From: a virus
Direction: 5' to 3' (one strand)
Length of the DNA: 38,488 nucleotides
Virus record (IMG/VR): IMGVR_UViG_3300038424_000048
Span: 1-38,488 of that record
Shown: piece by piece, positions 1-38,488 of the stretch
How the letters are laid out: each line of letters opens with the position of its first letter
How positions within the stretch are numbered: the stretch's first letter is position 1
Notes under the pieces: generated by a model
Databases searched by the model: none
Told to the model about the DNA's origin: nothing
The model's input: only the letters and a program-made list of their open reading frames with translations
Translations under genes and position numbers: made by a program

Positions 1-127
1 AACCGCAGTTGCCAACGAGCGAGAACGTTGTTGTAAGGACTTGTGCCAGTGGTGTCGACAGGTTATCCCATTGCCGGTTCTTCTAGGACTATTCATACCG
101 ATAAGGATGGGCGCGGTGGCGCTTGGA
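1..127. repeat. 127-bp terminal direct repeat, left copy
   Basis: These bases are identical to the last 127 bases of the window (38362-38488). An exact 127-base end overlap is what a k-mer assembler leaves on a closed circular contig, so the real unit is probably 38,361 bp. A gene reads through the join without interruption, which supports circularity or circular permutation. A genuine short terminal repeat of the virion DNA cannot be excluded from sequence alone. Confidence 0.9.
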
Positions 128-169
128 CTTGTGATGCCGCCGCCATCCGCCAGAGGAAGCCGTGACTGA
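1..169 (+). CDS. 3' part of small membrane-like protein spanning the circular join
   Basis: This is the end of the gene that begins at 38318; joined, it encodes 70 aa. The frame starts at base 2 (ACC), with base 1 the last base of a split GAA codon, and stops at TGA 167-169. The middle has a hydrophobic stretch rich in V, L, I, P and G (around VIPLPVLLGLFIPIRMG), preceded by a Cys-rich region with CC and CQWC. It may be a small membrane protein; no family was recognised. The next gene starts inside its last codons at GTG 162. Confidence 0.6.
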   Translation, partial: TAVANERERCCKDLCQWCRQVIPLPVLLGLFIPIRMGAVALGLVMPPPSARGSRD

Positions 170-332
170 AAAGATCCAGATTTTCACTTGTCCCCCACAC
201 AAAGACTGCGACCACGATTGGTCCGGCCCGACAATCGAGCGTGAGCGTCCCTCTGGAGCCGTCGAGTCCGGCGTGACATGCGCGAAATGCGGGACCTTTT
301 ACGGCGACTGGATGCTATGGAATCTGCCATGA
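162..332 (+). CDS. Small Cys/His-rich protein, 56 aa
   Basis: GTG start at 162, with a GAGGAA ribosome binding site just upstream and the end of the previous gene overlapping. The protein has a CPPHKDCDH cluster near residues 10-18 and a CAKC knuckle near residues 43-46, so a zinc-binding fold is plausible. Its stop (TGA 330-332) overlaps the ATG at 329 of the VRR-NUC gene, which implies coupled translation. Function unknown; similar small metal-binding proteins are common in phage early regions. Confidence 0.55.
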   Translation: MTEKIQIFTCPPHKDCDHDWSGPTIERERPSGAVESGVTCAKCGTFYGDWMLWNLP

Positions 333-661
333 CCGAGGACGAACTGCTCTCCGCCGTCATCGAACTCGCCACGTTTGCTGGCTACCGATGCCACCATGTC
401 CGGCCCGCGTGGAGTCGCAAGGGATACCGGACGCCTCTCCAGGGGCACGCGGGATTCCCCGACCTCTGCCTCTGCGGGCACAAACGGCTCATCCTCGTCG
501 AATTGAAGTCGGACGACGGGAAGGTAAGCCCCGAACAATGGCTGTGGATTGACGCGCTGACGTTGGCAGGCGTGGAGGCGTACATTTGGAGGCCGGAAGA
601 TTGGGAAGACGGCACGATTGCGAAGGCGCTGGGGTGTGGTGGAGGAGTGATTCGACGATGA
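329..661 (+). CDS. VRR-NUC domain nuclease
   Basis: 110-aa protein with the hallmarks of the VRR-NUC branch of the PD-(D/E)XK nucleases: a conserved GFPDL (acidic D), then about 15 residues on, the ELK motif in a strand (ILVELKSDDG), followed by a Q-containing helix (SPEQWLWIDAL) and a final strand (VEAYIWRPEDW). These are the catalytic D, E-x-K and Q of the family. Phage members are stand-alone enzymes, probably acting on branched or replicating DNA. An in-frame ATG at 278 exists, but ATG 329 overlaps the preceding stop and removes an unconserved leader. Its own TGA (659-661) overlaps the ATG at 658. Confidence 0.87.
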   Translation: MTEDELLSAVIELATFAGYRCHHVRPAWSRKGYRTPLQGHAGFPDLCLCGHKRLILVELKSDDGKVSPEQWLWIDALTLAGVEAYIWRPEDWEDGTIAKALGCGGGVIRR

Positions 662-801
662 AGACGGAGTACGAATACATTCATTTCCTTGAGATGTCCG
701 TTCCCGTACAAAGGAAGCAGTGGAGTTCGAGCGGACACATGGCCCGTCTCGTGGACCTGAGCGCGAAACAGCGTATCTGCACCGATCCTGCCTCGCCCTA
801 G
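658..801 (+). CDS. Small unknown protein, 47 aa, overlapping the next frame
   Basis: ATG 658 overlaps the TGA of the VRR-NUC gene, which supports initiation here. The first part (MKTEYEYIHFLEM) resembles the start of small phage proteins that begin with a YIHF strand, but the rest (QRICTDPASP) looks like non-conserved tail sequence. A second ORF at 720-881 in another frame overlaps it by 82 bases and has its own ribosome binding site and a coupled downstream start. Either both are translated or this is a gene broken by a frameshift. Confidence 0.4.
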   Translation: MKTEYEYIHFLEMSVPVQRKQWSSSGHMARLVDLSAKQRICTDPASP

Positions 802-881
802 ACGAAGTGGACTTCTCCACATTGGAGGATAGGGGACAGATCAACTGGCTAGATCATTGCGGTGGAGATTGCGGGACATGA
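720..881 (+). CDS. Small unknown protein, 53 aa, GTG start
   Basis: GTG 720 is preceded by AAGGA (711-715) with a 4-base spacer. The protein is acidic in its second half (LALDEVDFSTLEDRGQINWLDHC) and looks more protein-like than the overlapping 658-801 frame. Its stop (TGA 879-881) overlaps ATG 878 of the next gene, as elsewhere in this genome, which supports it being real. No family recognised. Confidence 0.5.
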   Translation: MEFERTHGPSRGPERETAYLHRSCLALDEVDFSTLEDRGQINWLDHCGGDCGT

Positions 882-1297
882 ACCAACTCTCCTTGGAATT
901 TGACCCCATGCGCCGAGCCGGGATAGGCGATGTGCGGCGAGGATCGGCCCGGCGGTCCTCGCCTGACGATGCCGCGAAGGGCCTGCGAAGGAAAAGGAGG
1001 GGCCAGAAGGTGGTAGCAGGGAATAATCGGGAGTGGACGGAGCGGATGCGGGAGATTGCACAGAGAATTTGCGAGGGGCGTACAAACTATAGTCGCCTCG
1101 AACCGTGGGGCACCGTGACCACTGATGACCTCCGGTTGCACGCGCAACGCCATATGCTGCCAGGTCTGAAACCGAACAGTAACAAAGCATGGGGCGGGAT
1201 CTTCTGCGGCCCGCACTGGCTCTGCGTGGGCCAGGTGAGGAGTACGTACAAGACGAATAACGGACGATTTATCCGTCAATGGAGGTGGGTGGCATAG
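878..1297 (+). CDS. Winged-helix-like phage protein, 139 aa
   Basis: The N-terminal third is basic and low complexity (RRGSARRSSPDD, RRKRRGQK). The C-terminal half has a compact pattern WGTVTTDDLRLHAQ ... GLKPNSNKAWGGIF ... VGQVRST ... NGRFIRQWRW, resembling small phage winged-helix proteins that start with a G-x-V-T-x-D-D-L/V-R helix. A DNA-binding role in replication or regulation is an inference. ATG 878 was chosen over the in-frame ATG 857 because it overlaps the upstream stop. Confidence 0.6.
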   Translation: MNQLSLEFDPMRRAGIGDVRRGSARRSSPDDAAKGLRRKRRGQKVVAGNNREWTERMREIAQRICEGRTNYSRLEPWGTVTTDDLRLHAQRHMLPGLKPNSNKAWGGIFCGPHWLCVGQVRSTYKTNNGRFIRQWRWVA

Positions 1298-1307
1298 GAG
1301 GTGACGC

Positions 1308-1637
1308 ATGGCAGTCTGGGTGACGCTCAAGAGCGGGGAAGTCAGGAAGTATAACAGCGCCGGTATCATGCGATGGGACAACGGCAAATTGAACATCGCC
1401 GTCCAAGATCCAATGGAGAAGAACGCCGTTGCCGAATTCGATGCCTCCCATGTCCTCATTGCTGAATTCGAGCGGCCCTGCGAAATCACCTTTAACGCTG
1501 ACGCCGTGGACAAAGCCCTGGACATCCTCCTGACGCGGGCGAAGTCCATCACGGACTCACGGCGAAAGGGAAAACTGGCCGACCTCTCGCGGCTGTTGCG
1601 GAAGTTCAATCCCCAACGGAGGGAGTGGACGCGATGA
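1308..1637 (+). CDS. Hypothetical protein, 109 aa
   Basis: Strong ribosome binding site AGGAGGTGA just before ATG 1308. The N-terminal half looks like a small beta domain (VTLKSGEVRKY ... WDNGKLNIAV). The C-terminal half is helical and basic (LDILLTRAKSI ... KLADLSRLLRKFNPQRREW). Function not recognised. It ends in an ATGA overlap with the next gene. Confidence 0.6.
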   Translation: MAVWVTLKSGEVRKYNSAGIMRWDNGKLNIAVQDPMEKNAVAEFDASHVLIAEFERPCEITFNADAVDKALDILLTRAKSITDSRRKGKLADLSRLLRKFNPQRREWTR

Positions 1638-1822
1638 CCGCGACCGAAGCCTACGCGGAGCAGGTGAGGGAAGAGGCTGCAAAGCAGATTCCGACCACCT
1701 GGCTTGATCCGCTGCTGAGTGGGCCAGAGCGGATCGTGGGTGATCCTCCCTATTACGGTAAGGATATGGAGCGGCTTCTGCAGGCACTGGCACAACGTAT
1801 CCGCGCGCTCAAGGTGTCCTAG
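1634..1822 (+). CDS. Hypothetical protein, 62 aa
   Basis: ATG 1634 overlaps the preceding TGA and sits about 10 bases after GGAGGG (1618-1623); an in-frame GTG at 1625 is too close to that site. The product is helical and mildly acidic (EAYAEQVREEAAKQI ... MERLLQALAQRIRALKVS) with no recognised domain. It could be a small regulatory or adaptor protein. Confidence 0.5.
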   Translation: MTATEAYAEQVREEAAKQIPTTWLDPLLSGPERIVGDPPYYGKDMERLLQALAQRIRALKVS

Positions 1823-1841
1823 TGATGCGCGAGGGGTGGGC

Positions 1842-1913
1842 ATGACCTGTGCCGCTTGCGATACTCCTTGTGAAGGTGCCGATCGACCGGGACAGAATGC
1901 AGCAGGATTGTGA
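1842..1913 (+). CDS. Possible 23-aa Cys-rich peptide
   Basis: ATG 1842 follows GAGGGG at a good distance and encodes a very short peptide with C-x-x-C-x-x-x-x-C spacing (CAACDTPC). It fills the gap between two better-supported genes. It may be a real micro-peptide or chance. Confidence 0.25.
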   Translation: MTCAACDTPCEGADRPGQNAAGL

Positions 1914-1925
1914 AGAGAGGGACAA

Positions 1926-2282
1926 ATGGAAACCAAAAATCCTGAGTGGTATTTGAAGCAGCCATATACGCGAGTATTGCTGCCAGAGGCAGAAGGTGGA
2001 TTCTTTGCCGAAATCCTTGAATTTCCTGGCTGCTACGCGCAAGGTGAAAACCCAACTCAAGCTTATCAAGACCTTGAGGAAGCGGCGAAATCTTGGCTTG
2101 CGGCGGCCTTGGAACATGGACAGACAATTCCTCCCCCTGGAAGCGGTCGCGGCTATTCTGGTAAACTGGCGCTTTGGCTTCCCAGGGGCCTTCACCGTAA
2201 AGTAGCACAGAGAGCAAACCAGGAAGGAATCAGTATGAATCAATTACTTATTATCGCAATATCGTCGTGGATAGGTTGGTAA
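1926..2282 (+). CDS. hicB: HicB-like antitoxin-family protein (no HicA partner seen)
   Basis: 118 aa. Residues ~15-60 match the HicB degenerate RNase-H-like fold: a GGFFAEILEFPGCYAQG core, then the A-x-x-x-L-E-E-A helix (AYQDLEEAAKSWLAAAL). The C-terminal part (GKLALWLPRGLHRKVAQRANQEGISMNQLLIIAI) reads as a ribbon-helix-helix DNA-binding module of the kind fused in many HicB proteins. No HicA-like dsRBD toxin gene lies on either side, so it is probably a solitary HicB serving as a repressor or as an antitoxin against host HicA. Start supported by GAGAGGG just upstream. Confidence 0.8.
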   Translation: METKNPEWYLKQPYTRVLLPEAEGGFFAEILEFPGCYAQGENPTQAYQDLEEAAKSWLAAALEHGQTIPPPGSGRGYSGKLALWLPRGLHRKVAQRANQEGISMNQLLIIAISSWIGW

Positions 2283-2287
2283 TCGCC

Positions 2288-2857
2288 ATGACCTGGGTAC
2301 GTATTGACGATGGATTCGGGGACCATCCCAAGATCCTTGCGGTTGGGCCAATCGGCGCAATTATCCATATGAGAGCGTTTTGTTACTGTAGCCGGCACCT
2401 GACGGATGGATTTATTCCCATGGGTGCCGTTGAGGGTCTGTTGCACGGGATAGAGCATATCGGGATAGCAGACGGCGGCTGTCCTGGATTGTTCGAGTTT
2501 GGGCATGATGCAAATGAGGTTGATTGGCCTGAAACTTTGGTGAAAAACAAGCTATGGGAACGCTCAAAAAACAGTGACGGATACTTCGTGCATGACTACC
2601 TGGATTATAACCCTTCCAAGCGCGAAATCCTGGAACTCCGCAAAAAGAAAAAGATAGCAGGTCAAGCAGGTGGTCAAGCATCCGCTCAAGCACGTGGTCG
2701 AGCAACCGTTGAGCACACCGTTGAAGAAAGTTTGAACTCCCCTCCCCATCCCCTAAATACAAATACATCGGAGTCTGATGGTAATGTCATAGGTAATGGG
2801 AAGGAACAGATCAGAAACCTGATTAAAACGGTAGCGGATAAGCGGGAGATGAAGTGA
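2288..2857 (+). CDS. Replication-initiation / helicase-loader-like protein
   Basis: 189 aa. The N-terminal ~115 residues have the pattern of phage replisome-organiser winged-helix domains: WVRIDDGFGDHPKI, a long helix with CYCSRHLTDGFIP, LVKNKLWER and a terminal HDYLDYNPS. The rest is a basic, low-complexity linker rich in K, G, Q, A and R, then a variable tail, as expected for a protein with DNA-binding and partner-binding ends. The likely role is recruiting the host helicase to the phage origin, an inference from the family. Start ATG 2288 lies 5 bases after the HicB stop; an upstream in-frame start at 2267 lies inside that gene. Confidence 0.65.
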   Translation: MTWVRIDDGFGDHPKILAVGPIGAIIHMRAFCYCSRHLTDGFIPMGAVEGLLHGIEHIGIADGGCPGLFEFGHDANEVDWPETLVKNKLWERSKNSDGYFVHDYLDYNPSKREILELRKKKKIAGQAGGQASAQARGRATVEHTVEESLNSPPHPLNTNTSESDGNVIGNGKEQIRNLIKTVADKREMK

Positions 2858-2861
2858 GGGC

Positions 2862-2890
2862 TTGACAAATCGAGTGGTGAGGACTATAGG
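2862..2890 (+). promoter_or_regulatory. Candidate sigma70 promoter, leaderless position
   Basis: TTGACA (2862-2867), a 17-base spacer, then TATAGG (2885-2890). The predicted start of transcription falls at or next to ATG 2898, so the transcript would be leaderless or nearly so. An SD-like AGGAGGGG overlaps the -10, so the element could instead be an ordinary RBS within a longer transcript. Confidence 0.45.
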
Positions 2891-2897
2891 AGGGGAT

Positions 2898-3176
2898 ATG
2901 GCTACTCACTACAGGCGGCCTATGGTGCAGAGCCGGACGGAGCTCTCAGAGACGACTCGGGAACGAGTCAAGCAAATTAAACACAGGTTCGAACTCAGTC
3001 AGGCTCAGGTAGTAGATCATGGGTTAGCCTATGGATTGGCACAGTTACCGGCTTTGTATTGGAAACGGCTTCGTCAAAGTGGGATAGGAGCGAAAGGGCG
3101 CAAGGCGTCGAAAGTGTATGTCACCCGCCGTGCGCGTCCACCCGAGGAGGAGCCGTCCCCGGACGGGACCTTGTGA
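2898..3176 (+). CDS. Small DNA-binding-like protein (possible ribbon-helix-helix)
   Basis: 92 aa. After a short basic N-terminus there is a strand-helix-helix pattern (SRTELSETTRERVKQIKHRF then LSQAQVVDHGLAYGLAQL) that fits a CopG/Arc-like ribbon-helix-helix, followed by a basic tail ending in an E/P-rich stretch. This is a structural guess. ATG 2898 is preceded by AGGAGGGGAT; an in-frame TTG at 2862 coincides with the promoter -35 box and is unlikely as a start. Confidence 0.55.
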   Translation: MATHYRRPMVQSRTELSETTRERVKQIKHRFELSQAQVVDHGLAYGLAQLPALYWKRLRQSGIGAKGRKASKVYVTRRARPPEEEPSPDGTL

Positions 3177-3190
3177 TTTCACAAGGTACG

Positions 3191-3218
3191 TTGAAGTTTA
3201 CATAATGGTTATTATACG
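3191..3218 (+). promoter_or_regulatory. Candidate promoter in AT-rich gap
   Basis: The 94-base gap 3177-3270 is clearly more AT-rich than its surroundings. It contains TTGAAG (3191-3196), a 16-base spacer and TATACG (3213-3218). It would transcribe the 3271-4320 genes and possibly the packaging genes beyond. Confidence 0.4.
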
Positions 3219-3270
3219 ACCCTATCTCTTACAATGGCTCAACAGAATCAAGTAGTTAGGAGTGACAGAA

Positions 3271-3747
3271 ATGGTAGCTTGTGAAGATACCAGATCTGGG
3301 GGTAGGAGCCCCTATGACCAGGACGCTCCGGTATCTCGTGACACCGAAATTCACAAATCACAAAAGGCCGCGCCTGAGCTAGCGCGGGCACCCTCACCTG
3401 CGCTTCCCCCCAAGAAAAATTCCGATTTCCCCTACGACCCCTACACAAAGATTCTCTTGGGGCTTTTGGTGGTTGACGATAAGAAGGCTCTTAAACGTCT
3501 GTGGGCTCTTCGGAAGTCTTACCTCGATGGTAAATTCCGAATGCCGTGGCCTAGCCCGGATATAAACCTCAACACTGGGCCCCCGCAGAATCGCACGCGG
3601 CCTGCTGAAACCATGCCCTATCCCCTCCTCGCCAACTACGGCTTCAAGAATGCCTGCGACCTCTGGTCGAAGTGCTCCCATACCGAAGAGATGTTCTGGA
3701 CTCTCTTCGAAGCCATGCTGTGGGCGAAAGTGAGGGAAATCCCATGA
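3271..3747 (+). CDS. Hypothetical protein, 158 aa
   Basis: The N-terminal ~60 residues are Pro/Ala/Ser-rich and look disordered. The C-terminal part is ordered (YTKILLGLLVVDDKKALKRLWALRKSYLDG ... YPLLANYGFKNACDLWSKC ... MFWTLFEAMLWAKV). No family recognised. It lies two genes upstream of the interrupted gene before terL, so it could be a diverged small terminase, but nothing in the sequence proves that. ATG 3271 is preferred over GTG 3262 for its spacing from AGGAG. Confidence 0.55.
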   Translation: MVACEDTRSGGRSPYDQDAPVSRDTEIHKSQKAAPELARAPSPALPPKKNSDFPYDPYTKILLGLLVVDDKKALKRLWALRKSYLDGKFRMPWPSPDINLNTGPPQNRTRPAETMPYPLLANYGFKNACDLWSKCSHTEEMFWTLFEAMLWAKVREIP

Positions 3748-3968
3748 TCTCCGTCCTCCTCGTGCATACGAACGGAGCACAGTTCAGCCTGAGGTTCCCC
3801 GAAGGTAAGACATTCACCCTCTCTCCTGGTCCTCCTGGCCGCTATACGGTCTTCGGAGACAACGATGTGAGGCTAGCCGATGTGCCCCAGGACTGCACCC
3901 TCTACATCGGCACCGTGGAGATGCAGTTCGGTCAACCCGTAGGAGGAGGAAACGCCAATGTCGAATGA
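3744..3968 (+). CDS. Hypothetical beta-rich protein, 74 aa
   Basis: ATG 3744 overlaps the upstream TGA. The sequence alternates hydrophobic strands with Gly/Pro turns (MISVLLVHTNGAQFSLRF ... PGRYTVFGDNDVRLADVP ... CTLYIGTVEMQF), consistent with a small beta barrel. Function unknown. Confidence 0.55.
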   Translation: MISVLLVHTNGAQFSLRFPEGKTFTLSPGPPGRYTVFGDNDVRLADVPQDCTLYIGTVEMQFGQPVGGGNANVE

Positions 3969-4155
3969 TCGAGCCATGAAAGTCTTTCCACCCGCTCACG
4001 TCTGCATTGATTGTGATTTTGCCATCAACCGCACAGATGGCGAGAAGCGGGAGCAGTACACTGTTTGCACCATAGACTTGGGTGAGGTTCCTTACCTCTT
4101 ATCGTGCAGTAAAAAAGAACATCGGGCATCGATGGGAACGACGGAGCCTGCATAG
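3958..4155 (+). CDS. Small Cys-containing protein, 65 aa
   Basis: Strong RBS GGAGGAGG before ATG 3958. It has a C-x-x-C pair (VCIDCDF) and later a second pair of cysteines (VCTID ... LLSCSK), which could form a treble-clef-like or zinc site. Overlaps the previous gene by 11 bases. Function not recognised. Confidence 0.5.
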   Translation: MSNDRAMKVFPPAHVCIDCDFAINRTDGEKREQYTVCTIDLGEVPYLLSCSKKEHRASMGTTEPA

Positions 4156-4285
4156 ATGCCCAATCTTGAACCGGGATACTACTGGGTGAAGTGGTTCCCG
4201 CATGATACGGAGTGGGAAATCTCCCGCCTGCTTTGTGATTATGATGGACGGTCCTGGGAGTGCATGGGAACGGATGAGAGTTGCA

Positions 4286-4293
4286 CAAGAGTA
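4286..4293. repeat. Target-site duplication, left copy (CAAGAGTA)
   Basis: Eight bases immediately outside the left inverted repeat, identical to 6384-6391. Eight-base duplications are typical of the IS1595 family. The match runs on to 11 bases only because both the element and the target continue with GGG. Confidence 0.93.
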
Positions 4294-4317
4294 GGGAATT
4301 ATATAGATGACCCCCTT
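4294..4317. repeat. Left terminal inverted repeat of the transposon
   Basis: Starts GGGAATTATATAGATGACCC. The first 12 bases match the reverse complement of the right end exactly, and 20 of 24 overall. The stop codon of the 42-aa gene (TAA, complement of 4299-4301) lies inside it, so coding sequence reaches into the repeat. Confidence 0.9.
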
Positions 4318-4427
4318 TGAGCCTTCCGACGTTTGCGCTGGCGCTTCTTCGCCTTCTTTGTTCTGGCGGGAGAACAGTAGGACAGGACCTTATCGGAAAT
4401 CCTGTCGAGTGCGGCGAGTGTTTTCAT
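4299..4427 (-). CDS. 42-aa highly basic protein coupled to the transposase
   Basis: ATG (complement of 4425-4427) overlaps the transposase stop as ATGA, so translation is coupled. After a short helix (MKTLAALDRISDKVLSYC), the rest is strongly basic (ARTKKAKKRQRKRRKAQRG), suggesting nucleic-acid binding. Its stop lies in the left inverted repeat. It may be an accessory transposition protein that binds the ends or target DNA; that role is inference. It is convergent with, and overlaps, the end of the interrupted + strand gene. Confidence 0.65.
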   Translation of the reverse strand: MKTLAALDRISDKVLSYCSPARTKKAKKRQRKRRKAQRGSSI

Positions 4428-5344
4428 GCCGTCAATTCCTTGTAAGTAATTCGCTTCTTCGCCGCGGCAGCTATGAGGGCGTCCAGCCGGGCCAAGGTGT
4501 GTTGTCTCACGTTTCCCTCGTTCAGTCGGAAGGCGAACTCATTCACGTAGCGCCCAAGATGCTTCCTGCTCGCGTGGTGATAGACCCCATGCAGCCCACG
4601 CTTCAAGACCGCCCAAACGCTATCTATGCCGTTCGTGGTGATCCCACCTCGAACGTACTCCCCGGCGCTATGGTTGACACTCTCGTGCCGAAAGAACAAT
4701 CCATCAAGGCCGGTATAGGCTGCATGCTCGTCGGTGTTCAGAGTAGATCGCGGCTCGACGTGGCGATGAATAGCATCGTGAACTGTGGCGATATTAACGT
4801 CCTCGACCGGCATAGCGATGGTTCGGCCCCCGCGCTCACGCATGCCGAGGACGGCGGCTTTTCCCACGGCGCCTCGCCCGAGTCTTTGCCGCTTGGCCTC
4901 ATGTTTGGAAGCCTCGACTCCGCCGACGTAGGTTTCGTCAACTTCCACGGTGCCGCGCAACATGCCGAGTTCCTTGCCGCAGGCTTCGCGGATCCGGTGC
5001 AGGACGAACCAGGCGGATTTCTGAGTGATCCCAATTTCCTTCGACAGTTGCAGCGAGGAGATCCCCTTACGCGAGGTAACCAGCAGGTACATGGCATACA
5101 GCCACTTCTGAAGCGGCACATGGGACCGTTCGAAGATGGTGCCCGTGCGGACGGTGAAGTCCTCTTGGCACTCGTTGCAGCGGTAAAAGCCGTCCTTCCG
5201 GATCGTGATCCGGTTCCTGTTCTCGCAAACCGGGCAGGCGACGCCGTTCGGCCAACGATGGGATTCCAGGTACATCCGCGCCGAATGCTCGTCAGGGAAG
5301 AGGCTGAACAGTTGAGCGGTGCTGATAGTTACGTGATCGTTCAT
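4424..5344 (-). CDS. tnp: IS1595-family (ISXO2-like) transposase
   Basis: 306 aa. Residues 37-59 form an N-terminal zinc ribbon (CPVC ... CNEC). A helical DNA-binding region follows (KGISSLQLSKEIGITQKSAWFVLHRIRE, ~93-120). The DDE-type core has D136 in VDETYVGG, D205 in NTDEHAAY, and a third-residue region TNGIDSVWAVLKRG (237-250), then the family tail YHHASRKHLGRYVNEFAFRLN. Where most relatives have Glu (N-x-I-E), this protein has Asp241. Length is normal and the frame intact. RBS GGAGGT lies 5 bases before the ATG and 21 bases after the upstream gene. The enzyme would cut and join the element's ends. Confidence 0.93.
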   Translation of the reverse strand: MNDHVTISTAQLFSLFPDEHSARMYLESHRWPNGVACPVCENRNRITIRKDGFYRCNECQEDFTVRTGTIFERSHVPLQKWLYAMYLLVTSRKGISSLQLSKEIGITQKSAWFVLHRIREACGKELGMLRGTVEVDETYVGGVEASKHEAKRQRLGRGAVGKAAVLGMRERGGRTIAMPVEDVNIATVHDAIHRHVEPRSTLNTDEHAAYTGLDGLFFRHESVNHSAGEYVRGGITTNGIDSVWAVLKRGLHGVYHHASRKHLGRYVNEFAFRLNEGNVRQHTLARLDALIAAAAKKRITYKELTA

Positions 5345-5365
5345 GAGCTACCTCCGCGTCTCTGG

Positions 5366-5542
5366 TCAATCATATACCAAGGCACGGGTCCTGGCATCTT
5401 TTCCCACCCATCGGCAGTATTTCAGATGCTCTTCAAAGCACTCTGGATGATAGGGTCCGCAGCCACAAAGTGGGCACCATTTCGCGTTGGTCTTCGGGTG
5501 CGTGATCCGATCCTTGCAGGCCATGCGCACGCAAACGGTCAT
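5366..5542 (-). CDS. Transposon passenger: Cys/His-rich protein, 58 aa
   Basis: ATG at the complement of 5540-5542; TGA at 5366-5368. Metal-site residues cluster in the middle: C23-x-x-C26-x-C28, H32, C35, H39 and C43, which fits one or two zinc ions. An N-terminal pair (C4, C9) is also present. It begins 3 bases after the stop of the 106-aa gene and ends 21 bases before the transposase, so all are one operon. No family recognised; a DNA-binding or partner-binding zinc finger is the simplest guess. Confidence 0.65.
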   Translation of the reverse strand: MTVCVRMACKDRITHPKTNAKWCPLCGCGPYHPECFEEHLKYCRWVGKDARTRALVYD

Positions 5543-5545
5543 GAC

Positions 5546-5866
5546 TTATCTACTCCCCGCAGTTGGAGTCCAAGGGTACAAGTCGTATGCATCGTGCCAC
5601 AGATCCCACAGTATCCGAGCCGTTTGCCTGCGAATCCGACCGATCGGCGTTGTGTCTTCCTTGGAAATTTCATTCAGTCGGCGACAGTAGTTCTCGGATG
5701 CCATCCGGGTCACTTCATTTCTTCCGATGCACAGTTCAGGCAAGAGAGACAGGATTGCATTCCCATCGTTGGTGGCGAGGTGAAAGATTCTCGTGGCCGG
5801 TTCCTTCAATTGGTTCCAGATGGCCTTGTCGCTTTGGTTCGGTTCAAAGGGCTTATTCTCTGGCAT
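5546..5866 (-). CDS. Transposon passenger: unknown protein, 106 aa
   Basis: Start ATG at the complement of 5864-5866 with GGGAGA 8-9 bases upstream; longer in-frame starts lie inside the previous gene. The protein is mostly helical (SDKAIWNQLKEPATRIFHLA ... NEVTRMASENYCRRLNEI ... RIRRQTARILWDLWHDAYDLYPW) with one charged middle and an aromatic C-terminus. No signal peptide, membrane segment or known motif. The upstream gene ends 13 bases before. Confidence 0.6.
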   Translation of the reverse strand: MPENKPFEPNQSDKAIWNQLKEPATRIFHLATNDGNAILSLLPELCIGRNEVTRMASENYCRRLNEISKEDTTPIGRIRRQTARILWDLWHDAYDLYPWTPTAGSR

Positions 5867-5879
5867 CTTGATGTCTCCC

Positions 5880-6122
5880 TTATCGCACATCTCGTGCATC
5901 TTGCCCCAGGTGAAATTGCTCTGTCCACGAGTCTGTTCCGAAAGCAGCAGACCCGCAGACTTCGAACTTCTCCATGGCCCCGCCCCCGTCAACCTCGATC
6001 AGTCGATGAGCCTTGCGACCTGCATATTGGCCGCAAATTTTGCAAGGATTCTTCGCGCCACCATTTCGGTGCCACTTATAGGGGTTCGTTTCTTTTTTTC
6101 CCCAGTAGCGCGGCTTGTTCAT
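5880..6122 (-). CDS. Transposon passenger: small zinc-finger-like protein, 80 aa
   Basis: ATG (complement of 6120-6122) overlaps the stop of the first operon gene as ATGA and has AAGGAAA upstream. C27-x-x-C30, H39 and C56 could bind zinc (NPCKICGQYAGRKAHRLIEVD). The N-terminus is basic and aromatic (MNKPRYWGKKETNPYKWHRN). The arrangement is faintly HNH-like, but the catalytic histidine pattern is not complete, so nuclease activity is not claimed. Confidence 0.6.
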   Translation of the reverse strand: MNKPRYWGKKETNPYKWHRNGGAKNPCKICGQYAGRKAHRLIEVDGGGAMEKFEVCGSAAFGTDSWTEQFHLGQDARDVR

Positions 6123-6307
6123 GGCTCTATTTCCTTTTTTATTTTTCCCTGAACTGGCCAAAGCACGATGTCCCCACAATCAGGGCAGAAATCTCGAAAG
6201 GTACTGTCTATGTGCAAGGTATTTACTTTGGTTATCCAGCGCCCGTTACAGGTGTACTTGGCGACAGTTCCTTTTTGGTCCCAAATGTGGTCTGTTTTTG
6301 TCTTCAT
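6119..6307 (-). CDS. Transposon passenger: small zinc-ribbon-like protein, 62 aa
   Basis: First gene of the element's operon: ATG at the complement of 6305-6307 with a strong AAAGGAGG 8-9 bases upstream, just behind the promoter at 6333-6361. C20, H32 and C41-x-x-C44 (FCPDCGD) could form one zinc site. As the first product from a promoter next to the inverted repeat, an autoregulator is possible, but nothing shows it directly. Confidence 0.6.
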   Translation of the reverse strand: MKTKTDHIWDQKGTVAKYTCNGRWITKVNTLHIDSTFRDFCPDCGDIVLWPVQGKIKKEIEP

Positions 6308-6332
6308 GGTTCTTTCCTCCTTTCTAACTACC

Positions 6333-6361
6333 AATATATACCTGATTCCCTCGCCTGTCAA
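6333..6361 (-). promoter_or_regulatory. Strong sigma70 promoter of the transposon operon
   Basis: On the minus strand: TTGACA (complement of 6356-6361), a 17-base spacer, TATATT (complement of 6333-6338). Transcription would start near 6326, about 19 bases before the first ATG. The -35 box abuts and partly overlaps the right inverted repeat, so transposase bound at this end could block its own promoter, a common IS autoregulation scheme. Confidence 0.8.
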
Positions 6362-6383
6362 GGGAATAATGTATATAATTCCC
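6360..6383. repeat. Right terminal inverted repeat of the transposon
   Basis: Read inward on the minus strand it starts GGGAATTATATACATTATTC; the first 12 bases are identical to the left end. The outermost 20 bases (6363-6382) are also nearly self-complementary (16 of 20), which the left end is not. On the + strand it carries TATAAT at 6374-6379, a possible outward -10. Confidence 0.9.
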
Positions 6384-6391
6384 CAAGAGTA
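6384..6391. repeat. Target-site duplication, right copy (CAAGAGTA)
   Basis: Identical to 4286-4293, immediately outside the right inverted repeat. An intact duplication indicates a fairly recent single insertion rather than a recombined element. Confidence 0.93.
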
Positions 6392-6439
6392 GGGGGGCCA
6401 TATCTAGTCGGACTCAAATTGGACCCTCCCGATGCCTGA
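6392..6439 (+). pseudogene. 3' remnant of the gene interrupted by the transposon
   Basis: Sixteen codons (GGPYLVGLKLDPPDA plus stop) that complete the frame broken at 4293. The TGA at 6437-6439 overlaps the first codons of the terminase gene (ATG 6432), the same coupled arrangement as elsewhere. In the present genome these codons are the end of a long open + strand frame running antisense through the transposon from 4307. Confidence 0.8.
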
Positions 6440-8267
6440 CCTCCTGACCCTCACCCCGCCCCCCACGCTCCCCAAGCGCCCCCCGCGCCAGGTCTATCAC
6501 AACGCCACGCTCGCCTCCGCCTCGGATGCCTTGCGCGGCTTCCCGGAGTTCGCCAGCAATCTCTGGATCGAGAGCAAGGAGTTCGGCCACACGCGGCTGA
6601 AGCTCTGGGGGACGCAGGACTATGCGATTCAGGAGATCGGCCGCGGCATCGAGGACGGGATTCGCACGTTCTACCTGGACAAGGGTCGGCAGGATGGGCT
6701 GACGACCGGCATCCTAGCCCTGGACTTGTACTGGATGATCAAGTTCCCCGGCATGCAGGCGGATCTGATCAGCGACACCGACGACAACCGCAACGTGTTC
6801 AAAGACACGCTGGATACGATGCACGCCGGGCTCCCAAAGGCGTGGTCCTGCCCCAAGAAGGCCCACAACCGGGCGTTCTTCTCGTTCGCCAACCGCTCCC
6901 GGCTTATGTACCAGGTGGCCGGCACCCGGAAGGCCGACGAGCGCAAGGCGTCGCCCATCGGGCAATCGCGGGGACTGAACTACATCCACGCGACCGAATG
7001 TGGGTCCTGGGCCGACGAGGAACAGCTTGAGCGCCTACTGGCGTCGCTCGCCGATATTCACCCGCACCGCCTATACGTGTTCGAGTCCACGGCCCGGGGC
7101 TACAACCTCTGGTACGACATGTGGAAGGACGCGCAGCACGCTGTCAGTATCCGGCCCATATTCGTGGGATTCTGGCGGAACGAAAACAAGCGCCTGTCCC
7201 CCGATTCGGCGGCCTTCAAGGTGTACTGGGACGGTCGGCTGACGGGGGACGAGCGCACCCGCGTCAAGGCCATCAAGAAGCTCTACGGGGTTGAGGTCCT
7301 GCCCGAGTGCATCGCGTGGTGGCGCTGGAAGCACGCCGAGCACATCAAGGACGAGGCCACCATGCACCAAGAATACCCCTGGCTCCCGGAGGATTCCTTC
7401 CAGGCGACGGGGAGCCAGTTCATTTCCGGGGGGAAGATCGCGCAGATGCACCAGGGCCTTGAGAAGTCGCCAGCCGGTGAGACCTACGCCTACACCTTCG
7501 GGACCACGTTTGACACGACGGAGCTGCATCAGACAAACCCGGGCCGGGGCGGGCTTCGCGTCTGGGAGCCGCACTGGCCAGGGGCCACGTATGTGCTGGG
7601 GGCGGACCCTGCGTATGGGTCCTCGCCGGATTCCGACCGCTATGCGGCGACGCTTTGGCGGGTAGAGGGCGGGAAACTGGTGGAGGTAGCCGAGTACGTT
7701 ACGGTGCTTGGAACGGCTTATCAGTTCGCTTGGGTCCTCATGCACCTCTGCGGGTCCTACGGGGGCGATGTGTTGCTGGTCCTGGAACTCTCCGGGCCCG
7801 GGCAGGGCGTGTGGGACGAGATCCAGCGCATGAGTTACTATGGCTGGGGCGTCTCCGCCGGCAATTCCGACCTCACCGATGTCTTCAACTCCATCCGGCA
7901 CTACCTCTACCGCCGCACGGACAGCCTGAATCCCAACGTGGTCTACCAGTGGAAGATGGGGCAGAACAAGGTCTGGTTGATGAATAAGCTGCGGGACACG
8001 ATAGAGCGCGGGGGTCTCGTGGTGCGGTCGAAGGAGCTTGCCGACGAACTGGCCGGCCTCCGGCAGGATGGGGATTCCATCGAGGCGCATGGGCGGGCCA
8101 AGGATGATCGGGCGATCTCCACCGCCCTCGCTGTGGAAGGGTGGCTCACGATGCTGGTTCCAGAACTCGGCTTGCAGGAGCCAGGGGAGGCCCCGCCGCC
8201 AGATACGGTCTTGGGGCAGAGCGTCGTGAATTTCCTGAAAGAACTGCGGAGGCCGAAGCAGGAGTAG
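6432..8267 (+). CDS. terL: Terminase large subunit
   Basis: 611 aa, normal length. The ATPase half has a deviant Walker A (KGRQDGLTT, residues 84-92), a Walker B-like strand ending in Glu (NYIHATE, 183-189) and the VFESTARG coupling motif (217-223). The nuclease half has the RNase-H-fold acidic residues D392 (GADPAYG), E452 (LLVLELSGPG) and D558/D559 (AKDDRAISTALA). It cuts concatemers and pumps DNA through the portal. No good SD precedes ATG 6432; originally it would have been translationally coupled to the gene now broken by the transposon. Confidence 0.96.
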   Translation: MPDLLTLTPPPTLPKRPPRQVYHNATLASASDALRGFPEFASNLWIESKEFGHTRLKLWGTQDYAIQEIGRGIEDGIRTFYLDKGRQDGLTTGILALDLYWMIKFPGMQADLISDTDDNRNVFKDTLDTMHAGLPKAWSCPKKAHNRAFFSFANRSRLMYQVAGTRKADERKASPIGQSRGLNYIHATECGSWADEEQLERLLASLADIHPHRLYVFESTARGYNLWYDMWKDAQHAVSIRPIFVGFWRNENKRLSPDSAAFKVYWDGRLTGDERTRVKAIKKLYGVEVLPECIAWWRWKHAEHIKDEATMHQEYPWLPEDSFQATGSQFISGGKIAQMHQGLEKSPAGETYAYTFGTTFDTTELHQTNPGRGGLRVWEPHWPGATYVLGADPAYGSSPDSDRYAATLWRVEGGKLVEVAEYVTVLGTAYQFAWVLMHLCGSYGGDVLLVLELSGPGQGVWDEIQRMSYYGWGVSAGNSDLTDVFNSIRHYLYRRTDSLNPNVVYQWKMGQNKVWLMNKLRDTIERGGLVVRSKELADELAGLRQDGDSIEAHGRAKDDRAISTALAVEGWLTMLVPELGLQEPGEAPPPDTVLGQSVVNFLKELRRPKQE

Positions 8268-8275
8268 GAGTGACC

Positions 8276-8506
8276 ATGCCGATGCAGAGAAGGGCGCGGT
8301 GTAATATCAAGGGGTGTTCAAACGTATCCGAATGCGCCGACACGGGAGCAGACCTCGATCTCATCGGCGCAGGATGGAAGATCATTCTCGTTCAGAATGA
8401 TGCAGCGTTTCGAATGCAGACACCAGTTGGTTTTAGCTCTGTAGTCCTGCTCTGCCCAGAGCATGCGGATTTGATCGAGGTGGACGGATGCAACGTCAAC
8501 CCGTGA
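8276..8506 (+). CDS. Small Cys-containing protein, 76 aa
   Basis: ATG 8276 with AGGAGTAGGAG upstream (a second ATG at 8282 is possible). Cysteines at CNIKGC and C(ADTG) plus LLCPEH suggest a C-C-C-C/H metal site. Beta-rich middle (GWKIILVQNDAAFRM). Function unknown; overlaps the KTSC gene by 19 bases. Confidence 0.6.
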   Translation: MPMQRRARCNIKGCSNVSECADTGADLDLIGAGWKIILVQNDAAFRMQTPVGFSSVVLLCPEHADLIEVDGCNVNP

Positions 8507-8697
8507 TCGGCAGCACCAGCCTTCGCAGCGCCGGCTACGATCCCAAGGCCAAGACGCTGGAGATCGAATTCACTACGGGCGTCTATGAGTACACCGGCGT
8601 CCCCGATTATGTGTATCAGGATCTCATGGATGCCGAGAGCAAGGGGGAATTCGTCGCGGAGTTCATCAAGGGGCGGTATCCGTTCAAGAGGGTGTGA
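8488..8697 (+). CDS. KTSC domain protein
   Basis: 69 aa covering the whole KTSC domain: S-x-x-L-R-S-A-G-Y-D near residues 9-18, then TLEIEFTTGVYEYTGVPDYVYQ and the final A-E-S-K-G-E-F ... IKGRYPFKRV. KTSC proteins are small, often alone or fused to lysyl-tRNA synthetase, and common in phages. Their biochemical role is unknown, though RNA or nucleotide binding has been suggested. Confidence 0.88.
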   Translation: MQRQPVIGSTSLRSAGYDPKAKTLEIEFTTGVYEYTGVPDYVYQDLMDAESKGEFVAEFIKGRYPFKRV

Positions 8698-8963
8698 TGG
8701 GAAAAGCAGGAACTTACTACGATCAGCGGCACAATTGGGCACTCGTCCGCTGTTACCGCTTTGCGATAACATATCAGTGCCGAGCGTGTAAACGTCGGGT
8801 TTCCATTCTGACCGAAGAAGGCATACAGAGGGTCGTAACGAGAATTGGCAAAGTAACGCAGCGGGTATTTGTTCCTAAACTCATCAAACAACTTTTCCGA
8901 CCGTCAGCAGCTTGGAAGTATTTGCTCAGGAGGCATGATGGGAGGCAAGGCGAAGCTGTATGA
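8697..8963 (+). CDS. Small basic protein with one CxxC, 88 aa
   Basis: ATG 8697 uses the last base of the preceding TGA. Contains YQCRACKRRVSIL, a single zinc knuckle, in an otherwise basic sequence (VVTRIGKVTQRVFVPKLIKQLFRP). No family recognised. It overlaps the next gene by 26 bases. Confidence 0.5.
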   Translation: MGKAGTYYDQRHNWALVRCYRFAITYQCRACKRRVSILTEEGIQRVVTRIGKVTQRVFVPKLIKQLFRPSAAWKYLLRRHDGRQGEAV

Positions 8964-9165
8964 GCAGATAGAATCCCTCCAGAAGGAACGAGATGAGGCC
9001 CATGCGATTCTTGCGCGATTGGCTGATGCCCAAAGGAACGTCACCCGCTGGCACCGCGCCCGACTTGATACCGACCTCTCCGCCTACCGAGGCGGCACCG
9101 CCAGCAGCGGAGAAGCCCAAAGTGAGGCGACCACGGACGCGCAAGCCGAAGCCAGCCCATCCTGA
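8938..9165 (+). CDS. Small coiled-coil protein, 75 aa, overlapping the next gene
   Basis: AGGAGG lies directly before two in-frame ATGs (8935, 8938); 8938 gives the better spacing. Residues ~5-40 form a charged coiled coil (KLYEQIESLQKERDEAHAILARLADAQRN); the tail is Ala/Glu/Ser/Thr-rich and probably disordered. It overlaps the following gene by 173 bases in another frame. Confidence 0.5.
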   Translation: MGGKAKLYEQIESLQKERDEAHAILARLADAQRNVTRWHRARLDTDLSAYRGGTASSGEAQSEATTDAQAEASPS

Positions 9166-9685
9166 GTTGCCGCTGTCCGCGCAGGGGCCGAGAGCGGACT
9201 TCAAGTGCCCGATGTGCGGCACGATGGAACTTCCCGTGGCGGCCAAGGTCTGCCCGGTCTGCGAGGGGCCGGTAGATCGCATCTGGTCCGCCAATATCGC
9301 CACGCGGGTAACGGTGCCCCGCATCCACAAGGTTGAAACCTTGTTGGATCAAGCGAGCCACTACACGGACGATGATGGGCGGCGCGTCCCCCGGCGGGCC
9401 ACGCCCAGCGCAGAGTATCAGCATCAAGTCGCTGATATCAAGCAGCAGGCCCGCCAGCAGGCAGGGCGAATTCGGATCAGCCACGATGAGGCCCGCGCCC
9501 TTGGGAGTCAGGAGCGTGCCGCCTTCCAAATCCCTAATCCAATCTTCACCGGCAACAGCACCATGCCGATTCCGAAGGGGCAGTCACCCTCATCGGGCCG
9601 TGAAGGCATGGCGCTTCCGCGTGTACGCCCGGCCCCCGGCTCCCTGATGGACGGTGAGACAATGCAGACAAGGAGAGCGCGATGA
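8993..9685 (+). CDS. Zinc-ribbon protein upstream of portal, 230 aa
   Basis: Start ATG 8993 has AAGGAACG 5 bases upstream but lies inside the previous gene; a later start at 9026 lacks an RBS. Residues ~25-60 are a Pro/Ala/Lys-rich linker (KVRRPRTRKPKPAHPELP), then a double-CxxC zinc ribbon (CPMCGTM ... KVCPVCEGPV, ~72-92), then a helical, Gln/Arg-rich region and a loose tail. It sits two genes before the portal, so a minor head or packaging role is possible but not shown. Confidence 0.6.
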   Translation: MRPMRFLRDWLMPKGTSPAGTAPDLIPTSPPTEAAPPAAEKPKVRRPRTRKPKPAHPELPLSAQGPRADFKCPMCGTMELPVAAKVCPVCEGPVDRIWSANIATRVTVPRIHKVETLLDQASHYTDDDGRRVPRRATPSAEYQHQVADIKQQARQQAGRIRISHDEARALGSQERAAFQIPNPIFTGNSTMPIPKGQSPSSGREGMALPRVRPAPGSLMDGETMQTRRAR

Positions 9686-10008
9686 GTCTTCATCCCTGGC
9701 ATGAGCGGTTCGCTGGCAAGTGGTGTCTGGTTCAGATCAAGCCGCAGGGCGGCATCGAGGGCCACGTTGTTGAGATCACCGAATCGGCCGTGTGCCTAGA
9801 TCAGACCCTTCAGGTCTATCAGGCGATTCCCCAGGTCCGAGAGGTCGAAGCCATCATTGAGGACGGCGATGTTGTGATCCCGATTTCCGAAGTCACCCTG
9901 ATCCGAAGTGCCGACCGGAAACGTGCCGAGAGGTTTTGTTCGGGCATCAACGGGGGGAGGTTGCTCCGCGCCGTGGAGCGCATGCCCAAGAACTTGCACA
10001 CCAACTAA
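9682..10008 (+). CDS. Hypothetical protein, 108 aa
   Basis: ATG 9682 overlaps the preceding TGA. The first ~75 residues look like a small beta barrel (GKWCLVQIKPQGGIEGHVVEITES ... IEDGDVVIPISEVTLI), similar in style to Sm/SH3-like domains. The C-terminus is basic. Function unknown; co-transcribed with the portal. Confidence 0.55.
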   Translation: MSLHPWHERFAGKWCLVQIKPQGGIEGHVVEITESAVCLDQTLQVYQAIPQVREVEAIIEDGDVVIPISEVTLIRSADRKRAERFCSGINGGRLLRAVERMPKNLHTN

Positions 10009-10019
10009 GGAGCGAATAT

Positions 10020-11660
10020 GTGAAGATCCCCACCGATCCGGCAGAGCGAGACACCCTGTACGCCGAAGTCATCCGTCACTGCGCCGTCTCACGCGAAACC
10101 CGCAAAGGCAATTACCGCCGATGGGAGCGCTGGTATCTCTTGGGCACCGAGGGGGGCCAACGCGCTCGCTACAACCTGATCCGCAGCTACGTGGATCGCG
10201 CCACGTCCTATGTCTACTCCCAGGATAACACCCGGTTCGCCTGCAAACTCTCCCGGAATCTTCAAGAGACATTCGCCGAGCATATGGAAGTCGCCCGAGA
10301 TGTCTTCGCGGACCAGTGGCACGGCTCCGATTCCGACCTTGAAGTAGGAACCGCCGTGGAATGGGCGTTCCCATTCGGGGCAACCCTGCTGAAGGCTGTC
10401 ACCTGGCCTCGTCCTGGATTGCACTACCTGGAGCCGGGGCAGTTTGGAGTGATCAGCGAGAACTGCCCGCGCCTGGAGGACCAGGAGGCCGTGGTGCATT
10501 GGTACTTCGCCACGCTCTACGAGATGGACCGCTATCTGGTCGGCCACAAGTATCGCAAGCAAATCTTGGACGCGATGCAACTCACCGCGCAGCCGAGCAG
10601 CAGCGAGGGGCCGACCGAAGGGCTCTCCCCCGCCATGGGCACAGTGGTTATCTCCGCCGTGAGCCCGAACTACATCGGTAACGCCGTTGTGGGCCCCTCG
10701 GCGGGCATCCCCGAGCCGAAGCTGGACATCCCCCTGATTGAGTTGGCCGAGCTCTGGATTTGGGATGATGAGGTGGACGATTACCGCTGCGTCACCTTCG
10801 CGGAATCGCTAGGCGTCACTATCTGGGAGCGCAGCAACCCGACCATTCCCGACGAACAAGCCTTTGTGAAGATTTGTCCCTTCCCGCACCCGCGCTATTT
10901 CTGGGGCGACGTGGATATCGAGAAGCAGATGCCCCTCCAGGAATGGCGCGAGAACCGCATGAACCAGATCGACAACTTGCTCAGGTTGCAACTCAAGCCT
11001 CCCAAGGCGTTCATCGGCATTCCGGGCATGACCGACGAGAAGGGGCAAGCGTTGAATCGGGCGGGGGGCATCATCACGAGTAGCCAGCCCGGAGGCCGAA
11101 TCGATGTGATGAAACCCGAGATGCCCCCGGACGCCTTCGCGGAGATCCACGAAATTGACAAGGAATCCGGTGAGATGGGGGGTCTCCCGGCGGTGCTCCA
11201 GGGCACGGGCGATGCCGGGGTCCGGGCCGGCCAGCAGGCGACCGTGATGGCCACGCTGGCGTCCGCACGGCCTCGCAAACGGGCGTTCATCATCGAGGAC
11301 CAAATCGAGGAGGCGGCGACCAAGCTCTTCCGCATCATCCGCCGCCAGGATGACACCGTGTATCCGCTCCCGTCAGGAGGCGAATTCCTGCTGTCACAGC
11401 TTCCCAGCGATGTCACCATGCGAATCTCCGCCCACACGGCCTCGCCCCTCTATGAGGAGGCTACGGAGCGAAAGGCCGACAAGTTGCTCAAAGCGCAGGC
11501 GATAGACAAGGCGGACTATGTGGAATTGATCGACCCGCCGATGTCGGATGCGCTCCGGGCCAAGGCCCGCAAGCTGGAGAAGGTCCAAGGCCAGATGCGC
11601 CAGCAAATGCTGACATGGCGGCATGAGGAGCAAATGGCGAAGGCGGGAAAGAAGAAGTGA
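10020..11660 (+). CDS. Portal protein
   Basis: 546 aa. GTG 10020 follows AAGGAG with 7 bases of spacing; a longer in-frame ATG at 9936 lies within the previous gene. Portal features are the position right after terminase, an N-terminal helical crown-stem region (YNLIRSYVDRATSYVY), the mid-protein PLQEWRENRMNQIDNLLRLQLKPPK helix, an IPGM ... GGIITSSQPGG loop, and the conserved LPAVLQGTGDAGVRAGQQATVM stretch seen in many podovirus-type portals. It forms the dodecameric DNA channel. Its last codons (EEQMAKAGKKK) are duplicated at the end of the next small gene. Confidence 0.92.
   Translation: MKIPTDPAERDTLYAEVIRHCAVSRETRKGNYRRWERWYLLGTEGGQRARYNLIRSYVDRATSYVYSQDNTRFACKLSRNLQETFAEHMEVARDVFADQWHGSDSDLEVGTAVEWAFPFGATLLKAVTWPRPGLHYLEPGQFGVISENCPRLEDQEAVVHWYFATLYEMDRYLVGHKYRKQILDAMQLTAQPSSSEGPTEGLSPAMGTVVISAVSPNYIGNAVVGPSAGIPEPKLDIPLIELAELWIWDDEVDDYRCVTFAESLGVTIWERSNPTIPDEQAFVKICPFPHPRYFWGDVDIEKQMPLQEWRENRMNQIDNLLRLQLKPPKAFIGIPGMTDEKGQALNRAGGIITSSQPGGRIDVMKPEMPPDAFAEIHEIDKESGEMGGLPAVLQGTGDAGVRAGQQATVMATLASARPRKRAFIIEDQIEEAATKLFRIIRRQDDTVYPLPSGGEFLLSQLPSDVTMRISAHTASPLYEEATERKADKLLKAQAIDKADYVELIDPPMSDALRAKARKLEKVQGQMRQQMLTWRHEEQMAKAGKKK
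11625..11651 (+). repeat. 27-bp direct repeat, copy 1 (portal 3' end)
   Basis: GAGGAGCAAATGGCGAAGGC and the next 7 bases; 25 of 27 bases match 11808-11834. It encodes EEQMAKAGK in both places, in frame, so the tail of the portal gene has been copied 183 bases downstream. Confidence 0.8.
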
Positions 11661-11669
11661 GGTTACAAA

Positions 11670-11846
11670 ATGGCAAATCTGCCAATACGTTCAGTGGGGG
11701 AAATTCTGCTAGGAGTTGTGAGGGATCATTCGTCTCCGACTGGATACCGCCATGTCACAAGAGGCGAATGTGTTCCGAAGGAAATAATTCATCTGTATAA
11801 GCCCAAAGAGGAGCAGATGGCGAAGGCGGGTAAGGGCAAGAAATGA
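11670..11846 (+). CDS. Small protein ending in a copy of the portal C-terminus, 58 aa
   Basis: ATG 11670, weak GAGG upstream. The first ~40 residues (LPIRSVGEILLGVVRDHSSP ... VPKEIIHLYKPK) are unlike any family I know. The last 12 (EEQMAKAGKGKK) repeat the portal end. The coding sequence is more AT-rich than the portal gene. This looks like a short insertion that landed in the portal's 3' end and left the tail duplicated. A further 14-codon frame (ATG 11843 to TGA 11887) overlaps its stop. Confidence 0.5.
   Translation: MANLPIRSVGEILLGVVRDHSSPTGYRHVTRGECVPKEIIHLYKPKEEQMAKAGKGKK
11808..11834 (+). repeat. 27-bp direct repeat, copy 2
   Basis: GAGGAGCAGATGGCGAAGGC and the next 7 bases; differs from copy 1 at two positions, both in third codon or similarly tolerant sites. 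Confidence 0.8.
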
Positions 11847-11920
11847 GTCGCATAAAAAGATTCACGAGTTTGCTCGAAGCGATGTGAAGATCAATATGCA
11901 CAGGCGATAGCGAAGAAGAC

Positions 11921-12139
11921 ATGTCCGCCAACGGCACCGTGAACACCTGGAAAGAAATCATGGAGGCCCTTGGCCGCTCCCCCCGGAGCGGACAGGGGAA
12001 GGCACAGGTCAAGAAACTCTATGGGGACATTCTTCGGCGCGATCCGAACTCCAACCGCATTTGGGCGTTCACTGAGGAGTTGAACGCTCGCCGCAAGGCC
12101 CTCTCCAAGCGTGTCTGCAAAATCCCTGTCAAGCCGTAG
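11921..12139 (+). CDS. HTH-like small protein, 72 aa
   Basis: Begins SANGTVNTWKEIMEALGRSP, a typical opening of a helix-turn-helix (W-K-E-I-x-x-x-L-G-R-S). Later parts (KAQVKKLYGDILRRD ... NRIWAFTEELNARRKAL) match excisionase- or terminase-small-like recognition helices in general style. It may be a DNA-binding packaging or regulatory protein; which one cannot be decided. No strong RBS; AGCGAAGAAG lies upstream. The 74 bases before it are AT-rich. Confidence 0.55.
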   Translation: MSANGTVNTWKEIMEALGRSPRSGQGKAQVKKLYGDILRRDPNSNRIWAFTEELNARRKALSKRVCKIPVKP

Positions 12140-12144
12140 TTTTC

Positions 12145-12233
12145 CGTCCAAGTAGCGTCCAGGTAGCGTCCTAGTTCGTCCTGCCCGCCTAATCCGCCCC
12201 CATACTTCCCCCTAGATGGGGATTTCTCCATCT
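12145..12233. other. Non-coding gap with short tandem repeats and a hairpin
   Basis: The 151-base gap 12140-12290 has no gene. It starts with tandem units CGTCCAAGTAG (12145-12155), CGTCCAGGTAG (12156-12166) and a degenerate CGTCCTAGTT, then CGTCC again. At 12214-12233 AGATGGGG-ATTT-CTCCATCT forms an 8-bp stem (one G-T pair) with a 4-base loop and no T tract after it. Possible roles are a protein-binding site or RNA structure; nothing decides between them. Confidence 0.4.
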
Positions 12234-12290
12234 CATCGAAGCGGCCCTCGGGGATAACCGCGTGGGCCTAGCAGAGGGGAGGTGACACAC

Positions 12291-12341
12291 ATGGACGAGC
12301 GCAATCGCGGGAAGCGGAAGGCCCGGAGACACAAGCGGTAA
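12291..12341 (+). CDS. Very short basic peptide, 16 aa
   Basis: ATG 12291 has an excellent RBS (GGGGAGGTGA). It encodes MDERNRGKRKARRHKR and stops at TAA 12339-12341, two bases before the GTG of the next basic peptide. It may be a leader that couples translation to that gene, or a DNA-binding micro-peptide. Confidence 0.4.
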   Translation: MDERNRGKRKARRHKR

Positions 12342-12343
12342 GC

Positions 12344-12445
12344 GTGGCCACGACGAGGCAGAAACAGGCCGCCCGCCGGAGCATTCGGATTGCCCAGCGG
12401 GCGGCCCGCGCACGCAAACGGTTCAGGAAGTCACGCCGGAGTTGA
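12344..12445 (+). CDS. Small basic peptide (KQKAAR-type), 33 aa
   Basis: GTG start. The sequence opens TTRQKQAARRSIRIAQRAAR and ends in more Arg/Lys. It resembles small phage and bacterial proteins with a K/R-Q-K-x-A-A-R-x-N-I-x-x-A-Q motif, whose function is unknown. The high charge suggests DNA contact, perhaps in the head, given its place between portal and scaffold. Confidence 0.5.
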   Translation: MATTRQKQAARRSIRIAQRAARARKRFRKSRRS

Positions 12446-12448
12446 CCT

Positions 12449-12874
12449 ATGCCGGACATACCGATTCCCACCCCCGGAGGCCCCGCTGGGGCTGCTCCTG
12501 GCCCTCCGGGAGTCCCCACGCCCACTCCAGCGGGGGCTATCCCCCCAGCCCCAGCACCAGCCGCAGCCAGCGTTCCCGGTGCCCAGCAGGGCTCCCGCGC
12601 ACGGTCTCTCTTAGAGGTTGACCTCGCTTACAAGGCACTCAGGCGGGCGCTGGATGGCCTGGATCGCACCTCTTCTGAGGCTAAGGACATCTTGAAGGCG
12701 ATGACCGCCTTAGTGAGTGTGCTTGGCGAGGAGCCAAGCGCGGGGCTCACCAGGACCGAAGTGCAGTCGCTGGGGGCGCAGGCCAGCCCCATGGCGGCCA
12801 CCAACCCGGCCCAACGGAGTGCGATGCAAAACCTCATTCGCCAGCGGCAGATGATCGCGCCGCCGGCCGCGTAA
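12449..12874 (+). CDS. Pro/Ala-rich head-region protein, 141 aa
   Basis: The first ~50 residues are Pro/Gly/Ala-rich and surely disordered. Residues ~52-95 form helices (SLLEVDLAYKALRRALDGLD ... EAKDILKAMTALVSVLG). The tail is helical and basic (MQNLIRQRQM). Between portal and scaffold this could be a scaffold accessory or minor head protein; no family recognised. Confidence 0.55.
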   Translation: MPDIPIPTPGGPAGAAPGPPGVPTPTPAGAIPPAPAPAAASVPGAQQGSRARSLLEVDLAYKALRRALDGLDRTSSEAKDILKAMTALVSVLGEEPSAGLTRTEVQSLGAQASPMAATNPAQRSAMQNLIRQRQMIAPPAA

Positions 12875-12885
12875 AGGAGAACGCC

Positions 12886-13074
12886 ATGCCATTTGATCCA
12901 CGCGCCGGAGCCGGTTCCATTCGGGACCCCCGGGATCCCAAGCAGGAAAAGGGCCGGATGGTGAACCCGCCTCGCTATCAGGTCTTGGGCGGCCTCTCCG
13001 GTCCCAGCAAGATGAAGAAGAACGCCGAGAAGGTTGACAAGCCTCTCAAGTACGCATCCGGCGTGAAGCCGTAG
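12886..13074 (+). CDS. Hypothetical protein, 62 aa
   Basis: AAAGGAGAACGCC precedes ATG 12886. Polar, Lys/Pro-rich, without clear helices (PFDPRAGAGSIRDPRDPKQEKGRM ... KMKKNAEKVDKPLKYASG). In the head gene cluster, function unknown. Confidence 0.5.
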   Translation: MPFDPRAGAGSIRDPRDPKQEKGRMVNPPRYQVLGGLSGPSKMKKNAEKVDKPLKYASGVKP

Positions 13075-13084
13075 GAGGGCTGCT

Positions 13085-13588
13085 ATGCCACGGACATACA
13101 CCGAAGAGGAGTCGGCCTCCATTTTGGCCCTACAGGAAGCCCTCCACGGAAACCCGAAGACCCGTGCTAGCTACCTCAAGCTGGTCAAGGAAGTCGCCCC
13201 GAACACTCCCATCCCCGAGATTGACGTGCCCGCCGCCGCCATGGCCACCATCAAGCCGCAACTGGACAAGGTGGACAAGCTGACCGAGCGGTTCGAGGCC
13301 AGCGAGCGCCGGGGCGAGATCGAGCGGGAGTGGGCCAAGCACAACGTCACCGCGACCGAACGCACCGAGATCGAAAGGCTGATGACCGACCGCCTCATCG
13401 GGGATGTGGCCACTGCGGTTGAGTATTACCGCACCAAGCGGGTGCAGGCGGCCGCCCCGCGCCCCGGTCCGTCCACCATCGGGTTGCCTGGGGGCAAGGA
13501 AGGCCGATTCAAGGGCCTGTTCGAGAACCCCGACAGGTGGGCGAGAGAGCGGGCATACGAAGTGGTCAACGAAATCCGGGCACAGTGA
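13085..13588 (+). CDS. Probable scaffolding protein
   Basis: 167 aa directly upstream of the major capsid gene, the usual scaffold position. Mostly helical and highly charged, with a probable coiled coil at ~55-110 (IKPQLDKVDKLTERFEASER ... IEREWAKHNV) and a C-terminal basic-aromatic segment (GRFKGLFENPDRWARERAYEVVNEIRAQ) that could bind capsid subunits. It would guide procapsid assembly and then leave or be degraded. Identity rests on position and composition. Confidence 0.65.
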   Translation: MPRTYTEEESASILALQEALHGNPKTRASYLKLVKEVAPNTPIPEIDVPAAAMATIKPQLDKVDKLTERFEASERRGEIEREWAKHNVTATERTEIERLMTDRLIGDVATAVEYYRTKRVQAAAPRPGPSTIGLPGGKEGRFKGLFENPDRWARERAYEVVNEIRAQ

Positions 13589-13610
13589 ACGTAGAAAGGA
13601 GAAGGAATAG

Positions 13611-14627
13611 GTGCCGATACTCGGAACCGGAATCCTGCCATCAGGTGTCGTAGGAACTGAACTCACGGCGGTTACGCTTCGAGCGTTCGTCCCCAAGTGC
13701 ATTGTCCAGCTCTACAAGTCCACGCCCCTCCTGGCAGCCCTGTTGGCGAACGCCCAGAACGCCTCGGGCGGCGCGAGTTCTGTGACCGTGCCGGTGCAGG
13801 GCAGCGCGATGGTCACGCAGCAGTGGGCGGGCTATGACGGCTCGTTCGCCGCGCCAGCGGTCCAGAACGGGATCGTGGACGCCGAGTACAACCTGAAACT
13901 CAGCGTGACCCCGATTCCCTTCCTGGGAATGGAAGGTGCGCTGCAAGTCAACGCGGCGATCATCCCGCTGCTCGAAGCCCGGATGAACGACGCCGGGAAC
14001 GCCACCGCGGATGGGATGTCCACCGCCCTCTGGAACAATGCGGGCGGAGACACCAGCAACGTGACGGAGTTGATGGGCCTGCCCAGTTTTGGCAGCACCA
14101 GCGTCAAGGTCGGCAACCTCGACCCGAGCACCTATCTCTGGTGGAAGGCCAACGTCGCAGGCAGCGCCGGGACGGCTCCCACGCGGGCCCTGGTCCTCCA
14201 GTACATCATCTCCGCAACCAAGTCAGCCGGTGGCGAGATGCCCTCGATGGGCATCATGGGTCCGGGCACGTGGGCGGACCTCGCCAATGACTTCCTCGGC
14301 CAGGAGCATTTCGAGATCACCCCAGCGGCTGGAGGGTTTGACGAAGTGGCCGGCGGCATCCGGTCTGGGTTCGTCGCGTTGATCGTGGCGGGCGTTCCCA
14401 TCTACATGGACCCCTACGCTCCAGAGGGCACCCTGTATCTGTTCATCGAGCGATACCTGGCCCTCTACATTCACGAGGACGCGGCCTTTGCGATGCTCCC
14501 GTTCACCAGCACGCTGGCCAATTTCCAGATCGGCTATGTCGGGGCCCTGATCGCCTTGCTGGAACTGGTCTGCACGAAGCGATCCACCATTACCAAGGTG
14601 CCCGGCTTTACCTATCTCAGCGTGTAG
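13611..14627 (+). CDS. Major capsid protein
   Basis: 338 aa, GTG start after AAAGGAGAAGGAA. The position after portal and scaffold, with the HK97-type composition, supports this: an N-terminal arm, a long mixed domain (SSVTVPVQGSAMVTQQWAGYDG ... EYNLKLSVTPIPFLGMEG), and a C-terminal region with GTLYLFIERYLALYIHEDAAFAML and a final FQIGYVGALIALLELVCTKRS. It resembles capsid proteins of marine and freshwater podovirus-like phages. It forms the icosahedral shell. Confidence 0.88.
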   Translation: MPILGTGILPSGVVGTELTAVTLRAFVPKCIVQLYKSTPLLAALLANAQNASGGASSVTVPVQGSAMVTQQWAGYDGSFAAPAVQNGIVDAEYNLKLSVTPIPFLGMEGALQVNAAIIPLLEARMNDAGNATADGMSTALWNNAGGDTSNVTELMGLPSFGSTSVKVGNLDPSTYLWWKANVAGSAGTAPTRALVLQYIISATKSAGGEMPSMGIMGPGTWADLANDFLGQEHFEITPAAGGFDEVAGGIRSGFVALIVAGVPIYMDPYAPEGTLYLFIERYLALYIHEDAAFAMLPFTSTLANFQIGYVGALIALLELVCTKRSTITKVPGFTYLSV

Positions 14628-14639
14628 GAGGAGCGATAC

Positions 14640-15542
14640 ATGGGAGCGAACAAGATTCTGCTGGCGGAGCAACTGGCCTTCGGGGCCAGCGGTTCGGCGT
14701 TCCTGACTGAGTTGAACCCGACCGTCTATTACTCGCCCAGCACGCCCTATGTGCTCCCGGCGGGCTGGTGGTTCGTCGTGCCGCAGACCTATCTGCTGGT
14801 GCAGTATAGCCCCGATGGTGGGTCCACCTGGCGGACGGTCTACCCGTCTACCTTCGGGGGATTGGTCTACTCGGATGGCTACAACACGCGACTCGCCGCA
14901 GCCTCCGGGGCGACAACCAACCCGGTGACAACCTACTGCGCCGGGCTGAGTTCGGGAGCCTACAAGATCCTCCTGGGACAGCAGTTGGTGTTCGGGGCGA
15001 TAGGTTCGGCCTTCGCCGCCGAGCAGGCGTTGAGCGTGCCGATCACGACCCCAACCGTGCTGTCGGCCGGCTGCTGGATCGTGGAGGGGCAGGCGAATCT
15101 GACCACGGTGTATCAGCCTGTACTCAACACATGGCGCACCATGTCGCCCTCCACAGTCGGCGGCATGATCTTCTCCGATGGCCAGAATGTGGGGCTGCTT
15201 TCAGGCTCCGGCACGCTGACGGTCCACTGTGCCAACATCGGCTCCCTCACGGGAAAGATCCTGCTCAACGAGCAGTTGACGTTCGGGGTCTCCGGGTCGG
15301 CATTCAAAGCCGAGCTGAACCCCACCGTGACTATCACGAGCGCACCGTACACGCCCGCGGCGGGATGGTGGCTCGTGGCGGGACTCGCCAACCTTTCCGT
15401 GGCCTACAGCCCGGACGGCGGGTCCACCTGGCGGGCGTTCTACCCCTCGACGGCCGGGGGGATGTTCTATTCCGACGGGTACAACGTCCAGTTGCAGTCA
15501 GGCTCGGGCGCGATCACGCCGTACTGTGCTCAACTGGCCTGA
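14640..15542 (+). CDS. Three-domain repeat protein, probable capsid decoration or head fibre
   Basis: 300 aa built from three tandem ~100-aa repeats (residues 5-108, 109-205, 206-300). Each starts KILL-x-x-Q-L-x-F-G-x-x-GSAF, continues with a G-W/C-W strand, an N-x-WRT or STWRT turn, PST-x-GG-x-x-x-SDG, and ends T-x-x-C-A. The pattern suggests a beta sandwich. Immediately after the major capsid gene, decoration proteins or fibres are expected. Repeat 2 has diverged most (it lacks SPDGGSTW). RBS AGGAGG is strong. Confidence 0.7.
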   Translation: MGANKILLAEQLAFGASGSAFLTELNPTVYYSPSTPYVLPAGWWFVVPQTYLLVQYSPDGGSTWRTVYPSTFGGLVYSDGYNTRLAAASGATTNPVTTYCAGLSSGAYKILLGQQLVFGAIGSAFAAEQALSVPITTPTVLSAGCWIVEGQANLTTVYQPVLNTWRTMSPSTVGGMIFSDGQNVGLLSGSGTLTVHCANIGSLTGKILLNEQLTFGVSGSAFKAELNPTVTITSAPYTPAAGWWLVAGLANLSVAYSPDGGSTWRAFYPSTAGGMFYSDGYNVQLQSGSGAITPYCAQLA

Positions 15543-15552
15543 GAGGTGAGCC

Positions 15553-16191
15553 GTGGCGACGCTCGCGGGCTATCTCACGGCGACCCGCCGGCTGTTGCAT
15601 GACGCCACGGCGGTCTACTGGCAAGACTCGGACCTGACCGACTATATCAACTCGGCCATCTCTCAGACAGCGGGCCGGTGCAAACAGGTCCGGCAACTCC
15701 AGACTATCACCCTCACCGCCGGCCAGAGCGCCTATCCCTACAGCGGGCTCACAAACCCGAGCACTGTGGATGTCCTCGGGATCGTGGTGATCTGGGGGAA
15801 TACTCGGATTCAGCTTCGCCAGCGGTCCTATACCTGGCTCACCACCTACGCGCAGCCCTGGCTCACGTACACCGATGTCCCCCGAGTCATGGCCCGGTAC
15901 GGGGCGACGACGGTGTACCTTGCCCCCCAGCCGAATCTTGCCTATTCGAGTGAATGGGATACAGCGGTTATTCCCTCAGCCTTGGTGAATCCGACCGATC
16001 CCGACCCGTCGCCGTTCCCCTTCACAGAGCCCGTTCCCTACTACGCCGCCTATCTGGCGAAAGAGAATCAGCAGCAAACGGATGAGGCCGACAGGTTCCT
16101 GGCGCAATTCAATCAGCGGATTGCGGACTGCCCGTCCATCACGATGGAGCGGATGATCGAGAGCATGTACGACGACGAGGATCTTCCCTGA
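15553..16191 (+). CDS. Head-tail adaptor protein
   Basis: 212 aa, GTG start with GAGGTGAG. Helical N-terminus (LAGYLTATRRLLHDATAVYW ... LTDYINSAISQTAGRCKQVR) then a beta region (TITLTAGQSAYPYSGL) and a C-terminal helical arm. This layout is typical of adaptor proteins that bind under the portal in podoviruses and siphoviruses. The last base of its stop is the first base of the next start. Confidence 0.75.
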   Translation: MATLAGYLTATRRLLHDATAVYWQDSDLTDYINSAISQTAGRCKQVRQLQTITLTAGQSAYPYSGLTNPSTVDVLGIVVIWGNTRIQLRQRSYTWLTTYAQPWLTYTDVPRVMARYGATTVYLAPQPNLAYSSEWDTAVIPSALVNPTDPDPSPFPFTEPVPYYAAYLAKENQQQTDEADRFLAQFNQRIADCPSITMERMIESMYDDEDLP

Positions 16192-18155
16192 TGCCGCCCC
16201 GCACGCAGCATGAGCTAAAGAGCGGGCTCGCCAAGCGCAGCTCGCCCCAGATGCGCGAATTCAAGGGCATGAATTACACCGATGCCCGCATGGGCATTGA
16301 TGACGGGGAATTCGCGTGGCTGGAAAACGCCATGACCGTGGGCAAGGGGCTGGTCACCATCCTGCCCTATGTCGGCCCGACCGTCGCCACGCTCTCTCAA
16401 GGCATCGCCTCCATGACTGGCGTTGTGCTCAACGGGAATCCCGTTCTCATCGTGGTCGGTTCCGATGGGTCACTCTCTCAGGTGACTCCGGCGGGTACGG
16501 TGACTGTGATCGCGGCCGCGGGCACCGTGAGTACATCGGCCAAGGTGACCATGTGGCAATCGAGTCCGGTCCTAATCATAGACCCCACTTATGGCTATTT
16601 CACGTGGGATGGAACGACTTTCACTCACCAGAACGACACCATCGTCTCCGTAACCGTGAACAATGGAGGGACGGGATACACAGGTGTCCCGAGCGTTGGA
16701 TTCACAGGCGGCGGGGGATCGGGCGCAGCGGCGACGGCCATTGTGGGCGTGGGCGCGGCGACACTTGTAGCAGCTGGCACTGGCTACGAAGTCAACGACG
16801 TCCTCACGATTGTTGGAGGGACGTTCACCAAACCTTGCACGCTCACAGTAACCTCCATCGGCACTGGAGGAACGATCACGGGATTCTCCATCAATACGGG
16901 CGGGAATTACACCGTAGTCCCGACCGGAACCTTGAATGTCACCGGGGGCTTTGGCTCAAGCGCAACCTTCACGGTCGTAGGAAGCGTCTTGAGCATCACC
17001 GTGACGAATCCGGGGCACAATTATACCTCCGCGCCAGCCGTGGGATTTACTGGCGGCGCTGGCAGTGGCACAACCGCAACTGCCGTGGTTTCCAACGCGC
17101 CCACAAGCGCTAATTCCATTGGAGTGTATGCCGGCCGCGTTTGGACTTCCAAGGGCAGGGTCCGACAATTCTCTGCTGCCGGAAGCTATGTGGACTTCGC
17201 GCCAGCCGACGGGGGCGGAAGCTCGGTCCTGACTGACAGCGCGTTTCCCGGCAACATCACCTGCATCCTCTCCGCCCTCGATCAGCTCTGGGAGTTTGGC
17301 CAGGGAGCCGTGAACGCGATCAGCAACGTGCAGGTTCCCACGGGGGCCACGCAGCCGACCTATAGCGACACCAACATCGTGGCCAGCATCGGCACCATGA
17401 ATCCTTCATCCGTCATCAACTTCTTCCGGGCGATGGCGTTTATGAGCGGCGCGGGCGTCTACAGCCTGATCGGGGTCACTCCGCAGAAGCTCTCCGACAA
17501 GCTGGACCGGCTTTTCCCTTTGCTCACCCTGACGCCTGATACGCCAGCCGCCCTCATCTTCCTGAATCAGCTTCCGGTGCTCTGCTTCCTTGTGACCTAC
17601 AACGATCCAGTCAAGGGTGCTCGCCCCTTGCTGCTCTGCTATACGCAAGGGAAATGGTTCACCGCGTCTCAGGGAAACTTGAAGTGGATCACGTCCCTGC
17701 TCGTGAACGCCGCCTATCAGGGATGGGGGACGGACGGCAACAACATCTACCAACTGTTCGGAGCCTCGGCCACAACGCCTACACCGTACACGATTTCCTC
17801 GAAGTTGTGGGATTTCGGCTCCGCCGTGACCAGCAAGGAAATCTTCAAGTTCATGCTGGAGTTCACTGCGCCGAATCCGATCAATCCCACGGTCACGATT
17901 GACACCGGGTCAGGCGGCAGCGGAGTGCCCATCACCCTCTCCAGCGTCGTGACCTGGATCAACAACGTGCGCCAGGCGGTGTCCTGGACGAACTTATCAG
18001 GCGGCACGGTGCAGTGGATCACGGGGGGATTGGCCCAGGCGTTCAGCGCGGCAGAGATGCAGGGCAATTACCTCGGCTGGACGATCACGGGGACGGACCC
18101 CCCTTGGAGTTTCAGCGCGGCGGCCATGGAGATAGAGCCGAGGCGCGAATGGTAG
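16191..18155 (+). CDS. Tail tube/hub protein (P22 gp10-like) with inserted Gly-rich repeats
   Basis: 654 aa. The framework has beta-propeller character: repeated strands with V-L-I-V-V-G-S-D-G, W-D-G-T-T-F and V-Y-A-G-R-V-W-T-S-K-G-R, as in tail proteins that follow the adaptor. Residues ~150-305 hold two full copies and one partial copy of a GGTGYTGVPSVGFTGGGGSG-type repeat, a Gly/Ala-rich beta insertion common in phage virion proteins. Position and size fit the short-tail hub that plugs the portal. The exact family was not proven. Confidence 0.75.
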   Translation: MPPRTQHELKSGLAKRSSPQMREFKGMNYTDARMGIDDGEFAWLENAMTVGKGLVTILPYVGPTVATLSQGIASMTGVVLNGNPVLIVVGSDGSLSQVTPAGTVTVIAAAGTVSTSAKVTMWQSSPVLIIDPTYGYFTWDGTTFTHQNDTIVSVTVNNGGTGYTGVPSVGFTGGGGSGAAATAIVGVGAATLVAAGTGYEVNDVLTIVGGTFTKPCTLTVTSIGTGGTITGFSINTGGNYTVVPTGTLNVTGGFGSSATFTVVGSVLSITVTNPGHNYTSAPAVGFTGGAGSGTTATAVVSNAPTSANSIGVYAGRVWTSKGRVRQFSAAGSYVDFAPADGGGSSVLTDSAFPGNITCILSALDQLWEFGQGAVNAISNVQVPTGATQPTYSDTNIVASIGTMNPSSVINFFRAMAFMSGAGVYSLIGVTPQKLSDKLDRLFPLLTLTPDTPAALIFLNQLPVLCFLVTYNDPVKGARPLLLCYTQGKWFTASQGNLKWITSLLVNAAYQGWGTDGNNIYQLFGASATTPTPYTISSKLWDFGSAVTSKEIFKFMLEFTAPNPINPTVTIDTGSGGSGVPITLSSVVTWINNVRQAVSWTNLSGGTVQWITGGLAQAFSAAEMQGNYLGWTITGTDPPWSFSAAAMEIEPRREW

Positions 18156-18169
18156 TCAAAAAGGAGAAC

Positions 18170-18562
18170 ATGATGCCACGAGTTGATATTGCTTGGGCTG
18201 CAGGATTCTTGGAAGGTGAAGGATGTTTCATGAAGAGAAAAAATCCGCTTCACTCTATGTCTCCAAGAATATCCGCTGTTCAAAAACAGAGAGAGCCGCT
18301 TGATAGGCTGGTGAAACTGTTTGGCGGCAAAGTTTCAAAAGAATGGCAGAAGAGGGAAAGAACTTATGGAGAGGGATCAATTTGGCGCTGGACGGTTTAT
18401 GGACCTCGTGCAGTTGGAATCATGATGACCATCTTCACCTGGATGTCTCCGAGGCGCCGGCAAAGAATTAAGTCGGTTATAGACGTATGGAACACACGTC
18501 CAGGTAAAGGTTGGTGGAATCCTCACCCCAATCAGTATATGGAGAAGATTTGTGATGATTAG
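18170..18562 (+). CDS. LAGLIDADG homing endonuclease, free-standing
   Basis: 130 aa. Starts with the motif (AWAAGFLEGEGCF, residues ~8-20), then a strand PRISAVQKQREPLDRLVKLFGGKV, matching a single-motif (dimeric) LAGLIDADG enzyme. Two ATGs (18170, 18173) follow AAAAAGGAGAAC. Its base composition is more AT-rich than the neighbouring tail genes, a sign of transfer. It lies between a tail gene and a well-packed downstream gene, not inside an intron. It would cut a homologous intron-less or endonuclease-less site in competing phage. Confidence 0.88.
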   Translation: MMPRVDIAWAAGFLEGEGCFMKRKNPLHSMSPRISAVQKQREPLDRLVKLFGGKVSKEWQKRERTYGEGSIWRWTVYGPRAVGIMMTIFTWMSPRRRQRIKSVIDVWNTRPGKGWWNPHPNQYMEKICDD

Positions 18563-18893
18563 TCCCCAGTTGTGGGAAGAGATTCCTTTCGGCGATGTGC
18601 ACGCCTGGCAGGCGTTTCTGGGCGACCACGCCCGGATGCACAGCCTCACCTACTACCAGGCGGTTCAGCAGGGCAAGCCGAAGTGGAATACTTATCCCCT
18701 CGGCGATGGGGGCGGCGTGGAGTGGTTGTGCGCCCACTACCAGGAGCACTTGGCCATCAACAGCAGCTACGGACTCACGCCTCCGCCGGACTTGGCGAGC
18801 TACAATTTAAAGGACCCGGAACAGTTCCTGGATTGGATGGAGGCGCACGGGGAAGAGCATGTGCGGATCAACCAAGCGGCTAATATCAGCTGA
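18555..18893 (+). CDS. Hypothetical phage protein, 112 aa
   Basis: ATG 18555 (a GTG three bases before is also possible). Helical protein with several His/Trp (WQAFLGDHARMHSLTYYQAV ... WLCAHYQEHLAIN ... PDLASYNLKDPEQFLDWMEAHGEEHVRIN). A D-x-x-x-x-F-x-D-W-M-x-x-H end is familiar from phage proteins near tail or GNAT genes, but I know no function. Overlaps the start of the GNAT gene by one base. Confidence 0.55.
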   Translation: MISPQLWEEIPFGDVHAWQAFLGDHARMHSLTYYQAVQQGKPKWNTYPLGDGGGVEWLCAHYQEHLAINSSYGLTPPPDLASYNLKDPEQFLDWMEAHGEEHVRINQAANIS

Positions 18894-19330
18894 TGGGAAT
18901 TGAACGGTTTGACCTCGCCAAACATCGGGAGGATGTGTTGCGCCTCGGCGAATTGATGGAGAAAGAGGGGCATTTCCCCGCGTGGGATTCGGATCGGGTT
19001 TTTCAGATCATTCAGAATCCCAATGTGTACGCTATTCTCTATCGAAACGGAACGGGGCGCTGTATCGGCATGCTGGCGGGTCACATAGGGGCACCGTGGT
19101 TCAGCACGGTTCCCATCGCCAAGGACCTTGCCTGGTATGTCGAACCGGAACATCGGGGGGGCATGGCCGCCGTCCGCATGATCCGCGCTTTTGAATCCTG
19201 GGCCAAGGAACAAGGTGCGGGCGAAGTGTGGTTGGCTCAGAGTTCGGGCGTCAGTATCGAGAGGACGCGAAAATTTAGCGAGGCTTTGGGCTATATCACA
19301 GTCGGTTTCCTCACGCGAAGGAGCGTGTAA
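18893..19330 (+). CDS. GNAT-family N-acetyltransferase
   Basis: 145 aa. The GNAT core is visible: a strand DLAWYVEPEHRGGMAAVRMI (the acetyl-CoA-binding loop has the H-R-G-G-M-A form, near residues 83-100), a following helix AFESWAKEQGA, then the C-terminal GEVWLAQSSG ... RTRKFSEALGYITVGFLTRR. It would transfer acetyl from acetyl-CoA to an amine; the substrate is unknown. GNATs in virion gene blocks are frequent in podovirus-like phages and may modify host or virion proteins. Confidence 0.85.
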   Translation: MGIERFDLAKHREDVLRLGELMEKEGHFPAWDSDRVFQIIQNPNVYAILYRNGTGRCIGMLAGHIGAPWFSTVPIAKDLAWYVEPEHRGGMAAVRMIRAFESWAKEQGAGEVWLAQSSGVSIERTRKFSEALGYITVGFLTRRSV

Positions 19331-20454
19331 TGTGTGACCTTGGCGACCTTGGAGCGGGATGGGGCGGCGGGAGTTTTTGGGAGCCTATCAATAATGCGCT
19401 CTCCCAGATAGCCCAAGTGTTTGTGCCGACCGCAATTAGTGCAGGAGGCGCTGGTATTCTTCCCGCCGCGGGGGCTGATCTTGTTGCTGCACCGGCTGAA
19501 GATGTACTCGGGGGCATGGCTCCTGCTGTTACAGGCGCTACCCCCGATGTTACTACTGGGCTCTCGCAAACCGCGCTTGAGACAGCAGCGGAGCAGGGAG
19601 GCGATATCGCCGCCGGAGTCACGCCGACTGCGGGGCTTGATGCTACGGCAGCGTTGAGCGCGCTATCTGGCGCAAGCGGGACCGGGGCAGATGTAGGCGC
19701 AGGCGTCGCCCCCGGAGCCGTTGGCGGCGGCGCGGTCACGCCGACGACAGCCGCGCCCTTGCCAGCATCCGGCGTCACTCCCGGCGTTGCGGCCCCCGGA
19801 ACCACTGGGCCAGCCGGAGCCATGGGAGGCGTGGGCGTAGGCGAAGTTACCCCAGGCGTTCCCGCAACCCTCGCAGGAGATATACCGGGCGCTGGAATCG
19901 GTGCCCCTTCTGACGTGGCGGCAGCAGGTGGGGGAGGCGGGATCGGTCAAACGCTTTCGGGCCTCGCCAAGGCTGCTGAGCCTTATATGAAGGTGGGCGC
20001 TCTCGGGCTTGGCGGCACGGGAATGGTGATGAACGCTGTCGAAGCCTCACAGGCGAACAAGATCGCCAAGGAAGCGAACGCAGCGCGAATGGCAGCCGCC
20101 TCTCCCGCTGTCGCCTACGGGACAACGGAACTCGCAAGCGCCGCTCAGGGCCAGGTGACGCCTGCACAGACGGCGCAACTGAACACCACCCGGGCGCAGA
20201 TGAAGGCCCGGATTGATCAGTATCTTGCGAACGCGGGACTGAGCGACAGCACCACGCAGCAGGATTGGTACAACTGGATTGACGAGCAGATTGCGGGAAT
20301 GCAAGCCGACATGGTTGCCCAGAACGCGCAACTCGGGATCAGCGCCGTGGGGACAGCCTCGGCGGCAGCCCCGGCGGGGACGAGTCCGCAGACCTATGAG
20401 ACGGCGCTGACATCCGCGCAGCAGACCTTGGCGCAGTTAGCACTGGCGACTTAG
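19330..20454 (+). CDS. Internal/ejection protein candidate, Ala/Gly-rich, 374 aa
   Basis: The N-terminal ~200 residues are Ala/Gly/Pro/Thr-rich with many AGG, GAG and VAA runs, predicted disordered or membrane-prone. The C-terminal ~150 are helical with a coiled-coil look (NKIAKEANAARMAAASPAV ... QTAQLNTTRAQMKARIDQYL ... EQIAGMQADMVAQNAQLG). With the two genes that follow it forms the set usual for podovirus ejection proteins. ATG 19330 shares its A with the GNAT stop. Role inferred from position. Confidence 0.6.
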   Translation: MCDLGDLGAGWGGGSFWEPINNALSQIAQVFVPTAISAGGAGILPAAGADLVAAPAEDVLGGMAPAVTGATPDVTTGLSQTALETAAEQGGDIAAGVTPTAGLDATAALSALSGASGTGADVGAGVAPGAVGGGAVTPTTAAPLPASGVTPGVAAPGTTGPAGAMGGVGVGEVTPGVPATLAGDIPGAGIGAPSDVAAAGGGGGIGQTLSGLAKAAEPYMKVGALGLGGTGMVMNAVEASQANKIAKEANAARMAAASPAVAYGTTELASAAQGQVTPAQTAQLNTTRAQMKARIDQYLANAGLSDSTTQQDWYNWIDEQIAGMQADMVAQNAQLGISAVGTASAAAPAGTSPQTYETALTSAQQTLAQLALAT

Positions 20455-20455
20455 C

Positions 20456-22165
20456 ATGCCGACCGAAACGCAGGACACAACGGATCAGCAGGCGTTACCG
20501 GATTACCTAATCCAGGCCGGGAAGAGTCTCGCCAAGGAGCGGGAGCGAATCGGGGCTTTGGAAGAGGCGTCAATCGGTCGCACACAGAAACTCACTGCAC
20601 AGGAGGAGGACTTAGCGCGTCAGCGGGCGGGGGCCCGAGCGAAGGCTCTTCCCGAAGTCAAGCCCGCGCAAGAGGAGGTTGCAGCCGCAGCGAAGGCTGT
20701 TCCGCCTGTGCCTGAACTGCCGACGCCCCCGGATACCAAGCGGCGACCCTTCCTTGAGGGACCCGGCAAGCCCGGGGAGAGCATCAACGCCTTCCTCCAG
20801 GCTCTCTCTCTGCTCGCCGCTCCGCTGGCGGGCGTGATCCACAAGGATGGCCTGACAGCGACGAACGCTCTCAACGGGGCCATGCAGGGGTGGATCAAGG
20901 GCGATGACGAGCGCGTTGCCCATGAAATGGAGGCGTGGAAAGCCTCCACTCAGCGCGTGATCCAGAACGCCACCATGCAGCACCAGCACTATCAGGACAT
21001 CCTGTCCAGCGCGAAGATCAACCTTGACCAGAAACTCAAGAGTCTCGAATTGGCCGGGATGGAATACGAAGATCAGATGATGGTCAACGCCGCGCAGCAG
21101 AAGGGCGAAACCGCCACGCTGAATCTGATTATGAAGCGCGGGAAGGATTTGGACACGTTGGAGCGGCATTACGATGATTTGCTGACGCGGCTCCAGATTG
21201 CGGAGATGACCCGGGCGAGCAAGCAAGTCTTGAGCGGACCTGTGCGAGATGCGCTCATGGCAAAGGGTATTGATCCGCTCAAGGCTACGGCGGATGACAT
21301 CGCAGCAGCCCGCGATCAGGTCAACAAAGAGAAGGTATCCGAAAGCGTAGCCATCGGCGTCGGGCGCGGAGCAGGCTACGCCCAATACCGGATCGGACCC
21401 TATATCGACATGCAAGAGGGAACCGTCACCGGACTGAGCGCAACCGACTATCTGGCAGCCTCAAAGAAGGAACCTGGACGGTATGTGCCCTATGGACCTG
21501 GCATGGCAGTGGGGCAGGCGCCGGCAGAGATGATCGGGAAGAAGGCGGACATTACGACCCTGACGTCCGCGTTGAGGCAGGCCCAGGTGCGCGTATCGGC
21601 GACGAACTTCTACGTCAACACGATAGACAAGAACTCCGATTTCATCGGTCAGTTAGAGAAAAAGTACGGCAAAAATGAATTCGCCCGGCTATTCAATCAA
21701 GCGCAGAACAACATCATTCAGGGCGTCGAAGGCTCCGGGGACCTGGCATCCTTGCAGCTTGTTGTCATCAGTACCAGCAACGAACTGGCCAAACTGGAAT
21801 CCGGGTCACTGGGTATTGCCGAGGTCTCAGTCCAGCAGGCAGACATGATGCACAAGATCCACGATTACAACCTCCGAGCGGAGGATATGAAGACCCTGCT
21901 CCAAACTGGGAAAGACCTTGGCAAGATCCGGCAGAAGTCAAACGATCAAGAACTCCAAAGACTGCGGCAGTCACTTCGAGGAGTAGGAACGAATGTCCCG
22001 CCGGCTGCGGGCGGGGAGGCCGGAAAGACATCCGCTCTTACTCCTGACGCTCGGCAACGGATCATTTCGAGTCCGAAGTGGAAGGCGCTTCCAGATGGAG
22101 AGCCTATTGTGATCAATGGGCAGCAAGTTGGAGTCAAGCGCGGTAACAGCATCGCGGAGCAATAG
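20456..22165 (+). CDS. Internal/ejection protein candidate, 569 aa
   Basis: Charged helical N-terminus (GKSLAKERERIGALEEASIGRT ... EEDLARQRAGARAKAL), an Ala/Pro linker, a hydrophobic stretch near residues 118-128 (LSLLAAPLAGV), then long amphipathic helices to the end (DQKLKSLELAGMEYEDQMMV ... DTLERHYDDLLTRLQIAEM). No enzyme motif found. The layout fits a virion protein ejected into the host envelope or cytoplasm. Follows the previous gene after one base. Confidence 0.6.
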   Translation: MPTETQDTTDQQALPDYLIQAGKSLAKERERIGALEEASIGRTQKLTAQEEDLARQRAGARAKALPEVKPAQEEVAAAAKAVPPVPELPTPPDTKRRPFLEGPGKPGESINAFLQALSLLAAPLAGVIHKDGLTATNALNGAMQGWIKGDDERVAHEMEAWKASTQRVIQNATMQHQHYQDILSSAKINLDQKLKSLELAGMEYEDQMMVNAAQQKGETATLNLIMKRGKDLDTLERHYDDLLTRLQIAEMTRASKQVLSGPVRDALMAKGIDPLKATADDIAAARDQVNKEKVSESVAIGVGRGAGYAQYRIGPYIDMQEGTVTGLSATDYLAASKKEPGRYVPYGPGMAVGQAPAEMIGKKADITTLTSALRQAQVRVSATNFYVNTIDKNSDFIGQLEKKYGKNEFARLFNQAQNNIIQGVEGSGDLASLQLVVISTSNELAKLESGSLGIAEVSVQQADMMHKIHDYNLRAEDMKTLLQTGKDLGKIRQKSNDQELQRLRQSLRGVGTNVPPAAGGEAGKTSALTPDARQRIISSPKWKALPDGEPIVINGQQVGVKRGNSIAEQ

Positions 22166-22166
22166 C

Positions 22167-23885
22167 ATGGCGGACTTCACAGCAGAAGTTGCGGGAACCG
22201 ATTTCAGCGAAGAAGCAGCAGGAAAGCCGGGAAAGGCGGCTGCCCCCCCCACGGAAACCGGCTCCTTCCTTCCCGGTGCGCGTGAGTTCCTTGCTCGCAT
22301 GGGTCGCGCCTTCAAGGGCTATGGCGGACCCGAGGCGGTCGGCTTTGCTCTTGGGGAGGCCGCAGAGCCGGCGGGCGGGGGTATCCCAGGGGCGATGATC
22401 GGAACTGGCGTTCGGCAAATCCTGGAAGGTAGGCCGGACCCAGGCGAGGCGGCCTTGACGGGAGCCGGGATCGGAACCGCCGAATTTGCTACCCCGTATG
22501 TGGCTAAGGCGCTGCGGGCCCTTAGTCCTAGAACTTGGCTGAGGGCGGGCGTAGGAAAACTGACGGAGATTCCTGGCATCCGTCAGGTTTTCGAGCGCAT
22601 GGGCGTGACACCAACGCTCGCGGATCTGACCGGCGCGAAAGTGGCCGGGCAGATGGAGAACTTGGCTGGCAGCATTCCGACTAGCAGCGGCATCGTCCGC
22701 AAGGTTCAGCAGTCTCAGAACGAGCAACTTGCAGAGGCTTACGAAAAGACGATGGGCAGTCTCGGAAAGGTCGAAACGCGAGCCGCTACGGGCAAGTCGG
22801 CTGTGGAAGGAATCACTGAGAATTTTCGCGCTATGCAGGAAACTGGCTCGCAGATGCGGGCGAACATATCGAAATTAGCCGGAGATGAGGTCATTCCATC
22901 AACTAATTACCGAGCCCAAGCTAATAGGCTGGCGAAAAGTCTCCGCCTGATAAAAGACCCTGGCAAAGACACGCTGACTCAAATTGCGAGGTTGGACAAG
23001 ATTGCCAAAGGACCGGAGGGCATGTCCTTTGACTCGTGGTATGAGACGCAAACACACACCGGATCGAAGGCGGGCGATGTGAACCTGCTTAGTACTCAGG
23101 AACGCGGCATTGAAAAATCTCTTTTCAAGGCGATGCAGAAAGACCTTGACGCATGGTCACCGAAGAACCCGGAAGCCTACAGGGAAGTAAAGGCGTTCAA
23201 GGCATTCTACAAGAACAACATTGTCCCGTTCAATGACTCCCTCCCTGGTCGCGTGGCAGCGGGGAAGATCAACCCGGAAGATGCTGCATCGCGTGTGTTC
23301 TCGAAAGACGGACTGACTGAACTCCAGGACGTAAAGCGGTGGGCAGGAGGACAACTCTTCTATGATCTCCGCAACCGATGGATGGCCGGTGTAATGGAAA
23401 AGACCGTGAACCCTCAGACAGGACAATTCAACATGGGCAACTTCCGGCGAGCGTGGAACGGTATCGACCGGGAAGTGAAACAACGCGCTTTCTCAGCAAC
23501 GGAGCGAAAGGGATTAGATGATCTAGCTACCGTGTCGGAGCGCATTGGGGGGAAGTACACGACAGCCGGGGGAGGCAGCCCATCGGGGACTCCGCTCGGA
23601 CAGGTTCCCTACTTCCAGGCCGGCGCATTCATGGGAGGGGCGGGATCAGCGGGAGCCGCCGTCGCCACCTATCACCCCGCACTTGCGGCGGTGTCGGTAG
23701 CCGAGATGTTGGCTTCATATCAAGGCCCCCGGTGGCTCGCCCGCATGGTGACGACGCCGGAAGGCATCGAGTTTATGCTTGGGGCGACGAAGATTCCTGC
23801 GAGTACTCCCGGGGGTCAAGCGTTGCTCGCTGGACTCACGGGCAGGACCGCTCAACTCTTGGGAGGTTCTAATGGCGAAAGATAA
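22167..23885 (+). CDS. Internal/ejection protein candidate, 572 aa
   Basis: ATG 22167 follows the previous stop by one base; an in-frame start at 22116 lies inside that gene. The protein has an N-terminal Gly/Ala segment (VGFALGEAAEPAGGGIPGAMI), a long helical middle (QSQNEQLAEAYEKTMGSLGK ... MQKDLDAWSPKNPEAYREVK), and a C-terminal hydrophobic segment (GAFMGGAGSAGAAVATYHPALAA). No transglycosylase motif was found. Third of three large proteins between the tail hub and the appendages. Confidence 0.6.
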   Translation: MADFTAEVAGTDFSEEAAGKPGKAAAPPTETGSFLPGAREFLARMGRAFKGYGGPEAVGFALGEAAEPAGGGIPGAMIGTGVRQILEGRPDPGEAALTGAGIGTAEFATPYVAKALRALSPRTWLRAGVGKLTEIPGIRQVFERMGVTPTLADLTGAKVAGQMENLAGSIPTSSGIVRKVQQSQNEQLAEAYEKTMGSLGKVETRAATGKSAVEGITENFRAMQETGSQMRANISKLAGDEVIPSTNYRAQANRLAKSLRLIKDPGKDTLTQIARLDKIAKGPEGMSFDSWYETQTHTGSKAGDVNLLSTQERGIEKSLFKAMQKDLDAWSPKNPEAYREVKAFKAFYKNNIVPFNDSLPGRVAAGKINPEDAASRVFSKDGLTELQDVKRWAGGQLFYDLRNRWMAGVMEKTVNPQTGQFNMGNFRRAWNGIDREVKQRAFSATERKGLDDLATVSERIGGKYTTAGGGSPSGTPLGQVPYFQAGAFMGGAGSAGAAVATYHPALAAVSVAEMLASYQGPRWLARMVTTPEGIEFMLGATKIPASTPGGQALLAGLTGRTAQLLGGSNGER

Positions 23886-24036
23886 CCGAATCGGTCTCAA
23901 AGTCCGCAAGCTCATGCGCGAGGGCAAAAGCCAGAAGGCAGCCCTCGGAGAAGCCTACGGCATGAAGAGGGCGGGCCGACTCACCAAGCGTGGCGGATAC
24001 CGTCGGGTGAAGAGGGGACGCCGTGGCCGACGCTAA
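23872..24036 (+). CDS. Small very basic protein, 54 aa
   Basis: ATG 23872 with GGGAGG upstream, overlapping the previous gene by 14 bases. About one third Arg/Lys, with a short helix (NRIGLKVRKLMREGKSQKAALGEAYG) and a tail GGYRRVKRGRRGRR. A DNA-condensing or packaged protein is likely by composition. The next gene starts inside its end at GTG 24023. Confidence 0.55.
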   Translation: MAKDNRIGLKVRKLMREGKSQKAALGEAYGMKRAGRLTKRGGYRRVKRGRRGRR

Positions 24037-24229
24037 AGAGGTTTCCCTTGAGGACACGATTGAGAAGGCGGTCAAGGAACTTTTGAGCAAAAAGAAGTTC
24101 AACGAGAGCGACAAGATCAAGCTCGACGCCCTGAACACGGCCATAAAGCTCCTCGGCGTTCAGAAGAGGGCTGCTGACGGTGAGGGTTGGGGCGACCTCA
24201 TAAACGATCCGAAACCACAGGAGGGTTAG
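24023..24229 (+). CDS. Helical small protein, 68 aa
   Basis: GTG start overlapping the basic protein gene by 14 bases. Acidic-amphipathic helices (KEVSLEDTIEKAVKELLSKKKF ... KIKLDALNTAIKLLGVQKRA). Resembles small phage helical-bundle proteins; function unknown. Confidence 0.5.
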   Translation: MADAKEVSLEDTIEKAVKELLSKKKFNESDKIKLDALNTAIKLLGVQKRAADGEGWGDLINDPKPQEG

Positions 24230-24231
24230 CC

Positions 24232-24498
24232 ATGGCACCCGGCACGATTCCGAGGACTCCGACCGAATTGCTTGAAGCCACAGAGAGGACATCCCCCACC
24301 AAATTGGTGATGGATTTGCTCAGGCTGTCCCTGGCGGTCCTTGCCGACCGCCTGTTTCTCTGGATCTCCCTCTTGGGCACCTTCGGCCTGTTCGGGTACG
24401 CCATGTGGCAGCCGAGCCCCCTCCGGCTCGGGATCGCCGTCGCCTATACGCTGCTCACACTGACCCCGCAACTCCTGACGGGCAAGAAGGAGAGGTGA
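24232..24498 (+). CDS. Membrane protein with two transmembrane segments, 88 aa
   Basis: TM segments at ~41-58 (LFLWISLLGTFGLFGYAM) and ~64-82 (LRLGIAVAYTLLTLTPQLL), separated by a W-Q-P-S-P turn, with a basic C-terminus (GKKER). This is the size and layout of a two-TM holin, but it lies far from the amidase-like gene, so it may be another virion or lysis membrane protein. RBS AGGAGG before ATG 24232. Confidence 0.6.
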   Translation: MAPGTIPRTPTELLEATERTSPTKLVMDLLRLSLAVLADRLFLWISLLGTFGLFGYAMWQPSPLRLGIAVAYTLLTLTPQLLTGKKER

Positions 24499-24504
24499 TC
24501 GGAA

Positions 24505-24783
24505 ATGCCGAAGAAGCGGAGAACCGTCAATATTCCAGTGGCTTGGGATCCTCCGCGCCCCCAGAAGTCCCCGAATCCCATCCCGGAGGGGTTCTCCGCC
24601 GCGAGGAAGGTTGGGGGCTCCACCATGGGGCGCTCCCGGGCCAACACCGAGGTGGAATGGCGGCCCGACTGGAAAAAGAGCGTCCAGCCCGTCCAGATGG
24701 TGCATCCGATCAGGAACGCGAAAGGCGGGGCCCGGGGCTTGAACCCCACGGAGACCCCGGATCGCATAGAGGGCAACAAATAG
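24505..24783 (+). CDS. Hypothetical protein, 92 aa
   Basis: Polar, Pro/Arg/Lys-rich, low in helix former residues (NIPVAWDPPRPQKSPNPIPE ... EVEWRPDWKKSVQPVQMVHP). No motif recognised. The next ~100 bases (24784-24886) carry a hairpin but no gene. Confidence 0.45.
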   Translation: MPKKRRTVNIPVAWDPPRPQKSPNPIPEGFSAARKVGGSTMGRSRANTEVEWRPDWKKSVQPVQMVHPIRNAKGGARGLNPTETPDRIEGNK

Positions 24784-24801
24784 GCTAGGGACGCGCCAGG
24801 C

Positions 24802-24828
24802 TGCCCCAGGTTCAACGATCTTGGGGCA
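24802..24828 (+). other. Hairpin in the leader of the tail-appendage genes
   Basis: TGCCCCAGG and TCTTGGGGCA can pair over nine bases (one G-T) around a short loop. No T run follows, so it is a poor terminator; it may be a processing site or affect translation of 24887. Visible only as sequence, so function is open. Confidence 0.35.
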
Positions 24829-24886
24829 CCGGCCACCACAACATCGCGCCCAGGCAGAACGCCGGGCAGGAAGGAAAGGAGCAACA

Positions 24887-25699
24887 ATGGCGGACGTAGG
24901 ACGGATTCCACAGAGTCAGGCGATTTCAATCCCCTTCCGGGCGGTCCTGACCAGTGACCATGTGTCGGCGGCCACCGGGAAGACCATCGGGGTCACCATC
25001 AGCAAGAACGGGGCCGGGTTCGTCAACGGCAGCGCGGGGGCGCAGAACGCCACCGAAATCGGCAACGGCGCGTACTATGTCGTCCTTACTGCTGCGGATA
25101 CCGGGACGCTCGGGCCGTTCGCGGTCCTCTGCACGGGCGGCGCTGGCACCGACGATGTGATTATCAACGCCGTCGTGGTGCTGGGAACGAACCTCGGCAT
25201 GACCGCCCTTCCCAACGTGGTGGCAGCGGGAAGCGGCGGCCTCTACGTTCGTGGCTCTGGCGCCGGGGCTATCAACCAGGCGGCTAACGGCCAGATCGAC
25301 GTGAATCTCGTGACGGTACTCAGCCAAGCAGTCACCTGCGCGGCTGGCGTCACCTTCGGGGCGTTTCTTGGACAGTCCACTGCCCTGCTGGTAGCGGACG
25401 CCAACGGGAACGTGGCCATCAAGGGCGGCGTGAAGAAGGATGTGGCTCTCTCGAATTACGCCTTCCTGATGACGGATAGCACGAACCACGCGCCAGCCAC
25501 CGGCAAGACCGTCACCTGTACCCGTAGCATCGACGGAGGGGCCTTTGGCGCTGGTGCCCTCGCCGCTGTCACTGAGATTGGCAACGGAATTTACACGGTG
25601 AACTTCGGGGCCGCCGATCTCAATGGAACCGTGATCGTGCTCCAATGCACGGCGTCAGGCTGTGACGCGACTTTCGAGCGCATCATCACGTTGTCATAA
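24887..25699 (+). CDS. Tail appendage protein with duplicated beta domain, 270 aa
   Basis: ATG 24887 follows AGGAAAGGAGCAAC. Two copies of one ~80-aa beta domain (residues ~15-100 and ~190-270), each with A-x-TGKT-(I/V)-x-(V/C)-T, then A-x-TEIGNG-x-Y-x-V and a late L-x-CT-x-x-G strand, separated by a Gly/Ala/Val linker. Such duplicated beta domains occur in tail and receptor-recognition proteins of many phages. A structural role is likely. Confidence 0.65.
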   Translation: MADVGRIPQSQAISIPFRAVLTSDHVSAATGKTIGVTISKNGAGFVNGSAGAQNATEIGNGAYYVVLTAADTGTLGPFAVLCTGGAGTDDVIINAVVVLGTNLGMTALPNVVAAGSGGLYVRGSGAGAINQAANGQIDVNLVTVLSQAVTCAAGVTFGAFLGQSTALLVADANGNVAIKGGVKKDVALSNYAFLMTDSTNHAPATGKTVTCTRSIDGGAFGAGALAAVTEIGNGIYTVNFGAADLNGTVIVLQCTASGCDATFERIITLS

Positions 25700-25710
25700 G
25701 GAGACGGCCC

Positions 25711-26280
25711 ATGTCTTTTCAGACGGAATCGAGAATCAGTAAGCAGATGGGCCGACGCTACCCCCAGGGGGGAGGGATCGCCTATTACTCCCCCTTGGCG
25801 GAGATCTTGTCTCCGCCGCTCGTGGTGGTGGCGACCTGGGTGCAGAACCTTTTGGTTCCCACGATTGACTCGGCTCTGGTCGGCTGGCCAGCCTTCGGGG
25901 AAGGGTGGCTGATCTTCAACGCCAGTCCCCTCCCTGGACCGCTGACATCCCTGCTGTCATCCACGGCGGCCCCGGCGACCGGACAGCCGACCTCGGGGAT
26001 AAAGGTCGGGAGGGATCAGTATTTCGGGCTGACCGCTCTCGCGCAAAGTTGGACGGGGACCCCCCAGGTGCAGATCACGGTGTTGCAGTCCATTTCCAAC
26101 GTCTCCACCAACTTTGTGGCTCCCGATGTCGGGGCAACCGTCTGGAAGATCACCGACAGCGCGGTCCATGTGCTACCCATCACGCCCTCGCCGATGCCCT
26201 GGATGCAGTTCTACGCGGTCGGTCTTCCGGGAAACCCGACCGATACGGTGCTGACGCTGGCGATGTGGATGCAAAGGTAG
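25711..26280 (+). CDS. Hypothetical virion protein, 189 aa
   Basis: RBS AAGGAGA before ATG 25711. Beta-rich, with many S/T/P and few charges (VVVATWVQNLLVPTIDSALVG ... PQVQITVLQSISNV). In the appendage block; likely structural. No family recognised. Confidence 0.5.
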   Translation: MSFQTESRISKQMGRRYPQGGGIAYYSPLAEILSPPLVVVATWVQNLLVPTIDSALVGWPAFGEGWLIFNASPLPGPLTSLLSSTAAPATGQPTSGIKVGRDQYFGLTALAQSWTGTPQVQITVLQSISNVSTNFVAPDVGATVWKITDSAVHVLPITPSPMPWMQFYAVGLPGNPTDTVLTLAMWMQR

Positions 26281-26285
26281 CCCGA

Positions 26286-26615
26286 ATGTCGAATCTCCTC
26301 GTGGCCTCCGGGTCAGTGTCATTGGTGAACATGGTTATGGTCCTGACCAACGGGCTGGCGGCCATCAACTTTTCAGCGCCAGATACCCTGACAGAGTATC
26401 TCGGTTGTTACCTGAACGTGTTCGACAGTGCGCTCAGGATGATAGCCGGCTTCCCGTATTCTGCCGTTGGTACTGGCGTCACGATCCACGACGCCTATGG
26501 GAATCAGAACTGGCAATCTATCCAAGCGAGTTTCAATGCCAGCGATGCGAGCGGCTACACCTACAAGATTTACACCGTCTACGCCGACGACCCGATGGGC
26601 ATGGCGAGCCTGTAA
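26286..26615 (+). CDS. Hypothetical virion protein, 109 aa
   Basis: ATG 26286 lies 5 bases after the previous stop. Beta-rich small protein (LLVASGSVSLVNMVMVL ... TGVTIHDAYGNQNWQSIQ ... YTYKIYTVYADD). Function unknown; probable minor structural protein. Confidence 0.5.
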   Translation: MSNLLVASGSVSLVNMVMVLTNGLAAINFSAPDTLTEYLGCYLNVFDSALRMIAGFPYSAVGTGVTIHDAYGNQNWQSIQASFNASDASGYTYKIYTVYADDPMGMASL

Positions 26616-26624
26616 GGAGGCCAG

Positions 26625-26951
26625 ATGAATTCAAAACGGTCACAGGAAGGCTACCTGATGGTGGACCACAGGAATTCTCCGGGGATCACTGAGGCCGATC
26701 TTCTGAGCATTCCCATCGAGCGCCGGGCGGAGTTCGCCCCGCGCAAGGGCATGTTCGAGTCCCCGACCATCCGGTGCTGCCACTGCGGCACGATGGTCAT
26801 TCTCAACCCCAATCGCACTCGGCCTCGCGGGTACTGCGGAAAGTGCGATCACTATACTTGCGACTCCCCGTATTGTGTTCCCTGCAACCCTTTCAACAAA
26901 CAGGTGGATGACGCGCTGACACAGGCGACGCTTATCATCACCGCGAAGTAA
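26625..26951 (+). CDS. Zinc-binding phage protein, 108 aa
   Basis: Three CxxC-type groups: CCHCGTM, GYCGKCDHYTC and YCVPC (residues ~52-90). Two zinc ions are plausible. A recurrent small protein of phage virion blocks with unknown role. ATG 26625 has AAGGAGG upstream; a second in-frame ATG at 26658 is possible. Confidence 0.65.
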   Translation: MNSKRSQEGYLMVDHRNSPGITEADLLSIPIERRAEFAPRKGMFESPTIRCCHCGTMVILNPNRTRPRGYCGKCDHYTCDSPYCVPCNPFNKQVDDALTQATLIITAK

Positions 26952-26966
26952 AAAGGAGAAAGAAAG

Positions 26967-27476
26967 ATGGCGAAGTGGGCTTTCGGTACGACCGCCTGGA
27001 CGCCAACGGCCACTGCCGACAACTCGACCCTGGCCAACTCGACCTACATGGCGCTGATAGGCGGAAGCGGATCACAGCGCATCGAAGTGATCGAGATTTT
27101 CATTGCAGGGGTGGGCACGGCCTCCAACCCGACCTATCTCATGTTGTGTCGGGATTCGACCATTGCCACCACGCCGACCGCCCTCTCCGCCCCGGCGTAT
27201 TGCGGCCCTATGGACCCCGCGACCGCCGCCCTCTCTGCGCCTCCGGTGGGCATGACGGCAGCCGGCACGGGTCCCAAGCGGTCCATCGCCACCACGGACG
27301 CTCGCCTGAATCTCGGCCTGAACGCTTTTGGAGGCATTGTCCGCTGGATCGCGGCCCCGAGAGAAGAGTGGATCATCTACGGCAACACCGCGCAACTCGG
27401 GGAATCGAGCCTCTCCGCCTATACGGGCGGTACACCGGGTGCCATTGACTCTCACATCGTTTTTGAACCGTTGTAA
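26967..27476 (+). CDS. Structural protein, paralogue A of a tandem pair, 169 aa
   Basis: Strong AAAGGAGAAAG before ATG 26967. Shares its length and most motifs with the next gene: W-TPTATAD, SQRIEVIE, PTYLMLCRDS, LDP/MDP-x-TAAL-x-A-P, LNLGLNAFGGIVRW, APREE, SAYTGGT-x-GAI, (F/Y)EPL end. Beta-rich, probable virion surface protein. No outside family was recognised. Confidence 0.65.
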   Translation: MAKWAFGTTAWTPTATADNSTLANSTYMALIGGSGSQRIEVIEIFIAGVGTASNPTYLMLCRDSTIATTPTALSAPAYCGPMDPATAALSAPPVGMTAAGTGPKRSIATTDARLNLGLNAFGGIVRWIAAPREEWIIYGNTAQLGESSLSAYTGGTPGAIDSHIVFEPL

Positions 27477-27491
27477 GAAAGGAGACAGACC

Positions 27492-28001
27492 GTGGCTAAG
27501 AGGGCATTTGGCAACGTGAACTGGACCCCCACCGCGACCGCCGATACCACGAACTTGGCAGACGGCACCTACCAGGCGCTCGGGGGCGGGTCCGCAACGC
27601 AGCGGATCGAGGTCATCGAAGTCTACGCGGCAGGAATGGCCGGCGCATCGTCTCCGACATATCTGATGCTCTGCCGAGACTCCCAGGTCGGGGGCACCAC
27701 GGCCCTGGTGGCTCCCGCATTCGACGGGCCGCTCGACCCATCCACTGCGGCGCTTACGGCGGCTCCGATCGCGTATACAGTCCACACCACGACCTTCCCG
27801 CAGCGGTCGGTCCTGACGACCGTGCCGAGGCTGAACCTGGGCCTCAATGCCTTCGGCGGAATCGTGCGGTGGGTGGCGGCGCCCCGCGAAGAGTTCATCA
27901 TCTATGGCTCGGCGGCCAACGCGGGCGAAGCGAGTCTGAGTGCCTACACAGGCGGGACGGCGGGGGCGATCAACACCCACGTTATCTACGAGCCGTTGTA
28001 A
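27492..28001 (+). CDS. Structural protein, paralogue B of a tandem pair, 169 aa
   Basis: GTG start with AAAGGAGAC upstream. A clear copy of the preceding gene at equal length, differing mainly in the loop between residues ~60 and ~110 (VAPAFDGPLDPSTAALTAAP, TVHTTTFPQRSVLTTVPRLN). The two were probably made by tandem duplication followed by divergence, possibly to form a hetero-multimer. Confidence 0.65.
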   Translation: MAKRAFGNVNWTPTATADTTNLADGTYQALGGGSATQRIEVIEVYAAGMAGASSPTYLMLCRDSQVGGTTALVAPAFDGPLDPSTAALTAAPIAYTVHTTTFPQRSVLTTVPRLNLGLNAFGGIVRWVAAPREEFIIYGSAANAGEASLSAYTGGTAGAINTHVIYEPL

Positions 28002-28029
28002 TCATCTGTCGGTTCGCTAGAGGCTGAAC

Positions 28030-28737
28030 ATGCCACTCATTGTCGGGGGGAGCGCTCAATCTCTTCCTCGGTCCCCCCTGCGTCTGCGTCCAGACTGGCA
28101 GCAGGGGATGTCTCTGCCCCTGTACGGTCAGGACCAGTTTTATGGCGAGTCCGGGAAACCAAACTACGACTGGCCAAATCCTCAGCGACCCCTCGCGTGG
28201 TCGCGGTCCGTCAGCACCTACGCCTGGACGGACAGCCTCAAGCTCGAACTGTACGGCAAGGATACATTCTTTGCCAGCCCCGGCAACGGGCCGGATTACG
28301 ACTATCCCAACCCGTTGGGCTTGGATCTGCGGTCGCGGGCGCAGCCCTCCGTTGCGCTCAAGACGTGGACCGATCCGGTCAAGCTGAACTTGCTGGGGAA
28401 GGATGTCTTTTTCGATGGGCCCGGCAATGCACCAGACTATGACTACCCGAATCCGCAGATCCCCCGTCGAGCCATTACGCAAATCACCTGGACGAATCCG
28501 GTCTCGCTGCCCCTTTACGGGAAAGATCAGATGTTCGGCGTGGCGGGCCAGCCACTCACGCCGGGGGATTGGCCGGTGGTGCGTCCCGAGTATCGCGCCG
28601 CAGCCTACTCCCGGATCACCAGTTACATTCAACCAGAGGAAGTGCCGGAACTGATCCAGTACCGCCGAGAACCCTGGTATCACGGCGCATGGGCAATGGT
28701 TCGGGGCTGGTTAGGGCTATCATCCGTGAGCCCATAA
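28030..28737 (+). CDS. Repeat protein of the tail region (LYGKD-PDYDYPNP repeats), 235 aa
   Basis: About four imperfect repeats of ~42 aa, each with L-x-L-(Y/L)-G-(K/Q)-D-x-(F/M)-(F/Y), then P-G-x-x-PDYD(Y/W)PNP and a W-T-(D/N) end. The last copy is degenerate. The repeated unit is typical of a phage tail protein seen in freshwater phage genomes, without known function. It is co-directional with the spike, separated by 15 bases. Confidence 0.6.
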   Translation: MPLIVGGSAQSLPRSPLRLRPDWQQGMSLPLYGQDQFYGESGKPNYDWPNPQRPLAWSRSVSTYAWTDSLKLELYGKDTFFASPGNGPDYDYPNPLGLDLRSRAQPSVALKTWTDPVKLNLLGKDVFFDGPGNAPDYDYPNPQIPRRAITQITWTNPVSLPLYGKDQMFGVAGQPLTPGDWPVVRPEYRAAAYSRITSYIQPEEVPELIQYRREPWYHGAWAMVRGWLGLSSVSP

Positions 28738-28752
28738 CAAGAAAGGAGTACC

Positions 28753-30714
28753 ATGCTTCGCCGCGTATTGCTGTCCCTCTGTGCCGTCTGCCTCCTGACC
28801 CTGCCGGCGTATCCGGCGACGTTCCCGCATACCTTCGCCCCCCTGACCGGCAATGTGCCCTTGAGTTACCTCGACGATAACTTCAACGCCCTCATCAACG
28901 GCACAATCCCTGCTGTCCCTCTGTTACTCTCCTGCACCCTCGCCTCCGGCGCGAACCAGTGTCCTGCTGCTGGCACCCGAGGTAGGCTTTACAACGTGAC
29001 CGATGTTCCTGGGATTTATATGGACAACGGGACGGCGCTGATCCGCACGAACTTTGTCATGGCCGAATGGTTCCCCGGCTCCGACATTGGAGCGAAGATC
29101 AACGCCGCGATCGCTGCCGGTGCCACCAAGATTTATGTTTCAACCGCTGGGACTCTTTCGACCCCGATTGACCCGCCGATGCGTACGGTCATTGACTTTG
29201 CTCCAAACATCTATTACATCACAGCCACTAGCCCGCTTTCCCATCGTAATGTCATTCTGGAATTTAATGGAAGCACTTTAGAAACAAACGTCTCCAGTGG
29301 CCCCATTTTCGACGTTGGAAAACTCGCTACCGTTACGCCCGGGACAGTCAACACAAGCGGAACAGCGGTCACGTGGGTCAGCGGTCCGTACTTCACTGAT
29401 ATTGACGACGGAGACAGTCTTATCATTGCAGGGACCCAGTATACCGTGCTCTCTGTGAATTCCGCAACGAGTATAACACTTACAGGCAGCGCGGGATCAC
29501 AAAGCAGCGCGGCATACAGCGCTATCATGTTCCCTGAGAATCCTACAAGCAACTATGGCTACTTTCTTGGCGTGGACATCCGAGACGCAAATTTCCATCA
29601 CGCTACTGGAACAGGAGACGCAATTCGGGGAACGTTTTCTTGGGGGCTGCGCCTCCGAAATATCGGCGTGACATCAGGCTATACTTACGCTCTAGATTGC
29701 CGTGGATGCATACAACTGAAGGCGGACCTCATCAGTGGTGGCTCTCCAGTACTCCTGACCGATTATACCGCCGCTGGCTTTGCAACAGGATCGAACAGCA
29801 GCAGCCTCGAAGTGACGGTCCAAGGAGCAACCACATCTCCGACCGCAAGAGTTGTGGACATAGAAAACTCCGGCGGGATTGATCTACCGCGCATATTCCT
29901 GGAAGGAAATTCCGTAACCTCAGGACTATGGATCGGATATTCCAGCGCTGTTCATGTGGCAAGTTTCCTGTTCGAGAAAAACGGGGACGGAACTTCCAAT
30001 GCCTCCGACATTTATCTGTGGAACTCCACAGACATTCGTTTCGGCACCGGCCAATGTAATGCCGCAGGCGGGACGTTTAATAATGCCGGGTCCTGTGCTG
30101 TAGTGTACGCCTCTACGGCGAGTTTCGATACCTTAGCTGTCACTGGCTATGGCACCTCATATGCACATGCCATCACAACGGCCGGCGGCGGGCTTACTAC
30201 GGTCACGAACTACCTCACTTCGGGGCTCACCGGGTCTGACTTTTATAACATTCAGCCGGTCTACGCCCGGGACAGTAATGGGAATGTGACAGTATCCTCT
30301 CTAACATTAAATGGCGCACAAATTGGCGTCGCGACGACGCCACCATTTAACGCCGGGAACTTTTCTGGTTCCGGCGGTATGACGTGGACTGTGACTTCGG
30401 GCGAGGTTATTGATTATTCTTACACAGTTACTGGAAAGATAGAAACTGTTTTCTGGCAACTGAATGGAACAACCGTCGGCGGCACCCTGAATCCTGTACT
30501 AAACATGACTATCCCCGGTGGCAATACGGCGGCGAATAACACAGCAATAGGCGTGTTCTCTGTTCCGAATAACGGGAACTGGCAAGCTGCTGGAGCCGCT
30601 GTCACAGCAGGAAACACATATATCAGTCTGTACGTTGATCCCACAGAGGCAACAAATTGGACAGCAAGTTCGGCTGTTTATCTAAAGGGTCAGATCACAT
30701 TCCCAATACAATAA
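28753..30714 (+). CDS. Tail spike/fibre with N-terminal signal peptide, 653 aa
   Basis: MLRRVLLSLCAVCLLTLPAY is a textbook signal-peptide start: basic n-region, hydrophobic core, A-x-A-like end near residue 22. Then comes the phage fibre start PLTGNVPLSYLDDNFNALIN, a short collar, and a long region of Ser/Thr/Gly-rich turns and strands fitting a right-handed beta-helix (IGAKINAAIAAGATKIYVST and later rungs). Composition turns more AT-rich from about 29130. It is the likely host-binding protein. RBS AAAGGAG precedes ATG 28753. Confidence 0.8.
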   Translation: MLRRVLLSLCAVCLLTLPAYPATFPHTFAPLTGNVPLSYLDDNFNALINGTIPAVPLLLSCTLASGANQCPAAGTRGRLYNVTDVPGIYMDNGTALIRTNFVMAEWFPGSDIGAKINAAIAAGATKIYVSTAGTLSTPIDPPMRTVIDFAPNIYYITATSPLSHRNVILEFNGSTLETNVSSGPIFDVGKLATVTPGTVNTSGTAVTWVSGPYFTDIDDGDSLIIAGTQYTVLSVNSATSITLTGSAGSQSSAAYSAIMFPENPTSNYGYFLGVDIRDANFHHATGTGDAIRGTFSWGLRLRNIGVTSGYTYALDCRGCIQLKADLISGGSPVLLTDYTAAGFATGSNSSSLEVTVQGATTSPTARVVDIENSGGIDLPRIFLEGNSVTSGLWIGYSSAVHVASFLFEKNGDGTSNASDIYLWNSTDIRFGTGQCNAAGGTFNNAGSCAVVYASTASFDTLAVTGYGTSYAHAITTAGGGLTTVTNYLTSGLTGSDFYNIQPVYARDSNGNVTVSSLTLNGAQIGVATTPPFNAGNFSGSGGMTWTVTSGEVIDYSYTVTGKIETVFWQLNGTTVGGTLNPVLNMTIPGGNTAANNTAIGVFSVPNNGNWQAAGAAVTAGNTYISLYVDPTEATNWTASSAVYLKGQITFPIQ

Positions 30715-30733
30715 TACCGGCACGAGAGAACCC

Positions 30734-30814
30734 ATGACCAAATACTCCGGTCCTGAGCGGCGAGCGAGCAACGGCGACCCCACAAGGAGACAGCATGCCA
30801 CGAGAAGGGAATAG
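30734..30814 (+). CDS. Possible 26-aa peptide overlapping the spanin-like gene
   Basis: ATG 30734 with a weak GAGAG site. It reads TKYSGPERRASNGDPTRRQH and overlaps the next gene's start. The opening resembles the N-terminus of small phage membrane-protein genes, so it may be a remnant of a longer start now out of frame. Confidence 0.25.
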   Translation: MTKYSGPERRASNGDPTRRQHATRRE

Positions 30815-31082
30815 CGTAAGCGTCCCCTGGAAATTGCTCCTGACTGCCTTCGTGTTGGGACTCCTGGGAATCGCGGGATGGAATCTCAACCTGGAGCGAG
30901 TGAAGGCGGACAAGGTGGCAGTCGAGGCACAGTTCGAGAAGAAGGCGGACAAGGACACCATGGCGGAAGCTCTCACCGACATCAAGGGGACGCTGACCAC
31001 GATTAACACGAACGTTACCCATATTCAAGACCGCCTCGAAAAGTACATTGACGAGCGGCATGTGCAGATGGGGAAGAAATGA
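30795..31082 (+). CDS. Membrane-anchored coiled-coil protein (lysis or spanin candidate)
   Basis: 95 aa: basic start, one TM segment (~11-29, WKLLLTAFVLGLLGIAGWNL), then a charged coiled coil to the end (ERVKADKVAVEAQFEKKADK ... IQDRLEKYIDERHVQ). This N-in membrane-helix plus coiled coil is the layout of an i-spanin or antiholin-like protein. Together with the lipoprotein gene at 32578 it could complete a spanin pair, but the pair is not adjacent. Confidence 0.55.
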   Translation: MPREGNSVSVPWKLLLTAFVLGLLGIAGWNLNLERVKADKVAVEAQFEKKADKDTMAEALTDIKGTLTTINTNVTHIQDRLEKYIDERHVQMGKK

Positions 31083-31507
31083 GCAACATTCTGATCCAGC
31101 GCCAGCCTCCCGACGCCACCACGATTCAGGGCCGAATCAACGTGGATGGGACGCCTGTTTTTTTCAGCCTGGAGAACGCGGCGAAGGCGATTCCGGCGGG
31201 GACCTACAACGCGAAGTTCTACGACTCGCCACGGATGCAGCGGGTGTTCAACGTACCCCACTTCTGGGTGATCCTCTTGACAGACGTGCCCGGGCGTGAT
31301 ATGTGCGAGATGCATCCGGGGAACAGATACGTCAACTTCGAGGGCTGCATCGGGGTGGGGGAGACGGAGGGCAAGGACTGGATCGGGGAGAGCGACATCG
31401 CGCTCAAGGCCCTGCTGCTGATGGTGCAGGAGCCGATGACGGTGGAGGTCCGCGACCCGGACCCTACTGGGAGCTTCGGCTCTGGCGCGATGATTGCGAC
31501 TGGTTGA
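31079..31507 (+). CDS. DUF5675-like protein
   Basis: 142 aa, ATG overlaps the preceding stop. DUF5675 signature: TTIQGRINVDG, PAGTYNAKFYDSP, a H-P-G-N-R (EMHPGNRYVNF) and GCIGVG with W-(I)-GESD after it. The H-x-GN ... GCIGVG layout recalls L,D-transpeptidase-type active sites (H and C), so an envelope enzyme is conceivable. Function of the family is not settled; it occurs in phage lysis regions. Confidence 0.75.
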   Translation: MSNILIQRQPPDATTIQGRINVDGTPVFFSLENAAKAIPAGTYNAKFYDSPRMQRVFNVPHFWVILLTDVPGRDMCEMHPGNRYVNFEGCIGVGETEGKDWIGESDIALKALLLMVQEPMTVEVRDPDPTGSFGSGAMIATG

Positions 31508-31524
31508 ACGGAAGGAGGTAAGCC

Positions 31525-31806
31525 ATGACCAGGAAATTCACCATCGTCTTTCAGATCATCGGCATGCTGATTCAAGGGTACAACGTCTACGGGGGGCTGA
31601 TTCCCCCGAAGTACCAGGGCGTCGTGGCGGCCGCGGTAGGTCTGCTCCAGGCCATTCAGGGAGTTGCGGCCCACAGCTTCAATGTGGACGGGACGCCGCA
31701 GACGATGGCGTTTAAGGTGGCGCCGCCCCTGCCTGGATCCCCACCCGCGACACCGCCTCCAGGGGGATGGCCACCAGTGGCACCTCCAGCGCGAGGCTCG
31801 AAGTGA
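31525..31806 (+). CDS. Holin-like membrane protein, 93 aa
   Basis: Strong GGAAGGAGGTAAG before ATG 31525. Two hydrophobic helices (~4-25 FTIVFQIIGMLIQGYNVYGG; ~31-49 GVVAAAVGLLQAIQGVAAHS), the motif AHSFNVDGTP, and a Pro-rich tail. The same arrangement is found in small phage proteins next to lysis genes. A holin is likely in this setting, not proven. Confidence 0.55.
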   Translation: MTRKFTIVFQIIGMLIQGYNVYGGLIPPKYQGVVAAAVGLLQAIQGVAAHSFNVDGTPQTMAFKVAPPLPGSPPATPPPGGWPPVAPPARGSK

Positions 31807-31988
31807 GCAGTCGGCCTAAAACCATTCGAGTGTTCAACGGGGACTTCGTGCCGTTCCATTCCCAGGGCACTCGCTTTGTGTGCTGTAACTGCGGGCTGAC
31901 GCATATCTTGAAGCTCGCAATTAATGAGAAGAAGGGAGTCATCGGGATGCGCGTGTGGAGAGGAAGGAAGGTCAAGAGGGCGAAATGA
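31803..31988 (+). CDS. Small zinc-knuckle protein, 61 aa
   Basis: GTG start overlapping the preceding TGA. Contains FVCCNCGLTH, a zinc-type cluster, in a strand-rich basic protein ending RVWRGRKVKRAK. Common small phage protein shape; role unknown. Confidence 0.5.
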   Translation: MSSRPKTIRVFNGDFVPFHSQGTRFVCCNCGLTHILKLAINEKKGVIGMRVWRGRKVKRAK

Positions 31989-32581
31989 TCCCCCAGGCGT
32001 GTGACATCGGGTTGATCTACCAGCCCGGGGTGATCTTCTCCGAGGTGGAGAACCATTTCACCGAGAAGATCCTCCAGAACGAAAAGATACCGCCCGCCTG
32101 GGCTGGCGTCCGGGCGTCCCACGCTCTCATCGTGGTCGATTACAAAGGCAAATTGGGCCTGCTCGAAGCAATCGAGCCCTTCATGACCATCAGCCCAATC
32201 GACAAGTACGACAAGGTCCAATACCTCTTCGCCCGCCCGATCGGGATCAGCGACTACGACCGCGGCCGCGCCGTTGGCTACGGCATCGGGCGGTTCAAGG
32301 GGAAGCCCTACGCCGCCGGCAAGCTGGTGCTGGAGGCGCTGGACGGGGAGTTCGACACGACGGCGTTCGCGAGGATTCTCGGCATCCCCGCCCTGCCCAT
32401 CTGCTCGGTGTCGGTCGCGGACATCCTCGCCTTCGTCGGCTTTCTGCTGCTCGACCCGAGGGACGGGAAGCCCATCCCGGTCCAGGCCACGACGCCCAAC
32501 GCGATCCTGGCGAACGTCTTGACGAGGCCCTCGGAGTTTCTGATCGTCTCAACCAACATCGTTCAAGGAGGGACACCATGA
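31985..32581 (+). CDS. Permuted NlpC/P60 (YiiX-like) amidase, probable endolysin
   Basis: 198 aa. The circularly permuted papain-like order is visible: RASHALIVVD with H46 (~41-52), E61 in LLEAIEPF, a long middle, then PICSVSVADI with C140 as the nucleophile. Normal NlpC/P60 has Cys first, so this is the permuted type. Such enzymes cut amide bonds, here most likely peptidoglycan crosslinks or stem peptides, given the holin-like neighbour. Start ATG 31985 overlaps the previous stop. Confidence 0.72.
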   Translation: MIPQACDIGLIYQPGVIFSEVENHFTEKILQNEKIPPAWAGVRASHALIVVDYKGKLGLLEAIEPFMTISPIDKYDKVQYLFARPIGISDYDRGRAVGYGIGRFKGKPYAAGKLVLEALDGEFDTTAFARILGIPALPICSVSVADILAFVGFLLLDPRDGKPIPVQATTPNAILANVLTRPSEFLIVSTNIVQGGTP

Positions 32582-32985
32582 AAAGGTCGCTGTACGGTCT
32601 AGCAATCGTCACCTTCCTCTTCTTCTTCGGGCTGATGCTCGGAGGCTGCAACGACCCCAAGGACCTCATTACCAAGCTTGCGGCGTTCACCACGAACGAC
32701 ATCAACGCGATGCTCACGAACGCCACGAAGGGCGGGGACCAGGATGGCATCACCTGCGCGAACACCCTGCTCAAGCTCCAGCCTCAAATTCAGGCGGCAG
32801 CGCCGGCCGTCAAGGGCGTACTCTCTGGTGTGGAAGCTGCGATGATCTTGACCGGCTCCAGCAGCACGCCGGGCAGCGTGAACAACATCGTCGGCCAGGT
32901 GAACACCGGATGCGCGGCGTGGTTCCTGAAACTCCAGGCGTCTCAGGTTGACCTTGCGCTGAAGGGACTCTCGCTGATTAAGTAG
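32578..32985 (+). CDS. Lipoprotein, 135 aa
   Basis: ATG overlaps the previous stop. Signal MKRSLYGLAIVTFLFFFGLM ends in the lipobox L-G-G-C (C25). The mature part is Ala/Leu-rich and helical with two more Cys. A secreted lipoprotein in a lysis cassette suggests an outer-membrane (o-spanin-like) role and a Gram-negative host; it is longer than classical Rz1 proteins, so another function is possible. Confidence 0.72.
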   Translation: MKRSLYGLAIVTFLFFFGLMLGGCNDPKDLITKLAAFTTNDINAMLTNATKGGDQDGITCANTLLKLQPQIQAAAPAVKGVLSGVEAAMILTGSSSTPGSVNNIVGQVNTGCAAWFLKLQASQVDLALKGLSLIK

Positions 32986-33006
32986 GAGGTGATCCCGCGA
33001 TCTCCG

Positions 33007-33036
33007 ACGCCCCTAAGTCTGCATGATTAGGGGCGT
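33007..33036 (+). terminator. Hairpin terminator after the lysis genes
   Basis: ACGCCCCTAA and TTAGGGGCGT form a perfect 10-bp stem around a 10-base loop, followed by TGTGGTTTATTT, a broken T tract. It closes the late transcription unit just before the early promoter at 33071. Confidence 0.75.
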
Positions 33037-33070
33037 TGTGGTTTATTTCGTAATTGGTGCGGATTTTTTC

Positions 33071-33099
33071 TTGACATTCCCTGCCGAAAGACCGATATT
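33071..33099 (+). promoter_or_regulatory. Sigma70 promoter of the early genes, leaderless position
   Basis: TTGACA (33071-33076), 17-base spacer, GATATT (33094-33099). Initiation would occur at about 33106, the A of ATG. A run of T precedes the -35. No SD lies before the ATG, so the mRNA is probably leaderless, as for lambda cI from PRM. Confidence 0.65.
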
Positions 33100-33105
33100 C
33101 CCGCC

Positions 33106-33288
33106 ATGATGACAATTGACTTTGCAGAATACGTCCGGGACTCCAAGGATCTCACCGTCGAAGAGTTCTCCATGAAGCTCGGTTACTCCCCTCGCGCCTA
33201 CTACCAAGCCTTGAAGCGCAAGAAGATTTCCCGCTGGATGGCCAAGGAAATTCGAGAGCGGTTCCACATTAGGGAGCCTGGGAAATGA
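33106..33288 (+). CDS. Small HTH DNA-binding protein (Cro/XRE-like), 60 aa
   Basis: MTIDFAEYVRDSKDLTVEEF, then SMKLGYSPRAYYQALKRKKI, which has the spacing of a helix-turn-helix (LTVEEFSMKLGYSPRAYYQAL), then a basic helix SRWMAKEIRERF. First gene after the early promoter, so it is a candidate regulator (repressor or Cro type). A second ATG at 33109 follows directly. Confidence 0.7.
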   Translation: MMTIDFAEYVRDSKDLTVEEFSMKLGYSPRAYYQALKRKKISRWMAKEIRERFHIREPGK

Positions 33289-33506
33289 TCCCCCACCGCT
33301 CTGGTATCCCTACTCCCGGCGCTCGCCGCAATCCCACGCAGTTTCAACGCGTGAAGGATGCCGCTCAGAAGTTCGACCAGTCCAGGACCTTGGACCGCGA
33401 AGTGATCCTAGCGCTTGCCCGGGATGGCGATAAGGAAGCGCTGGCATTCGTCAAGAAAGAGTTAAAAGTCAGCAGTTGGGTACACAACGGAAAGAAACTG
33501 ATATGA
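33285..33506 (+). CDS. Hypothetical protein, 73 aa
   Basis: ATG overlaps the preceding TGA (ATGA). Helical, charged (QFQRVKDAAQKFDQSRTLDR ... DKEALAFVKKELKVSSWV). Resembles small regulatory or anti-host proteins only in size. Function unknown. Confidence 0.5.
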   Translation: MIPHRSGIPTPGARRNPTQFQRVKDAAQKFDQSRTLDREVILALARDGDKEALAFVKKELKVSSWVHNGKKLI

Positions 33507-33577
33507 CCCGCCTCGAATGGGCATTACTGGCATTCTCGCTGGCAACCATGGCCGGGTGCATCCTGTGGGGAGTCTAG
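33503..33577 (+). CDS. Possible 24-aa membrane peptide
   Basis: ATG overlaps the previous stop and encodes MTRLEWALLAFSLATMAGCI and four more residues, a single hydrophobic helix. It overlaps the next gene in another frame. Plausible as a small inner-membrane peptide. Confidence 0.35.
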   Translation: MTRLEWALLAFSLATMAGCILWGV

Positions 33578-33765
33578 GTGCTTGGTGCCACTCCTTCCAC
33601 GGCTTTCTTCTCGGTGTCTGCCTCGCGTTTGCGCTGGGGTGGACGCTACATAGCGTTTACTATAGGCGGCAAGAACGGAAACGCCGAGAAGCCTTCCTTC
33701 CAAGTGGTGTGCGTTGTGTTCAGGGCAAATACGGGGTTAGGTTGGAAGTGAGGAAACGGAGGTAG
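33517..33765 (+). CDS. Small membrane protein, up to 82 aa
   Basis: One TM segment (FHGFLLGVCLAFALGWTLHS) followed by a very basic stretch (YYRRQERKRR) and a basic end, so the C-terminus would face the cytoplasm. The start is uncertain: ATG 33517 lies inside the 24-aa peptide gene, with GTG 33556 and GTG 33565 as alternatives. Function unknown. Confidence 0.45.
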   Translation: MGITGILAGNHGRVHPVGSLGAWCHSFHGFLLGVCLAFALGWTLHSVYYRRQERKRREAFLPSGVRCVQGKYGVRLEVRKRR

Positions 33766-33769
33766 GACC

Positions 33770-34462
33770 ATGAAATTTACCATCAGGCACAGATTCACCA
33801 ATGATATCTTATTTGAGGCTGAGGCGAAATCATTTGTCAAAGCCATAGGGGCAGCTAACAAGAAAAAGGCCAACCTGCGCGGGGCCAACCTGCGCGGGGC
33901 CGACCTGCGCGGGGCCGACCTGCGCTGGGCCGACCTGCGCTGGGCCGACCTGCGCGAGGCCGACCTGCGCGAGGCCAACCTGCGCGGGGCCAACCTGCGC
34001 TGGGCCGACCTGCGCGGGGCCGACCTGCGCGGGGCCGACCTGCGCTGGGCCGACCTGTGCGAGGCCAAAGGTATTCAGGCTGAACGATGCACACCGCTAT
34101 TCCTGTTACTCGAACAACCTGGCCCGATTCGAGCCTATAAACTCGTCAACAAGAAGAGCGAAGACCCATTCAACGGCGGAATCAAATATGAGGTAGGTGG
34201 CTCCTACGCTGTCACCGATGCAAACACGGACGTGAACGAGCGATGCTCCCGAGGCATCAATGTTTCTACATTGGATTGGTGCCTCCGCGAGTGGCGCGAA
34301 GGCTATCGCGTACTGATTGTGGAGTTCACGGCGGCGGAAATCGCTGCCATACCTACTGCTACTGACGGTAAGTTTAGGCTCAGGGCTTGTCGCGTTGTAG
34401 GGGAAAAAGACATCAGCCACCTCGTGGAACTGGAAAAGGAGCCCCCATGCCGAGAGGACTGA
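33770..34462 (+). CDS. Pentapeptide-repeat protein with phage C-terminal domain
   Basis: 230 aa. Residues ~34-98 are 13 A(N/D)L-x-x pentapeptides forming a right-handed square beta-helix. Before them is a short beta domain (KFTIRHRFTNDILFEAEAKS). After them is a ~130-aa domain with DANTDVNERCSRGINVSTLD, WCLREWREGYRVLIVEF, AAIPTATDGKFRLRACRVVG, found in other phage pentapeptide proteins. The pentapeptide helix can mimic DNA; the phage target is unknown. Confidence 0.82.
   Translation: MKFTIRHRFTNDILFEAEAKSFVKAIGAANKKKANLRGANLRGADLRGADLRWADLRWADLREADLREANLRGANLRWADLRGADLRGADLRWADLCEAKGIQAERCTPLFLLLEQPGPIRAYKLVNKKSEDPFNGGIKYEVGGSYAVTDANTDVNERCSRGINVSTLDWCLREWREGYRVLIVEFTAAEIAAIPTATDGKFRLRACRVVGEKDISHLVELEKEPPCRED
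33869..34063 (+). repeat. 13 tandem 15-bp repeats
   Basis: Units of GCC-(A/G)AC-CTG-CGC-NGG type, differing mainly at three positions. The DNA is far more alike than protein selection needs, so copies were probably added by slippage or recombination. It is not a CRISPR: units are contiguous with no spacers. Confidence 0.9.
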
Positions 34463-34611
34463 ATCGAGACGATTACGCCGTGTTGTGCAACCTGCTCGCC
34501 CGCCTGAGCGATGACGAAATGTCGAAGGCAATGAACACGAGATTGTGCATCCGGGCCGGGATGAAGAAGGGGAAGAAGGCGGCGAAGGCGAAGGCACCGG
34601 CAACGACATAA
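34447..34611 (+). CDS. Small basic protein, 54 aa
   Basis: ATG 34447 follows AAAAGGAGCC and lies just within the previous gene's end. Helical start (LNRDDYAVLCNLLARLSDDE) and a K/A-rich tail (MKKGKKAAKAKAPATT). Function unknown. Confidence 0.5.
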   Translation: MPRGLNRDDYAVLCNLLARLSDDEMSKAMNTRLCIRAGMKKGKKAAKAKAPATT

Positions 34612-34644
34612 GAGTCCGCCCTGCGGCCTCAAAGGAGACACAAG

Positions 34645-34863
34645 ATGACAAGAGAAGAGCACCTTGCTTGGTGTAAGAAGCGTGCCCTTGCATACTGCGA
34701 CATCAACGATCCTCGGCAGGCTTTTACATCAATGGCGAGCGATCTTGGGAAACACGAAGAGACGAAAGATCATATCGGGATCCAATTGGGTCTTAGCCTG
34801 ATGATGATAGGCAGTCTCTCAACCGTACCCGAAATGCGTCATTTCATCGAGGGATTCAATTAG
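34645..34863 (+). CDS. Conserved phage protein, 72 aa
   Basis: MTREEHLAWCKKRALAYCDI, then QAFTSMASDLGKHEETKDHI and PEMRHFIEGFN. The R-E-E/D-H-L-x-W-C-K and QAFTSMASDL stretches recur in many phage genomes as a small unannotated protein. AAAGGAGA precedes ATG 34645. Function unknown. Confidence 0.65.
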   Translation: MTREEHLAWCKKRALAYCDINDPRQAFTSMASDLGKHEETKDHIGIQLGLSLMMIGSLSTVPEMRHFIEGFN

Positions 34864-34899
34864 GACAATCCGGCCAGGGCGGACTAAGGAGCAACGTGA

Positions 34900-35856
34900 A
34901 TGAGCGTCCAAGACCTCTGTAACGAAATCATCAAGCGGCGCACGGAAGCACTAGAGCGTCGAATCTCCGCGTACCCCCGGAATAATCCGATAGCAAGCGA
35001 CTTGGGCGAATGTACCCGCGAGATGGTACTCGCCATGCTGCACTGGCAGGAACGCGAGTTGCCATCCCCGGACCTAAAGGCCCGCTTTGAACGTGGGAAC
35101 TTGGTCGAGGACACCGTTCTGCGTGAACTGTCAGAGTTAGGCATCAAGGTGCGTGTCGAGCGCCAACCGTTCGAGATCCGGGACAAACAGGGTCGCCTCA
35201 TTCTGCGCGGGAAAGTGGACGGGTTTGTGTCCTGGCAGGACGCTGAGTACCCGATGGAGGTCAAGAGTCTCGACCCGAACATATTCCGCCAGATTGAAAC
35301 CGTTGAGGATTTCAAACGCTGGATCTGGGCGAGCAAGTACCCTCGGCAGATTCAAGCCTACCTCTATGCCAACAATCTACAAGATGGTTTCTTTCTGCTG
35401 GATGACTGCATGGGGCATTGGAAGTTGATCCCGGTCACGCTGGACTTTGAGGAGATGGAAAAGATTCTGCAACGGTGCGAGAAAGCGGTTGCCTCAGTCG
35501 AAATGATGAAGGCTTATCCAGGCGAAGAGTCCATGCTTCCAGAGTACCACAAAGACCCTGCTGTCTGCCGGCGCTGTTGGGCATTCGGGAAGCTGTGCAT
35601 CCCGCCACTGGAATATCACGGCCTCACCATGAAAGAAGATCCCGAGTTCGAGGAAATGCTGAACCAGCGAGGGGCGCTCGCGTTCATCGCCAAGGAATAC
35701 GAGGCCCTAGACAGGAAAGTGAAGGCCCGCCTGAAAGAGCAGACTGGCCTCATCATCGGTGACTGGCTCATTGAGGGCGAATGGAAGCATAAGAAAGCCT
35801 ATCAGGTCGCGGAGTCGGATTACTGGCAGACGAAGATTACAAAGACGGGAGAATGA
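34900..35856 (+). CDS. PD-(D/E)XK exonuclease, Cas4/AddB-like with probable Fe-S cluster
   Basis: 318 aa. Catalytic motifs: D107 in ILRGKVDGFV, E120-x-K122 in YPMEVKSLDP, then Q150/Q152 in YPRQIQAYLY. A lone Cys (C38, GECTRE) and a C-terminal C223-x-x-C226 and C233 (VCRRCWAFGKLC) form the split four-Cys set of Cas4/AddB-type 4Fe-4S nucleases. It would resect DNA ends for phage recombination. RBS AAGGAGCAAC precedes ATG 34900. ATGA overlap with the next gene. Confidence 0.85.
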   Translation: MSVQDLCNEIIKRRTEALERRISAYPRNNPIASDLGECTREMVLAMLHWQERELPSPDLKARFERGNLVEDTVLRELSELGIKVRVERQPFEIRDKQGRLILRGKVDGFVSWQDAEYPMEVKSLDPNIFRQIETVEDFKRWIWASKYPRQIQAYLYANNLQDGFFLLDDCMGHWKLIPVTLDFEEMEKILQRCEKAVASVEMMKAYPGEESMLPEYHKDPAVCRRCWAFGKLCIPPLEYHGLTMKEDPEFEEMLNQRGALAFIAKEYEALDRKVKARLKEQTGLIIGDWLIEGEWKHKKAYQVAESDYWQTKITKTGE

Positions 35857-36914
35857 AGATGGCAGAGGAAGAAGCAGTTGTCATTGATCGTGAACCGGCG
35901 CAGTTCATCGAGGAAGGGCCGACCCTTCCGGCGCTATTGACTGACGATTTCGTGAAGCAGTTTGAGAAGGGCGTGGAGGTCTACAAGCGATGGGTTTCCG
36001 TCTGTTACCGCCTGACCCGCGAAAGCCATTGGATGAACCACGGCACACCGGAGAAGCCGCGGTACGCCTTGCAGGGGCCAGGTGCGGAAGCCCTGATGAA
36101 TCCCTTGGGAATTTCATTCGAGAAGCCGCACGTCTACCGGGAGGACCAGAAGGACGACCAGGGGGAATACTACCTTTACTGGTGCGAAGGATATATGGAA
36201 AGCCGCACCCTGGGCCGTCGGGGCTGGTACATTGGTTACTGCGATAGCAGAGACCAGTTTTTCACCGCAAGGCCCGGGTGGAATCCCAAGACCGGCCAAG
36301 GCGACGTGAAGAAGTCCGCCATGACGAATTGGATTGTCAACGGAGTAACACGGATAGCGGGCATCCGCGATCCGGACCCCAAGAATCTTGCCGCGGCCGG
36401 ATTGGATGCTGCCCTGATTGGCAAGGTGGATTACTCTGGCCGCCGCTCGCCCGAGAAAGACGCCGAAGTCATCAGCGAGGGACAGCGCAAGCGCCTGTGG
36501 GCTATCGCTAGGGATCACGAGGTCTCCGAGGACGCAATCAAGAAGCATTTCAACCTCGCTAGCTTCAATGACATCAAGCGCGGTCAATACGATGGCATTG
36601 TGAAGTGGGCAGAGGAAGGGGGCAAAGAATCGCCAGCGGGGGCGGCGAACATCGGTACGCCGGTCACTTCACCGCCGGAGCCAACACCTCAACCTGCTGG
36701 CGATCTTCCCGATGACAAAGAAAAATTGCTCATCCGGATCAAGGAATACATCGAAGGCGGGAAAGTCACTGATGGCCAACTCAGGGTTTTCCTGCACAAG
36801 AACTGGAAGCACACTGACAAGATGGATCTCAGAGAAGCATTACTAGCGTTGGAAGTTCTCAACCTCCAGGCGATTGTGGCCTGGATAGCGACGCAAGGAG
36901 GGACGCAGGGATAG
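35853..36914 (+). CDS. Recombination/annealing-type protein
   Basis: 353 aa, coupled to the nuclease gene. The first ~190 residues have the pattern YRLTRESHWMNHG, RYALQGPGAEALMNPLGIS, WCEGYMESRTLGRRGWYIGY, KKSAMTNWIVNGVTRIAGIR, a phage family usually found beside an exonuclease. Residues ~212-255 (ISEGQRKRLWAIARDHEVSE ... YDGIVKWAEE) resemble the C-terminal tail module of ERF/RecT-type and related proteins. A single-strand-annealing role is likely but rests on context. ATG 35859 is an alternative start. Confidence 0.65.
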   Translation: MKMAEEEAVVIDREPAQFIEEGPTLPALLTDDFVKQFEKGVEVYKRWVSVCYRLTRESHWMNHGTPEKPRYALQGPGAEALMNPLGISFEKPHVYREDQKDDQGEYYLYWCEGYMESRTLGRRGWYIGYCDSRDQFFTARPGWNPKTGQGDVKKSAMTNWIVNGVTRIAGIRDPDPKNLAAAGLDAALIGKVDYSGRRSPEKDAEVISEGQRKRLWAIARDHEVSEDAIKKHFNLASFNDIKRGQYDGIVKWAEEGGKESPAGAANIGTPVTSPPEPTPQPAGDLPDDKEKLLIRIKEYIEGGKVTDGQLRVFLHKNWKHTDKMDLREALLALEVLNLQAIVAWIATQGGTQG

Positions 36915-37000
36915 GCGGGCGCGTGGCTCGGGTTGCGAACGGTGAGTTGTTTCCCTAGTAGCGCCCACGACACGCGCACGGGGCGGCTGGCACGGGTCAG

Positions 37001-37006
37001 TATAAT
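37001..37006 (+). promoter_or_regulatory. Candidate -10 box (TATAAT)
   Basis: Perfect TATAAT in the GC-rich 100-base gap 36915-37014. No good -35 lies 16-18 bases upstream, so it would need an activator or phage factor. The gap also has an inverted GCGCGTG/CACGCGC pair. It would serve the 37078 gene and those beyond. Confidence 0.3.
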
Positions 37007-37077
37007 CGGGCGGGATGGACCCCGTAGAAAACCGTGTAGAGTCTGATACCGGCCAGCCGCTTTCGCAGGAAAGGGTC

Positions 37078-37302
37078 ATGCTCACGAAGCGGCAACGAGA
37101 AGTCTTGCAAATGCTGGCTGACGACGAGGACTGTGACATCGCCTACGAGCGCGGCGACGCCTGGTGCGGCGACGTGAAAATCGCGGCCCGAACGGTGTTT
37201 GCCTTGATACGGATGTGCGCGATCAGCTTGGACGGGGACTCACGAGTGGGGCAATTCGAGCGTTACCATATCAACGAAACAGGACGGAGATTGCTTGAGT
37301 AA
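37078..37302 (+). CDS. Small winged-helix-like protein, 74 aa
   Basis: ATG 37078 follows GGAAAGGG. A longer frame from ATG 37015 adds an unconserved-looking leader. LTKRQREVLQMLADDEDCDI, then KIAARTVFALIRMCAIS and a C-terminal strand-turn-strand-helix (YHINETGRRLLE) fits a short winged helix. DNA-binding is inferred. Confidence 0.55.
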   Translation: MLTKRQREVLQMLADDEDCDIAYERGDAWCGDVKIAARTVFALIRMCAISLDGDSRVGQFERYHINETGRRLLE

Positions 37303-37328
37303 CCTCGCCCCTGGGGCGGGAGGAAGCG

Positions 37329-37547
37329 ATGATGGTCGAACTTCACGGTGCCTTCCCAATAAACGAGAGTGCCGGGGAACCGCCGAGTTATAACCCTTGT
37401 GCGGGTGGACATGTCTTTCTGTGGGCCGGCGATCCCAATTATAAACTGCCAGAAGGTTATCCGTGCGCTTGCTACATGACGGTTGCGCATTGGGTGAGAT
37501 GCCAAACATGCGGAAATGAGCGCCTAGTCCCCGTACCAAGGGCGTGA
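37329..37547 (+). CDS. Small Cys-rich protein, 72 aa
   Basis: ATG 37329 (or 37332) follows GGGAGGAAG; just upstream, CGCCC-CTG-GGGCG (37306-37318) can form a small hairpin. Contains YNPCAGGHVFLW, CAC and C-x-x-C (VRCQTCGNERLV). Zinc binding is likely. Function unknown. Confidence 0.5.
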   Translation: MMVELHGAFPINESAGEPPSYNPCAGGHVFLWAGDPNYKLPEGYPCACYMTVAHWVRCQTCGNERLVPVPRA

Positions 37548-37583
37548 GGAACGAGATGAGCGAACACTGTCGAGGGGGAAGGC

Positions 37584-38321
37584 ATGAGCAAAGACGCGAT
37601 TCACCATTATGTTGATCCCTTTCTACGGGCGGTCTATCCCGACATGCCAGAGTTGGCAGCGGCCTCTAAGACAGAAGAAGCCTGCCTGAAGGATGCAACA
37701 GAACTAATAACAACACAGCGACAGCGCATCGCCGCGCTGGAGGCCGAGGTCAAGACCGCCAAGACTGACGGACGACGAGAGTGGGTCAAGGTCTGTAAAG
37801 ACGAAATGATCCAGCACGTGACCGACTTGGGCATCGAGGTCTCTGGCGAAGTTAGAGAGAATGATCTGACCGGCTACACACTGTTATGGATGCTACTCAA
37901 ATCGAAATGGAAGGCGCTGGAGGCCGAGAACGCGGCGCTCGGGAAATCCTATAGAGAGTTATTGGACGAGTTAGAATCCGCTCACCATTGCCTTGATGAG
38001 GCTGGTGCGACGAAGTATGACGGAGCGATGGGTGATGAACTAAGTCTAAACCCTCGCATACGAAACCTGTCCGAAAAGAACGCTCATCTTAGAGAAGTGA
38101 TCATCGCATACGCCAACAAAGATGCAATAGATCAACAAGAGCGTGACGCCCTCCTGCAAGAGCTTCGCGTGGCGGGGAAGGCGCTGAAAGCCGTACCCAG
38201 TCACGGCGATATGGTGAGATATGGCTCGTCATGGAACGCCTACCGCGAGTGGTTCTATGGCAAGCGAGAAGAAGTCCTCGTCCAGCCCCACATGGCGAGG
38301 GTGATGTCGGAGGGGAAATGA
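37584..38321 (+). CDS. Coiled-coil protein, 245 aa
   Basis: Strong GGGGGAAGG before ATG 37584. Coiled coils at ~40-65 (RQRIAALEAEVKTAK) and ~110-140 (SKWKALEAENAALGKSYREL), and a C-terminal helical part. No enzyme motif. Similar long coiled proteins are frequent in phage early regions; function unknown. Its TGA overlaps ATG 38318. Confidence 0.55.
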   Translation: MSKDAIHHYVDPFLRAVYPDMPELAAASKTEEACLKDATELITTQRQRIAALEAEVKTAKTDGRREWVKVCKDEMIQHVTDLGIEVSGEVRENDLTGYTLLWMLLKSKWKALEAENAALGKSYRELLDELESAHHCLDEAGATKYDGAMGDELSLNPRIRNLSEKNAHLREVIIAYANKDAIDQQERDALLQELRVAGKALKAVPSHGDMVRYGSSWNAYREWFYGKREEVLVQPHMARVMSEGK

Positions 38322-38488
38322 CGCCTTGGCAATTCATTATCGGTGCATTTCGAGGCATAGAAACCGCAGTTGCCAACGAGCGAGAACGTTGTTGTAAGGA
38401 CTTGTGCCAGTGGTGTCGACAGGTTATCCCATTGCCGGTTCTTCTAGGACTATTCATACCGATAAGGATGGGCGCGGTGGCGCTTGGA
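38318..38488 (+). CDS. 5' part of the gene spanning the circular join
   Basis: ATG 38318 overlaps the preceding TGA (ATGA). It encodes MTPWQFIIGAFRGIETAVAN onward and continues at base 2 of the window, ending at 169. The sequence from 38362 on is the repeated end, so the coding part from there is the same DNA as 1-127. Confidence 0.6.
   Translation, partial: MTPWQFIIGAFRGIETAVANERERCCKDLCQWCRQVIPLPVLLGLFIPIRMGAVALG
38362..38488. repeat. 127-bp terminal direct repeat, right copy
   Basis: Exact copy of bases 1-127. Treat this as the same DNA counted twice when numbering the genome. Confidence 0.9.

Follow-up and report, generated by a model that had tools for sequence, protein, structure and literature searches.

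A complete transposon of the IS1595 family and its passenger genes in a phage genome, and the apparently undescribed phage-dwelling lineage around it

The window, i.e., the whole 38,488-bp IMG/VR virus contig that was analyzed, was recognized as a phage by its genes for the terminase large subunit (TerL), portal, major head protein and a Cas4-like exonuclease. A single copy of a 2090-bp element (4294-6383) was found in it between two copies of the 8-bp sequence CAAGAGTA, which agreed at 8/8 positions. The element ends in terminal inverted repeats, GGGAATTATATAGATGACCCCCTT on the left and GGGAATTATATACATTATTCCCTT on the right, with the outer 12 bases perfect and 20/24 matching in all; the family consensus of this repeat is GGGAATTATATACWTGACTCCCTY. 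Six ORFs, all on the minus strand, encode proteins of 62, 80, 106 and 58 amino acid residues, a transposase of 306 residues and a last protein of 42 residues; adjacent ORFs overlap in an ATGA or lie within ~25 nt of each other, and most are preceded by a Shine-Dalgarno-like sequence (Table 1). A first-pass annotation had described six packed minus-strand genes between inverted repeats beginning at 4294 and 6383 and a perfect 8-bp duplication, and these features proved exact to the base. When the element and one duplication were removed in silico, an ORF of 61 amino acid residues was restored at 4156, the stop codon of which overlaps the start codon of terL; the insertion into a packaging region, also proposed in that annotation, was thus located in a small gene directly upstream of terL. 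The interrupted frame terminates shortly after entering the left repeat, and the last ~14 residues of the 61-residue protein are therefore replaced.

Table 1. Features of the element and of the adjoining phage genes, in window coordinates
Feature	Position	Strand	Evidence
Interrupted 61-aa phage gene, 5' part	4156..4293	+	ORF restored by joining 1-4293 to 6392 onward
Target site duplication, 8 bp, left copy, CAAGAGTA	4286..4293	.	Same as 6384-6391, 8/8
Left terminal inverted repeat, GGGAATTATATAGATGACCCCCTT	4294..4317	+	20/24 complementary to right end
Basic 'tail' protein, 42 aa; ATG overlaps transposase stop, last codons inside end repeat	4299..4427	-	Relatives in 53/73 viral transposase-bearing elements
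IS1595-family DDE transposase, 306 aa; zinc ribbon C37/C40/C56/C59; D136, D205, D241	4424..5344	-	PF12762, PF12760, NF033547
Passenger D, 58 aa, Cys- and His-rich	5366..5542	-	ORF; no family above cut-off
Passenger C, 106 aa, GGGAGA ahead	5546..5866	-	ORF; no family
Passenger B, 80 aa, CxxC-containing; start overlaps passenger A stop	5880..6122	-	ORF; no family above cut-off
Passenger A, 62 aa, CPDC motif, AGGAGG ahead	6119..6307	-	ORF; PHROG matches all weak, none better than E 0.005
Sigma-70-like promoter TTGACA-17-TATATT, just inside right end	6333..6361	-	11/12 match
Right terminal inverted repeat, GGGAATTATATACATTATTCCCTT	6360..6383	-	
Target site duplication, 8 bp, right copy, CAAGAGTA	6384..6391	.	
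Interrupted 61-aa phage gene, 3' part	6392..6439	+	Same joining
Terminase large subunit TerL (context, outside element)	6432..8267	+	phrog_2, 2.1e-10

The catalytic domain of the transposase matched DDE_Tnp_IS1595 over the full domain (PF12762, E 1.1e-44), and the whole protein matched NF033547 (E 4.6e-60, 203 bits; cut-off 75). The N-terminal zinc ribbon was found by PF12760 (1.3e-12), with C37, C40, C56 and C59 conserved. Seven groups of the IS1595 family, namely ISPna2, ISH4, IS1016, IS1595, ISSod11, ISNwi1 and ISNha5, have been distinguished; the zinc ribbon is present in all of them but IS1016, and the usual gene content is a single transposase gene (PMC8101967). In the window, the DDE_Tnp_IS1595 domain, the zinc ribbon and the 8-bp duplication are all present, and five ORFs are found beyond the transposase, unlike the usual one-gene state; as that state is usual and not a requirement, the extra ORFs are compatible with membership. 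IS1595 members with passenger genes are known. The profile matches, the ends and the duplication bore out the earlier proposal of a complete IS1595-family transposon with one DDE transposase, and support the presence of such an element, with passenger genes, in the small gene just upstream of the phage terL.

The four passengers gave no match above the cut-off in the family libraries and none in the first set of loci compared, and the suggestion that this set may be new thus held for the libraries searched. For passenger C, no relative was found in the viral contigs, and its single-sequence AlphaFold model (pLDDT 57) was too poor for a search. The CxxC motifs in three of the four passengers suggest small metal-binding proteins, and host-takeover or anti-defence proteins of this kind are named, with low confidence, as the most likely cargo.

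In an alignment of 187 sequences, the four zinc-ribbon cysteines as well as D136 and D205 were essentially invariant. The third catalytic acid was Glu in 139/142 close relatives, and Asp in the window (codon 241, 4622-4624) and in two other elements, L024 and L213. The window transposase may consequently be weak or inactive, and the activity of this copy is uncertain. The substitution of E241 by D, the four mismatches between the end repeats and the presence of no further copy in the record would fit a degenerate, immobile relic, the former passengers of which are now ordinary phage genes. This reading is considered unlikely, although it deserves to be kept in mind: the duplication is perfect, the ORFs are intact and have ribosome-binding sites, and the promoter is near consensus. 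Moreover, L024, which also carries D241, has a perfect duplication on its flanks, and its sibling L028, 96.4% identical, lies in an unrelated phage with unrelated flanks and a different duplication; Asp at the third catalytic position may thus be tolerated.

To judge from the wider survey, the window transposon is one of many. A search of viral contigs with the transposase returned 173 relatives, with identities of 63-78% among the best 80 and of 77-78% for the closest. The ends were also sought as DNA patterns, and each of two scans, of which the second fixed 21 bases, returned at least 120 stretches; ends were then paired by a script and the flanks compared for a duplication. At least 106 distinct viral elements in IMG/VR, 73 with and 33 without a transposase, had these ends between exact 8-bp duplications; the records are metagenomic, and some may be fragments or misclassified. 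The transposase-bearing elements had a median size of 1.8 kb, and the transposase-less ones measured 253-1301 bp. Contig L060 (viral, 102 kb) carries an element at 2612-4772 nested in another at 1715-6058, each with its own 8-bp duplication. L023 carries a transposase-bearing element (4244-6051) together with a transposase-less one of 295 bp (9171-9465), the arrangement expected for trans-mobilisation.

As a control, the 140 nearest facing end pairs were used: identical flanking 8-mers were observed at 98 of them, and at none when seven shifted offsets were applied. The duplication did not reach 9 bp in any of the 140 pairs, i.e., it is exactly 8 bp family-wide. The duplications were rich in A+T (82%) in spite of a mean G+C content of 58% in the loci, and A or T was found at position 2 in 103/105 and at position 7 in 104/105. 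The short length of the repeats might have suggested that these are simply the phage's own genes with repeats arising by chance. This can practically be dismissed, as it is refuted by the duplication control (98/140 vs 0), and a transposase lies between repeats that recur as the same ends in at least 106 elements. The window transposon shows the traits of this lineage, namely ends beginning GGGAATTATATA, a transposase that groups with the viral sequences in their clade, and a linked small basic tail gene. No description of this phage-dwelling IS1595 lineage was found in the freely readable journal papers searched, and the lineage is large and, to all appearance, undescribed and new as a phage-dwelling form of IS1595.

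Relatives of the tail protein, basic and of ~40-55 residues, were found in 53 of the 73 viral transposase-bearing elements, with the consensus LDxIxDxVLAYRPKPKxKxAKKRxR in the alignment. The tail gene stands behind the transposase gene, often with an overlapping start, and in some elements behind the passengers instead, and is thus a gene in its own right, not the product of a frameshift. The end repeat itself encodes the C-terminal residues of the protein (ESSI-stop) in several elements; that the protein acts in end binding or synapsis is conjecture. A promoter score of at least 9/12 was obtained at the gene-upstream end of 48/106 elements, at the other end of 1/106, and in 2% of random pieces. 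Such end promoters are typical of the transposase-bearing elements, and an own end promoter in the transposase-less ones was unsupported (2/33). Cargo was not preferentially co-oriented with the flanking phage genes (15:12 and 9:5).

Movement between phages was evident from elements shared by unrelated genomes. A 1561-bp element was 99.7-99.9% identical in L043, L044 and L045, the flanks of which are unrelated, and was bounded by three different duplications (ATATATTA, GAAATTTA and CATACCAA, respectively). Likewise, one transposase-less methyltransferase element was present in L320 and L326 at 91% identity, with different duplications and no similarity between the flanks. The transposase-less elements have therefore also moved at some time. 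The first-pass annotation had proposed to look for copies with different 8-bp flanks; relatives with the same end positions and different 8-bp duplications were present in viral contigs as well as in bacterial bins. The empty site that it had also called for was obtained for a sibling element and not for the window: L356, which is related to the L007 phage, reads straight through the insertion point of L007 and has TATTAAAT there once. Neither of the two outcomes which that annotation had set against a transposon, bacterial relatives ending at other positions or related phages all carrying the same genes there with no empty site, was seen.

For the phage of the window, the TerL search of the viral contigs gave no sibling, and hence no empty site. 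Its TerL was 40-42% identical to the nearest in the phage collection, those of two Manatee Spring phages, in which the small genes upstream of terL are unrelated to those of the window. A DNA search of the phage collection with the element gave no match, and a second copy of the exact element was not found in the collections searched.

A terminase large subunit was detected in 38/49 of the longer viral records (four PHROG profiles, a few matches weak), and proteins flanking the elements matched terminases, RecT/RecE, helicases and integrases. In a maximum-likelihood tree, all 106 viral transposases, that of the window and 31 bin sequences formed one clade without isolates; the outer sequences were all cellular, with the chromosomal isolates as the outside group. 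Among the genome assemblies, the best 52 matches were all to metagenome bins, and the first isolate appeared at ~50% (49-50%) identity. Each bin held a single close copy, plus ordinary IS1595 relatives of lower identity. The flanks of the bin copies were mixed, with integrases and a terminase as well as elongation factors and transporters. Strict confinement of the clade to phages was rejected, since several MAG copies adjoin chromosomal genes; the clade visits chromosomes too. No related transposase above 37% identity was found in the phage collection, and the named-phage collections therefore missed the lineage; the best match in the plasmid collection was at 48%, with none above.

Insertion sequences are stated to be rare in phages, and those found are mostly in temperate phages and were probably gained in the chromosome (PMC8136500). 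Based on the latter, an ordinary bacterial IS1595 could have entered the phage by chance in the host chromosome, as a hitch-hiker of a prophage, and the abundance of IS1595 in bacteria and plasmids and the close relatives on MAG contigs with chromosomal genes are in keeping with this. Such an entry is nevertheless judged improbable, given that the viral transposases form one clade without isolates, that the closest viral contigs (77-78%) are far nearer than the best plasmid (48%) or isolate (49-50%), and that near-identical copies occur in unrelated phages. The lineage is an exception to the rarity of insertion sequences in phages, visible mainly in uncultivated phages.

The cargo differs between elements with similar transposases; L012 and L023, as well as L067 and L072, match mainly on the transposase side. 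Known cargo comprises N6/N4, C5 and Dam-type methyltransferases, Mom, PAPS-reductase-like proteins, 6-pyruvoyl tetrahydropterin synthase (PTPS) and ASCH. The richest set was found in the transposase-less elements, in which 33 ORFs included eight N6_N4, two D12 and one C5 methyltransferase and two Mom proteins; the methyltransferase profile matched most often by flanking phage proteins was found in 4/125, a rough comparison, as the flanking proteins were chosen for length. The dN/dS ratios of four cargo pairs were 0.056, 0.093, 0.078 and 0.106, and those of the transposase 0.046-0.109; the cargo is under purifying selection, like the transposase. Common cargo was shared by a transposase-less (L364) and a transposase-bearing element (L366). 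In L142, two transposase-less elements (1658-2462 and 11961-12588), encoding a DNA methyltransferase and a Mom-like protein, respectively, were seen in the same phage, which has gained DNA modification twice by transposition. The transposase-less element of L092 (9791-10945) carries a QueD-like 6-pyruvoyl tetrahydropterin synthase gene and a gene for a phrog_15826 protein, possibly a mobile 7-deazaguanine DNA-modification pair. The second of these had been taken by eye as Tgt/DpdA-like, and only phrog_15826, of unknown function, was matched.

With considerable confidence, the window element is interpreted as a unit transposon of an IS1595 lineage living mainly in phage genomes, which jumped into the small gene upstream of terL. 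A promoter-like sequence just inside its right end reads into the six-gene operon. The transposase, possibly with the aid of the conserved 42-residue basic protein, would join the ends to AT-rich targets with an 8-bp stagger, and any cargo enclosed by them would hitch-hike. Phages in one cell could exchange such elements, and cargo-only elements would presumably be moved in trans by the transposase of another copy. In this way, the family would spread phage accessory genes, especially DNA-modification genes that would shield phage DNA from restriction. A broader proposal, held to be somewhat likelier to be right than wrong, is that these are dedicated phage gene-cassette transposons, in which a phage-adapted IS1595 lineage supplies the transposase and single-gene, transposase-less elements, mostly for DNA modification, circulate between unrelated phages by movement in trans; if true, this would provide a general route by which phage morons and anti-restriction genes spread.

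Illegitimate recombination is the usual explanation for the gain of accessory genes by phages at new sites. A concrete mechanism for such gain is offered by this defined transposon lineage, the members of which occur widely in uncultivated phages, have recently moved between unrelated ones, and carry many DNA-modification genes that are under purifying selection. As both the ends and the enzyme are known, it can be tested directly how such phage genes originate and spread.

Compared with known systems, the lineage resembles the IS1595 insertion sequences in its DDE_Tnp_IS1595 domain, N-terminal zinc ribbon, 8-bp duplication and short imperfect end repeats. It differs from them in its occurrence mainly in phages, its variable phage-type cargo, its second small basic gene and its many transposase-less cargo derivatives. 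The chromosomal IS1595 elements of bacteria (L249-L281, mostly Alphaproteobacteria) have a transposase of ~46-53% identity, 8-bp duplications and ends such as GGGGCCTATATACCTAGCTAGCCA, and a gene often starts 8 nt before the transposase stop. Unlike in the phage lineage, their transposases do not group in the clade with the viral sequences, and their cargo is typically one large protein with the N-terminal tag IEPIDAxFDxVAKA, in some cases joined to KilA-N. In L249 and L251-L281, an ORF begins 4-8 nt before the transposase stop, with varied domains behind the common tag; KilA-N follows it in L253, and in L251 and L252 a C5 methyltransferase stands behind a shorter GKFDDV tag. IEPIDAxFDxVAKA has the appearance of a peptide tag that is linked to the transposon and borne by varied cargo. 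Homology of the viral tail peptide to this tag found no support in a profile comparison (probability 0.7%).

Phage morons are likewise small accessory genes between phage genes, and the transposase-bearing elements, like them, bring their own promoter; unlike morons, the unit described here has transposon ends and target duplications, and hence a defined mode of movement. Finally, viral miniature inverted-repeat elements (e.g., PMC6004678) are also transposase-less and have ends in common with autonomous elements. Whereas these consist of non-coding DNA, many elements of the present lineage are filled by an intact gene under selection.
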